A stretch of DNA of 43,688 bases from Elusimicrobiota bacterium. GTDB lineage: Bacteria; Elusimicrobiota; Elusimicrobia; UBA1565; UBA9628. Below, piece by piece: positions 1 through 43,688 of this stretch. Position numbers and translations under genes: made by a program. The stretch covers positions 1 through 43,688 of the forward strand of contig JAUYSH010000144.1 of NCBI GenBank assembly GCA_030696455.1, given 5' to 3'. The number at the start of each line of letters is the position of its first letter. Within the stretch, counting starts at the first letter, position 1. A model generated the notes under the pieces. The model did no database searches. It saw nothing but the letters and a program-made list of their open reading frames with translations, and was not told where the DNA came from.

Positions 1-3
1 CAT

Positions 4-77
4 AGCTCGCCTCCTTTTTGTGGCTCTGTGTTTCCCTTAGACCGGGACATAACCCACGATACAAAGGACGGCGAGCT
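4..77. repeat. Interrupted inverted repeat with one unpaired base
   Basis: Positions 4-17 (AGCTCGCCTCCTTT) can pair with 63-77, giving 14 base pairs with a single unpaired C at 69 and a loop of about 45 nt. A long stem with an extrahelical base is reminiscent of an attC stem like the one at 722-802, but no GTTRRRY box follows at the expected distance (82-90 only resembles it at the end, ATGC) and the other end lies outside the window. It could be a decayed cassette end or an unrelated hairpin. Seen in sequence; function unknown. Confidence 0.35.
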
Positions 78-121
78 TTTGCTTTCATGCAACCATTGTG
101 TCCAGGCCCCCACCCTGAGTC

Positions 122-150
122 TTGACATTTGTATATGTCCATAGTATACT
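122..150 (+). promoter_or_regulatory. Sigma70-type promoter of brnT (leaderless)
   Basis: TTGACA (122-127) and TATACT (145-150) are separated by exactly 17 bp. The start codon GTG begins at 157, six bases after the -10 box, so the transcript should begin at or next to the start codon. Two features could be operator sites: a direct repeat TGACATT at 123-129 and 150-156, and an inverted repeat GTATA (131-135) / TATAC (145-149). BrnTA-type modules are autoregulated by the antitoxin or the complex, so binding here would be expected. Confidence 0.8.
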
Positions 151-156
151 GACATT

Positions 157-462
157 GTGAGCGACACGGATTTCTCCAGGCATCTCGGATTCGAATGGGA
201 CAAGGAGAACTCCGAGAAGATCTGGCGCAAGCACAAAGTCAGTCCGTTCGAGTGCGAACAGATTTTCTTCAATCAGCCACTCATCGTAGCGCCTGACGAG
301 TCGCACTCGCATTCAGAACCTCGGTTTTATGTGCTCGGCCGCACCGACGCAATACGGCTTCTTTTTCTCGTTTTCACCACAAGGAAGCACCTGATCCGAG
401 TTATCTCAGCTCGCGACATGAGCCGAGCGGAGAAAGAGGTCTACAAGAATCATGAAGAATAA
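157..462 (+). CDS. brnT: BrnT-family type II toxin
   Basis: This 101-aa protein has the BrnT signature: an FEWD motif near residue 13, a KHKVS motif about ten residues later, a central GRTD stretch and a C-terminal RVISARDMS...E..Y segment. BrnT toxins are RelE-fold ribonucleases that cut RNA and stop growth until bound by BrnA. The start is GTG at 157, just after a perfect promoter and with no ribosome-binding site, so translation is probably leaderless. The 3' end overlaps the antitoxin gene by 11 bp, the usual toxin-first order of brnTA. The region is less GC-rich than the rest of the window and is followed by an attC-like site, which suggests acquisition as a mobile cassette. Confidence 0.9.
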   Translation: MSDTDFSRHLGFEWDKENSEKIWRKHKVSPFECEQIFFNQPLIVAPDESHSHSEPRFYVLGRTDAIRLLFLVFTTRKHLIRVISARDMSRAEKEVYKNHEE

Positions 463-727
463 AATCCCGAAGTTTAAGAGTGAATCCGATGAGCGGACTT
501 TTTGGGCATCGCATGATTCAGCTGATTATGTGGATTGGAAGAAGGGAAAGAATGTCATTTTTCCCAATCTGCGCCCTTCCCTTCGGTCCATTTCTCTACG
601 CCTACCCGAATCGATGATTGAAGAGCTTCGGCTTCTGGCAAATAAGCGGGATGTGCCTTATCAGTCACTCCTGAAAATGTTCTTGTCAGAGCGTATCGCA
701 AAAGAACTTAGGCCTCATGGGGCCTAA
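452..727 (+). CDS. brnA: BrnA/CopG-type antitoxin
   Basis: The 91-aa product begins with the typical KIPKFKSE...ERTFWASHDSADYVDW segment that wraps a BrnT/YoeB-like toxin, followed by a ribbon-helix-helix DNA-binding domain (SISLRLPESMIEELRLLANKRD, residues about 48-70) and VPYQSLLKMFLSERI. It should neutralise the upstream toxin and repress the shared promoter at 122-150. Its ATG lies inside the end of the toxin gene (11-bp overlap), so the two are translationally coupled. The TAA stop falls within the 5' box of the attC-like element at 722-802, as is common in integron cassettes. Confidence 0.9.
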   Translation: MKNKIPKFKSESDERTFWASHDSADYVDWKKGKNVIFPNLRPSLRSISLRLPESMIEELRLLANKRDVPYQSLLKMFLSERIAKELRPHGA

Positions 728-802
728 CCATTGGCTTGACCAGCCGGCGGCCTCGTTTGGTTGGACAGTTGAAGCCGCCGCTGGTCAGCCCCTGCGTTAT
801 GC
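722..802 (+). other. Putative integron attC recombination site
   Basis: The 81-bp element starts with GCCTAAC (722-728, fits RYYYAAC) and ends with GTTATGC (796-802, one mismatch to GTTRRRY); the two boxes are complementary at 6 of 7 positions. Inside, 733-751 pairs with 774-790 to form a 17-bp stem with two unpaired bases on one arm (T737 and C745), which matches the extrahelical bases used by integron integrases to recognise folded attC strands. The loop is 752-773. Position directly after a cassette-sized gene pair, overlapping its stop codon, also fits. No integrase gene lies in the window. Confidence 0.7.
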
Positions 803-822
803 GTCAGCCGGTGGGAGGGGCC

Positions 823-852
823 TTGACAAAGCGTACGTCTTCCGGTACGCTT
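823..852 (+). promoter_or_regulatory. Promoter with perfect palindromic operator for yefM-yoeB
   Basis: TTGACA (823-828) and TACGCT (846-851) are spaced by 17 bp. Between and over them lies a perfect inverted repeat, AAGCGTAC (829-836) and GTACGCTT (845-852), with an 8-bp centre. YefM/Phd antitoxins repress their own operons by binding palindromes over the promoter, so this is the likely operator. Transcription should start near 858, leaving a leader of about 11 nt with GGAG at 858-861. Confidence 0.8.
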
Positions 853-868
853 ACAGTGGAGATCAAAA

Positions 869-1111
869 ATGACCACTCTAACCGCCAGCTCTGCCAGAGC
901 AAAGCTTTACAAGCTCCTTGATCAGGCGGCTACTTCCCATGAGCCGATTCAAATCACCGGGAAGCGCTCGAGCGCTGTTCTTATCTCCGAGGAGGATTGG
1001 CGCTCGATCCAGGAAACCCTCCATCTGATCTCGATTCCCGGGATGCGCGAGTCCATTCGTGCCGGCCTCAAGGCGCCCGCAAGCAAGCTGTCTAAGAAGC
1101 TCTCTTGGTGA
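869..1111 (+). CDS. YefM/Phd-family antitoxin
   Basis: The 80-aa protein has the Phd/YefM N-terminal DNA-binding fold: TLTASSARAKLYKLLDQA, then EPIQITGKRSSAVLISEEDWRSIQETLHL, followed by a charged tail (GMRESIRAGLKAPASKL) that would bind the toxin. It should block the downstream YoeB-like RNase and repress the operon through the palindrome at 829-852. GGAG at 858-861 sits seven bases before the ATG. The stop codon overlaps the toxin start (GTGA at 1108-1111). It lies just beyond the attC-like site and could be a second cassette. Confidence 0.9.
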   Translation: MTTLTASSARAKLYKLLDQAATSHEPIQITGKRSSAVLISEEDWRSIQETLHLISIPGMRESIRAGLKAPASKLSKKLSW

Positions 1112-1371
1112 ACTGGCAGCTCGCCTTTACCAAGCAAGCCCAAAAAGACTCGAAGAAGCTCTCATCCGCCGAATTAAGGCCGAAGGCGGAAGTACTGCTT
1201 GAAGTCCTGAGGAAGAACCCATTTCAGACTCCGCCCCCCTACGAAAAGCTGGTCGGTGATCTGGCTGGCGCGTACTCGAGGCGCATCAACATCCAGCACC
1301 GCTTGGTCTATCAGGTTTTGCCGGAAATCAAAACCGTGAAAGTCATTCGGCTTTGGACTCACTACGAATGA
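1108..1371 (+). CDS. YoeB/Txe-family toxin
   Basis: The 87-aa product matches the YoeB family from end to end: QKDSKKL near the start, NPFQTPPPYEKLVGDL in the middle, then YSRRINIQHRLVYQV and a C-terminal IRLWTHYE. The Glu of YEKL, the Arg pair in SRRIN and the His in THYE match the catalytic Glu, Arg and His of E. coli YoeB, a ribosome-dependent mRNA endonuclease. The chosen start is GTG at 1108, which overlaps the antitoxin TGA by four bases; a TTG at 1105 is also possible. No attC-like site was found in the 70 bp after the gene. Confidence 0.9.
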   Translation: MNWQLAFTKQAQKDSKKLSSAELRPKAEVLLEVLRKNPFQTPPPYEKLVGDLAGAYSRRINIQHRLVYQVLPEIKTVKVIRLWTHYE

Positions 1372-1443
1372 TCCCGCGAGTGACGGGGAGATAGGCAACG
1401 CATTGTATCGGGACGGAATTTTTCTAAAAGAAAGGTCACAGCC

Positions 1444-2133
1444 ATGAACACCCCCCTCCCCGCGCTGATCGCCTGCCTCCTGTCCGGCTGGCCGCAGGCT
1501 CCCAAATGCCATGAGGAGGCGGTCGCCCGGGGACCGGCGGTCATCGGCGAGATCAAGCCGGCGCTGTTCGAGGCGCTGCGCGGCGACCCCGGCCGCGAGG
1601 TGCGCGAGCGCAACAACGCCATGGCGCTCACCGCGTCGGCGACGCGCCGCGACCCGGCGCACCCCAAGACCGGGTCGTTGAGGAAGGCGAAGGCCGCCGC
1701 CGAGGAGCTGGGGCGCCTGGGAGAGTGGAAGCCGCTGCTCTCCCTGGGGACCATCACCGCGGTCGAGGGGCTGGCGAGGCTCGAGGAGCCTCCCCCCAAG
1801 GTGCTCAAGGCGCTGGCCCGCTGGGCGGGCGGCAAGGATGCCCGCCTGCGCTACGCGTCCGTGGACGCCTTGAAGGCGTACGGCCCCAAGGCGGCGCCGA
1901 TCGTGCCCGAGATGATCGCCCTGCTCGACCGGGGCGACGACGCCCGTTTCTCGGCTCTGAAAGTCCTGGAAGGGCTGGGCCCGGCGGCGGAGGCGGCGGT
2001 GCCGCGGCTGGGCGTGCTGCTCAAGGACAAGGGGTGGAAGGACGCGGCCTACTCGGCGCTCTCCGAGATCAAAACGCCGGAGGCGAACCGTCTGCTCGAC
2101 GACAACCCCCTGTGGGTGCCCGTCTCCCCCTAG
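1444..2133 (+). CDS. HEAT-repeat protein, exported or short leader
   Basis: The 229-aa protein contains alpha-helical repeats of HEAT/PBS type, clearest at residues about 115-215, where ALKAYGPKAAPIVPEMIALL and ALKVLEGLGPAAEAAVPRLG are successive units. Such solenoids bind other proteins; the partner is unknown. The N-terminus (MNTPLPALIACLLSGWPQA) could be a weak signal peptide. AAAGG lies about ten bases before the ATG, so this gene has a conventional leader, unlike many neighbours. From this gene onward the base composition is that of the main chromosome, so the acquired segment probably ends before 1444. The gene stands alone between the TA modules and a peptidase gene with its own promoter. 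Confidence 0.75.
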   Translation: MNTPLPALIACLLSGWPQAPKCHEEAVARGPAVIGEIKPALFEALRGDPGREVRERNNAMALTASATRRDPAHPKTGSLRKAKAAAEELGRLGEWKPLLSLGTITAVEGLARLEEPPPKVLKALARWAGGKDARLRYASVDALKAYGPKAAPIVPEMIALLDRGDDARFSALKVLEGLGPAAEAAVPRLGVLLKDKGWKDAAYSALSEIKTPEANRLLDDNPLWVPVSP

Positions 2134-2143
2134 CGGATAGGCC

Positions 2144-2172
2144 TTGAAATCCGCCCCGCCCGGAGCTACCCT
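2144..2172 (+). promoter_or_regulatory. Promoter of the M15 peptidase gene
   Basis: TTGAAA (2144-2149) and TACCCT (2167-2172) are 17 bp apart, and the ATG at 2179 follows after six bases. There is no purine-rich ribosome-binding site, so the mRNA is expected to be leaderless. The -10 is a weak match, so the call rests on spacing and on the same geometry seen at many other genes in this window. Confidence 0.6.
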
Positions 2173-2178
2173 CCCGGG

Positions 2179-2994
2179 ATGCGCCCCCTCCTCCTCGCCG
2201 CCGCCCAAGCCGCCCCCGTCTGCACCGACGGTATCGCGCCGCGTACCGCCGGGAAGTTCTGCGACAACGTCGAGGACTGCATGACGTTCTGCTCCTGCGC
2301 GTGCACCTTCGACTCGACGAAGTGGAAGAGCGGCGTCAAGAACGACGGCTCGACGACCTGCCCCGGCATGTCCGAGACGGGTGTCGGGATGCTGGCCCCG
2401 GACTCCGGCGTCCTGCGCGACCTGACCGCGCTGGCCCATATCTCCTTTCGCGCCGGAACGCGCGCCACCCAGGACGTCCTCGACGGCCTGCAAAGGCTCA
2501 GCGACCACCTGGCGGCCTCGCCGGAGCGCACGCGCCTGGGCTACACCGTGCACGTGAAAAGCTGCTACCGCAGCCACCTCATCGACACCATCCCCGAGTG
2601 CGGCTTCGTGCTCAAGGCCAAGCACATGCTCGCCAAGAAGGACCTCACGGAGGAGAAGCGCGCCTATTGGCTCGACCGGGCCAACCCGCAGAACCTGGGG
2701 CTTTCCTGGCCCGGACGCACTCCCCACAGCGGAGGCTACGCCTGCGACTTGATCCTGCTCGACTCCGCCGGGCGCGACTGCTTCGACTGGCGCGCGGGCG
2801 TGCCCGGCACGCCGACGTGCTCCATCGCGCAGAAGACCGCCTCGTCGATCATGGACGAGGCCGCGACCAACACGACGGTGGGCGGCCGGCGCCTACGCTA
2901 CGAGGCGTGGCACTACGAGTGGGGGCCCAGCGCCTCGGGCTGCACGCACCCGGACTGCGGCGACAAGCACTGGCCGCCGACGGGCAGGCCGTAG
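2179..2994 (+). CDS. Exported Cys-rich M15-type D-Ala-D-Ala peptidase
   Basis: The 271-aa protein has the zinc-site pattern of M15 peptidases (VanX/VanY/DdpX): His183 and Asp190 in TPHSGGYACD, then Glu242 and His245 in YEAWHYEW. These enzymes cut D-Ala-containing peptides of the cell wall in the periplasm. A short signal-like segment (MRPLLLAAAQAAP) precedes a region with six cysteines between residues 15 and 42 (including FCSCAC), and more Cys pairs occur later (C201, C214, C255, C260), suggesting a disulfide-stabilised exported enzyme. The Cys-rich head is unusual for M15 and may be a binding module. The last 82 bp overlap the convergent MATE gene. Confidence 0.8.
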   Translation: MRPLLLAAAQAAPVCTDGIAPRTAGKFCDNVEDCMTFCSCACTFDSTKWKSGVKNDGSTTCPGMSETGVGMLAPDSGVLRDLTALAHISFRAGTRATQDVLDGLQRLSDHLAASPERTRLGYTVHVKSCYRSHLIDTIPECGFVLKAKHMLAKKDLTEEKRAYWLDRANPQNLGLSWPGRTPHSGGYACDLILLDSAGRDCFDWRAGVPGTPTCSIAQKTASSIMDEAATNTTVGGRRLRYEAWHYEWGPSASGCTHPDCGDKHWPPTGRP

Positions 2995-4304
2995 GTCAGC
3001 CGCCGCCATTCGCGCCCGAGGAGCAGCGCCACCGACGCCAGGCCCGCGACGAGGCCGATCCAGACGCCGACCGCGCCCCAGCCCAGGCCGAAGGCCAGCG
3101 TCAGGCCCACCGGCAGGCCGATGAGCCAGTGGGCGAGAACGTTGATGTAGAGCGGACGGCGCGTCTCGCCCAGGCCGCGCAGGGCCCCGGTGAGCACGGC
3201 CTGCGCCCCGTCGAAGATCTGGAAGGCGGCGCCGCAGTACAGCAGGGGCTTGGCGCGGGCCACGAGCGCGGCGTCGGCGCCGAACAGCCCCAGGATCGGC
3301 TCGGGAAAGACCGCGAAGATCAGCCCGGTGCAGGCCATGAAGACCACGCTCATGGCCGTCGCCGCGTTGCCGGCCGCCGCGGCCGTCCACGGCTCGCCGC
3401 GGCCCAGGGCCTGTCCCACGCGCGTGGCGGCCGCGTGCGAGAGCCCCATCGGGATCATGAAGGTCAGGCTCGCCAGGTTCAAGGTGAGCTGATGCGCGGC
3501 CAGGACCTCGGCTCCGAGGCGCCCGACGAGCGCGGTCGCCAACGAGAACACCGCCACCTCGACGGCCATCGCCGCGCCTCCGGGCAGGCCCAACTTGGCC
3601 ACGTCCCAGAACAGACGCCGGTGCCAGCCGTGGAACTTGAAGGCGATCGCGCGCAGGCGGCTCCAGGACGCGAAAGCGACCGCCGCGAACATCACGACGT
3701 TGGCCGCCAGCGAGGCGTAGGCTGAGCCCGGCACCCCCAGGCGCGGCGCGCCCAGGCTTCCGAAGATGAGGAGGTAGTCGAGCGCCGCGTTGACGAGGTT
3801 GCCCGCGACGATCGCGACGAGCAAGGGGGTGGTGACCGACATCGACTGCAGGAACTGGCGGCAGGCCACGAAGCACAGGCCGGGGAACACCCCCCAGCGC
3901 AAAATGGAAAGGTACTCGACGGCCCCCTCGGCGGCGCGCGGGTCCACGCCGATGAGGCGGAAGGCCCAGCCGGCGAGGCCGCACAGGAAGAAGGCCGGCA
4001 GCGCCACGGCAAGGGCAAGGACGAGCGTGTGCACGAGGAGCTGGCCGCACAGGTCGGGGCGGCCCGCGCCGAACGCCTTCGAGGAGTGGCTGTCGATGCC
4101 CATGACGATCCCCATGCCCACGACGAAGCACGTGAAGTACGTCATCGAGCCCAGGCCGACCGAGGCGATCGCGACGGGGCCCAGGCGCCCGACGAAGAGC
4201 ATGTCGACGGTGCCGTACAGCACCATCCCGATCTGGGTGAGCGCGATGGGCCCGGCGAGCTTGAGGACGGAGCGGGCCTCGGGCCACGGAAATTCGATCT
4301 TCAC
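2913..4304 (-). CDS. MATE-family multidrug/Na+ efflux transporter
   Basis: The 463-aa polytopic protein has two repeated bundles of six membrane segments, with the MATE hallmarks GPIALTQIGMVLYGTVDMLFVGRLG near the start and PGGAAMAVEVAVFSLATALVGRLGAEVLAAHQ at the second half. MATE (NorM/DinF-like) carriers exchange drugs or metabolites for Na+ or H+ across the inner membrane. The start is GTG at 4304; TAAAAT (on the minus strand, 4315-4310) ends five bases before it, so the mRNA is probably leaderless. The C-terminal tail of about 27 residues after the last helix runs antisense through the end of the M15 gene and is probably a read-on extension rather than a conserved part. Confidence 0.9.
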   Translation of the reverse strand: MKIEFPWPEARSVLKLAGPIALTQIGMVLYGTVDMLFVGRLGPVAIASVGLGSMTYFTCFVVGMGIVMGIDSHSSKAFGAGRPDLCGQLLVHTLVLALAVALPAFFLCGLAGWAFRLIGVDPRAAEGAVEYLSILRWGVFPGLCFVACRQFLQSMSVTTPLLVAIVAGNLVNAALDYLLIFGSLGAPRLGVPGSAYASLAANVVMFAAVAFASWSRLRAIAFKFHGWHRRLFWDVAKLGLPGGAAMAVEVAVFSLATALVGRLGAEVLAAHQLTLNLASLTFMIPMGLSHAAATRVGQALGRGEPWTAAAAGNAATAMSVVFMACTGLIFAVFPEPILGLFGADAALVARAKPLLYCGAAFQIFDGAQAVLTGALRGLGETRRPLYINVLAHWLIGLPVGLTLAFGLGWGAVGVWIGLVAGLASVALLLGREWRRLTYGLPVGGQCLSPQSGCVQPEALGPHS

Positions 4305-4378
4305 GCCATATTTTACGATTTAAGCCGTCCCGGGTTCCCGGCCAGGGCTGGGACTGAAATGATAGGATGGCGCCTTCG

Positions 4379-4951
4379 ATGAACGATCAGGACCGCTTGC
4401 GGGACCTCAAGGCGCGCCTCCCCGGTTCCGTGGAGAGCCTCGTCGAGGAGTTCACCTCCCCCCTCATGGCGGCCGCGCGCTCCTGGGGCCTGTCCGAGCG
4501 CGACGCGGAAGAGGCCGTTCAGGACAGCCTGACCGATTTTTTGACCGCCATCGAGCGGTTCGAGGGACGCTCCACGCTCAAAACCTTCCTGTTCGGCGTT
4601 CTGTATCACAAGTGCTCCGAGCGCCGCCGCAAGAACAAGCGGGAGCAGGCGACCGAGGACATGGAGGCGGCCTTCGCGGGACGCTTCGGCGCCCTCGGCG
4701 TCTGGAACAGCCTGCCTCGCGGCCCGGAAGAAGAGGCCGTCAACGACGAGCTCAAGGCCTGGCTCGAGGAATGCGCCAGGGGCCTCTCCGACGAGCAAAG
4801 GTCCGCTTTTCAGCTGAAGACCGTGGAGGGCGCGTCCACGGAGGACGCCTGTAAGATAATCGGGGTCTCAGCCACGAATCTCGGGGTGCTCATGTTCCGG
4901 GCTCGCAACAAGCTGCGCGAATGCCTCGAGAAGAAATGGACGAAACGATGA
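4379..4951 (+). CDS. ECF-type RNA polymerase sigma factor (copy 1)
   Basis: The 190-aa protein has sigma region 2 (DAEEAVQDSLTDFLTAIERF, then STLKTFLFGVLYHKCSERRRKN, residues about 40-85) and region 4 with a helix-turn-helix (ACKIIGVSATNLGVLMFRARNKLRECLE, residues about 155-183). It should direct polymerase to stress promoters. The start at 4379 is preferred over the ATG at 4367 because TAGGAT (4363-4368) looks like its -10 element. The anti-sigma gene overlaps it by four bases. Its place at the head of a lipid-modification cluster, with a photolyase downstream, suggests an oxidative or light-stress regulator; that is inference. A paralogue of the same length lies at 27261-27833. Confidence 0.88.
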   Translation: MNDQDRLRDLKARLPGSVESLVEEFTSPLMAAARSWGLSERDAEEAVQDSLTDFLTAIERFEGRSTLKTFLFGVLYHKCSERRRKNKREQATEDMEAAFAGRFGALGVWNSLPRGPEEEAVNDELKAWLEECARGLSDEQRSAFQLKTVEGASTEDACKIIGVSATNLGVLMFRARNKLRECLEKKWTKR

Positions 4952-5184
4952 GCTGGATCCCTTCATGCTCGGATGTGGCGCGCGCGGTCAGCGACGACTC
5001 GTATAACGAGGCCTCGCCGTCCCGCCGCATCATGCTGCGCCTGCACATGGCCGTCTGCTGGTTCTGCCGGCGTTACGCCGCGCAGATCCGGTGGATCGAC
5101 CGGGCGGCCCGTGAAACCTGGGGCGCACCCGCTCCCCGCGACGCGGACGTCAAGCGCCGCCTCATCGCCCGCCTCAAATCCTGA
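4948..5184 (+). CDS. Zinc-binding cytoplasmic anti-sigma factor (copy 1)
   Basis: This 78-aa protein shows the ZAS/zf-HC2 pattern: a Cys in PSCSDV near the start, then HMAVCWFC (His-x3-Cys-x2-Cys, residues about 32-39). Such domains sequester ECF sigma factors and release them when the zinc site is oxidised or the protein is degraded. There is no membrane segment and no cupin domain, so it is a minimal soluble form. The start at 4948 (ATGA overlap with the sigma stop) is chosen because it begins MSWIPSC, matching MSFLPSC of the second anti-sigma at 27205; in-frame ATGs at 4921 and 4936 are alternatives. Confidence 0.82.
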   Translation: MSWIPSCSDVARAVSDDSYNEASPSRRIMLRLHMAVCWFCRRYAAQIRWIDRAARETWGAPAPRDADVKRRLIARLKS

Positions 5185-5262
5185 TCACGGCGCTAAAAAC
5201 TTTTTACATCCCCGTCCTGTCCGCGGCCGCGCGGGTCATATACAGTGACTTCATAGAATCCG

Positions 5263-5310
5263 AGCGCCTGTAAGATTCCCGGAGTCTCGTACACGCATGT
5301 TCGGGAGCTT
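5263..5310 (+). pseudogene. Relic of a sigma-factor region 4 fragment
   Basis: 5265-5317 aligns without gaps to 4846-4898 inside the upstream sigma gene at about 70% identity, including 12 identical bases (5265-5276). Translated, it reads ACKIPGVSYTHVRELM, against ACKIIGVSATNLGVLM in the sigma factor. An in-frame stop at 5254-5256 shows that the rest of the sigma gene is gone. The fragment is in frame with, and runs straight into, the ATG chosen for the DUF1295 gene. It looks like the remains of a second sigma gene or a rearrangement junction. Confidence 0.65.
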
Positions 5311-6105
5311 ATGGCCCCCCCGGACATCATGAACCAGGCGACAACCCTCATCGTAGGCTGGCTCGTCCTCTGCGCCTTCTTCGCGGCGCTGTGGACCATT
5401 CAGCGCTGGACCAAGGACGCGAGCCTCGTGGACGTCGGCTGGGCCGCGAGCCTGGGGTTTCTGGCACTTCTTTGCGCGGCCGTCCTGCCCGGGGACCCTG
5501 GACGCCGCCTGCTCATCGGTGCGATGGGAGCGCTGTGGTCGGCGCGCTTGGCCTGGCACCTATATATCGACCGGGTACGCGGCAAGGACGAAGACGGCCG
5601 TTACGCGGCGCTGCGCGCGTCGTGGGGCGAAAACGCCGATCGCAACTTCTTCTGGTTCTTCCAGGCCCAGGGCGCGTTGGCGGCGCTGCTGGCTCTTCCC
5701 TTCGCCGCGCTGGCGGCCCGTTCCGGGGAGCTCGGGCTCCTCGACGCCGCCGGCGCGGCTCTGTGGCTTATCGGCGTCGCGGGAGAACGCGCGGCCGACG
5801 CGACCTTGGCCCGCTTCCGCGCCGACCCGTCCAACAAAGGGAAGACCTGCCGCGAAGGGCTGTGGCGCTACTCCCGCCATCCCAATTATTTCTTCGAGTG
5901 GACGCACTGGCTCGCCTACGCGCTGATGGCCCCGATCCTCTGGCAGGTCTGGCTCTCCCCCGCCGTGATGCTTTATTTTCTGCTGCGCGTGACCGGCATC
6001 CCCGCGACCGAGGAGCAGGCTCTGCGCTCCCGCGGCGAGGACTACCGGCGCTATCAGCGCGAGACGTCGATGTTCATTCCCTGGTTCCCCCGGAGGGCCG
6101 CGTGA
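5311..6105 (+). CDS. DUF1295 membrane protein (steroid 5-alpha-reductase-like)
   Basis: The 264-aa protein has about six membrane segments and the DUF1295 signature: SLVDVGWAASLGF near residue 40, RLAWHLYIDRVRGKDEDGRY, a fixed FFWFFQAQ, and the C-terminal LWRYSRHPNYFFEWTHW with EDYRRYQRETSMFIPWFP. The family belongs to the steroid-reductase/isoprenylcysteine methyltransferase fold; its exact substrate is not known to me, but it recurs beside CFA-like methyltransferases, DUF1365 and FAD enzymes. The ATG at 5311 has GGGAG only three bases upstream; ATG 5329 is an alternative start. The TGA overlaps the next gene by GTGA, so expression is coupled. Confidence 0.85.
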   Translation: MAPPDIMNQATTLIVGWLVLCAFFAALWTIQRWTKDASLVDVGWAASLGFLALLCAAVLPGDPGRRLLIGAMGALWSARLAWHLYIDRVRGKDEDGRYAALRASWGENADRNFFWFFQAQGALAALLALPFAALAARSGELGLLDAAGAALWLIGVAGERAADATLARFRADPSNKGKTCREGLWRYSRHPNYFFEWTHWLAYALMAPILWQVWLSPAVMLYFLLRVTGIPATEEQALRSRGEDYRRYQRETSMFIPWFPRRAA

Positions 6106-7124
6106 AAACCGCCATTTCCCTGCTCGAGACGGGCTTCGTCCCCGACGCGTTGACGCGCGCCGGCATCCGCCACCTGTGCGGCGTGCGCCTCGTTACGGAA
6201 TCACGCGACGCCGCCGGCCGCATGGCGGCGCTGCGCGCCTCGATCATGACCGGGCCGGTGGCACCCGTGCCGCAGATGGCCAACGAGCAGCATTACGAGG
6301 TGCCGGCCGAGTTCATGCGCCTGGCACTCGGTCCGCGCATGAAGTACTCCTCCTGTCTCCATGAAACGGGACGCGAGACCTTAGCCCAGGCCGAGGACGC
6401 GATGCTGGCGCTGACGGCTGAGCGCGCGGAGCTCGCCGACGGGCAGGACGTCCTCGAGCTCGGCTGCGGCTGGGGATCTTTGACGCTCTGGATGGCGGAG
6501 CGCTTCCCCAAGTCCCGCATCACCGCGGTGTCCAACTCCGCCCCGCAGCGTGAGCACATACTGGCCGAGGCGGCCCGCCGCGGCCTGAGCAATGTGATGG
6601 TGCTCACGCGCGACATGAATATCTTTTCGATCGACCAGACCTTCGACCGCGTCGTGTCGGTCGAGATGTTCGAGCACATGCGCAACTACCCCGAGCTGAT
6701 GCGCCGCGTGGCCGGCTGGCTCAAGCCCGGCGGCAAGCTCTTCGTGCACATCTTCTGCCACAAGACGCTCGCCTATCCCTTTACCGACGAGGGCGAGGAT
6801 GATTGGATGGCGCGCCATTTTTTCTCGGGCGGGATCATGCCCTCGGAAAGCCTCCTGCTCGATTTCCAGGGCCACCTCCGGCAGGAGAAGATGTGGATCG
6901 TGGACGGCCGTCACTACGAGCAGACCTCCAATCACTGGCTCGCCAACCTTGACTCCAACCGCGTCCGGGCTTTGGAGCTTCTGCGCGCGACCTACGGCGC
7001 CGACGCCGCCCTGCGCTTCACGCGCTGGCGCATCTTCTATATGGCCTGCGCCGAGCTGTTCGGCTACGCGGGCGGCAGCGAGTGGCGCGTGGCGCATTAC
7101 CTGTTCCGCAGGCGCGATGCATAG
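6102..7124 (+). CDS. CFA synthase/CNMT-like SAM-dependent methyltransferase
   Basis: The 340-aa protein contains the SAM-binding motif VLELGCGWGSLTLWMAE (residues about 117-133), VSVEMFEHM and a C-terminal region with DDWMARHFFSGGIMPSESLL and HYEQTSNHWL. These later motifs resemble the coclaurine N-methyltransferase-like branch of the cyclopropane fatty acid synthase family rather than classical Cfa. Members act on small molecules or on unsaturated acyl chains of phospholipids. The GTG start at 6102 overlaps the DUF1295 stop (GTGA) and has GGAGGG at 6092-6097. Located in a stress-type cluster with a second CFA-like enzyme at 9670, it may make a different modification of the same lipids. Confidence 0.85.
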   Translation: MKTAISLLETGFVPDALTRAGIRHLCGVRLVTESRDAAGRMAALRASIMTGPVAPVPQMANEQHYEVPAEFMRLALGPRMKYSSCLHETGRETLAQAEDAMLALTAERAELADGQDVLELGCGWGSLTLWMAERFPKSRITAVSNSAPQREHILAEAARRGLSNVMVLTRDMNIFSIDQTFDRVVSVEMFEHMRNYPELMRRVAGWLKPGGKLFVHIFCHKTLAYPFTDEGEDDWMARHFFSGGIMPSESLLLDFQGHLRQEKMWIVDGRHYEQTSNHWLANLDSNRVRALELLRATYGADAALRFTRWRIFYMACAELFGYAGGSEWRVAHYLFRRRDA

Positions 7125-7881
7125 CGCGCTCTACGAGGGCAAGGTCCGCCACCGGCGCCTGGCCCCGGTCCCGCACGAATTCGACTACACCCTATTCATG
7201 GTGTACCTCGATCTCGCGGAGGTCGACACGGTGTTCGCCGGGCGCTGGCTGTGGAGCGCCTCGCGCCGCGCGGTCGCGCGCTTGCGCCGCGAGGACCATC
7301 TCGGAGATCCCGCGCTCCCGCTCGATCGATGCGTGCGCGACCTGGTCCAAGAGAAGACCGGCCGCCGCCCCGAGGGCGCCATACGCCTGCTCACCCACCT
7401 CGCCTATTACGGCTGGTGCTTCAATCCCGTGAGCTTCTATTACTGCTTCGACCGTGCCGGCGCGCTCGAGGCCGTCGTGGCCGAGGTCAGCAACACGCCC
7501 TGGCTCGAGCGGCGCTGCTATGTCCTCGACCGAAAGGCAAGCCTCACCCCGGGGGAGGCGCTGAGCTGGCGGGCCCCCAAGCTCATGCACGTCTCGCCGT
7601 TCATGAAGATGGAGCAGGAGTATGTCTGGGCGCTTCGCGCGCCCGACGCGGGCCTCACGGTGCACATGGAGAACCTCGAGCGCGGCCAAAAGATATTCGA
7701 CGCGACCATGACCATGTCCCGCGTCGAGATCACCGGCCGCTCGCTCGCCTCGGCCCTGCTGCGCTGGCCGTTCATGACCCTTTTCGTCGTCGGCGGGATT
7801 CACTGGCAGGCGCTCAAGCTGTGGCTCAAGGGCGTGCCCGTCATCGACCATCCCAAGAAGCGCGCCGCGGAGGCTTCCTGA
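7117..7881 (+). CDS. DUF1365 family protein
   Basis: The 254-aa protein starts with ALYEGKVRHRRLAPVPHEFDYTLFMVYLDL, the standard DUF1365 opening, and keeps the family motifs LLTHLAYYGWCFNPVSFYYCFD (residues about 92-113), VSNTPWLER, and HVSPFMKME followed by a hydrophobic C-terminus (WPFMTLFVVGGIHWQALKLWLKG). The biochemical role is not established to my knowledge; the gene almost always sits with FAD-dependent amine-oxidase-like and CFA-like genes, so a step in fatty-acyl modification is likely. The ATG lies inside the end of the preceding gene (8-bp overlap), and the stop is shared with the next start, so it is part of one translationally coupled operon. Confidence 0.88.
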   Translation: MHSALYEGKVRHRRLAPVPHEFDYTLFMVYLDLAEVDTVFAGRWLWSASRRAVARLRREDHLGDPALPLDRCVRDLVQEKTGRRPEGAIRLLTHLAYYGWCFNPVSFYYCFDRAGALEAVVAEVSNTPWLERRCYVLDRKASLTPGEALSWRAPKLMHVSPFMKMEQEYVWALRAPDAGLTVHMENLERGQKIFDATMTMSRVEITGRSLASALLRWPFMTLFVVGGIHWQALKLWLKGVPVIDHPKKRAAEAS

Positions 7882-8393
7882 AAAACGCGCTCAATTATTT
7901 CGGCTTCCAGGCCGGCTGGCTCGCCTGCGTGATGGGCGCGGGCCACGGTCTGTTCTGGCTCGGCCCGCTGGCCGTCGCGGCGCTGTGCGCGGCGCATCTG
8001 CACTTCAGCGCCGACCCGAAGCGCGAAGCCCGGCGCCTCGTCGCCGTCGGCGTATTCGGGCTCGTGCTCGAAAGCGCCGCCCAAGGCGCGGGGCTATACG
8101 CCTACCGCGGCGCGCCGGCCGCGTGGCTGGCCCCCGCCTGGATCGTGGCGCTGTGGATCCTGCTCGCGGCGACCTTCGACGCCTCGCTCGGCTGGCTCGA
8201 ACGCCGCCCCTGGCTGTGCGCCGTCCTCGGCGCGGCCGCAAGCCCCTTCAGCTTCACCGCGGGCGTGCGTCTAGGCGCGGCCGACCTGATGCTGCCCGCT
8301 CCGGCGGGCTGGTTCGCTCTGTCAGCGTTGTGGTTCGTCGCACTTCCGTTGTCGTTTGCCGTCGCGAAATTGGCCGAAGGGAGAAATTCATGA
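7878..8393 (+). CDS. DUF2878 membrane protein with apparent CTG start
   Basis: The product (171 aa) has about five hydrophobic segments and the DUF2878 opening NYFGFQAGWLACVMGAGHG within its first 25 residues. Function is unknown; it accompanies CFA-like, DUF1365 and DUF1295 genes in many bacteria. The reading frame has no ATG, GTG or TTG before the conserved N-terminus: the only plausible start is CTG at 7878-7880, which overlaps the DUF1365 stop as CTGA, the same geometry as the ATGA and GTGA junctions elsewhere in this operon. The first ATG would remove most of the first membrane segment. The stop overlaps the next gene (ATGA). Confidence 0.8.
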   Translation: MKNALNYFGFQAGWLACVMGAGHGLFWLGPLAVAALCAAHLHFSADPKREARRLVAVGVFGLVLESAAQGAGLYAYRGAPAAWLAPAWIVALWILLAATFDASLGWLERRPWLCAVLGAAASPFSFTAGVRLGAADLMLPAPAGWFALSALWFVALPLSFAVAKLAEGRNS

Positions 8394-9667
8394 AAGGCAC
8401 GGCGGCGGTGATCGGAAGCGGCGTGGCCGGCATCGTCTCCGCCTGGGAGCTGTCCAAGGCCGGCTGGTCGGTCACGCTTTTCGAGAAGGACGCACGCGTC
8501 GGCGGTCATACGCATACTGTCGTCGTCGAAGACGGCCCCGACGCGGGAACCCCGGTCGACACCGGCTTCATCGTGCTCAATGAAAAGACTTACCCGGGCC
8601 TTCACGCGTTTCTGGCCGAGCTCGGCGTGAAGTGGCGATGGAGCGAGATGTCCTTCGGCTACCACGACGCGGGCTCGGGCCTTCAGTACGCCGGCACGAC
8701 TGTGTCGGGCCTATTCGCCCAGCGAGGCAACCTGCTGTCGCCTTCGTTCTGGTCCTTCCTGACGGAGATCCGCCGCTTCGGCCGGGTCGCCGAGGCCGAC
8801 CTCGAGGGAGGAGGGCTCGACCACGCGACGCTCGGCGACTACCTGCGCGCGCGCGAATTCTCCCGTGCCTTCATCGACCACTACGCGGGCCCGATGGGGG
8901 GCGCGATCTGGTCCACGGGCCTGTCCGAGATGATGGACTTCCCCGCGCGGACCTTTGCGCGATTCTTCAAGAACCACGGGCTGCTGTCCCTCGCCGACCG
9001 GCCTCGCTGGCAGACCGTCGTCGGCGGCAGCCACTCCTATGTCAAAGCCTTCCTCGCGCGCTTCCCCGGCCGCGTGGAGCGCGGCGCGGGCGTCGAATCC
9101 CTGCGCCGCCTGCCGGGCGGCGGCGTCGAAGTCCGCGCCCACGGGCGGGAGCCCGAGCGCTTCGACCGCGCGGTCGTCGCCTGCCATGCCGATGAAGCGT
9201 TGGCCCTGCTCACCGACCCGAGCGACGCCGAGAAGCGCGTGCTCGGGGCCTGGCATTACCTCGACAACCGCACCGTCCTTCACACCGATGAGTCGTTCAT
9301 GCCCCCGAACCGCCGCGCCTGGGCCGCGTGGAACTACAAACGAGAGATCGGCGAGGACGGTACCTCGGGCGTGTCGGCCACCTACGACATGAACCGTCTC
9401 CAGGGACTTGAGTCTTCGCGGCGCTACCTGGTCACTCTCAACCCCCGCCGCGAGCCGCGCCCGGGGACCATCCTGCGCGACCTGAACTACAAACATCCCG
9501 CGTACGGGTTCTCCGCTCTCCGCTCCCAGGCCGAGCTGCCGTCCTTGAGCGGCGTGCGCGACACCTGGTTCGCCGGCTCCTATCATGGCTACGGTTTTCA
9601 CGAAGACGCCGTGCAGTCCGCGCTCACCGTCGCCCGCAACTTTCAACTTGATTCCGTGGAGGCTTGA
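8390..9667 (+). CDS. FAD-dependent amine-oxidase-like oxidoreductase (fatty-acyl desaturase candidate)
   Basis: The 425-aa protein begins with a dinucleotide-binding motif (VIGSGVAGIVSAWELSKAG, residues about 7-25) followed by FEKDARVGGHTHTV, typical of flavin amine oxidases and phytoene-desaturase-like enzymes. Its C-terminus (WFAGSYHGYGFHEDAVQSAL) is the usual FAD-contact segment for the subgroup found with DUF1365 and CFA genes. In Rhodobacter sphaeroides the furan fatty acid pathway uses a desaturase (UfaD) after methylation of vaccenoyl chains; this gene could be an equivalent, but that is inference. The ATG has AGGGAG upstream and overlaps the DUF2878 stop. The next gene follows after two bases. 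Confidence 0.85.
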   Translation: MKGTAAVIGSGVAGIVSAWELSKAGWSVTLFEKDARVGGHTHTVVVEDGPDAGTPVDTGFIVLNEKTYPGLHAFLAELGVKWRWSEMSFGYHDAGSGLQYAGTTVSGLFAQRGNLLSPSFWSFLTEIRRFGRVAEADLEGGGLDHATLGDYLRAREFSRAFIDHYAGPMGGAIWSTGLSEMMDFPARTFARFFKNHGLLSLADRPRWQTVVGGSHSYVKAFLARFPGRVERGAGVESLRRLPGGGVEVRAHGREPERFDRAVVACHADEALALLTDPSDAEKRVLGAWHYLDNRTVLHTDESFMPPNRRAWAAWNYKREIGEDGTSGVSATYDMNRLQGLESSRRYLVTLNPRREPRPGTILRDLNYKHPAYGFSALRSQAELPSLSGVRDTWFAGSYHGYGFHEDAVQSALTVARNFQLDSVEA

Positions 9668-9669
9668 TA

Positions 9670-10917
9670 ATGGAACTCACCGCCGACCTTCCCGCCGAAG
9701 CCGGTCTGCTTGAAAAAACAGGCTCCGCCGCCGTCATGGCCTCGCTCGACCGCATCAAGCACGGGCGTCTGACGATGACCATGCCCGACGGCTCGACGCG
9801 CGTCTTCGGCGACGCCGCGTCCCCGGTCCGCGCCAGCCTGCGCGTCAAGCGCGCCTCGTTCTTCCGCCGCGTCCTGCTGTGGGGCGACGTGGGCTTCGGC
9901 GAGTCCTATCAGCACGGCGACTTCGAGACCGACGACCTCACCGCCCTGGTCCGCCTCTTCATCGAGAACGGGGAGGCCATGGCCGTCGAGAACGGCCGCT
10001 GGGCCGCCTGGGGCAAGATCCGCAACCGCCTGCGCCACCTCATGAACCGCAACACCGAGTCGGGCAGCCGGCGCAACATCTACGCGCACTACGACCTCGG
10101 CAACGAGTTCTTCAAGCTCTTCCTCGACCCGACCTTGATGTACTCCTGCGCCAAGTTCGAAGCCGGCGACACCCTCGAGTCCGCTCAGCGCCGCAAGGTC
10201 GGCTTAATACTCGACAAGGCCGGCGTGCGTGCCGGCGACCATGTCCTCGAGATCGGCTCCGGCTGGGGCACCTGCGCGATCGAAGCCGCCAAGCGCGGCG
10301 CCAAGGTCACCACGCTGACGATCTCCCGGCGCCAGTTCGAGTTCGTGAAGGCTCGCCTCGAGCGCGAGGGCTTCTCAGATCGCGTCGAAGTCGTCCTGCG
10401 CGACTATCGCAAGGCTGAAGGCTCCTACGACAGCATCGTGTCCATCGAGATGATCGAGGCCGTCGGCCACGAGTTCCTGGGCACCTTCTTCGCCACCTGC
10501 GACCGCCTGCTCATGCCCCACGGCGTCGCCGTGATCCAGGGCATCACCATCCCCGACCAGCGCTACGACGCCTACCGCGGCGGCTGCGACTGGATCCAGA
10601 AGCACATCTTCCCGGGAGCGCTCCTCCCCTCGCTGACCGCGATGTGCTCGGCCCTGACCGCGAACACGAGCCTGATGGTCGAAAGCGTGGAGAACATCGG
10701 CGCGCATTACGCGCCGACCTTGCGCCTGTGGCGCGAGGCGCTGCTCGCCAACAAGGACAAGGTCAAGGCACTGGGCTTCGACGAGACCTTCCTGCGCACC
10801 TGGGACTATTACTTCTCCTACTGCGAGGCGGGCTTCTCGACCCGCACGCTCGGCGACCTTCAGCTCGTGCTGACGCGTCCCAACAACCGCCGTCTGCCCG
10901 TCCCGGAGGCCCGATGA
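9670..10917 (+). CDS. Cyclopropane-fatty-acyl-phospholipid synthase family enzyme
   Basis: This 415-aa protein has the classical Cfa layout: an N-terminal region with RRVLLWGDVGFGESYQHGDF, the YDLGNEFFKLFLDPTLMYSCAKF segment before the SAM site, VLEIGSGWGTCAIEAA (residues about 194-209), SIEMIEAVG and a C-terminal DWIQKHIFPGALLPS. It should transfer a methylene or methyl group from SAM to unsaturated acyl chains of membrane phospholipids. GTGGAGG at 9656-9662 is a good ribosome-binding site for ATG 9670. It is the second CFA-like gene of the operon, which suggests two successive or alternative alkylations. Confidence 0.92.
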   Translation: MELTADLPAEAGLLEKTGSAAVMASLDRIKHGRLTMTMPDGSTRVFGDAASPVRASLRVKRASFFRRVLLWGDVGFGESYQHGDFETDDLTALVRLFIENGEAMAVENGRWAAWGKIRNRLRHLMNRNTESGSRRNIYAHYDLGNEFFKLFLDPTLMYSCAKFEAGDTLESAQRRKVGLILDKAGVRAGDHVLEIGSGWGTCAIEAAKRGAKVTTLTISRRQFEFVKARLEREGFSDRVEVVLRDYRKAEGSYDSIVSIEMIEAVGHEFLGTFFATCDRLLMPHGVAVIQGITIPDQRYDAYRGGCDWIQKHIFPGALLPSLTAMCSALTANTSLMVESVENIGAHYAPTLRLWREALLANKDKVKALGFDETFLRTWDYYFSYCEAGFSTRTLGDLQLVLTRPNNRRLPVPEAR

Positions 10918-11486
10918 AACGCCTGAGCGTCCTGTTCGCCGTCATATTCTCGGCTTGCGCCAGCCGTCCCGTGCCCCTCGATCCCATGGTCTGGCACGCC
11001 GAGTCGCTCAAGGCGACCGAAGCCGCGGCGGCCGGCTCCCCAGCCTCCGGCTCCGCCGCCGAGAAGGCCGCGGTCGAGAAGTTCCGCGCGTTCTTCGGCG
11101 ACCTGCGCGAGGACATGATCAAGAAGGAGATCCGCTCCGTCTACGCGCCCGAGGTCCGCTTCAACGACACGCTCAAGTCCATCCAGGGCGTGGAAACGCT
11201 CGAGCACTATCTCGTCGAGACCGCACGCAACGTCGAGTCCTGCAAGGTCGAGATCGAGGAGGTCCTCACCTCGTCCTCCGGCGTGTACGTGCGCTGGCGC
11301 ATGGGCATCCGCTTCAAGAAGTTCCACAAGGGCACGACCCAGGAATCCATCGGCATGAGCCACCTGCGCTTCGACAAGGAAGGGCGCGTCGTGTACCATC
11401 AGGACTACTGGGACTCGGGCGCGAACCTCTTCGAGAAGATCCCCGTGCTCGGCTCGGGCATCCGAGCGGTCAAGCGCCGGCTTTAA
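10914..11486 (+). CDS. NTF2/SnoaL-like lipoprotein
   Basis: The 190-aa product starts with MKRLSVLFAVIFSAC, a lipoprotein-type signal ending in Cys15. A linker rich in Ala leads to an NTF2-like domain from about residue 60 (VEKFRAFFGDLR, YAPEVRFNDTLKSIQGVETLEHYL, HQDYWDSGANLFEKIP), a cone-shaped fold used for binding small hydrophobic molecules. NTF2-like proteins of this kind commonly end DUF1295/CFA/DUF1365 operons; the ligand is unknown, possibly a modified lipid. The ATG overlaps the previous stop (ATGA). Its TAA shares four bases with the stop of the convergent YceI-like gene. Confidence 0.8.
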   Translation: MKRLSVLFAVIFSACASRPVPLDPMVWHAESLKATEAAAAGSPASGSAAEKAAVEKFRAFFGDLREDMIKKEIRSVYAPEVRFNDTLKSIQGVETLEHYLVETARNVESCKVEIEEVLTSSSGVYVRWRMGIRFKKFHKGTTQESIGMSHLRFDKEGRVVYHQDYWDSGANLFEKIPVLGSGIRAVKRRL

Positions 11487-12061
11487 CGGACCGCCGCAAG
11501 CGGCACGCGGTAGTGCAGCTCCAGGTGATCCTTGACTTTGGCGACGGCCCCGCCCGCGACCGATGGCGGCTGAATGCGGAATGCCGTGAACGTCGTGACA
11601 AGCGAGCCCCCGACCTCCGCCGCGGCGCCGTCTCCCTTAAAGACGAGGGCCGCCTTGACGGGGAATTCCTCGCCCCCGATCTTCAGGGTGCCCTCCACCG
11701 CCTCGGCCTTTCCCGCTCGCAGTGAATCCCATTCGGCCGCGGCATAAGGCCGGGACAGGAACTCCAGGTCCGGCTGGATCTTTGATTTAAGGATGTCGAG
11801 GACGGCCTTATCACGGGATGTATCCCCGCTGTCAAAGGCGGCGATCGGGACCACGACGCGCACGCGCTTGGAAGCGCCCTCAGCGATCAGCGCGACGCTG
11901 ACCGAGCAGTTCACGCCCACCGGCTCGACCTTCTTGACGAGGAACATCGTCTTCCTCGTCTTCCAGGCCACGCACGCCTTCCCATCCGGAAGGGACACCG
12001 TCGACGCCGCCGCATTGCCCGCCAACAGCGCCGCCAAAATCGTCACGCTCATCTTATTCAT
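11483..12061 (-). CDS. YceI-like periplasmic lipid-binding protein
   Basis: The 192-aa protein has a cleavable signal peptide (MNKMSVTILAALLAGNAAAS) and a YceI-type lipocalin-like domain: VVVPIAAFDSGDTSRDKAVLDIL at the middle, then GTLKIGGEEFPVKA and a C-terminal beta segment. YceI proteins bind isoprenoid or other long-chain lipids in the periplasm. AGGAG (12071-12067 on the minus strand) precedes the ATG by five bases, so this gene has a normal leader. It faces the lipid-modification operon and may handle its product or substrates; that is inference. Confidence 0.75.
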   Translation of the reverse strand: MNKMSVTILAALLAGNAAASTVSLPDGKACVAWKTRKTMFLVKKVEPVGVNCSVSVALIAEGASKRVRVVVPIAAFDSGDTSRDKAVLDILKSKIQPDLEFLSRPYAAAEWDSLRAGKAEAVEGTLKIGGEEFPVKAALVFKGDGAAAEVGGSLVTTFTAFRIQPPSVAGGAVAKVKDHLELHYRVPLAAVR

Positions 12062-12111
12062 AGTGACTCCTGACCCCGGGCAGAACGGCCACGCGCGTAT
12101 ATCTTAGATTT

Positions 12112-12140
12112 TTGATTGCAGCGGGGAATGCGGCTGTAAT
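12112..12140 (+). promoter_or_regulatory. Possible upstream promoter in the yceI/lipocalin gap
   Basis: TTGATT (12112-12117) and TGTAAT (12135-12140) are separated by 17 bp and point toward the lipocalin gene, about 150 nt away. The 12062-12296 gap otherwise holds the divergent leader of the YceI-like gene, a doubtful 28-codon ORF and the proximal -10 of the lipocalin gene. Confidence 0.4.
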
Positions 12141-12199
12141 AATCGGCTGTCCCGCGCACAGATAAGTGGCGGCGACGGTCAGCCCGTAAGGATGAAACG

Positions 12200-12286
12200 A
12201 TGAAAACGCTCTCCTCGAACCTGTCCGGACCGGGACTCTTGTGCCTTTTGGCGCTGGCGCGCAAGTTCCCCCAACCGGAGAGGTAG
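12200..12286 (+). CDS. Possible 28-aa leader peptide
   Basis: ATG at 12200 is preceded by AAGGA (12189-12193) at a normal distance and opens a frame of 28 codons with a hydrophobic centre (GPGLLCLLALA). Its TAG stop overlaps the TAGAAT -10 box of the lipocalin gene. Nothing is known of such a peptide; it may be chance. It would be transcribed from the possible promoter at 12112-12140. Confidence 0.2.
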   Translation: MKTLSSNLSGPGLLCLLALARKFPQPER

Positions 12287-12296
12287 AATGGTTCCC

Positions 12297-12800
12297 ATGA
12301 AGTCTCTTCCCCTGTTGGTGCTGCTCCTCGCAGCCTGCTCCCACGCCCCGTTCGACTCCCAGCCCATGCCGCGCGTGGAAGCGGAGAAGTACATGGGCAA
12401 GTGGTACGAGATCGCGCGCCTGCCCAATCGCTTCGAGAAAGGCTGCGACGGGGTCACCGCCGAGTACGCGCTGCAGAAGAACGGGACGGTGAGCGTGCTC
12501 AACACCTGCCGCAAGGGCGGCCCGCAAGGACCCGCGCGCACGGCGAGCGCCAAGGCGTGGAGCGTGGACCCCTCGGGCTCGCGCTACGAGGTCTCGTTTT
12601 TCCGGCCGTTCAAGGCGCCCTACTGGATCATCGAGCTCGACGCGCAATACCGCTGGGCGGCGGTGGGTCACCCCAAGCGGAAGTATCTCTGGATCCTGGC
12701 GCGCGAGAAGACCTTGCCGCCGGAGGTCGAGAAGGTTCTACTGGCGAAGCTGCAGGCCCTGGGCTACGACACCGCGCGCCTGGAGCGGCCCAAGCAGTAG
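12297..12800 (+). CDS. Blc-type bacterial lipocalin (lipoprotein)
   Basis: The 167-aa product has a lipoprotein signal (MKSLPLLVLLLAAC, lipid-modified Cys14) and the lipocalin motif GKWYEIARLPNRFEKGC near residue 37, then YWIIELDAQYRWAAVGHPKRKYLWILAR, a pattern specific to Blc-like outer-membrane lipocalins. These proteins bind fatty acids and lysophospholipids. The ATG at 12297 is preferred over 12288 because it gives a proper signal peptide and because TAGAAT (12284-12289) would place the transcript start at the codon. It is the first gene of a lipocalin-photolyase-lipocalin operon. Confidence 0.9.
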   Translation: MKSLPLLVLLLAACSHAPFDSQPMPRVEAEKYMGKWYEIARLPNRFEKGCDGVTAEYALQKNGTVSVLNTCRKGGPQGPARTASAKAWSVDPSGSRYEVSFFRPFKAPYWIIELDAQYRWAAVGHPKRKYLWILAREKTLPPEVEKVLLAKLQALGYDTARLERPKQ

Positions 12801-12810
12801 CCCCGCGAAA

Positions 12811-14229
12811 ATGGAAGAAACTCTCTTATGGCTTGGCAGCGACCTCCGCCTGGCGGACAACCCCGCCTTGATCGAGGCGGCCGCCGCCGGCCCGGTCGTC
12901 CCGGTCTATGTTTGGTCGCCCGCGGAAGACGGCGATTGGGCTCCGGGCGCGGCCTCGCGCTGGTGGCTGCACCATTCGCTTGAAAGCCTCGACCGCGACC
13001 TGCGCAAGCGCGGCTCGCGCCTGATCATCACAAAGGGACCCGCGGCGCAGTCCCTCGTCGCGGCCGCGCGCGAGTGCGGCGCCGGCGCCGTCGCCTGGAA
13101 CCGGCGCTACGAGCCCGCCGCCCTGCGCCAGGAGCAGGCCGTGCGCCTTGCCCTCGACGCGGCCGGCGTGCGCGCCCAGCCCCACGAGGGCAATGTGCTC
13201 TTCGCGCCCGACGCGATCCGGACCTTGAACGGCGGGCCCTACCGCGTCTTCACGCCGTATTGGAACCGCTGCGGGGCCGAGGCCGAGCCCGCCGCTCCGC
13301 GCGGAGAGGCCGGCCCCTTGAAGCTTCCCGCGAAGCTCCCGAAGTCCCTGTCTCTCGACGAACTCGGGCTTCTGCCCAAGGTCGCCTGGGCCACGGGCCT
13401 GAAGAACGCTTTTACCCCCGGCGAGGCCGGCGCGCGGCGCGACTTCGAGGCCTTCCTGGCGGGGCCCATCCGCGGCTACGCGGCCGACCGGAACTTCCCG
13501 GCGAGCGGCGGAGGCTCGCGCCTGTCCCCCCGGCTACACTTCGGCGAGCTGTCGGTCCGCCGCGTCTGGCGCGAAGCCCTCGGCGGCGATCCCGCGGCCA
13601 AGGGCGGCTTCCTGGGCGAGCTCGGCTGGCGCGACTTCGGTCGCCATGTGCTCTTCCACTATCCCGCAACGCCGGAGGCTCCGCTTGACCCGCGCTTCGC
13701 GTCCTTCCGCTGGCGCCGCGACGCCATGGGCCTCGCGGCCTGGAAGAAGGGGCTCACCGGCTATCCGCTCGTGGACGCGGGCATGCGCGAGCTGCGGAGC
13801 ACCGGCTTCATGCACAACCGGGTGCGCATGGTCGTCGCGTCCTTCCTCACCAAGGACCTGCTCATCGACTGGCGCGAAGGCGCGCGCTGGTTCTGGGACA
13901 CGCTCGTGGACGCCGACCTCGCCAGCAACACCCTCGGCTGGCAGTGGGCGGCGGGCTGCGGCGCCGACGCCGCGCCGTTCTTCCGGATCTTCAATCCCGT
14001 CGAGCAGGGAAAGCGCTTCGACGCGACCGGCGCCTACACCCGCCGCTGGGTGCCGGAGCTCGCGGCCCTGTCCGACCGCTGGCTGCACGAGCCGTGGACG
14101 GCGCCGGACGATGTCCGGCTCAAGGCCAAGGTGACGCTCGGCAAGACCTATCCCGCCCGTATCGTGGATCATAAAGCCGCCCGCATCCGCGCGCTCGAGG
14201 TCTTCGGGGCCTCGGGGAAGGCCCGATGA
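12811..14229 (+). CDS. phr: Class I deoxyribodipyrimidine photolyase
   Basis: The 472-aa protein has the antenna-binding Rossmann domain at the N-terminus (LLWLGSDLRLADNPAL) and the FAD-binding helical domain at the C-terminus with RLSPRLHFGELS, FLGELGWRDFGRH, FMHNRVRMVVASFLTKDLLIDW, ASNTLGWQWAAGCGADAAPFFRIFNP. The Trp and Asn residues that contact FAD and form the electron chain are present, so light-driven repair of cyclobutane pyrimidine dimers is expected. It follows the first lipocalin by ten bases and overlaps the second by ATGA. Photolyase genes are typical members of ECF sigma light/singlet-oxygen regulons, which supports the reading of the whole region. Confidence 0.93.
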   Translation: MEETLLWLGSDLRLADNPALIEAAAAGPVVPVYVWSPAEDGDWAPGAASRWWLHHSLESLDRDLRKRGSRLIITKGPAAQSLVAAARECGAGAVAWNRRYEPAALRQEQAVRLALDAAGVRAQPHEGNVLFAPDAIRTLNGGPYRVFTPYWNRCGAEAEPAAPRGEAGPLKLPAKLPKSLSLDELGLLPKVAWATGLKNAFTPGEAGARRDFEAFLAGPIRGYAADRNFPASGGGSRLSPRLHFGELSVRRVWREALGGDPAAKGGFLGELGWRDFGRHVLFHYPATPEAPLDPRFASFRWRRDAMGLAAWKKGLTGYPLVDAGMRELRSTGFMHNRVRMVVASFLTKDLLIDWREGARWFWDTLVDADLASNTLGWQWAAGCGADAAPFFRIFNPVEQGKRFDATGAYTRRWVPELAALSDRWLHEPWTAPDDVRLKAKVTLGKTYPARIVDHKAARIRALEVFGASGKAR

Positions 14230-14756
14230 GAACCCCGGCCTTCGCGCTCCTCCTGTCGGCCCTCCTCGCCGCGGCCCCGGCGAGCGCGGTCGAGCTGGAT
14301 CTTCCGCGCTACATGGGCGCCTGGCACGAGATCGCGCACATCCCCAACTTCGCGCAAAAGGGCTGCACGGACACCATCGTGCATTACCGTCTCAACGACC
14401 GCGGGGGCTTCGACCTCGCCAACACCTGCTGGAAGGGCGATGCTTACAAGCCGTACTACGGAAAGGCGACGCCCGCCGCCGGGCCGGAGCCGCTCTTCAA
14501 GGTCAAGTTCTTTTTATTCTTCAGGGCCGATTATTGGATCATCGCCCTCGATCCCGACTACCAGTGGGCCCTGGTCGGCACCCCGAAGCGGGACCAGCTT
14601 TGGGTGATCAGCCGAGAGCCTGCCCTGGATCCTTCGGTCTACGATCGGATCTTGAGCCGCGCGCGCGCGAAGGGCTTCGATACGGATAAGCTCGTGCTCA
14701 CGACCATCACCGGACGCAAGTCGAGCGGATTCGACGACCGGCGCGCCGGCGCATGA
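14226..14756 (+). CDS. Second lipocalin, exported and not lipidated
   Basis: The 176-aa product is a paralogue of the lipocalin at 12297: GAWHEIAHIPNFAQKGC near residue 35 and YWIIALDPDYQWALVGTPKRDQLWVISR near residue 100. It differs by having an ordinary signal peptide (LLLSALLAAAPASA) with no lipobox Cys, so it should be free in the periplasm while its sister is membrane-anchored. A C-terminal extension of about 15 residues (GRKSSGFDDRRAGA) is not part of the fold. Translation is coupled to photolyase through ATGA. Ligand is unknown; fatty acids or oxidised lipids are plausible. Confidence 0.88.
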   Translation: MRTPAFALLLSALLAAAPASAVELDLPRYMGAWHEIAHIPNFAQKGCTDTIVHYRLNDRGGFDLANTCWKGDAYKPYYGKATPAAGPEPLFKVKFFLFFRADYWIIALDPDYQWALVGTPKRDQLWVISREPALDPSVYDRILSRARAKGFDTDKLVLTTITGRKSSGFDDRRAGA

Positions 14757-14784
14757 CGTGAAGTAGAATAAGGGAGCGAAAGGC

Positions 14785-15306
14785 ATGGCAACCAAAGAGG
14801 CGGTCGTTCTCATCGGTCATGGCGGCACGGCGCGGGACACCCCCCGTCCGCTGATCGGCGAGCTCAAGCGGCTCGAGGCCGAGCGCCAGGCGCGGCGGGA
14901 GACCAGGATGAGCCCGCGCGAGGCGGAGCTCGACAAGCAGGTGCGCGAGTGGCCGCGCACGCCCGACAACGACGCCTACAAGGCCGGCATCGACGAGATC
15001 GCCGCGGCCCTGGCCCCCAAGCTCGGCGGGCGCAAGCTCGTCGCGGCTTACAATGAATTCTGCGCGCCGTCGGTCGAGGACGCCATCGAATCCCTGGTGA
15101 AGGAAGGATTCACGCGCATAAGCCTGATCTCCACGATGTATACGCGCGGCGGCGTGCACGCCGAGTGCGAGATCCCCGACATCGTAGCGCAAGCGCGCAA
15201 GAATCACCCGGGAGTCGTCATCGAGTACGCCTGGCCGTTCGACGCCGGCTATCTCGCCGACTTCCTCGCCGGTCAGCTCGCGCGGGCCCTTTCGCCCGTC
15301 GCTTGA
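14785..15306 (+). CDS. CbiX/SirB-like chelatase family protein
   Basis: The 173-aa protein starts with VVLIGHGGTARDTPRPLIGEL, matching the metal-binding His of CbiX/ferrochelatase-type type II chelatases, and keeps a second region SLISTMYTRGGVHAECEIPDIV with another candidate ligand His. Family members insert Co, Fe or Ni into tetrapyrroles such as sirohydrochlorin. No other tetrapyrrole gene is nearby, so its substrate is uncertain. TAGAAT (14764-14769) and AGGGAG/GAAAGG before the ATG give it its own promoter and a normal leader. It follows the photolyase operon and may be part of the same response. Confidence 0.75.
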   Translation: MATKEAVVLIGHGGTARDTPRPLIGELKRLEAERQARRETRMSPREAELDKQVREWPRTPDNDAYKAGIDEIAAALAPKLGGRKLVAAYNEFCAPSVEDAIESLVKEGFTRISLISTMYTRGGVHAECEIPDIVAQARKNHPGVVIEYAWPFDAGYLADFLAGQLARALSPVA

Positions 15307-15344
15307 TGTAATAACGGCGGACTGCCGGGCACGTATTTGGTGAG

Positions 15345-16709
15345 ATGAGCGTGCGAACCTTGCGCCGGACCCAGCGGCTTCCCCGACCCCGAGCGGAGGT
15401 GTTCGCTTTTTTTCAGGACCCCGCGAACCTCGCCAAGCTGACGCCGCCGTGGCTCGGATTCCACGTGCTGACCCCCGGACCGCTCGAGATGCGCGCGGGC
15501 GCGATCTTCGACTACCGCGTCAGCCCTCTGGGTTTTCCGCAATATTGGCGGACCTTGATCGAATCCTACGACGCGCCCAACGGCTTCGTGGACACCCAGC
15601 TCAAAGGGCCGTACAAGCTCTGGCATCACACGCACCGATTCGAGGACAAGGACGGCGGCACCTTGATCACCGACGAGGTCCGCTACGAGCTTCCGTTCCA
15701 GCCTTTGGGCGAGCTCGCCGCCGGCGAGATCGAGCGCCGTCTCGACGCCATCTTCGCCTACCGCGAATCCGCGGTCGCCGCGCTGTTCAAACCGAAGGGA
15801 GGTTCCATGAAAATCGTCATCGCCGGCGGGAACGGATGGATCGGACGGGACCTCTCGCGCGCGCTGATCAACGCCGGCCACGACGTGGTCGTGCTCAGCC
15901 GCACCGGTGCCGCCAGCCGCATCCCCGGCGTGCGCACACGCTCCTGGCTCGTCGAGGGCGCCGGCGGCTGGGAAAGCGAGCTCGACGGCGCCGACGCGGT
16001 CGTCAACCTGTGCGGCGAAGGCGTGGCCGACGGCCCCTGGACCGCCGCGCGCCGGGGACGGCTGCTGCACAGCCGCCTGACCCCGACGCGCGCCCTCGTC
16101 GAAGCCCTCGGCCGCGTCGAGAAGAAACCTCCCGTCCTCGTCAACGCCTCCGCCGTCGGCTGGTACGCTCAAGCCGGCGAGAGCCTTCAGGCCGAGGCCG
16201 ATGCCGCGGGGCCGGGCTTCCTCGCCGACCTATGCGTGCGCTGGGAAAAAGAGGCCCGCGAAGCCGAGAAGCTCGGCCTGCGCGTCGTGCTCCTGCGCAT
16301 CGGCGTGGTGCTCGGACGGGACGGCGGGGCGCTGGCGCGCATGCTCATCCCCTTTAAGCTGGCGCTCGGAGGACGCCTCGGCGACGGCCGCCAGCATTTC
16401 CCCTGGGTGCACCTCGACGACGTGACCGGGTTGATTCTCGACGCCATCGCCAACGAGCGGCTGCGTGGGCCGGTCAACGCCGTCGGCCCCGAACTCGCCA
16501 CCAACGCGGAGTTCACCTCGGCGCTCGGCAAGATCCTGCGCCGCCCGACGCCGTTCCCGGTGCCCGCCTTCGCGCTCAAGCTGCTGCTGGGCGAGATGTC
16601 GTCGTTGCTCCTCGGAAGCCAGAAGATCGCGCCCGCCGCCGCCGTGGGCGCCGGCTACCGGTTCAAGCACCCGCGCCTCGAAGACGCGCTCGCCTCGGCC
16701 GTCCGCTAG
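15345..16709 (+). CDS. SRPBCC domain fused to TIGR01777-type epimerase
   Basis: The 454-aa protein has two parts. Residues 1-150 form an SRPBCC ligand-binding domain (RTQRLPRPRAEVFAFFQDPANL, GFVDTQLKGPYKLWHHTHRF). Residues 154-454 are a short-chain NAD(P)-binding domain of the YfcH/TIGR01777 group (IVIAGGNGWIGRDLSRAL, VNLCGEG, VNASAVGWY, LRIGVVLG). Fused and separate versions of this pair are known; the reaction is not established. It lies at the end of the lipid/photolyase region and such genes often travel with photolyase. No ribosome-binding site is evident; TATTTG (15334-15339) is a weak -10 candidate. Confidence 0.85.
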   Translation: MSVRTLRRTQRLPRPRAEVFAFFQDPANLAKLTPPWLGFHVLTPGPLEMRAGAIFDYRVSPLGFPQYWRTLIESYDAPNGFVDTQLKGPYKLWHHTHRFEDKDGGTLITDEVRYELPFQPLGELAAGEIERRLDAIFAYRESAVAALFKPKGGSMKIVIAGGNGWIGRDLSRALINAGHDVVVLSRTGAASRIPGVRTRSWLVEGAGGWESELDGADAVVNLCGEGVADGPWTAARRGRLLHSRLTPTRALVEALGRVEKKPPVLVNASAVGWYAQAGESLQAEADAAGPGFLADLCVRWEKEAREAEKLGLRVVLLRIGVVLGRDGGALARMLIPFKLALGGRLGDGRQHFPWVHLDDVTGLILDAIANERLRGPVNAVGPELATNAEFTSALGKILRRPTPFPVPAFALKLLLGEMSSLLLGSQKIAPAAAVGAGYRFKHPRLEDALASAVR

Positions 16710-16735
16710 AATCCAGATCCGAGAACGGCTGATAC

Positions 16736-16764
16736 TTGACTAATTCAGTCATGTATGCTATACT
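16736..16764 (+). promoter_or_regulatory. Promoter of the riboswitch-terB-terC unit
   Basis: TTGACT (16736-16741) and TATACT (16759-16764) are spaced by 17 bp, with the transcript expected to begin about 16771, exactly where riboswitch helix P1 starts. TGACT (16737-16741) and AGTCA (16747-16751) form a short inverted repeat over the -35 and spacer, and TGACT recurs at 16764-16768; these could bind a repressor, but this is only a pattern. Confidence 0.85.
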
Positions 16765-16770
16765 GACTCT

Positions 16771-16882
16771 CGTAAGGGGAGTAGATCCTCGGCTGCTGGG
16801 CCGTCAATACGCTCGAAAGAGCCGGCCCAGCGGGTCCCGAAAGGGCCGATCAAGACCTTGCGCGCAAGCGCGAGGTTTTTTT
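16771..16882 (+). ncRNA. yybP-ykoY (Mn2+) riboswitch with transcription terminator
   Basis: The leader carries both conserved loops of the yybP-ykoY class: GGGGAGTAG (16776-16784) and AAGACCTTG (16852-16860). Helix P1 forms from 16771-16777 with 16856-16862; a 9-bp helix forms from 16795-16803 with 16823-16831, and CCC-GAAA-GGG (16836-16845) makes a small hairpin. The 3' strand of P1 is also the 5' arm of the terminator at 16856-16882, so P1 formation and termination exclude each other. Known members bind Mn2+ and turn on exporters, which fits the downstream terC. Confidence 0.9.
16856..16882 (+). terminator. Intrinsic terminator inside the riboswitch
   Basis: CCTTGCGC (16856-16863), a GCAA loop, and GCGCGAGG (16868-16875) form an 8-bp hairpin with one G-U pair, followed by seven T residues (16876-16882). 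It shares bases with riboswitch P1 and so acts as the off state of the switch. Confidence 0.9.
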
Positions 16883-16920
16883 ATGGGCACCCGCGCGGCG
16901 CGGCTCAAAGGAGAACCGCG

Positions 16921-17349
16921 ATGAACGAGAAGACCCCCGAAGCCTCCGTGCTTCATTTAACCCCCGCGATGGCCGTCATGTCCGTGGCCGTGCTGGCGAT
17001 GGCCGCGGACGGCCGCTGGAGCAAGAATGAGATCGAACGCCTGCGGATGATGTCCTACCTCCAGCCCTTGTTCCGCGACATCCACTCGGTCGAAAAGTTC
17101 ATCGGGAGCCGCGCCGCCGACCTGCGCGCCGTAGGCCCCAAGGTCCTGCTCGAAGACTGCCGCAAGGCCTTGACCCCGCGCATGCGCGAGACGGCCTACG
17201 CCTGGGCCGTCGAGTTGGTGCAGTCCGACGGCGCCGTGGTCACCGCGGAGCACGAGTTCCTTCAAGAGCTGGCCGCGAAGTTCTCCGTCCCCGGCCCGCT
17301 CGCGCGCAAGCTTCAGACCGCCGCCGCCATCCGGCGGCGGACGGCCTGA
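16921..17349 (+). CDS. TerB-like protein
   Basis: The 142-aa all-helical protein resembles the TerB/DjlA-N fold: TPAMAVMSVAVLAMAADGRWSKNEIERLRMM near the start, where the acidic ADGRWSKNE stretch corresponds to the TerB metal-binding loop, and a second VELVQSDGAVVTAEHEFLQEL copy of that motif further on. TerB proteins bind divalent metals and associate with TerC in the membrane. AAAGGAG precedes the ATG at 16921 by a few bases. The gene lies between the Mn2+ riboswitch and terC, so it is probably controlled by manganese. Confidence 0.8.
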   Translation: MNEKTPEASVLHLTPAMAVMSVAVLAMAADGRWSKNEIERLRMMSYLQPLFRDIHSVEKFIGSRAADLRAVGPKVLLEDCRKALTPRMRETAYAWAVELVQSDGAVVTAEHEFLQELAAKFSVPGPLARKLQTAAAIRRRTA

Positions 17350-17358
17350 GGAGACAGC

Positions 17359-18444
17359 ATGATCTGGATCTGGGGCTCGTTCGTCGCCTTCGTCCTCCTG
17401 CTCCTGGCTCTCGACCTCGGGGTGTTCCATCGCCAGGCCCACGTGGTCAAGACCAAGGAGGCGTTGGCGTGGTCCGCCGTGTGGATCACGCTCGGGCTGG
17501 CCTTCACCGGCGTCGTGTACTTCCTGTATGAGAGCCACTGGCACGGCATCGGGCTGACGACGGACCTGATGTCGGTCACCGCCGCCAACCCCCTCGGCCA
17601 CAACGACGGGGGCGCGGCGGCGCTTAAGTTCCTGACCGGCTACCTCATCGAGAAGTCGCTGTCGGTGGACAACATCTTCGTGATCGCGATGGTGTTCGGC
17701 ATGCTGAAGGTGCCGGCGCTGTATCGGCACCGGGTGCTGTTCTGGGGGATCCTCGGGGCGCTGGCCATGCGCGCGGTGATGATAGCCGTCGGGACGCAGC
17801 TGATCATGCGCTTCACCTGGATCATCTACGTGTTCGGCGGGATCCTGATCCTGACCGCGCTGAAGATGCTGTTCGTCAAGGACGACGGGTCCGACCCGAT
17901 GGGAAGCTCGCTCCTGCGCTGGGCGCGCAAGGTCCTGCCCGTGACCGACCGCTACCACGGCGAGCATTTCATGGTCAAAGCGGGCACGCAGGCTTCCCAC
18001 GCCGCGCCCGTGCCCGGCGCGAACGAGGAGGTCGACCGCGCCGTGGACCGGGCTCCTCACGGGACCTGGATGATCACGCCGCTGTTCCTGGCGCTGATCG
18101 TCGTCGAGTTCACCGATCTGGTCTTCGCGGTGGACTCGATCCCCGCTATCTTCGCGATCACGACCGACCCGTTCCTCGTGTTCACGAGCAACGTGTTCGC
18201 GATGCTCGGCCTGCGCAGCCTGTACTTCGCGCTTGAGGGCATGATCGACAAGTTCCACCACCTGAAGACCGCACTGGCGCTGGTGCTGATACTGGTGGGC
18301 GTGAAGATGATGACGCACTCATGGCTGAAAGACATCCTCGGCGCGAACTTCAACCTCTGGGTGCTGCTGATGGTCGTTGCGATCCTCGGGGGAGGCGTGA
18401 TCGCCTCGCTCGCATCTCCGGACGAGAACAAGAGGAGGGCCTGA
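17359..18444 (+). CDS. terC: TerC-family membrane metal exporter
   Basis: The 361-aa protein has about eight membrane segments and the TerC signatures LLALDLGVFHR, GYLIEKSLSVDNIFVIAMVF (residues about 94-113) and VVEFTDLVFAVDSIPAIFAIT (about 250-270), in which the acidic residues are thought to bind metal. TerC/Alx/MeeF proteins export Mn2+, partly to metallate exported enzymes. The gene follows the TerB-like gene by nine bases and is the typical target of yybP-ykoY riboswitches. A hydrophilic loop at residues about 175-230 is longer than the minimal family core. Confidence 0.93.
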   Translation: MIWIWGSFVAFVLLLLALDLGVFHRQAHVVKTKEALAWSAVWITLGLAFTGVVYFLYESHWHGIGLTTDLMSVTAANPLGHNDGGAAALKFLTGYLIEKSLSVDNIFVIAMVFGMLKVPALYRHRVLFWGILGALAMRAVMIAVGTQLIMRFTWIIYVFGGILILTALKMLFVKDDGSDPMGSSLLRWARKVLPVTDRYHGEHFMVKAGTQASHAAPVPGANEEVDRAVDRAPHGTWMITPLFLALIVVEFTDLVFAVDSIPAIFAITTDPFLVFTSNVFAMLGLRSLYFALEGMIDKFHHLKTALALVLILVGVKMMTHSWLKDILGANFNLWVLLMVVAILGGGVIASLASPDENKRRA

Positions 18445-18475
18445 CACGGTGCCCGGTAAGGTAAAATCAACGACC

Positions 18476-20761
18476 ATGATCGACCGCTACCCTTCGCTTA
18501 TCGCCGCCGAGCTGTCCTTGCCCGCCGCGGGCGTCAACGCCGTGATCGGACTCCTCGACCAGGAAGCGACGGTCCCCTTCATCGCGCGCTACCGCAAGGA
18601 GGTCACCGGCAACCTCGATGAGGTCGCCATCATGGCCGTTCGCGACCGCCTGGGGCAGCTCAAGGAGCTCGACGCGCGCAAGGCGGCGATCGTGAAGTCG
18701 CTCGAGGAGCGCAATCTGCTCACGCCCGAGCTGACGGCGAAGGTCGTCGGCGCGGCAACGCTCTCCATACTCGAGGACATCTATCTCCCGTACCGCCCCA
18801 AGAAGCGCACGCGCGCGATGATCGCCAAGGAGAAGGGCCTCGAGCCGCTCGCGGACAAGCTCTTCGCGCAGGGGCCCGAGCTTCCGGAGGCGCTCGCGAA
18901 GGCCTTCATCGACGCGGAAAAGGGCGTCAAGGACGCCGCCGAGGCCCTGGCGGGGGCGCGCGACATCATCGCCGAGCGAGTGGCCGAGGACGCCCCCGCC
19001 CGCGCCCGCCTGCGCGAGGTGTTCTTTTCGAAGGGAGAGTTCCACTCCAAGGTCATCACCGGCAAGGAGAACGAGGGCGCCAAGTTCAAGGACTACTTCG
19101 ACTGGCGCGAGCCGGCGACGAAGGCCCCCTCTCACCGCGTGCTGGCGATGCGGCGCGGGGAGTCCGAGGGGTTCCTCTATATGCGCGTCGACGTGAACGA
19201 GGAGGACGCCCTCCCGCCGCTGCAGAGCCTGTTCGTCAAGGGCGCGGGTCCCTGCGCCGCGCAGGTCAAGCTCGCCGTCGAGGACGCCTACCGGCGCCTG
19301 ATGTCCTTCTCGATGGAGACCGAGGTCCGCCTTCACGCCAAGAAGGAGGCCGACCGCGAGGCCATCGCCGTGTTCGCGCGCAACCTGCGCGAGATCCTGA
19401 TGTCCTCGCCCCTCGGTCAGAAGCGGCTTCTGGCCTTGGACCCGGGATTTAGAACGGGCTGCAAGCTGGTCATCCTGGACGAGCAAGGAAAATTGCTGCA
19501 TCACGACGTCGTGATGCCCCACACCGGCGAGGGCGGCCGCCTCGATGCAGCGCTCAAGATCAAGAGGCTGAGCGCGCTCCACAAGACCGAGGTCGTCGCC
19601 ATCGGCAACGGCACCGCCGGGCGCGAGACCGAGGAGTTCGTGCGCGACCTGAAGCTTCCCGGCGTGACGGTCGTGATGGTCAACGAGAGCGGCGCGTCGG
19701 TCTACTCCGCCTCCGAGGCGGCGCGCGAGGAGTTCCCCAACGAGGACATCACGGTGCGCGGCGCGGTGTCGATCGGCCGCCGGCTCATGGACCCCTTGGC
19801 CGAGCTGGTCAAGATCGATCCCAAGTCCATCGGCGTCGGGCAGTATCAGCACGACGTGGACCAGAACGGCCTCAAGCGCTCGCTCGATGACACCGTGGTG
19901 TCCTGCGTCAACAGCGTGGGGGTCGAGGTCAACAGCGCGTCGAAGGAGCTTTTGTCCTACGTGTCCGGGTTAGGGCCCGTCCTCGCTAAAAACATCGTCG
20001 AGTACCGCAACGAGAACGGCGCCTTCTCCTCGCGCGCGGCGCTCAAGAAGGTCCCCCGCCTGGGGCCCAAGGCCTTCGAGCAGTCCGCGGGCTTCCTGCG
20101 CATCCGCGACGGCAGGAACCCCCTCGACGCCAGCGCCGTTCATCCCGAGCGCTACGAGATCGTCGAGAAGATGGCCGAGGACCTCGGCACGACGGTCAAG
20201 GACCTCATCTCGAGCGCGTCGCTGCGGGCCAAGATCGACATCAAGAAGTATGCCACCGCCGAGGTGGGCGAGCTCACTTTGCGCGACATCCTCTCCGAGC
20301 TGGCCAAGCCTGGGCGCGACCCGCGCCAGGGCTTCGAGGCGTTCGCGTTCGGCGCGGTCTCCAAGCTCGAGGACGTGAAGCCCGGCATGAAGCTTCCCGG
20401 CATCGTCACCAACGTCGCCGCCTTCGGCGCCTTCGTCGACATCGGCGTCCACCAGGACGGCCTCGTGCACGTCAGCGAGGTGTCGGACAATTTCGTCAAG
20501 CAACCCTCCGACGTGCTCAAGGTCTCCCAGCGCGTGCACGTGACCGTGCTCGAGGTGGACCTCGCGCGCCGGCGCATCGCGCTGTCGCTGAAGAGCAAGC
20601 CCGTCATCGGCGCGCGCGAGGACCGCGCGTCGGCCAACGCCGCGAGCCGCGGCGCCTCGCCGCGGGCGCCCGCCGGCGCCCTGCAGGCCAAGCCTCAGGA
20701 GGCGCCCGTCGGCGCCATGGCCGAGGCGCTCAAGGCGCTGATGTCCAAGCGCCGGCTCTAG
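18476..20761 (+). CDS. tex: Tex-family RNA-binding transcription accessory protein
   Basis: The 761-aa protein has the full Tex architecture: N-terminal helical region ([18 protein letters not shown]), YqgF/RNase H-like domain ([21 protein letters not shown], residue about 320), helix-hairpin-helix segments ([17 protein letters not shown] and [18 protein letters not shown]) and a C-terminal S1 domain ([21 protein letters not shown]). Tex binds nucleic acids and influences transcription and RNA turnover. Start 18476 is chosen because TAAAAT (18462-18467) ends eight bases before it and the protein then begins like other Tex proteins. The 3' end overlaps the convergent msrB by 32 bp. Confidence 0.95.
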
Positions 20762-21257
20762 GCTTCGGGGCGAACAGCGGGGCGAACTCGCCGTAGCCGG
20801 ACTTCTTCAAGTACTCGGCGGACACGAAGCGCAGCGCGGCGGAGTTCATGCAGTAGCGCAGGCCCGTCGGCGGAGGCCCGTCGGGAAACACGTGGCCGAG
20901 ATGCGAGTCGGCCTTGCGCGAGCGGACCTCGGTCCGCGCTCCGAAAAGGCGCCGCTCCTTTCTTTCGACGACGTTCTCCTTGACGAGCGGGCGCGTGAAG
21001 CTCGGCCAGCCCGTCTTCGAGTCGAACTTATCGAGCGAGCTGAACAGCGGTTCTCCCGACACGATATCGACGTAGATCCCCGGCTTGTCGTGGCGATCGA
21101 ACTCGTTCTTGAAGGGCGGTTCGGTGCCGTCCTCCTGGGTCACCTTGAACTGCAGCGGAGTCAAGGTCTTCTTCAGTTGTTCCCGGGACGGCTTCTGGAA
21201 TTCCGCGGCGGATAAAGCCGGAGCCAGAAGCATGAGGGCCAATGGAAGGATCTTCAT
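20730..21257 (-). CDS. msrB: Exported methionine-R-sulfoxide reductase B
   Basis: The 175-aa protein has a signal peptide ([19 protein letters not shown]) and the MsrB fold: [67 protein letters not shown], where the Cys of RYCMNS is the catalytic residue. The paired CxxC zinc sites of some MsrBs are absent. It should repair oxidised methionine in periplasmic proteins. Start 21257 is chosen over 21266 because of its leaderless promoter (21294-21265). Confidence 0.93.
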
Positions 21258-21264
21258 CGAGGCC

Positions 21265-21294
21265 ATTCTATGGGTTGACGAGGGGGCCGGTCAA
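21265..21294 (-). promoter_or_regulatory. Promoter of msrB (leaderless)
   Basis: On the minus strand TTGACC (21294-21289) and TAGAAT (21270-21265) are separated by 18 bp, and the ATG at 21257 follows after seven bases with no ribosome-binding site. Confidence 0.75.
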
Positions 21295-21313
21295 TGAAGG
21301 CATCGTGACGCCC

Positions 21314-22918
21314 CTACGCGCCGATGAGCCAGCGAGTGAGCCCGTCGTTCCAGGCCTTGCGATCCGCTTCGTCCCAGGGCAAGGCCTCGGCGCCGTTGAT
21401 GATCTCGGTGAGCTTCTCGTTGGGGCCGGAGCGCTCAAAAAGGCGGACGGCGCCGCCGGGCTCGGAGATCATTCCGGAGAGGTAGCGCGACAGGGCGGCG
21501 CCGGCCGCGGGGCTCAGGCGCGCGAGCGCGAAGACGGGGCCGACGGAGGCCGTCGGCGCGGCCTTCTTCTTCTCCCACCAGTTCCCGGCCTCGGCGGCCT
21601 CCTCCTGCGGGGCCGCGAGGCGCTTGTCGGACCGCAACGTCCTTTCGAAGAGCCGGCGCCAGCCGTCGGGGCCGGCACGCTCGACGACGGCGGCGGCCTT
21701 TCGGGTCTCCTCGTCGGAGAGCTTCTCGCCGCGGACGGCCTTGGCGAAGGCGTCGGCGCCGCGGCGCTCGGGCGAGGACTCATCGCGGCCGAGGTAGGCC
21801 GACAGCAACACCGGGTCGCCCAGGACGAGCTGGTAGGCGGGATCGGAGCGCGGGGTGGCGATCATGCGGCGCGCGGAGAGCGAGGCGAGGAAGGAGGACA
21901 CGCCCTGGATGCCGCCGTCGGCGTACGCCTTGCGCCACGACAAAATGCCCTCGGAGTAGTGGTTGTCCTCGACGTCGAGCCAGCGGCGCCGGCCGCTCGT
22001 GATCGACACGAGGTCCATCGCGTCGCGGGGGCCGAGCCCCAGGGAAGGGACGAGGTCGAGCATGCGCTCGGCGAGCAGCTGCTCGCCGGTGACCGCGAAG
22101 CCCTCGGTCATCGCCGAGTAGGCCGAGGTCATCGGATGGTTCTCCTTGCGGCGCGTCGCGTCGTCGAAGAGGACGTGGAAGTACTCGTGCGCGTACTCCA
22201 GCAGATGAGACATCTTCTGCTGGATCAGGGGCTCCCCCTCCCCGCCGAAGGAGCTCGGGACGTTGCCGTCGGAGTTCGCCCGGATCGGGTTGATCTCGAT
22301 GAGGTGGCCGCGCTCGGGCGTCCAGGTGTGGCCCGTGGAAGGGCGCTCGCCGCGGTCGTAGTCCGTCCGCGCGGGGACGCGGCGATAGAGGGAGGGCAGC
22401 AGGCGCGCGATGAGCGAACGCCCGGCGGTGGCGACATGGCCCAGGCCGGGGGTGGTCGGCGCGGCGGCGAAGGTCGCCGACAGGTCGCTCCAGGCCGCGG
22501 CCTCGGGCGCGAGCTTGCCGTCGAAGGCGCTATCGAGCGCGTCGGACTGTTGGGCCCCGGAGGCGCCCTCCGCGCCGCGGGTGGGGGCCAAGGACTCGGC
22601 CAGGGCCTTGAGCTCGCCCTGCGAGGGCAGCTTCGCGGGCGCGTTCTCCTCGGGGGTCATCGCGCGGGCGGCGGTGATGATCGCGGGAGCGGGTGCTGCG
22701 AGTATGACCGGCGCGGCGGGGACGATGAGCGAGGGGCTATTGGGGACGATCAACGACGGCGCGGTGGGAGAGAGGATGATCCCGGGCGCGGCGTTCTGTC
22801 CGAAAGGCGCCCCCGGCATGATGATGCGCGGGGCTTGCGCCGGCGCGGCCGTGGCCACGCCGGCCTGGGCGCGGACGATCATGAGAGGCATGATCAGGAG
22901 AGGGAGCAATCGTCTCAT
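21314..22918 (-). CDS. Exported HExxH metallopeptidase with Pro/Ala-rich leader
   Basis: I do not recognise a named family. The 534-aa protein has a signal peptide (MRRLLPLLIMPLMIVRAQA), then a low-complexity stretch rich in Pro, Ala, Ile and Val (residues about 22-85, with the repeat SLIVP at two places). Residues 244-248 are HEYFH, a zinc-binding HExxH, and Glu272 in MTEGFAV is placed like the third ligand of gluzincins. The remainder is alpha-helical and charged. It is probably a secreted or periplasmic zinc protease. The start at 22918 is set by the signal peptide and by TACACT (22930-22925), six bases before the ATG. Confidence 0.7.
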   Translation of the reverse strand: MRRLLPLLIMPLMIVRAQAGVATAAPAQAPRIIMPGAPFGQNAAPGIILSPTAPSLIVPNSPSLIVPAAPVILAAPAPAIITAARAMTPEENAPAKLPSQGELKALAESLAPTRGAEGASGAQQSDALDSAFDGKLAPEAAAWSDLSATFAAAPTTPGLGHVATAGRSLIARLLPSLYRRVPARTDYDRGERPSTGHTWTPERGHLIEINPIRANSDGNVPSSFGGEGEPLIQQKMSHLLEYAHEYFHVLFDDATRRKENHPMTSAYSAMTEGFAVTGEQLLAERMLDLVPSLGLGPRDAMDLVSITSGRRRWLDVEDNHYSEGILSWRKAYADGGIQGVSSFLASLSARRMIATPRSDPAYQLVLGDPVLLSAYLGRDESSPERRGADAFAKAVRGEKLSDEETRKAAAVVERAGPDGWRRLFERTLRSDKRLAAPQEEAAEAGNWWEKKKAAPTASVGPVFALARLSPAAGAALSRYLSGMISEPGGAVRLFERSGPNEKLTEIINGAEALPWDEADRKAWNDGLTRWLIGA

Positions 22919-23027
22919 GACCTCAGTGTAGAGGCGCGAGCGCTCTTCGGCCTGAGCCGAAGGACCCACCGGCGCTGGGACGAATGGCGGCGCGCGTATC
23001 TCGAAAGATGCGTACAATACCGCCTTC

Positions 23028-25127
23028 ATGACACGAGACGAGGATCCCGTCCCTCGGGGGCAGGCCTTAGCCCGCGCGCTGACCGCAGCCTGCGTACTCA
23101 CGCTGTTCGCCGTCGCCGCCGGGCAGAGGACGCTCGACTCGTTCGCGACGCTGTCCCCAAATCCCGCCGACGACACCGCCGTTTTCTGGAGCGAATCCGC
23201 TTTCCACTACCGCTACGCGCGGATGGCCGCCCAAGGAGAGGCGTTTCCCGGCCGCGACGTCCGAGCGCAGCACCCGGAAGGCGTCGAGCCGCGCAGGGAG
23301 TACACCTTGCTCATGGAGCGCGCGGCGGGGGCGTCCTACCGCGCCGTCCGCAACCTCGTGCCGGTCCCGTTCCACATCTTCATTATCTTCTTCACGGCAT
23401 TCGTCTCGAGCCTCGCGGTCCCGGCATTCTTCGTCGCGGCGCGCGCGGTCTCGGCCTCGCGCTTATTGGCCCTGCTGGCGACGGGCATCTACGCGATGAA
23501 CCCGGCGTCGTGGTCGCGCTTTATCGGGACCTTCGTCTACGAGGGCTTCGCTCTGCCGTGGCTGCTGCTGGGCGCTGCGGGCATCCTCGCCTCGCTCGAC
23601 GAGAAGCGCGACGCGCGGTCCCGACGGCTCGCGGCGGCGGCCGCGGCGGCGTGCCTGATCGTCGCGCTGGCGAGTTGGCACTTCAGCCGGTTCGTCCTGC
23701 TCGTCTTTATCGCGGCGATCGCAGCCCGCTGCGCCGCTCGGTGGGGCGATCGCGCGCAACGCCGGTCCGCCATGGAAACGCTCGCGATCATCGGCGCGGC
23801 TTGTCTCGCCGCCGGCCTGGCGATGGGACGGCGTCTCGATCCCGAAGCGTACGCCCATGTCGGAGCGCTGCTCACCGCGAAGCTCTCCCATCTGCTCGTC
23901 AAACCCGCCGATCCGTCGCGGCTGCCGGAGGCCGCCCGCCTGCTCTGGCTGCCGCCGCTCGAGTCCCTGAGCGCCGCGGACGCCCTCTACGCCGTCCTCC
24001 CGCTCGCGCCGATGCTGTTGATCCCCTTCATGGACCGCAACCGCAAGCCCGTCGACCCCTTCCTACGGACTTGCGCGGCGGCCTTCGGGCTCGGGGCGAT
24101 GATGGTGAGCCGTCTGCTGGGGCTCGCGGTGATTTTCGCGAGCCTGGAGGCGCTCTCGCGGCTCGAAGGGATGCGCAGGCGCGGCCTCGCCGCGGCCGCT
24201 CTCGCCGCCTCGCTGGCGCTCGCGCACGCGGGCCTCTATGCGCCCGCCGAGCGCGCAAAGCCCTTCGGAGACCCGGTGCGGCGCCGGGCGATGCTCGGCT
24301 GGATCCGGTCGCACACGGAGCCCGGGGACGCCTTCGCGTCGAACTTCGCCGTCGCATCGTCGATCCTCGCCTACGCGGACCGTCCCGTTCTGCTGAACCC
24401 GAAGTTCGAAACGGCCGCGACGCGCCGCAAGGCCGCGAAGTTCCTCAGGGCGCTGGCCGGAACCGACGAGGAACTGCTCGCGTACTGCCGAGAATACGAC
24501 GCGCGCTATCTGCTCTATGAGAGCGTCTTCGCGCTCGACGACTCTCCGCAAAGCATGCGTTATGCCGCGAACGCGCTGACTTTGTCGACCGCGTCCGCGG
24601 CTTTCCGCCTGCACTTCGAGCCGGCTGCGTTCCGGGGACTGCGCCTCGTCTATGAGGACGGCGACTACCGCATCTTCCGGGTGCTGCGTCCCGACGACGT
24701 GGAGGGCGCACAGGGCTTCCGGCCGCGGCGCGACCCCATCTATGACCTGCGCGAGTTCGCCTCCGGGCGCCGGGACCTCGTTCCCGGAGACGCCGGCGCG
24801 TTGGTCGCTCGCCTTGCGCGCCGCCGGGCGCTCGTCGCAGCCGCCTTCGAACTCGACCGCGCCGGAGAGCCGGGCCGCGCCGAGGAGCCGCTGCGCGCCG
24901 TCCTTAAGGACTTCCCGTACGACGCGGAGACCTTGACAGACCTGGGCATTCTCCGGTCGCGCGCGGGGGACGCACGAGGAACGCTCGAGGCGCTCGAACG
25001 CGCGGTCGGCGCAGATCCCAACGACCTCCGCGCGCATAGCCTCCTCGCGGAGTCGCACCTCGCCGCGGGCCGCAATGAGGCCGCGGCGCGCGTCATGAAT
25101 CGCGTCCGAGAACTGGACCCGCGCTGA
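23028..25127 (+). CDS. STT3-like GT-C membrane protein with C-terminal TPRs
   Basis: The 699-aa protein has about ten membrane segments up to residue 410. The first outer loop (FWSESAFHYRYARMAAQGEAFPGRDV) and the region WIRSHTEPGDAFASNFAVASSILAYADRPVLLNPKFE resemble oligosaccharyltransferases of the STT3/AglB (GT66) type, but the diagnostic WWDYG motif is not present, the place being taken by ASNFAVA. Residues about 605-699 are TPR-like (LTDLGILRSRAGDARGTLEALERAVGADP). It may transfer glycans to proteins or lipids, or be a catalytically altered relative. TACAAT (23013-23018) lies nine bases before the ATG, so a very short or absent leader is expected. Confidence 0.6.
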   Translation: MTRDEDPVPRGQALARALTAACVLTLFAVAAGQRTLDSFATLSPNPADDTAVFWSESAFHYRYARMAAQGEAFPGRDVRAQHPEGVEPRREYTLLMERAAGASYRAVRNLVPVPFHIFIIFFTAFVSSLAVPAFFVAARAVSASRLLALLATGIYAMNPASWSRFIGTFVYEGFALPWLLLGAAGILASLDEKRDARSRRLAAAAAAACLIVALASWHFSRFVLLVFIAAIAARCAARWGDRAQRRSAMETLAIIGAACLAAGLAMGRRLDPEAYAHVGALLTAKLSHLLVKPADPSRLPEAARLLWLPPLESLSAADALYAVLPLAPMLLIPFMDRNRKPVDPFLRTCAAAFGLGAMMVSRLLGLAVIFASLEALSRLEGMRRRGLAAAALAASLALAHAGLYAPAERAKPFGDPVRRRAMLGWIRSHTEPGDAFASNFAVASSILAYADRPVLLNPKFETAATRRKAAKFLRALAGTDEELLAYCREYDARYLLYESVFALDDSPQSMRYAANALTLSTASAAFRLHFEPAAFRGLRLVYEDGDYRIFRVLRPDDVEGAQGFRPRRDPIYDLREFASGRRDLVPGDAGALVARLARRRALVAAAFELDRAGEPGRAEEPLRAVLKDFPYDAETLTDLGILRSRAGDARGTLEALERAVGADPNDLRAHSLLAESHLAAGRNEAAARVMNRVRELDPR

Positions 25128-25149
25128 CCCTTCGGGCGGCGCGCCGACA

Positions 25150-26922
25150 TCACGCGGTCAGGCGTTTGACTTCCTCTTCCTTCAGCTGGATGGAGGCCTG
25201 GACGGTCTCCATCTCCTCGCCGACCTTGGTCACGCGCTCGAAGTCCTCGTAGAGCTTCGGGTCGGACATGTCGTGGGCGATGCGCTCGAGCTCGGCGTGC
25301 AGGCGGTCGAGCTCGGCCTGGGCCTTGCCGAGAGCCTTCTCGCGGCGGCGGAGCTCCTTGGAGGCTTCGTATTGGTTCTCGGCCTCGGTCTCGGCCTTCT
25401 GGGCGGCGGTCGGTTCGGGCTTGTTCTTGTCGGCCTCGGCGTCGAGCTGGGCCTGGCGGTGCTGGAAGTACTCGAAGTTGCCGGGGAACACGGTGATCTT
25501 GCCCTGCACGACGTGCACGACGTGGTCGGCGACGGCGTTGAGGAAGTACACATCGTGGCTGATGGCGCAGATGGTGCCGTCGAAGTTCTTCAGCGCGCCG
25601 ACCAGGGCCTCGACGCTGGTGAGGTCGAGGTGGGTCGTGGGCTCGTCGAGGAGAAGGACGTTGGGCGGATCGAGCAGGAGCTTGGCCAGCTGCAGGCGGC
25701 TCTTCTCTCCGCCGGAGAGCACGTCGACGCGCTTGTGGACGGTGTCGCCGGGGAACAGGAAGGTACCGAGCACGGTGCGCGTGAACAGGTCGCCGTTCGT
25801 GCGCGGCACGCTCATCGCCTCTTGGAGCACGGTGCGACGGGGGTCGAGCTGCCCCTCGCGGTGCTGCGAGAAATAGCCGACCTTGACGTTGTGGCCGAGC
25901 ACGCGCTCGCCGGAGTCGATGGGGATGATGTCGCCGATGACTTTTAATAAAGTCGATTTGCCGGCCCCGTTCGGTCCGACGAACGCCATCTTCCAGCCGC
26001 GCTCGAGCTCGAAGTCGAGGCCCTCGTAGACCTTGGTCGGGCCGTAGGACTTGTAGACGTTCTTGAGCTTGAGGACGGTGGTGCCGGTACGCCCGGGCTG
26101 GGGGAAGGAGATGCTCACGGCCTTGGTCGACGGGGGCAGCACGATTTCCTCGATCTTCTCGAGCTTCTTCATGACGCTCTGCACGCGCGAGGCGGTGGAG
26201 ACGCGCGCGCGGTTGCGCATGATGAATTCCTTCATCGCCTCGATCTCGTCCTGCTGCTGCTTCCAGGCCGACAAAAGCCGCTCGCGGGCGGCTTCCCTCT
26301 CGGCCAGAAAGCCGTCATAGTTGGTGTTGTACTTCTTGAGCTTTTTCTCTTCGACCGCGACGATGGCCGAGCAGACGTTGTCGATGAAAGACCGGTCGTG
26401 CGAGATCATCAAGATCGCGCCCGGATACGACTGCAGATATTCCTGGAACCAAACGAGGGTGAGCAGGTCGAGATGGTTGGTGGGCTCGTCGAGCAGCATC
26501 AGCTCGGGCTCTTCGACGAGCAGGCGGGCGAGGGCCGCGCGCATGGCCCAGCCGCCGGACAGCTCGGAGAGGTGGCGGTCGAAGTCCTTGACCTGGAACC
26601 CGAGGCCCATCAGGATCTTCTTGGCCTTCGCGGTCTCCCGGCCGTCGGGATCGTTGCGGTGCGCGAGCGCGGTTTCGAGCACGGTCTCCGGGCCGACCGG
26701 CGCGTTTTCCTGGGGAAGGTAGCCGGCCTTGGCGCCGCGCTTCCACTCGATGGAGCCGCCCTCGAGCTCCTCCTCGCCGAGGAGCATCTTGAAAAGGGTC
26801 GTCTTGCCGGCCCCGTTGGGTCCCACCAAGGCGTAGCGGTCCCCGGCGTTGAGCTGAAGCTCGGCGCCGTCGTAGAGGACCTGGTCCCCGAAGGATTTCT
26901 TGATGCCGCGGACGGATATCAC
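25150..26922 (-). CDS. ABC-F family ATPase (translation factor type)
   Basis: The 590-aa soluble protein has two ABC domains: the first with GPNGAGKTTLFK (residues about 35-46), LSGGWAMR and LLDEPTNHLDL, the second with GPNGAGKSTLLK (about 315), LSGGEKSRLQLAK and LLDEPTTHLDL. Both Walker B motifs end in the catalytic Glu. The linker and a charged coiled-coil C-terminus (residues about 500-590) place it in the ABC-F group (Uup/YheS/EttA-like), which acts on ribosomes and has no membrane domain. It starts with GTG at 26922; TAAAAT (26934-26929) ends six bases upstream. It converges on the STT3-like gene with 22 bp between stops. Confidence 0.93.
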   Translation of the reverse strand: MISVRGIKKSFGDQVLYDGAELQLNAGDRYALVGPNGAGKTTLFKMLLGEEELEGGSIEWKRGAKAGYLPQENAPVGPETVLETALAHRNDPDGRETAKAKKILMGLGFQVKDFDRHLSELSGGWAMRAALARLLVEEPELMLLDEPTNHLDLLTLVWFQEYLQSYPGAILMISHDRSFIDNVCSAIVAVEEKKLKKYNTNYDGFLAEREAARERLLSAWKQQQDEIEAMKEFIMRNRARVSTASRVQSVMKKLEKIEEIVLPPSTKAVSISFPQPGRTGTTVLKLKNVYKSYGPTKVYEGLDFELERGWKMAFVGPNGAGKSTLLKVIGDIIPIDSGERVLGHNVKVGYFSQHREGQLDPRRTVLQEAMSVPRTNGDLFTRTVLGTFLFPGDTVHKRVDVLSGGEKSRLQLAKLLLDPPNVLLLDEPTTHLDLTSVEALVGALKNFDGTICAISHDVYFLNAVADHVVHVVQGKITVFPGNFEYFQHRQAQLDAEADKNKPEPTAAQKAETEAENQYEASKELRRREKALGKAQAELDRLHAELERIAHDMSDPKLYEDFERVTKVGEEMETVQASIQLKEEEVKRLTA

Positions 26923-26977
26923 GGGGACATTTTACCTTCTATCGAGCCCGGTCCGCGCGGGCCTTTCGGCCTATTGC

Positions 26978-27205
26978 CTATTGAAGGAAGCGGCGCAGAC
27001 GGCCCTTAGCCGCGTCGGACAAGGACGGGCCGGCCTCGCCCGCGCGCGCGGCACCGTGGCGGATCAGCGCGAACTGAGCGAGCACCCGGCGGCAGGCCTC
27101 GCACAAGGTCAGGTGCAGGCGCACGTGCATCCCCAGGGGACGGCCGGAGTCGAGCGCCGCCGACAGGTGCTTGGACACGTCCCGGCAGGAGGGCAGGAAG
27201 CTCAC
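26978..27205 (-). CDS. Zinc-binding anti-sigma factor (copy 2)
   Basis: The 75-aa protein is a paralogue of the anti-sigma at 4948: MSFLPSCRDV at the start and RLHLTLCEACRR (His-x3-Cys-x2-Cys) in the middle. It has no membrane segment, so it should bind its sigma factor in the cytoplasm through a ZAS-type zinc domain. The start is GTG at 27205, overlapping the stop of a 20-codon ORF as GTGA; no other start gives the family N-terminus. Order sigma, mini-ORF, anti-sigma implies that translation of all three is coupled. Confidence 0.8.
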   Translation of the reverse strand: MSFLPSCRDVSKHLSAALDSGRPLGMHVRLHLTLCEACRRVLAQFALIRHGAARAGEAGPSLSDAAKGRLRRFLQ

Positions 27206-27264
27206 GCGGGCATCTCCCTCGACAGGGCGCGCGCTTGGTCTCGGCCAAAAGCGAACGAGCTCAT
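27202..27264 (-). CDS. 20-codon linking ORF between sigma and anti-sigma
   Basis: An ATG at 27264 overlaps the stop of the sigma gene (ATGA) and opens a 20-codon frame (MSSFAFGRDQARALSREMPA) whose TGA overlaps the GTG of the anti-sigma gene (GTGA). The GAGGGAGAT segment near its end could serve as ribosome-binding site for the anti-sigma. It may act as a coupler that sets the sigma/anti-sigma ratio, or be a chance frame. Confidence 0.45.
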   Translation of the reverse strand: MSSFAFGRDQARALSREMPA

Positions 27265-27833
27265 GCGACCGACTCCGGCGCGAAGTGATTTTTCTCGAGG
27301 CAGCGGCGCAGGCGCATGCGCGCGCGATACAAAAGCACCGCCAGGTGCCCCGGCGAGACGCCCAGCGTCTCGGCGGCGTCCTCGGGTGCGACCCCCTCCA
27401 TTTCGCGCAGGACGAAGGCCCGGGCGGGGCCGGAGGAAAGCGCCTCGAGGCACCGGCGCAGGGCGGCGGCGAACTCCGCCGACTCGGCCTTACGGGCGGG
27501 CTCCCCGCCCCAGTCCCGGGGCGCGAGAGCGGGCTTCCAGTGGCGGGCGTCGAAGAACTCGCTCCCGGGATTCGCGTCCTCAACCGCGGAGCCCAGCGGC
27601 GTCTCCTTGGCCTGGCGTCGGTACAGCTCGAAGAGCTTGTTGCGCAGTATGCCCGTCATCCAGGTCAGCTCCGAGGACTCCCCCTTGAAGCGCTCGCGGG
27701 ATTTGAAGGCGGCGAGGAAGGTCTCCTGGAGCAGGTCCTCGGCCGCGCCCTCGTCGCGCACGCGGGAGAGGGCGTAGCGGAACAGGCGGTCGCCGTAGGC
27801 GTCGACCCAGGTTTCGGGCTCGGTCATCGTCAT
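27261..27833 (-). CDS. ECF-type RNA polymerase sigma factor (copy 2)
   Basis: The 190-aa protein has region 2 (RYALSRVRDEGAAEDLLQETFLAAFKSRERFKG, then LTWMTGILRNKLFELYRR) and region 4 (AAETLGVSPGHLAVLLYRARMRLRRCLEKNHF). It has the same length and organisation as the sigma factor at 4379 and a paralogous anti-sigma partner, so the two sets arose by duplication. The ATG at 27833 is the chosen start (MTMTEPE); a weak -10 (TATCGC) lies six bases upstream. Its own regulon cannot be read from the window; the adjacent Deg-type protease (27859-29322) could be a target in envelope stress. Confidence 0.88.
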   Translation of the reverse strand: MTMTEPETWVDAYGDRLFRYALSRVRDEGAAEDLLQETFLAAFKSRERFKGESSELTWMTGILRNKLFELYRRQAKETPLGSAVEDANPGSEFFDARHWKPALAPRDWGGEPARKAESAEFAAALRRCLEALSSGPARAFVLREMEGVAPEDAAETLGVSPGHLAVLLYRARMRLRRCLEKNHFAPESVA

Positions 27834-27858
27834 GAGTGAGCGATAACGCCCCGGGATG

Positions 27859-29322
27859 TCAGGGCGTGCGCAGGTCCTCGGAGCGGTCGGCGGGCACGCC
27901 GTAACGGGCGAGGATGGCGGGCATGACCTTCGCGGCCTGCTCCGCGTCGAGGACGACGCGCGTGCCCTTGTTCTCGCCGTAGCCGGAGTAATGCTCGCAC
28001 TCGAGCTCATGGCGGCCCCCGCTGCGCGCGTCGAAGGCCGCCACGAGGTCCTTGAGATTTCCGACGAGACGGCCGTTGACGCGCGTGACGGGCGCCATCG
28101 ACCAGTTGTGATAGCCGCGGTTGAAGTCGTGGGCGAGGACGTGGGAGATCACGACGACCTCGGTGCGTTCGGGCACGGGCATGCCGTCGGCCGACAGCGA
28201 GCGCACGCGAAAGCCCGCTCCGCGCGCGTTGATGAGCGCGTCGGTCAGGGGCATGAACACGAGGCCGCCGGCGATGAAGTAGGAGGGCTTGTCGTCGTAG
28301 CGCGGCCCCGGGACGAGGTCGGCGGAGGGCTTCATCGGGATCTTGACGACCCGCTCCTTGCCCTCGCGCACCACCACGGCGTCGACCTTCTCGCCGACCT
28401 GGCGCCGGCTGATCAGGTCGGAGAAGTCGATGCGCTCGTCGTCGCGGAAGGGGATGGTCCCGTCCTGCCCGATCTTGACGCCGTCGATGGAGAGCAAAGC
28501 GTCGCCCTCCTTCAGCGCGTCCCAGGCCGAGGCGCCGTAAGCGACCTTCGTGATCAGCACGCCGCTGTTGTCAATCGGCAGGCCCACGGCCTTGCGCAGG
28601 CCGTCGTTCTCCGCGCCCTGCCACCAGATCCCGAGGTCCGGGATGCCGTCGTAGCGTCCGTCCTTGATGTCCTTGAGGAAGCGCTCGATGATCGGCATCG
28701 GCACGACGTAGCCGATGTTCTGCGCGCCGGCGCTGTGCTGGAAGGCGATGCCGACGAGCTTGCCGTCGCGGAAGACGGGGCCGCCGGAGTTGCCGGGGTT
28801 GATCGCCGCGTCGGTCTGCACCGCGAGCAGGCCGCGGGAGGAGTGGGAGTAGTGCGTCACGCCCACGCGCGAAACGATGCCCTCGGTGACCGACAGGTCG
28901 CTGCCGCCGATCGGGTAGCCGTAGACCGCCACCTTGTCGCGCTGATAGGGCAGGCCGCCGAACCTGGCCGCGACCGTGCCCTCGAAGAAGGACTCGTCGT
29001 CGACGGTGATCACCGCGGTCTCGCCGTCGTGGCCCGCGAAGGCGACGCGCGCCGGGTACTTCTTGATGTCGCCCGACTTGCGTACCGACAGATAGGCCGC
29101 GTTGGCGACCACGTGGCCGTTGGTCAGGATGCGCTTGCCCTCGATGACCACGCCGGAGCCGGTGCCTCCGCCCTGGCGGCCGGGCTGCCAGGGCTGGGAG
29201 TAGTCGGGGTTGCTGGCGACGAAATGGATCTGCACCGTCGCGCGACGCATGTCGCGGTCGTTGGAGGCCGCCGGAGCGGCGGCCGACAGGAGCAGCAGGA
29301 GCGGCAGAAGGGGGCTGGTCAT
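27859..29322 (-). CDS. Exported Deg/HtrA-like serine protease with altered triad Asp
   Basis: The 487-aa protein has a signal peptide (LLPLLLLLSAAAPAAS), a trypsin-like domain with His in LTNGHVVA and Ser in INPGNSGGP, and PDZ-like segments after residue about 230 (LGIWWQGAEN, GDALLSIDGVKIGQDG). The overall sequence is closest to plant-type Deg proteases. In these the catalytic Asp lies in a CDLAxL motif; here the matching positions read GETAVI, so Asp is replaced by Glu. Activity may be lowered or altered. The ATG at 29322 is preceded by TACGAT (29335-29330) seven bases upstream, so the mRNA is probably leaderless. Confidence 0.88.
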   Translation of the reverse strand: MTSPLLPLLLLLSAAAPAASNDRDMRRATVQIHFVASNPDYSQPWQPGRQGGGTGSGVVIEGKRILTNGHVVANAAYLSVRKSGDIKKYPARVAFAGHDGETAVITVDDESFFEGTVAARFGGLPYQRDKVAVYGYPIGGSDLSVTEGIVSRVGVTHYSHSSRGLLAVQTDAAINPGNSGGPVFRDGKLVGIAFQHSAGAQNIGYVVPMPIIERFLKDIKDGRYDGIPDLGIWWQGAENDGLRKAVGLPIDNSGVLITKVAYGASAWDALKEGDALLSIDGVKIGQDGTIPFRDDERIDFSDLISRRQVGEKVDAVVVREGKERVVKIPMKPSADLVPGPRYDDKPSYFIAGGLVFMPLTDALINARGAGFRVRSLSADGMPVPERTEVVVISHVLAHDFNRGYHNWSMAPVTRVNGRLVGNLKDLVAAFDARSGGRHELECEHYSGYGENKGTRVVLDAEQAAKVMPAILARYGVPADRSEDLRTP

Positions 29323-29347
29323 GCCCTGCATCGTAACAATTTTGGTC

Positions 29348-29376
29348 TTGCGGCTCGCCGCCGCGCCTGTTATATC
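29348..29376 (+). promoter_or_regulatory. Promoter of the 29385 gene (leaderless)
   Basis: TTGCGG (29348-29353) and TATATC (29371-29376) are separated by 17 bp; the ATG at 29385 follows after eight bases. The GGGAG just before the ATG abuts the codon directly and is too close to act as a ribosome-binding site. The promoter is back to back with that of the Deg-like protease. Confidence 0.65.
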
Positions 29377-29384
29377 CACGGGAG

Positions 29385-29774
29385 ATGAAAACGATCGCCA
29401 GCGCCCTGTTCACCGCCGTCAACTTCGTGTACGCGGCGATCTTCGGCGGCCCGATCGACGGCTCCTCCTGGGACGTGAAGGTCAAGCAGGACGGCTTCTT
29501 CCATTGGGGCTCCAAGAAGGAGACGCTCGTGTTCCACGGCGGAAAGCTCGTCGTGGCCGGCGCGGTGAGCCAGGGCTACTCCCCCACCCTTTACCAGGCC
29601 CGCGACGAGGAGAACGGCACGGTGTTCGCCGCCGTCCTCAACGACCCCAGCCGCGAGGCCGTCGAGTGGACCGGCCGCGTCGTCGGCGACCGCATCGCGG
29701 GCGTGGTGATCGTGCGCGAGAGGGACGGACGTGTGGTACGCTATGCGTTCACCGGCGAAAGAAAGGCAGGTTAG
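29385..29774 (+). CDS. Conserved-looking exported protein of unknown function
   Basis: I do not recognise the family. The 129-aa protein starts with a hydrophobic segment (MKTIASALFTAVNFVYAAIFG) that could be a signal peptide or anchor, followed by a compact beta-rich domain: SSWDVKVKQDGFFHWGSKKETLVFHGGKL, then VEWTGRVVGDRIAGVVIVRERDGRVVRYAF. The alternating pattern suggests a small beta-sandwich or lipocalin-like fold that might bind a ligand in the periplasm. The gene stands alone with its own promoter and ends at a strong hairpin (29777-29794). Confidence 0.65.
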   Translation: MKTIASALFTAVNFVYAAIFGGPIDGSSWDVKVKQDGFFHWGSKKETLVFHGGKLVVAGAVSQGYSPTLYQARDEENGTVFAAVLNDPSREAVEWTGRVVGDRIAGVVIVRERDGRVVRYAFTGERKAG

Positions 29775-29776
29775 GC

Positions 29777-29794
29777 CGGGTCGCGAGCGACCCG
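29777..29794. repeat. Perfect hairpin after the 29385 gene
   Basis: CGGGTCGC (29777-29784) and GCGACCCG (29787-29794) are exact complements around two bases. No T-run follows, so if it ends transcription it does so without the standard intrinsic signal. It might instead stabilise the upstream mRNA. Confidence 0.5.
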
Positions 29795-29828
29795 ATACAG
29801 ATGCCTAGAGGAGCGCCTTGAGCATCTA

Positions 29829-30386
29829 GTGGCCAAAACGCGCATCGTCGCTCTCAACAAGCCCTACGGGGTCTTGACCCAGTTCACCGACAAGGACGGC
29901 AAGCCGACTCTGTCGAAGTTCGGCCTGCCCTCCGGCGTCTATCCCGCCGGCCGGCTCGACTTCGACAGCGAGGGCCTGCTGCTGCTCACCGACGACGGCG
30001 GGCTCGTGCACCGGCTGACCGACCCCCGGCACGCGCACCCGCGCGTGTACTGGGCCCAGGTCGAGCGCGTGCCCGACGAGATCACCCTCAAGACTTTGCG
30101 CCGGGGCGTCGTCCTCAGCGACGGCAAGACTTTGACCTGCGGCGCGCGCCTGCTCGACTTCGAGCCGGAGCTGCCTGAGCGCAATCCCCCCATCCGCTTC
30201 CGCAAGAACGTCCCGACCTCGTGGATCGAGTTGAAGATGATCGAGGGCCGCAACCGCCAGGTGCGGCGCATGACCGCCGCGGTAGGCCACCCTTGCCTGC
30301 GCCTCGTGCGCGCCGCGATCGGCAACGTCACCCTCGCGGGCCTCGCGCCCGGCAAATGGCGCTGGGTCGACCGCCGCGAGCTCTAA
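29829..30386 (+). CDS. RluE/RsuA-type pseudouridine synthase
   Basis: The 185-aa protein has the RsuA/RluE catalytic motif GRLDFDSEGLLLLTDDG (catalytic Asp near residue 40), an opening IVALNKPYGVLTQF and the C-terminal MIEGRNRQVRRMTAAVGHPCLRLVR. It lacks the S4 domain found in RsuA and RluB/F, and its size fits RluE, which modifies 23S rRNA. The start is GTG at 29829, with GAGGAG at 29812-29817 about eleven bases upstream. The stop shares four bases with that of the convergent membrane protein gene. Confidence 0.9.
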   Translation: MAKTRIVALNKPYGVLTQFTDKDGKPTLSKFGLPSGVYPAGRLDFDSEGLLLLTDDGGLVHRLTDPRHAHPRVYWAQVERVPDEITLKTLRRGVVLSDGKTLTCGARLLDFEPELPERNPPIRFRKNVPTSWIELKMIEGRNRQVRRMTAAVGHPCLRLVRAAIGNVTLAGLAPGKWRWVDRREL

Positions 30387-30694
30387 GGCCGCCGGCCCCT
30401 GAACGGCAGGCTCGCGACGACGCGTCTCGCGAAGGAGGGCTCCTCCGGCGCGTCCGGCTCCGCCGCCCGGCGCGCCTCGAGCAAGGCCAGCAGCGCGAGA
30501 CCGACTCCCGCCGAGAAGCCGCCCAGCACGCCGTGCCGCAGCGGATAGCGCCAGCCCCGCCGGGCGCCTTCGCGGATGAGCCCGGCGCCGCCGAGCAGCG
30601 CCGCAGCTCCGAGCACGTACCAACCCGCCCCGTTGCGGTGCGCGCCGCGCGCGGCCGTCCTGAAAGCGGGAACGCCGGGAGGTAACATATTCAC
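30383..30694 (-). CDS. Small two-helix membrane protein
   Basis: This 103-aa protein is not recognised. It has two hydrophobic segments, GWYVLGAAALLGGAGLI (residues about 25-41) and GVLGGFSAGVGLALLALL (about 55-72), and a basic, Pro-rich C-terminus ending RGRRP. The start GTG at 30694 overlaps the stop of the 51-codon gene upstream (GTGA); an ATG at 30688 is possible. The stop codon overlaps that of the pseudouridine synthase gene. Confidence 0.6.
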   Translation of the reverse strand: MNMLPPGVPAFRTAARGAHRNGAGWYVLGAAALLGGAGLIREGARRGWRYPLRHGVLGGFSAGVGLALLALLEARRAAEPDAPEEPSFARRVVASLPFRGRRP

Positions 30695-30846
30695 GCCGGC
30701 TCGTAGATGATCGGCACGCTGGGCTCGTCGCCGGAGGGGTTGTCCCAGTCGCCATGGCGGCGGAACGCGGCGAAGTCCCGCTTGTCCGCGCCGGCATCGG
30801 CGGCCTGCGCGCCGTCCGCGTTCCCCTTCCCGTATTCATGGATCAT
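30691..30846 (-). CDS. Small acidic protein, 51 aa
   Basis: The frame starts at ATG 30846 and encodes MIHEYGKGNADGAQ, an Ala/Asp-rich middle (AADAGADKRDFAAFRRHGDW) and a proline-containing end (SVPIIYEPA). No family is recognised. Support for a real gene: TACACT (30861-30856 on the minus strand) lies nine bases upstream as at other leaderless genes here, and its TGA overlaps the GTG of the next gene (GTGA). It would be co-translated with the two-helix membrane protein. Confidence 0.5.
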   Translation of the reverse strand: MIHEYGKGNADGAQAADAGADKRDFAAFRRHGDWDNPSGDEPSVPIIYEPA

Positions 30847-31033
30847 GATCGCCACAGTGTATACGGCGGGCCGGAAAGGACCTATGACGGCCGCGAAACG
30901 GCGGTGTAAACGTCTTATGACGGCTTCCCGCTAAATTCCGGCCTCTCGCCGCCAATCTATCCCCTGGACTTTCAACGTTGGGAGCGCCGGGGATAACCTC
31001 GTCGTGGTCACGCACCACGCATCGGCGGCGATT

Positions 31034-31057
31034 CGAACTGTTTCCGGAAACAGTTCG
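31034..31057. repeat. 24-bp perfect palindrome downstream of the helicase gene
   Basis: CGAACTGTTTCC (31034-31045) is followed directly by its exact reverse complement. It lies eight bases after the stop of the DEAD-box gene. No T-run follows on either strand. It may be a protein-binding site or an RNA hairpin that ends or stabilises the helicase mRNA. The rest of 30862-31064 contains only a short direct repeat TATGACGGC and no gene that I can support. Confidence 0.8.
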
Positions 31058-31064
31058 GGGTGCG

Positions 31065-32291
<1,227 letters not shown>

Positions 32292-32383
32292 CTAAGGCGC
32301 TTATTGTAGCAAAGGCTGGGCTCTCCCCGCTGTGGGTCTAATGGCCCATGTGCAAAAGCCCGGCCTCGGGCATACTTGGAGGG

Positions 32384-33697
32384 ATGAAACGCCCCCTCGC
32401 CGGAACCCTCGCGGCGCTGCTCCTCGCCCTCCCGCTCTCGGCCCAGAACGTGCGGGTCACCGGCGCCTTCGTCCCGACGACGGGCGTTCCCGTGGTGACC
32501 GGCTTCAACTCGCCGGTCTCGATCTCCCCCCTGGCGATGTCGCCTCTGTCCGCGGCGACGCTCGTCCCCTTGCTGGCCCCGCCCGCCCTGTCACCCACCT
32601 TCGTCCCGGCGTCCGCGATCACGCCGGTCCCCGTCGGCGCGCTCGCCGTCGCGCTCCCCTCCGCCGCGAAGGCCTCTCTCCCAGGCGGCGCTCCGGAGAG
32701 CGCCAAGACGCCCGTCCAGGCCGCCACGCCCGTCGACGGCTGGGCCAGCCGCTTCAATTTCCAGCCGTCCGGGCAGGTCTTCGACGGCTCGCGCGCGCTC
32801 AAGGACCAGACCGGCGCGACCTTCCAGGCCGTGCCCAAGGGCCGGGGCGCCGTCCGCGTCCACCTCGTCGAGCGCGCCCCGATCGCCGCGCCGAAGGCCG
32901 TCCCCGGCACCGAGGGGCTGACCGGCAAGGCGCTGCTCGACGCCCTCAACCAGATCTCCGGCCGCGGCCACAAGGAGCGCTCCTACTCCGAGGCCTCGGA
33001 TTACATGTTCTCGAAGGCCGACCACGTGATCATCAACGGCGTCAGCGGCGTCGTCGACGCTTACTCCGGCATCTTCGTGCCCGGCACGAGCAAGGAAGGC
33101 GCCGACTATCCCGAGCGCGGCGACTCCAACGGCGACGGCCACAGCGACACCGGCATGAACGTCGAGCACACCTGGCCGCAGTCGCTGTTCAACAAGGCCC
33201 TGCCGATGCGCTCCGACCTCCACCATCTGATGGCGACCTTCATGCACCCCAACTCGGTGCGCGGCCACATGCCCTTCGGGATCGTCACGGGCCGAGGCGA
33301 TTACGAGAACAAGGCCGGCGCCAAGCGCGGCAACGGCGTCTTCGAGCCCCCGGACGCGGTGAAGGGGCGCGTCGCGCGCGGCATGCTGTACTTCTATTCG
33401 CGCTACAAGGACTCGCGCATGTTCGGCCGCACCTCGGTCGTGTTCTGGAACCAGCAGATCGAGCTGTTCCTGGACTGGAACCGCCGCTTCCCGCCCGACG
33501 CCTTCGAGGCGAGGCGCAACGATCTCGTCGAACAGTGGCAGGGCAACCGCAACCCCTTCATCGACGACTACAAGCTCGCCGACCGCGTCGGCGCCGACGC
33601 CTTCCGCGCCGGCAACGGGCCTTCGCGCGGCGCGGACGCCGCGAGCTTCCGCTCCTCCGGCCGGCGCTCCTCGGGCCGCCGCTCCACCCGGCGCTGA
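32384..33697 (+). CDS. Exported endonuclease I family nuclease with Pro/Ala-rich leader
   Basis: The 437-aa product has a signal peptide (MKRPLAGTLAALLLALPLSA), a low-complexity region rich in Pro, Val, Ala and Ser (residues about 30-115), and a C-terminal endonuclease I domain with the active-site motif MNVEHTWPQSLF (His262) and RSDLHHLMATFMHPNSVRG. Just before the active site is DSNGDGHSD (247-255), an EF-hand/dockerin-like calcium loop. It should degrade DNA outside the cytoplasm. CATACT (32371-32376) ends seven bases before the chosen ATG; the longer frame from 32348 lacks a signal peptide at its start. Confidence 0.88.
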   Translation: MKRPLAGTLAALLLALPLSAQNVRVTGAFVPTTGVPVVTGFNSPVSISPLAMSPLSAATLVPLLAPPALSPTFVPASAITPVPVGALAVALPSAAKASLPGGAPESAKTPVQAATPVDGWASRFNFQPSGQVFDGSRALKDQTGATFQAVPKGRGAVRVHLVERAPIAAPKAVPGTEGLTGKALLDALNQISGRGHKERSYSEASDYMFSKADHVIINGVSGVVDAYSGIFVPGTSKEGADYPERGDSNGDGHSDTGMNVEHTWPQSLFNKALPMRSDLHHLMATFMHPNSVRGHMPFGIVTGRGDYENKAGAKRGNGVFEPPDAVKGRVARGMLYFYSRYKDSRMFGRTSVVFWNQQIELFLDWNRRFPPDAFEARRNDLVEQWQGNRNPFIDDYKLADRVGADAFRAGNGPSRGADAASFRSSGRRSSGRRSTRR

Positions 33698-33755
33698 CCG
33701 CGCGAGCGCCCCGAATCGATGTGCTATCATGGTCTCTCTTTTTAGGAGAACCTCC

Positions 33756-34505
33756 ATGAAAATAGCGCTGATTTCCCTGATTCTCTCCGCCGCGCCCGCG
33801 TTCGCCGCCGACGCGAGCGATTCGCCGAAGGCGAATCGGCCTGCCGCGAAGCCCGCGGCTCCCAAGGAGGCCTACAAGACCGACGACGAGCGCGCGATCT
33901 ACACGATCGGCTTCCTGATGGGCCGCAACCTCAGCCCCTTCGACATGACCCCGGCCGAGGTGAAGGTCGTCCAGGCCGGCATCGCCGACTCGGTGCTCAA
34001 CAAGGAGCCGAAGGTCGACGTCCGCTTCTACCAGCCGCGCGTCAACGAGATCCTCTCCACGCGCCTGGAGGCCGCCAACAAGCGCAAGGAGGCGGCGATG
34101 GCCTCCGCCGCGGCGCCGGAGAAGGAGAAGGGCCGCGTCTTCACCGAGAACTGGGTCAAGGAGCACAAGCCCCAGGCGATCTCCGGCGGCGGCTGGTACC
34201 TCGAGACGAAGGCGGGAAAGGGGCCCATCCCCGCGAAGACCGCGACGATCAAGGCGCACTACCGCGGCACCACGGTCGACGGCGAGGAATTCGACTCCTC
34301 CTACAAGCGCGGCGCGCCGACGGAGTTCTCCCTCGACGGCGTGATCAAGTGCTGGACCCACGGCATCTCGATGATGAAGGTCGGCGGCCAGGCGAAGCTC
34401 GTCTGCCCCTCCGACGTCGCCTACGGCGACCCGGGCCGCCCCGGCATCAAGCCCGGCGCGACCCTCGTCTTCGAGGTCGAGCTCGTCGAGATCGTCAAGC
34501 CCTAG
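33756..34505 (+). CDS. FkpA/Mip-like exported FKBP peptidyl-prolyl isomerase
   Basis: The 249-aa protein has a signal peptide (MKIALISLILSAAPAFA), an N-terminal helical dimerisation domain (DDERAIYTIGFLMGRNLSPFDM to NEILSTRLEAANKRKEAA) and a C-terminal FKBP domain (IKAHYRGTTVDGEEFDSSYKRG, CPSDVAYGDPGRPGIKPGATLVFEVELVEI). It should assist folding of periplasmic proteins. AGGAG lies a few bases before the ATG and TATCAT (33725-33730) supplies a -10, so this gene has a normal 5' leader of about 20 nt. Confidence 0.93.
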   Translation: MKIALISLILSAAPAFAADASDSPKANRPAAKPAAPKEAYKTDDERAIYTIGFLMGRNLSPFDMTPAEVKVVQAGIADSVLNKEPKVDVRFYQPRVNEILSTRLEAANKRKEAAMASAAAPEKEKGRVFTENWVKEHKPQAISGGGWYLETKAGKGPIPAKTATIKAHYRGTTVDGEEFDSSYKRGAPTEFSLDGVIKCWTHGISMMKVGGQAKLVCPSDVAYGDPGRPGIKPGATLVFEVELVEIVKP

Positions 34506-34712
34506 CTCGGGAGTAGCGACGGTCGCGCCTCGTTCGAGGCTCGCGTAGGCCCCTTTCCCAACGGAAAATGGAAGGGGCACTTCCTCGCCTTATGGCTCGG
34601 TCGTCGCTCAGGATCATCCGCCCGGCCTACCTGGTGAGCTCGACGACGCGACCTTAGGCGATATTCACTTTACCGCCAGCGCTGGAGGTAATGGGGATGA
34701 GATTAAGCGCGA
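34506..34712. other. Structured intergenic region, no gene
   Basis: This gap between convergent genes contains nested complementarity: AGCGACG (34515-34521) with CGTCGCT (34602-34608) encloses two hairpins, GCCTCG-TT-CGAGGC (34527-34540) and GCCCCTT...AAGGGGC (34549-34578); GGTCGCG (34521-34527) can also pair with CGCGACC downstream. It may be a two-way terminator or an unrecognised RNA. GGGAGTAG at 34509-34516 recalls the Mn2+ riboswitch, but the matching second loop and P1 are missing. Confidence 0.4.
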
Positions 34713-35144
34713 CTAGCCGCGGCGGGCGTGGCGTCGCATCATGCAGTCGTTCGACACGACGAGCAGCCCCGCCGCGCGGGCCATACGCTCGCCCTCGTCG
34801 TGGTAGACGCCGTCCTGCAGCCAGACGGCCTTCGCCTTCTTCGCGATCGCCTCGAGGATGGGCGTCAGCGCCTCTTCAGGGCGGCGGAACACGCACACGA
34901 CGTCGACGGGGAAGGGGATGTCCGCCACGCTCGGCCAGCACTTTTCCCCTAGGATTTCCTTATGGCCGGGATTGACGGGAACGATGGTGTAGCCCTGCTC
35001 CTTGAGGTACTCGGAGACGTAGTGCGAGGGACGCTCAGGCTTCGGGGACATGCCGACGACGGCGATCACGCGCATCCCCAGGATCTTTCCGACGGCGTCG
35101 TCGGGAGGGGCGCCCGAGGGAAGGCGGCAGGCCTCTTCGCTCAG
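34713..35144 (-). CDS. CoA-binding (YccU-like) protein with apparent CTG start
   Basis: The 143-aa protein matches the CoA-binding/YccU family: ACRLPSGAPPDDAVGKIL leader, IAVVGMSPKPERPSHYVSEYLKEQGY, VPVNPGHKEILGEKCWPSVADIP, VVCVFRRPEEA and AVWLQDGVYHDEG. Function in the family is poorly known; the fold binds CoA or nucleotides. The conserved leader lies upstream of the first in-frame ATG, and the frame offers no ATG, GTG or TTG there. CTG at 35144 overlaps the stop of a 12-codon ORF as CTGA. A one-base deletion joining the two frames is the alternative. Confidence 0.75.
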   Translation of the reverse strand: MSEEACRLPSGAPPDDAVGKILGMRVIAVVGMSPKPERPSHYVSEYLKEQGYTIVPVNPGHKEILGEKCWPSVADIPFPVDVVCVFRRPEEALTPILEAIAKKAKAVWLQDGVYHDEGERMARAAGLLVVSNDCMMRRHARRG

Positions 35145-35179
35145 GCGGCTTCCACAACGGAGTGGTCTACGTCGGCCAT
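35141..35179 (-). CDS. 12-codon ORF preceding the CoA-binding gene
   Basis: ATG at 35179, three bases after the stop of the CPXCG gene, encodes MADVDHSVVEAA and stops at TGA 35143-35141, which overlaps the CTG start of the next gene. It is either a real coupling mini-ORF or the true N-terminus of the CoA-binding protein, cut off by a frameshift. The peptide is plausible as such an N-terminus. Confidence 0.45.
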   Translation of the reverse strand: MADVDHSVVEAA

Positions 35180-35182
35180 TTT

Positions 35183-35506
35183 TTAAGCCGCCTCGACACC
35201 CACGTGCGCCTCGCCGTCGTCGATCTCGATGTGCGCGACATAGGCGCGGCAGCAAACCGTGCAGTCCTGATCGATCGATTGACCGTCCATGTCGGCGATC
35301 ACATGGAGCTCGGAGCCCTCGGCGCAATGCGGGCACTCGATGGTGATCCACTGGTCCAGCCGCTCGGTCGAGGCCTCGACGCTCTGCTCCTTGAGCACCG
35401 TCTCCATGATCCGCTCGGCGGTCTTATGCTCGGACGCGTCGGCGTGGGGAACGGACGCGCCCTTTTTCGCCTTCTTCGCCTTCGCGGGGGCCTTGGTCTT
35501 CGGCAT
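35183..35506 (-). CDS. CPXCG-motif cysteine-rich protein
   Basis: The 107-aa protein has a Lys/Ala-rich N-terminus (KTKAPAKAKKAKKG) and a C-terminal zinc-ribbon-like domain with CPHC (residues about 63-66) and CTVCCRAYVAHIEIDDGEAHVGVE, which fits the CPXCG-motif family although the Gly is Ala here. Family function is unknown; the four Cys probably bind zinc. The basic tail could bind nucleic acid. It has a near-perfect leaderless promoter (35541-35513) and appears to lead an operon with the CoA-binding gene. Confidence 0.8.
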   Translation of the reverse strand: MPKTKAPAKAKKAKKGASVPHADASEHKTAERIMETVLKEQSVEASTERLDQWITIECPHCAEGSELHVIADMDGQSIDQDCTVCCRAYVAHIEIDDGEAHVGVEAA

Positions 35507-35512
35507 GCTTTC

Positions 35513-35541
35513 AGTGTAGAGGGTGAACATTATCCCGTCAA
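35513..35541 (-). promoter_or_regulatory. Promoter of the CPXCG gene (leaderless)
   Basis: On the minus strand TTGACG (35541-35536) and TACACT (35518-35513) are exactly 17 bp apart and the ATG at 35506 follows after six bases. An in-frame upstream ATG at 35530 lies inside the promoter and is therefore rejected as the start. Confidence 0.85.
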
Positions 35542-35549
35542 GGGGGTTG

Positions 35550-36566
35550 CTATAAGTTTCCCGGCGAGACGACGATCACGATCCGGCGGTTGGCCGCGCG
35601 TCCTTCGGGCGTGTCGTTGGGCTTGGCCGGGCGGAACTCGCCGAAGCCCGCGGCCGCCAGGCGCGCGGGGTCCATGCCGGCGTGCTCGTGCAGCCAGCGG
35701 GCCGTCGCCGTCGCGCGCGCGGCGGTCAGCTCCCAGTGCCCGCCGTAGCCGCCGATGAGATTCTTCTTGAACGGGGCGTTGTCGGAGTGCGCCTCGACGC
35801 GCAGGACCTTCGACGGCATCGCCTTGAGCGCCGCGCCGACGCGTCCGAGCAGGGCCGCGCCCGGCTCGGTGAGCTTGGCGGCGCCGTCATCGAACAGCGC
35901 GGCGTCGTCGAGCGTGATCGCGAAGCTCTCCCCGTTCTGCTCGACGAGCGCCTTGCCCGCCTGCAATTCCTTGAGGACCGCGTCGGCCGCCGCGCCCATC
36001 TCCTCGCGGGTCTTGAGCAGCGCCGCCGCGCGCGCGTCGGAGGCCTGGCGGGACTCGGCGTCGGTCCGACGGAACGCGGCCTCGGCGCCGGCCAGCTTGG
36101 CGAGCAGCGCCTCGCGCTCCTCCTGGAGCTTGCCGAGCTCGCGCTGGGTCTTCGCGCGCGCCGACTGATAGACGGCCTTCAGCCTCTCGAGCGCGAGCTT
36201 CTCCTTCACGGCGTCGGAAAACTTTTTCGCCAGGTCGTCCTTTTCGGCGACGATCGCGTTGAGCCTTCCGCCGAGCTCGTCCTTGCTCGCGCCGATCGCC
36301 TCGGACAGGGCCTTATTGGACTTCGTCAGGGTCGTCACGCGCCCCTCCGCGGCGGCGGCGCGGCCCTCGACCTCGACGACCTTCGCCTCGAGCTCGGCCT
36401 TCGCCGCCTTGAGGGCCTCGATCTCGTCGGCCTTCTCCCGGAGCTCGGTGTAGAACGCGCCGGCCTTCGTCTGCAGGTCCTCGATCTCCTTCTTCTGCCG
36501 TTCCAGCTGGGCGCCGGCGCAGGCGGTCATCGTCAGGACAAGGAGCAGCGGGAGGAATCGGTTCAT
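35550..36566 (-). CDS. OmpA/MotB-domain lipoprotein with coiled coil
   Basis: The 338-aa product has a lipoprotein signal (MNRFLPLLLVLTMTAC, Cys16), a long charged coiled coil (residues about 20-200) and a C-terminal OmpA-like peptidoglycan-binding domain (FDDGAAKLTEPGAALLGRVG, VEAHSDNAPFKK, WELTAARATATARWLHE, GFGEFRPAKPNDTPEGRAANRRIVIVV). It should link the outer membrane to the cell wall. TATCAT (36578-36573) lies six bases before the chosen ATG, so the mRNA is probably leaderless. It is just downstream of the Omp85 gene, 30 bp away and with its own promoter. Confidence 0.92.
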   Translation of the reverse strand: MNRFLPLLLVLTMTACAGAQLERQKKEIEDLQTKAGAFYTELREKADEIEALKAAKAELEAKVVEVEGRAAAAEGRVTTLTKSNKALSEAIGASKDELGGRLNAIVAEKDDLAKKFSDAVKEKLALERLKAVYQSARAKTQRELGKLQEEREALLAKLAGAEAAFRRTDAESRQASDARAAALLKTREEMGAAADAVLKELQAGKALVEQNGESFAITLDDAALFDDGAAKLTEPGAALLGRVGAALKAMPSKVLRVEAHSDNAPFKKNLIGGYGGHWELTAARATATARWLHEHAGMDPARLAAAGFGEFRPAKPNDTPEGRAANRRIVIVVSPGNL

Positions 36567-36596
36567 CCCCAGATGATAAAACATCCCCCGCCTCGA

Positions 36597-38147
36597 CTAG
36601 AAGGCTTGGCCGGCGAGGATGGAGAGGGACCAGGAGGAGAAGCTCGTGCGGCGGCTGACGGGGAAGGCGAGGTCGACGCGCACCGGGCTGTTGCCGCCGG
36701 AGCGCGAGGGCGCGGCGCGCAGGCCCAGGCCCACGCTGCTGCGCAGGTCGGCCAGGTTTATCGAGGACCCCTCCGGCCAGACGTAGCCCGAATCGTAGAA
36801 CGCCACCGCGCCGACGTCGAGCACCCGCAAGAGGTTGTCCCAGACGTAGACGCGGTCCTCGATGTTGTAAAGGAAGCGGCGGCTGCCCGTGAAGCGGTTG
36901 AGGCCGTAGCCGCGCAGGCCGTTGAGCTCCCCCAGCCCCAGCTGCTCGCCGTCGCGCAGCTGCCAGCCCAGGTCGAGCGCGGCGTGGAAGGCCCAGGTCT
37001 GATAGCGCAGGCCGCGCGCGAAATGCGAGGCCTCGAAGGAGGCGACGCGGCCGCCGTTGTTGCCGTTGACGTATTTCGAACGGTAGCCGGATCTCAGGAG
37101 CAGCAGTTGGCTCTCCCAGGCGACGCCCTTGGTCACGTCGACGCGCGGCAGGATCTGGGACGAGGCGGAGCCGAGCGCGGGGCTGCGCGGCGCCCAGGCC
37201 ACCGAGGGGAAGACGCCGAGGCCGAGGTTGAAGTCCTCGTCGCGCGTGAAATTCTGGATGCGCCGCGCCGTGATGAAGTCGAGCTCCTGCCACTCCCCGC
37301 CGAGCCTGAAGAAGGTCAGCTGCTCTACGTCGGGCACCGGCCCGTCGGAGATCGAACGGCGCGTCGCCAGCCCCAACGTGACGCGCCGCGTGCGCTTCGT
37401 CGAGGTCGCCAACGCGACGCCGAAGCTGCCGCCCAGCTCGCCGGTGCGCCGCGTGACCTCCGCGAGGCGCCCTTCGGAGTAGGTGAAGCCGCCGCCGAAG
37501 GCGGTGCGCGCGATCGAGGCGTAGAACGGACGGTCCACGCCGATGGAGTAGGCGCGGCTTCCCGGCGCGGCGGCGGCGGCGAGCGCGAACTGCAGGCGCT
37601 TGCGGCGCAGGAACTGCCGGTCCTTGTAATCGAAGGCGCGCGAGACCGAGTCGCCGTCCTTGCTGTACACGGCGGAGGCCGACTTCCCTTGGCCGAGGAT
37701 ATTGTGCTCGGCGAAGCCCCCTTTGACGTTCGTCACCCCGCCGGCGCGCTTGTAGCCCGCGACGACCTCGAGGGTCCAGGCGTCGAAGGTCCGCACCGTC
37801 ACGTCGACGGAGCCCTGCTTGTTGACGACGGCGGAGACCTCGGCCCGCCGGATGAAGGGCAGGGCGCGCAGGTTGCGCTCGGTCTCCTCGAGCAGGAGCG
37901 GATCGAAATGCTCTCCGACCGAGAAGAGCAGCTCGCGCTCGATGACGGCGTCGCGCGTGCGGATATGGGCGCGGTTGGCCGCCTTGTAGAGCAGCTTGTT
38001 CTCCGGCGGGACGTCCGTGTCGAAGACGTTGTGGGACTCGATCTTGATGGACGCGACGTAGAGCCCCGCCGGAAGGCGCGGCTTTTTCGGGGGCGCCGCG
38101 GCCAGCGGAGCCGTCAGAAGGCAGAGCAGAAGGGTCAAAAAGCGCAT
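36597..38147 (-). CDS. Omp85/BamA-like outer-membrane barrel with POTRA domain
   Basis: The 516-aa protein has a signal peptide (MRFLTLLLCLLTAPLAAA), a POTRA-like domain (IERELLFSVGEHFDPLLLEETERNLRALPFIRRAEV, residues about 62-100) and a 16-strand-type barrel. GLRGYGLNRF carries the conserved RGY motif of the Omp85 family and VRVDLAFPV the penultimate motif; it ends in Phe. One POTRA and this size suggest a dedicated transporter or assembly protein, not the main BamA. A partner substrate gene is not obvious. CATAAT (38164-38159) is the -10 candidate, with GTG at 38153 as alternative start. Confidence 0.85.
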   Translation of the reverse strand: MRFLTLLLCLLTAPLAAAPPKKPRLPAGLYVASIKIESHNVFDTDVPPENKLLYKAANRAHIRTRDAVIERELLFSVGEHFDPLLLEETERNLRALPFIRRAEVSAVVNKQGSVDVTVRTFDAWTLEVVAGYKRAGGVTNVKGGFAEHNILGQGKSASAVYSKDGDSVSRAFDYKDRQFLRRKRLQFALAAAAAPGSRAYSIGVDRPFYASIARTAFGGGFTYSEGRLAEVTRRTGELGGSFGVALATSTKRTRRVTLGLATRRSISDGPVPDVEQLTFFRLGGEWQELDFITARRIQNFTRDEDFNLGLGVFPSVAWAPRSPALGSASSQILPRVDVTKGVAWESQLLLLRSGYRSKYVNGNNGGRVASFEASHFARGLRYQTWAFHAALDLGWQLRDGEQLGLGELNGLRGYGLNRFTGSRRFLYNIEDRVYVWDNLLRVLDVGAVAFYDSGYVWPEGSSINLADLRSSVGLGLRAAPSRSGGNSPVRVDLAFPVSRRTSFSSWSLSILAGQAF

Positions 38148-38286
38148 ACACACCGCCAATTATGCCCCTTTCTCGGGTGGGTATTACTACGCCCTCCTCC
38201 GGGTATAACTTCGAATGGCCCGCGCCGGAGCGCCGAGGCATAATGGGGACCGAGGGCGGCGGCCGCCCCGATTCAAGGAGATTACA

Positions 38287-38634
38287 ATGGCTAAGCGCGT
38301 GAAGTTTTCGACGGCGACGCTCGACGGCGTGAGCGGCAAGCATAATGAGATGCGGGCCGTTCCCAGCCGCCCCGGAGTGAGGGTGGAGTGCCCCGGGGAA
38401 GGCGAGGAGATCGCCGGAACGACCTACTCGTTTCATATCGCGGCGGCGCCCGGGACCTTGGGCGTGGAGATTTCGATCGACCAGGGCGAGTGGCTTCCCT
38501 GCCGCGAGGCGCTCGGGCTATGGTGGTACGATTGGACCGGCTTCTCGAAGGGCGGCCATCAGGCCGCGGCGCGCGCCTTCGTCGGCGAAGGCATCATGGC
38601 GAGCTCGTCGCCTCGCCTCTTCTCGGCGATCTGA
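38287..38634 (+). CDS. Small Ig-like domain protein linked to a PSD-like gene
   Basis: I do not recognise a named family. The 115-aa protein appears to form a beta-sandwich: VECPGEGEEIAGTTYSFHIAA, VEISIDQGEWLPCREALGLWWYDWTGFSKGGHQAAARAF. Such a pattern (designed loop before WWYDW, then a G-G-H-Q-x-A-A-R-A strand) resembles Ig-like/E-set domains that decorate enzymes. No signal peptide. AAGGAG precedes the ATG at 38287, and CATAAT near 38240 may be its -10. Its stop overlaps the next start (TGATG), so it is made together with the decarboxylase-like enzyme. Confidence 0.6.
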   Translation: MAKRVKFSTATLDGVSGKHNEMRAVPSRPGVRVECPGEGEEIAGTTYSFHIAAAPGTLGVEISIDQGEWLPCREALGLWWYDWTGFSKGGHQAAARAFVGEGIMASSSPRLFSAI

Positions 38635-39677
38635 TGACCCCCGCCATCGTCGCCCATCAGCCCATCGTTTCGGAGCTCATCGCGTTCCTGGAATCCCGGC
38701 CCGACCTGGAGGCCGCCCTCAAGGAATCGATCCACGAGGCCGACCGTCCGGACGTCTCCACCTTGGCGGAATATCTCGCCTTCCTCGATGAGATGGTCGT
38801 CCTGATCCCGCGGGACCGCGAACTCAACGCCTACATCCTCAAATTCTACTATCTCATCAACCTCTCTCCCGGCGGCATCCTGCAGGCGGACAAAGGCTTC
38901 CTCGCCTGGACCCGCAAGTTCGCCAAGGACTGGGGAGCGTTCCTGGACACGCCCGAATCCGCCGCCGGCCTCGACAGCTTCCGGGCCAATCCCGCCTACC
39001 GCATCGGGGATTATCTGGAAGCTCCGGGCGGCTGGAAGACGTTCAACCGGTTTTTCGCCCGCGAGGTGCGCCCCGGCATGCGCCCCGTGGACGACGCGGG
39101 CGACGACAACGTGTTCGTCTCCCCCGCGGACAGCGTTTATCAGGGCCGTTGGCCGATCGCCGAGCATTCGACGATCACGGTCAAGGGCTGGAAGTGGTCC
39201 CTGCTCGAACTCCTCACCGGCAGCCCGTACCAGGACCGCTTCCGGGGCGGCACGTTCGTGCACGGTTTTCTCGACGTCAACGACTACCACCGCTTTCACG
39301 CTCCCGCCGCGGGGACGGTCCTGGAGGCCCGCAAGATTCCGGGCAACGTCGCGATGGACGTCGTCAAGAAGGCGGACGGAACGCTGGGCATGGTCGACGG
39401 AACCGGCCATCAGTTCACGCAGGATCGGGGGCTCGTCGTGATCGACTCGCCGCTGGGCCTCGTGGCCGTCCTGCCGGTCGGCATGGCGCAGGTCTCTTCG
39501 GTCAACCTGACGGTCAAGGCGGGCGCGACGCTCGCGAAAGGCGCGGAGCTGGGCTTCTTCGCCTTCGGCGGCTCGGATATCGTGCTGCTGTTCGAGGCCG
39601 GGAAGATCCGGATGGACGCGAAGATCGGAACGCACTACGACCAGGGCCGCAAGATCGGGCACGCCGTCAACGGCTAG
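38634..39677 (+). CDS. Phosphatidylserine decarboxylase-related enzyme
   Basis: The 347-aa protein has an N-terminal helical domain of about 120 residues and a PSD domain: TFNRFFAREVRPGMRPVD, VSPADSVYQG, FVHGFLDVNDYHRFHAPAAGTV, and near the end GFFAFGGSDIVLLFEAG. The GGS before the last strand corresponds to the self-cleavage site (LGST in E. coli Psd) at which Ser becomes the pyruvoyl group. The extended N-terminus marks the larger, plant/fungal-related PSD group, some of which may act on other substrates. It converges on the cyclase gene with the stop codons sharing CTA. Confidence 0.85.
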   Translation: MTPAIVAHQPIVSELIAFLESRPDLEAALKESIHEADRPDVSTLAEYLAFLDEMVVLIPRDRELNAYILKFYYLINLSPGGILQADKGFLAWTRKFAKDWGAFLDTPESAAGLDSFRANPAYRIGDYLEAPGGWKTFNRFFAREVRPGMRPVDDAGDDNVFVSPADSVYQGRWPIAEHSTITVKGWKWSLLELLTGSPYQDRFRGGTFVHGFLDVNDYHRFHAPAAGTVLEARKIPGNVAMDVVKKADGTLGMVDGTGHQFTQDRGLVVIDSPLGLVAVLPVGMAQVSSVNLTVKAGATLAKGAELGFFAFGGSDIVLLFEAGKIRMDAKIGTHYDQGRKIGHAVNG

Positions 39678-40780
39678 AGGGCCGGCACCGCCATCGCCGT
39701 CCTGCCGTTGAGGAACCAGGTCGTCATCGGACCCTTGCCCTTGACGTCGATGAGGCCGCGCTTCTCGCAGGAGAACGGCTCCGTCAGCCGCCCGCGGGTC
39801 GCCTCGGTCATTTGGACGCGCCCGGGGACCCCGTTGGACTCCATGCGGCTGGCCGTGTTGACGGCGTCGCCCCACAGGTCGTAGAGGAACTTGCTGCGCC
39901 CGATGACGCCCGCCACGACCGGGCCGGTGTCGAGGCCGATGCGGATGTTCAGCCCGCGGCCGCCGGCGTTGAAGGCGGCCACGGCGTCGAGCATGTCCAG
40001 CGCCGCGTCCGCGGCCCGCGCCGCGTGGTCCGCGGCCGGGATGGGAAGCCCCGCCGCGGCCATGTAGCAGTCGCCGATCGTCTTGATCTTCTCGAGGCCG
40101 CGGCGATCGGCGATGCGGTCGAAGCGGCTGAAGAGGTCGTTGAGCACCCCCACGAGGACCTCCGCGCCGACGCTCTGCGAGAACTTCGTGAAGCCGACGA
40201 TGTCCGCGAAGAGCACCGTCACCTCCGGGAAGCCGTCGGCGATGATATCCGTGAAGCCGTCGCCCGCGACCTCGGGCCGGCCCTTCAAGCGCACGGCGAT
40301 GGAGTAGGGCAGGACGTTGCGCAGCAGCCGCTCCGACATCTTCTGCTCGACGACGACCTGCTCGTAGAGGGCCTTCGTCTTCAGATGCAGGAGGCGGACC
40401 TCGAGGAGGTTGTGGACGCGGAGCAGGACCTCCGTGAGGTCGAAGGGCTTGCTGACGAAGTCGCGCGCGCCGGCGTTCAGCGCCCGCAGCTTATGATCGG
40501 GCTGGGCCGTGAGCACCAGGACCGGGAGATAGCCGTCGGTCTCGAGCTCCTTGAGGTCCTCCATCACCGCGAAGCCGTCCATCCCGGGCATCTGAAGATC
40601 GAGGAGGATCAGGTCGTAGCGGTGCGCCCGGTGCAGAGCCTTGACCTCGGAGGGGTCCATGGTGGCCTTCACGCAGATGTAGCCGGCCGACAGGAGCATG
40701 CGCTGGAGCAGCTGGATGTTGGATTTCTTGTCGTCGACGATGAGGATCCGCGCGCTCAGGATCTCGGCGGCCGCGATCAT
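39674..40780 (-). CDS. Response regulator with class III adenylate cyclase domain
   Basis: The 368-aa protein has a REC domain (ILIVDDKKSNIQLLQ, phosphoacceptor Asp in LILLDLQMPG, Lys in FVSKPFDL) and a class III cyclase domain: VTVLFADIVGFTKFS with the first metal Asp, KIKTIGDCYMAAAG with the second metal Asp and the Lys typical of ATP use, and LYDLWGDAVNTASRMES with the second adenine-specifying Asp. It should make cAMP under control of phosphorylation. The ATG overlaps the REC-GGDEF stop (TGATG). Its REC is very similar to that of the neighbour, a sign of recent duplication. Confidence 0.92.
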   Translation of the reverse strand: MIAAAEILSARILIVDDKKSNIQLLQRMLLSAGYICVKATMDPSEVKALHRAHRYDLILLDLQMPGMDGFAVMEDLKELETDGYLPVLVLTAQPDHKLRALNAGARDFVSKPFDLTEVLLRVHNLLEVRLLHLKTKALYEQVVVEQKMSERLLRNVLPYSIAVRLKGRPEVAGDGFTDIIADGFPEVTVLFADIVGFTKFSQSVGAEVLVGVLNDLFSRFDRIADRRGLEKIKTIGDCYMAAAGLPIPAADHAARAADAALDMLDAVAAFNAGGRGLNIRIGLDTGPVVAGVIGRSKFLYDLWGDAVNTASRMESNGVPGRVQMTEATRGRLTEPFSCEKRGLIDVKGKGPMTTWFLNGRTAMAVPAL

Positions 40781-41706
40781 CACGCGGCCACGCGCACGGC
40801 GTTCTTGCCCGCGCGCTTGGCCTCGTACAGGGCCGAGTCGGCCTTCTTCATCAGCGCCTCCGCGTCTTCGCCGTGGACCGGGAACAAGCCGACGCCCGCG
40901 CTGGCGGTCACCCCGACGGCCTTGCCGTCGATGAGGTACGGCTGCGCCACCATCTCGATGATCTTCGACGCGACGCCCGCGGCGTCCTCGGGGCCGCCGA
41001 CGTGCCACAGCGCGACGGCGAACTCGTCGCCCCCCAGCCGGGCCGCGGTGTCCTCGGCGCGGATCGCGAGCTCGAGGCGCCGCGCGACCAGCTTCAGCAG
41101 GATATCCCCGGTCCCGTGGCCGAGCTCGTCGTTGATCATCTTGAAGCCGTCGAGGTCGAGATAGACGACCGCCATCGCGCTCTTGTTGCGCTTGGCGTGC
41201 TCGAGCCCCATCGCCATCTTCTCGGACAGCAGGCGCCGGTTGGCGAGGCCGGTCAGCGGATCGTTGAGGGCCAGCGCCTCGAGCAGCCGGCCGTGGTCGA
41301 CGGCGGCCTTGTGCAGCAGGCGGACCTCCAGCATGTTGCGCACGCGCATGAGCACCTCGGAGAGGTCGAAGGGCTTGCTGATGAAGTCCCGCGCGCCGCC
41401 GTACAGCGCCCGCAGCTTGTGCCCGGGATGCGCGGTGACCGCCAGCACCGGCAGGTAGCCCTCGGGATCGAGCTCCTTGAGCGCGTCCATCACCTCGAAG
41501 CCGTTCATGCCCGGCATCTCGAGGTCGAGCAGGATCAGGTCGTAGGCGTTGGCGCGATGCAGGTCCCGGACCGCCCTCGGATCCGTCGTGGAGGCGACCC
41601 CGGAGTAGCCGGCGCCGGACAGCATCTTCTCGAGGAGGAGGACGTTGGTCTTGCTGTCGTCGACGATCAGCAGCTTCGCGTTCAGGATCGCGGAGGTGCT
41701 GATCAC
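40780..41706 (-). CDS. Response regulator diguanylate cyclase (REC-GGDEF)
   Basis: The 308-aa protein has REC (LLIVDDSKTNVLLL, Asp in LILLDLEMPG, FISKPFDL) and a GGDEF domain with DPLTGLANRR and an intact LGGDEF motif, so it should make c-di-GMP. RAED stands five residues before GGDEF, which is the canonical inhibitory I-site (RxxD), so the product should feed back. The start is GTG at 41706, overlapping the kinase stop (GTGA). Together with the kinase and the adenylate cyclase it forms a three-gene signalling unit. Confidence 0.94.
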   Translation of the reverse strand: MISTSAILNAKLLIVDDSKTNVLLLEKMLSGAGYSGVASTTDPRAVRDLHRANAYDLILLDLEMPGMNGFEVMDALKELDPEGYLPVLAVTAHPGHKLRALYGGARDFISKPFDLSEVLMRVRNMLEVRLLHKAAVDHGRLLEALALNDPLTGLANRRLLSEKMAMGLEHAKRNKSAMAVVYLDLDGFKMINDELGHGTGDILLKLVARRLELAIRAEDTAARLGGDEFAVALWHVGGPEDAAGVASKIIEMVAQPYLIDGKAVGVTASAGVGLFPVHGEDAEALMKKADSALYEAKRAGKNAVRVAA

Positions 41707-43688
41707 GGCTGCCCCTGCGCGTTCTTTCCGGGATGCCCGTCCGCGTAGCCCAGCGCCTCGCTCAAGGCCTCCATGAAGTCCGCGACCTTGATCGGCTTGG
41801 TGATGTAGCGGAAGAAGCCGGCTTTCATGCCCCGCTCGATGTCGAGCGGCATCGCGTTCGCGCTGATCGCGACGACAGGTATGTGCGCCGTCGCCGGATC
41901 CTCGCCCAGCAGCTTCAGGGCCTGGATGCCGCTGATGCCGGGCAGGTTGATGTCCATCAGGATGACGTCCGGCCGGCGCGCGCGCGCGAGCTCGATGCCG
42001 CTTTTCCCGTCCACCGCCGTGAGCAAGGTGATGTCGGGCTGGCGGGCGATGATCTGCTCGACGAGCTTCATGTTCGCGGGATTGTCCTCGACGTAAAGCA
42101 GCACGTGCCGGCGGCTCCCCGGCGCCGCGAACGTCCGGGACACGGCCGCCGCCTCGCCCTCCTCCGCCGTGAACTCCGGCTCGGCGACCGCCTTCAGCTC
42201 GAACCAGAACACGCTGCCGGTTCCGACGCCGCTTTCCACGCCGATGACGCCGGCCATCAGCTCGACGAGGCGCTTGGCCACCACGAGGCCGATGCCGGTG
42301 CCCTCCTCCCCGCTCGTCTCCCGGCCCAGGCGGTTGAACGGCTGGAAGAGCTGCGCCAGCTTTTCGGGGGAAAGGCCCGCGCCGGTGTCACGGACGCTGA
42401 TGCGCGTGCGGTCGGAGGAGCCCGGGACGCAGGCGACGACGACCGTCCCTTCCGGGCGGTTGTACTTGATCGAGTTCGACAGGAGGTTGATGAGGACCTG
42501 CTTCAGCCGCGTCCGGTCGGCGCGGACGTAGCAGGGGCGTTCGAATTCCGGGAACTCCATTTTTACGCCGTGCTGCTGCGCCTGAGTCTCGACCATGCCC
42601 TGGCATTCGAGCATGACCTCGGCCAGCGACACCGGCTCGCGCGACATCGGGACCTGGCCGGACTCGACCTTCGCGAGGTCGAGGATCTCGTCGATGAGCT
42701 TGAGGAGATGCCAGCCCGCGCGCAGGATCTGGCCGATGCTCTCCTTCTGAGCGGGCGACGGCGGCGGAGAATCCGATTCCATCAGCTGGCCGAAGCCGAG
42801 GATGGCGTTGAGCGGGCTGCGCAGCTCGTGGCTCATGCTGGACAGGAAATCCGACTTGGCCAGGTTGGCTTTCTCCGCCAGGGCCCGGGCGCTCTCCAGC
42901 TCGACGTTCTTCTCCTGCAGGACCTGGTCCAGGCGCCGGCGCTCGGTGACGTCGCGCGCGGACGCGAACACCCCTTGAAGCCTCCGGTCCCGGTCGTAGA
43001 ACGTCGTCGCGTTGTAGGACACCACGGTCTCCTTGCCGTCCCGGGCGCGCGCGGTGAGCTCGTAGTTGACGACCTTCTTCTCGCTGAGCACCTGCTTGAT
43101 GCCCGCCTCGGCGGCCTCGGGGTCGGTGAAGTAGTTCTTGAACGGCGCGCCGATCAACTCGTCCCGGGTGCAGCCGGTGAGCGCCTCCATCTGCTTGTTG
43201 ACGTCGGTGATGATGCCGGAGGGGGCGGTGGTGATGATCGCGTCGATGTTGGACTCGATGAGGGAGCGGGTGTAGAACTGCTGGTCGCGCAGGCGCTGGT
43301 CGAGCAGCTTCTGCTCCGCCTCGACCTGCTTGCGCGCGGTGTTGTCCGTGCCGATGAGCAGGTAGCCGATGATCGCGTTCTGGTCGTCGCGCAGGGCCGT
43401 GACCGATACGACGGCCGGAAAGCGGCTGCCGTCCTTGCGGATGTAGGTCAGCTCGTAGATGTCCTCGATGCCGCGCGACGCCTTGAAGACCAGCGCCTCG
43501 AAGCCCGGCGTGATCGCCGTCCCGAGCTCGGCGCTCAGGGTCTTGGCGCGCGTGATGACCTCCTGCGGGTCGGAGTTGTCGGCCGGGGTGATCTTGTTCA
43601 TCACGTCGGCGGCCGCGTAGCCCAGCATCCGCTCCGCGCCGAAGTTGAAGATCTGGATGACGCCCTTCGCGTCGGTCGCGATGCTCGA
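41703..43688 (-). CDS. Hybrid sensor histidine kinase (PAS-PAS-HisKA-HATPase-REC), N-terminus outside window
   Basis: The frame remains open to the window edge (upstream codons read IATDAKGVIQIFNFGAERMLGY, the start of a PAS domain), so the N-terminus is missing. It continues with a second PAS (IITTAPSGIITDVNKQMEALTG), HisKA (FLSSMSHELRSPLNAILGFGQLM, phospho-His), HATPase (NLLSNSIKYNRPEGTV, VRDTGAGLSPEKL, GTGIGLVVAKRLV) and a C-terminal REC (YVEDNPANM, Asp in VILMDINLPG). It probably passes phosphate to the two REC proteins encoded next in the operon. The sensed signal is unknown. Confidence 0.93.
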   Translation of the reverse strand, partial: SSIATDAKGVIQIFNFGAERMLGYAAADVMNKITPADNSDPQEVITRAKTLSAELGTAITPGFEALVFKASRGIEDIYELTYIRKDGSRFPAVVSVTALRDDQNAIIGYLLIGTDNTARKQVEAEQKLLDQRLRDQQFYTRSLIESNIDAIITTAPSGIITDVNKQMEALTGCTRDELIGAPFKNYFTDPEAAEAGIKQVLSEKKVVNYELTARARDGKETVVSYNATTFYDRDRRLQGVFASARDVTERRRLDQVLQEKNVELESARALAEKANLAKSDFLSSMSHELRSPLNAILGFGQLMESDSPPPSPAQKESIGQILRAGWHLLKLIDEILDLAKVESGQVPMSREPVSLAEVMLECQGMVETQAQQHGVKMEFPEFERPCYVRADRTRLKQVLINLLSNSIKYNRPEGTVVVACVPGSSDRTRISVRDTGAGLSPEKLAQLFQPFNRLGRETSGEEGTGIGLVVAKRLVELMAGVIGVESGVGTGSVFWFELKAVAEPEFTAEEGEAAAVSRTFAAPGSRRHVLLYVEDNPANMKLVEQIIARQPDITLLTAVDGKSGIELARARRPDVILMDINLPGISGIQALKLLGEDPATAHIPVVAISANAMPLDIERGMKAGFFRYITKPIKVADFMEALSEALGYADGHPGKNAQGQP

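What the first reader, a model, noticed from the sequence alone, without database searches (positions are those of the whole stretch)
722..802. attC-like site next to two toxin-antitoxin modules suggests the end of a chromosomal integron cassette array
The element has consensus-type end boxes, a 17-bp imperfect stem and two extrahelical bases, and overlaps the stop codon of brnA. Both TA modules carry their own promoters, which is how TA cassettes stabilise otherwise silent integron arrays. Integrons are described in many phyla, but this kind of uncultured-type chromosome is a less familiar host.
Basis: partly seen in the sequence, partly recalled or inferred. Interest (0 to 1): 0.7.

Follow-up and report, generated by a model that had tools for sequence, protein, structure and literature searches.

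The report
Tail end of a chromosomal integron
The spot is a genuine recombination site at the far end of a small chromosomal gene-capture array (an integron) in an uncultured bacterium: its last two captured cassettes are toxin-antitoxin pairs and it is cut by an insertion sequence that targets such sites, which makes it a well-documented example of a known kind of system in an unfamiliar host.

Summary
A covariance model built from 12 other attC sites of the same genome, leaving this one out, scores window 722-802 (bottom strand) at 91.6 bits, E 2.7e-25. The hairpin shows many compensatory changes and two constant extrahelical bases. The genome has three full IntI integrases and about 20 attC sites. 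The window begins inside an IS1111-type insertion sequence; the same IS splits attC R' boxes at two other places in the genome. Synteny with relatives and exclusion show that the window is the distal half of the integron whose intI lies on contig C54. brnT-brnA is the second-last cassette and ends in the attC. phd-yoeB is the last cassette: its first six bases (TTATGC) belong to it, and in three other species of the genus the same module is followed by its own attC with R'' GCATAAC. In the window that attC is lost. The array stops at a HEAT-repeat gene, the same right border in two relatives. [quoted passage not shown] New member of a known kind; the host phylum was not named.

The parts
1..103 (-). 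End (upstream of the transposase gene) of an IS1111-type insertion sequence, cut by the contig end; subterminal repeat at 84-96
   Evidence: 99% over 105 bp to the complete copy on C132, 93% to the copy on C40; junctions; 7-bp outer flank rule from PMC11187229
104..796 (+). brnT-brnA gene cassette, second last of the array; its leading TT lies on the other side of the IS (end of contig C54)
   Evidence: AGGC at 104-107 matches the complement of its own R'' GCCTAAC (TTAGGC)
122..150 (+). sigma-70-like promoter of brnT (TTGACA, 17, TATACT)
   Evidence: 11 of 12 matches
157..462 (+). BrnT-family toxin gene
   Evidence: PF04365, 84.8 bits
452..727 (+). CopG/BrnA-type antitoxin gene
   Evidence: PF12441, 109.3 bits
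722..802 (-). attC site; the bottom strand is the folding strand; R'' 722-728, R' 796-802, extrahelical bases at 737 and 744, expected crossover between 796 and 797
797..1371 (+). phd-yoeB cassette, last of the array, its own attC lost (diverges from relatives just after the yoeB stop)
823..852 (+). promoter-like TTGACA, 17, TACGCT with overlapping inverted repeat AAGCGTAC/GTACGCTT, likely operator of phd-yoeB
   Evidence: and sequence; conserved before the homologues
869..1111 (+). Phd/YefM-family antitoxin gene
   Evidence: PF02604, 65.1 bits
1105..1371 (+). YoeB-family toxin gene
   Evidence: PF06769, 38.8 bits
1444..2133 (+). HEAT-repeat gene, right border of the array in this species and in G016 and G003
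2913..4304 (-). MatE transporter gene, right chromosomal flank; lies beside the SPL-like gene in relatives without the integron

Best explanation
The site is a working-type attC at the distal end of a sedentary chromosomal integron. In order: SPL-like gene, intI (contig C54, 3554-4495) reading towards the cassettes, a brnTA module, a cassette-promoter/attI-like block, two cassettes, an IS1111-type IS inserted in an attC R' box, then in the window the brnTA cassette with the attC 722-802, and last the phd-yoeB cassette, which entered by IntI recombination and later lost its own attC. The HEAT-repeat gene and MatE transporter are chromosome. By established integron biology, IntI would bind the folded bottom strand of the attC and cut beside the GTT of R' to move cassettes. 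The brnTA cassette's upstream partner site is split by the IS and phd-yoeB has no attC, so both are probably hard to excise now. Each TA pair has a promoter-like sequence of its own and would penalise its own loss, as shown for TA cassettes in V. cholerae. Shown by sequence: attC structure, IntI genes, cassette end rule, IS junctions, mobility of phd-yoeB between places in the genus, conserved chromosomal site. Inferred: the C54-window join, recombination activity, stabilisation by the TA pairs.
For: Leave-one-out attC model 91.6 bits; covariation; three IntI over the curated cut-off; about 20 attC in the genome and attC in 16 of 19 genomes of the genus; SPL-intI on C54 and attC-HEAT-MatE here, SPL next to MatE without integron in G015 and G001, same arrangement as here in G016 and G003; C117 and C132 shown to be one integron by a single G006 contig, which leaves C54 and the window as partners; the six bases after G of R' equal the complement of the next cassette's R'' in 3 of 4 uninterrupted pairs and 5 of 6 bases in the fourth; phd-yoeB with its own attC in G005, G018, G016; G+C 0.49-0.57 in the array against about 0.7 beyond.
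Against: The C54-window join crosses an IS copy that the assembly does not span; it rests on synteny and exclusion. The genome is a 147-contig assembly with 2.5% estimated contamination. No independent published attC model could be run; the model used comes from paralogous sites. No activity was tested.
Confidence: 0.95

Rival explanations
1. A lone attC-like relic or CALIN fragment (attC sites without integrase), not part of an integron that has an integrase.
For: Inside the window there is only one attC and no intI.
Against: The window starts in an IS copy at a contig break; synteny places the C54 intI at the other side. R'' and R' boxes and the stem are intact.
Confidence: 0.04
2. phd-yoeB is a resident chromosomal TA pair and the array ends at the attC itself.
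For: No attC follows yoeB in the window.
Against: phd-yoeB is absent at this border in G003, where HEAT starts about 40 bp after the attC, and is a cassette with its own attC in three other species; its first bases complete the R' box as the end rule predicts.
Confidence: 0.03
3. The hairpin is a rho-independent terminator or repetitive palindrome with chance resemblance to attC.
For: Stable hairpin after the brnA stop.
Against: Conserved end boxes, extrahelical bases, strand asymmetry and location at cassette ends; no T run after the stem.
Confidence: 0.01

Closest known systems
Sedentary chromosomal integrons (V. cholerae superintegron type)
   Same: intI, attC-bounded cassettes in one direction, TA cassettes with promoters of their own, fixed chromosomal site
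   Different: Short arrays here, three integrons in one genome, intI on the same strand as the cassettes, intI beside an SPL-like gene at this site
Treponema chromosomal integrons (PMC3607928)
   Different: Different host lineage; TA pair between intI and the attI-like block in two of the three integrons
attC-targeting IS1111-family insertion sequences (ISKpn4, ISPst6; [quoted passage not shown]
   Same: DEDD transposase, subterminal inverted repeats with outer flanks that fit 7 bp and 3 bp, long non-coding region after tnp, insertion into one end of attC
   Different: Transposase at most 57% identical to the best plasmid-borne relatives in the collection searched; seekRNA not demonstrated; exact target base of the known members not compared

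Membership tests
Integron | IntI tyrosine recombinase with the integron-specific insertion | tested here: met
   TIGR02249 at 422-433 bits, cut-off 265, three copies; the R, HxxR, H and Y residues and the FPATSHY...RRHHLHES stretch are present in the translations. The gene for this array is on another contig (join inferred).
Integron | attC sites with R/L boxes, extrahelical bases and bottom-strand folding | tested here: met
Integron | Array of cassettes in one direction, each starting with the complement of its own R'' | tested here: met
Integron | attI and cassette promoter | tested here: inconclusive
   A conserved block (TGGC, spacer, TACAAT-like, then GTTAGG or similar) follows intI in five integrons; no attI model was available
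Integron | IntI-catalysed cassette excision and insertion | not testable with these tools
   Only indirect: the phd-yoeB cassette sits at different places in different species
attC-targeting IS1111 family | DEDD/IS110-type transposase, subterminal inverted repeats, long non-coding region downstream of tnp | tested here: met
   PF01548 and PF02371; 13-bp repeat at both ends; about 280 nt after tnp
attC-targeting IS1111 family | Repeated insertion at one position of attC | tested here: met
   C40, C54 to window, and C117 to C132, all at GTT^AGRC
attC-targeting IS1111 family | seekRNA complementary to both strands of the target | tested here: inconclusive
   Non-coding core 96% identical between two copies against 84% for the part with the gene; one 9-nt target match, shuffle frequency 0.011 for one of three targets and not significant for the others; no bottom-strand match
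BrnT-BrnA and Phd-YoeB type II TA systems | Toxin and antitoxin domains in one operon | tested here: met
BrnT-BrnA and Phd-YoeB type II TA systems | Toxicity neutralised by the antitoxin | not testable with these tools
   needs expression tests

The most novel reading that the evidence does not exclude
In this genus the TA pairs are placed as locks on both ends of the integron: one fixed between intI and attI, one at the far end as a cassette that has lost its attC and so cannot be excised, so that the platform and the array border are protected from deletion.
Probability: 0.25. Interest if true: 0.5.

Novelty: new member of a known kind. Interest (0 to 1): 0.4.

Why it matters
It adds a lineage of uncultured bacteria with up to three chromosomal integrons in a genome (attC in 16 of 19 genomes of the genus; IntI in 17 of 248 sampled genomes of the phylum), with the less common reverse layout. 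It shows one TA cassette at different array positions in different species, and an IS of the attC-targeting type at work in the same arrays. A single-contig genome in the genus (G010) with 44 attC matches would allow a full array to be studied.

Tried and rejected
Rfam scan of the window: no family at gathering score. Chance hairpin rejected by the leave-one-out model and covariation. Window joined to C117 rather than C54: rejected because G006 shows that C117 and C132 flank one integron. My guess is Elusimicrobiota, from genome size, G+C and group structure; this is not evidence. No paper in the library held 'integron', 'attC' and 'Elusimicrobi' together. A bottom-strand match for the seekRNA was not found. 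A clear attC remnant between yoeB and the HEAT gene was looked for and not found.

Full report
Observation. The element is at 722-802 as described. R'' (GCCTAAC) and R' (GTTATGC) bound it, and it overlaps the end of the brnA frame. As single-stranded DNA the bottom strand folds at -23.9 kcal/mol, z -3.6. I took twelve homologous sites from other contigs of the same genome, built a covariance model without the window's site, and searched the window with filters off: 722-802 on the bottom strand scores 91.6 bits (E 2.7e-25), the top strand 26.6 bits, and the next place 15.7 bits. On the 13 aligned sites 93.3% of pair cells are standard pairs, 10 of 25 pairs have changes on both sides and 36 cells are compensatory; none of 500 shuffles reached the covariation score, and slid partners fall to at most 46%. 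Two columns on one side of the stem are left unpaired in the structure, the extrahelical bases.

Integrases and arrays. The genome (4.01 Mb, 147 contigs) has three complete IntI genes, on C54, C117 and C40, at 422-433 bits against a cut-off of 265, and 18-20 attC matches. In all three integrons intI lies on the same strand as the cassettes. This is the atypical layout described for Treponema (PMC3607928). In an IntI tree the three fall in a well-supported group made of the host's relatives and two genomes labelled Myxococcota; reverse and canonical layouts are clustered, not random, on the tree. Layout labels there come from which side of intI the model found attC.

The left edge of the window. 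Window 1-103 is the end of an IS that is complete on C40 and C132. It has DEDD and Transposase_20 domains, a 13-bp subterminal repeat at both ends (one mismatch in the window copy) and a long non-coding stretch after the gene: the features of the IS1111 family as given in PMC11187229. Using that paper's 7-bp and 3-bp outer flanks, the IS sits at GTT^AGRC of the attC R' box at every junction. The bases to the right of the IS are AGGC, AGAC and AGGC on C40, C132 and in the window, each the complement of that cassette's own R''. The non-coding core is 96% conserved between two copies whose upstream part, with the gene, is 84% identical, which fits an RNA-bearing region. A direct match to the target was significant for only one of three targets.

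Which integron the window belongs to. In relatives G015 and G001 the MatE gene (homologue of window 2913-4304) lies beside an SPL-like gene with no integron between. In this genome the SPL-like gene is next to intI on C54, and MatE is to the right of the window's array. G016 and G003 have SPL-intI on one contig and attC-HEAT-MatE on another. Independently, only two left IS ends (C54, C117) and two right ends (C132, window) are unpaired. One G006 contig carries the C117 left flank, intI, three attC and the C132 right flank, so C117 pairs with C132 and C54 with the window. From the C132 copy the missing piece is about 1.25 kb. This is an inference from synteny and exclusion, not a read.

The two TA modules. 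brnT-brnA is a cassette ending in the attC. phd-yoeB is also a cassette: homologues at 84-87% DNA identity in G005, G018 and G016 are followed within about 8-14 bp by an attC with R'' GCATAAC, whose complement TTATGC is exactly the start of the module in the window. In G005 it follows an attI-like sequence, in G013 another attC. In the window the sequence diverges just after the yoeB stop, so the attC of the last cassette is lost; G004 has only part of one. In G003 the HEAT gene follows the last attC by about 40 bp without phd-yoeB. The composition step agrees: G+C 0.49-0.57 up to about 1500, then about 0.7.

Mechanism. From established integron biology, IntI binds the folded bottom strand and recombines at G|TTATGC. 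Here the brnTA cassette's left partner site is split by the IS and phd-yoeB has no attC, so I infer that the end of the array is now largely fixed. TA cassettes with promoters of their own stabilise the V. cholerae array by killing cells that lose them (PMC11023631, PMC11551772). The same is plausible here but untested.

Known or new. It meets the defining features of a sedentary chromosomal integron that can be tested by sequence. A 2021 review lists 14 phyla with integrons (PMC8618304); the named genomes found here with IntI relatives already go beyond that list, so a further host lineage is not surprising. The host phylum of this window could not be named with the tools. I judge it a new member of a known kind.

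Noticed in passing
L029 (C54) 4531-5056; L031 (C40) about 5512-6083; L151 and L153 (G004, G016): A TA pair (brnTA, or mazEF on C40) sits directly after intI; on C54 and C40 it lies before the conserved cassette-promoter/attI-like block, so it looks like part of the platform rather than a cassette.
   Followed up: partly
L029 (C54) 3249-3262: CGAACATACGTTCG, a Gram-positive-type LexA-box-like palindrome, between the SPL-like gene and intI; similar boxes precede the SPL-like gene in G015, G001 and G010, but none was found at the other two intI genes.
   Followed up: partly
G010 contig C1 2928034-2959691: A single-contig genome of the genus with 44 attC matches, most in one array of about 32 kb; its intI (2960333-2961256) has one in-frame TAG.
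   Followed up: partly
L177 (G016 C39) 1-900: A different IS is inserted at the R'' side of the attC at the same chromosomal border in G016.
   Followed up: no
L029 5230-5480: Cassette without a clear ORF made of many imperfect AACGGCG-type repeats.
   Followed up: no
window 40386-40770 and 41312-41696: A direct repeat of about 385 bp, 76% identical.
   Followed up: no

Follow-up and report, generated by a model that had tools for sequence, protein, structure and literature searches.

The window, by which we mean the whole 43,688-nucleotide stretch of DNA analysed here from an uncultured bacterium placed in the Elusimicrobiota, carries on its minus strand a junction made up of a Cys_rich_CPXCG gene, a 12-codon open reading frame (ORF) and a CoA_binding_2 frame. 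The upstream gene (PF14255; 35183-35530, minus strand) encodes 115 amino acids from its first ATG and matches Cys_rich_CPXCG at 3.1e-9. Its product ends in ...HVGVEAA, followed by a TAA stop at 35185-35183. Just past this stop, and separated from it by the triplet AAA, the ATG of the short ORF begins at 35179. This mini-ORF (35141-35179, minus strand) reads ATG GCC GAC GTA GAC CAC TCC GTT GTG GAA GCC GCC TGA and encodes MADVDHSVVEAA. A GAGGCGG in the tail of the CPXCG gene (35188-35194, minus strand) forms a Shine-Dalgarno-like site for its ATG, where the 17 upstream bases have a duplex energy of -7.1 kcal/mol against a gene median of -4.6.

The final C of the last GCC codon of the mini-ORF and its TGA together make a CTGA (35141-35144, minus strand), in which the stop (35143-35141) overlaps a CTG (35144-35142). 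The frame opened by this CTG, LSEEACRLPSG...ARRG-stop, ends at 34713 and gives, if read from the CTG, a CoA_binding_2 protein of 143 amino acids (PF13380; 34713-35144, minus strand). A preliminary description of this DNA, which gave no strand, had claimed that a CTG opens the CoA frame and overlaps a 12-codon ORF after the previous stop, and inspection of the minus strand confirmed this layout. Shine-Dalgarno-like pairing ahead of the CTG (35144) is -3.3, comparable to random sites within genes (mean -3.6), against a gene median of -4.6. Searches of the window returned no Rfam match at gathering scores and no tRNA.

The further claim that the N-terminus of the CoA protein has no ATG, GTG or TTG also held. 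In this frame the closest usual start 5' of the CTG is a TTG 37 codons away, within the CPXCG gene, and the first one 3' of it is an ATG at residue 24 (35073-35075, minus strand; MRVIAVVG...), with none nearby before that residue. Other near-cognate codons (ACG, AAG, AGG, ATT, ATC and ATA) are absent from 12 codons before the CTG to residue 19. We rejected the in-frame codons further upstream (TTG 35255, TTG 35327, GTG 35336 and GTG 35351) as starts; all four fall within the CPXCG gene, which is read in another frame, at 37 to 69 codons from the CTG. Gene callers commonly accept ATG, GTG and TTG only, and with such a start set the annotation of a gene of this kind would come out too short or would be extended to a spurious start far upstream.

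The CoA protein matches CoA_binding_2 over residues 25-139 at 5.7e-40. Its score of 136.8 bits stands against a curated cut-off of 22.8, and the match takes in positions 1-115 of the 116 in the profile, so that the whole domain is present. The predicted structure (mean pLDDT 87.5, pTM 0.84) has the fold of solved PF13380 members, with a TM of 0.86 by query length to both 3qa9, the best PDB match, and 2d5a. This model places a helix at residues 16-22, ahead of the first strand, and has low confidence for residues 1-10. The alignment of the solved relative 2d59 begins at profile position 8, near residue 10 of the window protein, so that 2d59 includes the N-terminal helix region. Residues Cys6-Arg7 are invariant in 18 aligned proteins, which are a chosen set. 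In sequence and fold the protein agrees with family members such as PH1109 (2d59/2d5a) and TT1466 (1iuk/1iul), and the window gene is odd in its proposed start codon only.

Start codons and junctions in related genomes

We located the CoA protein in 15 of 19 same-genus genomes, including the genome of the window itself (G000); almost all of the titled records from the genus are labelled as metagenome-assembled. The CPXCG gene lies directly upstream in 13 of the 15 loci, and these 13 junctions were compared. In G018 and G014 it was not seen upstream in the stretch shown, and in both the CoA gene has a nearby ATG. G003 and G016 have no mini-ORF; there the TGA of the CPXCG gene itself forms the CTGA at this position, and 11 nt separate it from the conserved Cys codon downstream, exactly the spacing of the mini-ORF stop in the window. 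The homologous CTGA was recorded in loci L003 and L004. The candidate CTG of G008 and G001 sits 5 bases before the CPXCG stop, giving an 8-nt overlap. Candidate starts elsewhere are GTG in G005, G012 and G017, TTG in G013, and ATG in G006, G011, G010 and G015. The GTG of G012 is homologous to the CTG of G003 and G016 (GTGACGGACGCGGCC-TGC versus CTGACGGACGAG(T/G)CC-TGC), as seen when GTGACGGACGCGGCC is set against CTGACGGACGAGTCC and CTGACGGACGAGGCC. If the CTG is the start, the CTGA at 35144-35141 provides the stop/start overlap of a termination-reinitiation pair. The start codon in that overlap is not of the usual type (ATG, GTG or TTG), being CTG in the window as it is in the candidates of G003, G016, G008 and G001.

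Thirty loci entered a wider table of start codons and 23 were parsed, L019 and L025-L030 being dropped for lack of AVVGxSPK or of the Cys-Arg motif. An ATG, GTG or TTG occurs within 15 codons before the Cys in 17 of the 23 and in none of the other six, five of which have a CTG at -4 or -5. The sixth (L017, G029; 1880-2100, minus strand), from another genus of the family, is a CoA orthologue with no ATG, GTG, TTG or CTG within 15 codons before the Cys; it has an ATC at -4, which falls in a 7-nt overlap with the CPXCG gene. The Cys-Arg motif is absent from four loci outside the genus (L025 and L028-L030), and L027, inside the genus, has Arg-Arg in its place.

The mini-ORF of the window lies in a 42-nt insertion (35141-35182, minus strand) that codes for K-MADVDHSVVEAA-stop in the CPXCG frame. 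Because the insertion repeats the CPXCG tail, VEAA-stop, a stop is kept against the CTG in the window genome. The insertion is absent from 11 of the 13 junctions and is common to the window genome and G015 (L005), where it is without the mini-ORF's ATG and stop and where the CoA gene starts with ATG; the mini-ORF is intact in the window genome alone. Given its position in the insertion and the state of the insertion in G015, the mini-ORF is, on this comparison, not a conserved small protein, and it is not a lost N-terminus either. When a 19-base probe was used to look across the genus for another origin of the insertion, its only exact matches were the G000 and G015 loci; four other sites matched with two mismatches, versus one for a reversed control pattern. 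In the CPXCG tree G015 is placed beside G000 (support 70); in the CoA tree it groups with G006 and G001 (support 83) and is not sister to G000.

These junctions also bear on a second option raised in the preliminary description, in which a recent one-base frameshift, or a sequencing error, has detached MADVDHSVVEAA as the true and natural N-terminus of the CoA protein. The 12 residues do follow an ATG with a good Shine-Dalgarno-like site, as such a reading would have it. Against this, the CTGA is found without any mini-ORF in G003 and G016, and the insertion is confined among the 13 junctions to the window genome and G015, which has a separate ATG for the CoA gene. An identical CTGA in orthologues was the very observation that the description had named as refuting the frameshift, and the proposed N-terminus is a repeat of the CPXCG tail carried by the insertion; an uninterrupted frame through the 12 residues was found in 0 of the 12 other same-genus junctions. 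We therefore regard a frameshift or sequencing error as hardly credible and reject the frameshift option. A slip of the ribosome at the TGA, which would fuse the mini-ORF (or the CPXCG protein) with the CoA protein, has a parallel in the minor stop suppression with frame change described at the uPPE2/PPE2 AUGA overlap in the available text of PMC11260477. In the relatives the CPXCG stop and the Cys codon are 4, 10, 11, 13, 22, 49 or 53 nt apart, so that no slip geometry is conserved, and slippage appears highly improbable.

Coding constraint behind the CTG and the internal ATG

Over the 18 codons from the Cys, the five CTG species gave a pN/pS of 0.42 in frame versus 2.55 and 0.84 in the other two frames. 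Constraint is looser in this N-terminal segment than in the remainder of the gene, where the ratio is 0.18, and the eight species with a usual start follow the same pattern (0.55 for the segment versus 0.30 for the rest of the gene). Over the 18 codons, the summed amino-acid differences among the five CTG species came to 45, as opposed to 108.6 (sd 9.5) in neutral simulations run on the tree of these species with fourfold-site composition, and none of 2000 simulations was as low; the simulated nucleotide differences overshoot (191 versus 118 observed), so this neutral contrast is exaggerated. By these comparisons, the segment after the CTG evolves as protein in the CTG species. It is the absence of any usual start, combined with a conserved coding segment behind the CTG, that exceeds chance.

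The main rival start, and a live alternative, is the internal ATG at 35075. In this case the CoA protein would have 120 residues, and the CTG and the codons after it would be untranslated in the CTG species. As would be expected of a real start there, an ATG stands at codon +18 in all six of the parsed orthologues with no usual start, as opposed to 5 of the 17 others (one of them at +19). The Fisher p for this contrast is about 0.005, calculated by hand with kinship ignored, and five of the six orthologues come from one genus and so are not independent. The Pfam domain also begins only at residue 25. However, in these same five CTG species the 18 codons ahead of the internal ATG evolve under protein-level constraint, and the usual starts of the 17 parsed relatives sit 3 to 12 codons before the Cys-Arg motif. 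A start at the internal ATG would in addition delete the helix predicted by the model at residues 16-22. Weighing these points, we consider this start rather unlikely. It is also conceivable that both starts are used, restart at the CTG giving a long form and the internal ATG a short one, which would account for a constrained N-terminal segment and an internal ATG occurring together in all five CTG species. However, there is no direct sign of two products and the internal ATG is preceded by weak pairing (-3.5), and we think such dual use improbable.

CTGA at other junctions and a proposed restart at the CTG

To place the CTGA in its genomic setting, phases were counted over 983,119 bases of this genome, the window included, with 827 script-called genes. 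At gene junctions, the restart phase contains 32 CTGA and the other open phase 28, with a further 23 located where the frame is not yet open. The corresponding counts are 114, 7 and 2 for ATGA, 63, 9 and 6 for GTGA, and 16, 12 and 4 for TTGA. A CTGA string at a gene junction is thus at about chance level, and the phase counts (32 versus 28) rule out CTGA as a general restart signal of the genome. Of the in-phase CTGA, ordinary TGATG overlaps account for 5 of the 8 listed in the first sample from G000 and for 11 of the 24 listed in relatives. The 983 kb and 827 genes gave two candidates with CTGA as their sole start, DUF2878 and one in L174, the latter with an ATG 8 codons further upstream. The CoA gene is missing from this count, since so short a mini-ORF escapes gene calling. 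The relatives yielded four such candidates, of which two are CoA orthologues, one is in G010 and one in L150. At position 5494 of L143 (G010), a gene that we take to be hemE-like is split at a CTGA, perhaps by an assembly frameshift; CTGA can also mark errors.

The second CTGA of the window (7878-7881, plus strand) joins the stop of a DUF1365 gene to the CTG start of a DUF2878 gene. The preliminary description had pointed to this junction as another one lacking a usual start, and no ATG, GTG or TTG was indeed found within reach of the DUF2878 coding start. G010 has ATGA at the same junction, DUF2878 begins with ATG and has no DUF1365 overlap in three other congeners, and 14 of the 19 same-genus genomes gave no DUF2878 match. 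Beyond these two CTG junctions, no clear further one was seen in the genome sample; since the window was singled out for its CTG junctions, their frequency is not a genome estimate. A literature search for CTGA at overlapping genes returned no paper.

These data allow us to propose that the CoA_binding_2 gene is probably translated from the CTG at 35144 by termination-reinitiation. The comparison shows a start position near the Cys-Arg motif that is common to the relatives, a CTG candidate there in five species, constraint on the codons behind it and no frameshift. Support for a CTG start comes from the GTG at the homologous codon in G012, from the CPXCG gene upstream in 13 of 15 loci, from the helix region in 2d59, from the invariance of Cys6-Arg7 and from the DUF1365/DUF2878 CTGA. 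Several points weigh against a restart at the CTG: CUG is a poor start, CTGA is not clearly enriched and the Shine-Dalgarno-like pairing is weak. The variation of the motif (L025, L028-L030 and L027) and a mini-ORF that is intact in one genome only also count against our explanation. Re-initiation at CTGA, the other option of the preliminary description, is supported by comparison, with the internal ATG at 35075 still standing as the alternative to it.

In the published record, CUG accounts for 0.024% of bacterial start codons and has 0.86% of the efficiency of AUG in E. coli, according to the available text of PMC11497404. An upstream CUG of Caulobacter dnaA is reported to give a toeprint and to be unused in vivo (PMC8443254, available text), and Ribo-RET in M. 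tuberculosis, as far as the text of PMC9094748 is available, found ATG, GTG and TTG enriched and CTG not. Termination-reinitiation at 4-nt overlaps, on the other hand, is established (PMC6728339, as available). The start codon is rare, yet the gene junction is of a known kind, and on sequence grounds a CTG start is likely.

Where the insertion is missing, as in G003 and G016, a ribosome that reaches the TGA of the CPXCG gene would terminate and restart at the overlapping CTG. In the window genome, the 42 inserted nucleotides put distance between the CPXCG stop and the CTG. Here the ribosome may restart at the mini-ORF ATG just past the CPXCG stop, read 12 codons, stop at the mini-ORF TGA and restart at the overlapping CTG, in which case the mini-ORF acts as a relay. 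Under this model ribosomes would initiate at the CTG, the mini-ORF would be translated, reinitiation would be weak and output would be low; translation of the CoA gene is predicted to depend on upstream translation. Overall, the CoA gene is probably one that starts at CTG within an operon-like overlap and that, in the window genome, is reached through a mini-ORF relay.

Two known systems resemble this arrangement. In the ATGA pairs with 4-nt overlaps of Huber et al. 2019 (PMC6728339, available text), the genes are co-directional and the upstream TGA overlaps the downstream start, as here, and the same ribosome is suggested to restart. The window differs from them in that its start is CTG and in that the stop comes from a 12-codon relay ORF rather than from the upstream gene. 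In the uPPE2-PPE2 pair of M. tuberculosis (PMC11260477, available text), a short uORF in a different frame has a 4-nt AUGA overlap with the downstream start and relays translation to ppe2, a candidate likeness to the mini-ORF. That start is AUG, and the uORF lies in a B12 riboswitch leader and was reporter-tested, whereas the window mini-ORF lies between two genes and is known from sequence. Retention of the CTG as a start candidate in five species makes a comparative case for a CUG start overlapping a stop, and the insertion suggests how a tiny ORF can preserve coupling once two genes are pushed apart.

The initiator tRNA of the Elusimicrobiota

Given that a changed anticodon stem in the initiator tRNA reduces discrimination against CUG in vitro (PMC11497404, available text), we examined this tRNA. 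The three G-C pairs of the stem are described as conserved in the available texts of PMC11497404 and PMC10486304. The initiator tRNA of G000 (L221; G000:C119:5403-5476) has A29-U41, G30-C40 and G31-C39. We scanned the phylum with a pattern left free at positions 29 and 41 and with two mismatches allowed (111 rows, counted by eye). A29-U41 stands instead of G29-C41 in 105 of the 107 matched Elusimicrobiota genomes (119 searched); G049 and G161 have G29-C41 only, and G101 and G140 have an extra G29-C41 copy. By comparison, G29-C41 is present in 15 of 15 matched control genomes and A29-U41 in none of them (25 searched, three mismatches allowed). The 25 controls, taken from other loci, comprised 19 Marinimicrobia or Neomarinimicrobiota, five from other named groups and one titled only 'bacterium'. 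No mention of A29-U41 was found in the available text of one paper on initiator tRNA and Elusimicrobiota.

These findings invite the idea that start-codon selection is altered phylum-wide, in that the loss of G29-C41 would loosen the grip of the ribosome and let CUG starts like the two of the window persist at stops. We consider this very doubtful. The variant tested in PMC11497404, as far as its text is available, is the pair 30-40 and not 29-41 as in the Elusimicrobiota; as CTGA is also not clearly enriched, a link between A29-U41 and CTG starts is speculation. The change in the initiator tRNA is a separate, testable lead on start-codon fidelity.

Some further observations on tRNAs were made in the window genome. 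A second match to the initiator-tRNA pattern in G000 (C144:2758-2789) also has A29. The acceptor stem of the L221 initiator tRNA carries U1-A72, read in this one genome; initiator tRNA is described with a C1-A72 pair (PMC11497404, available text). Finally, ten tRNA genes lie within about 1.2 kb at L235 (120-1361; G000:C117), and nine of their ten anticodons also occur elsewhere in the genome; this array possibly derives from a mobile element or phage.
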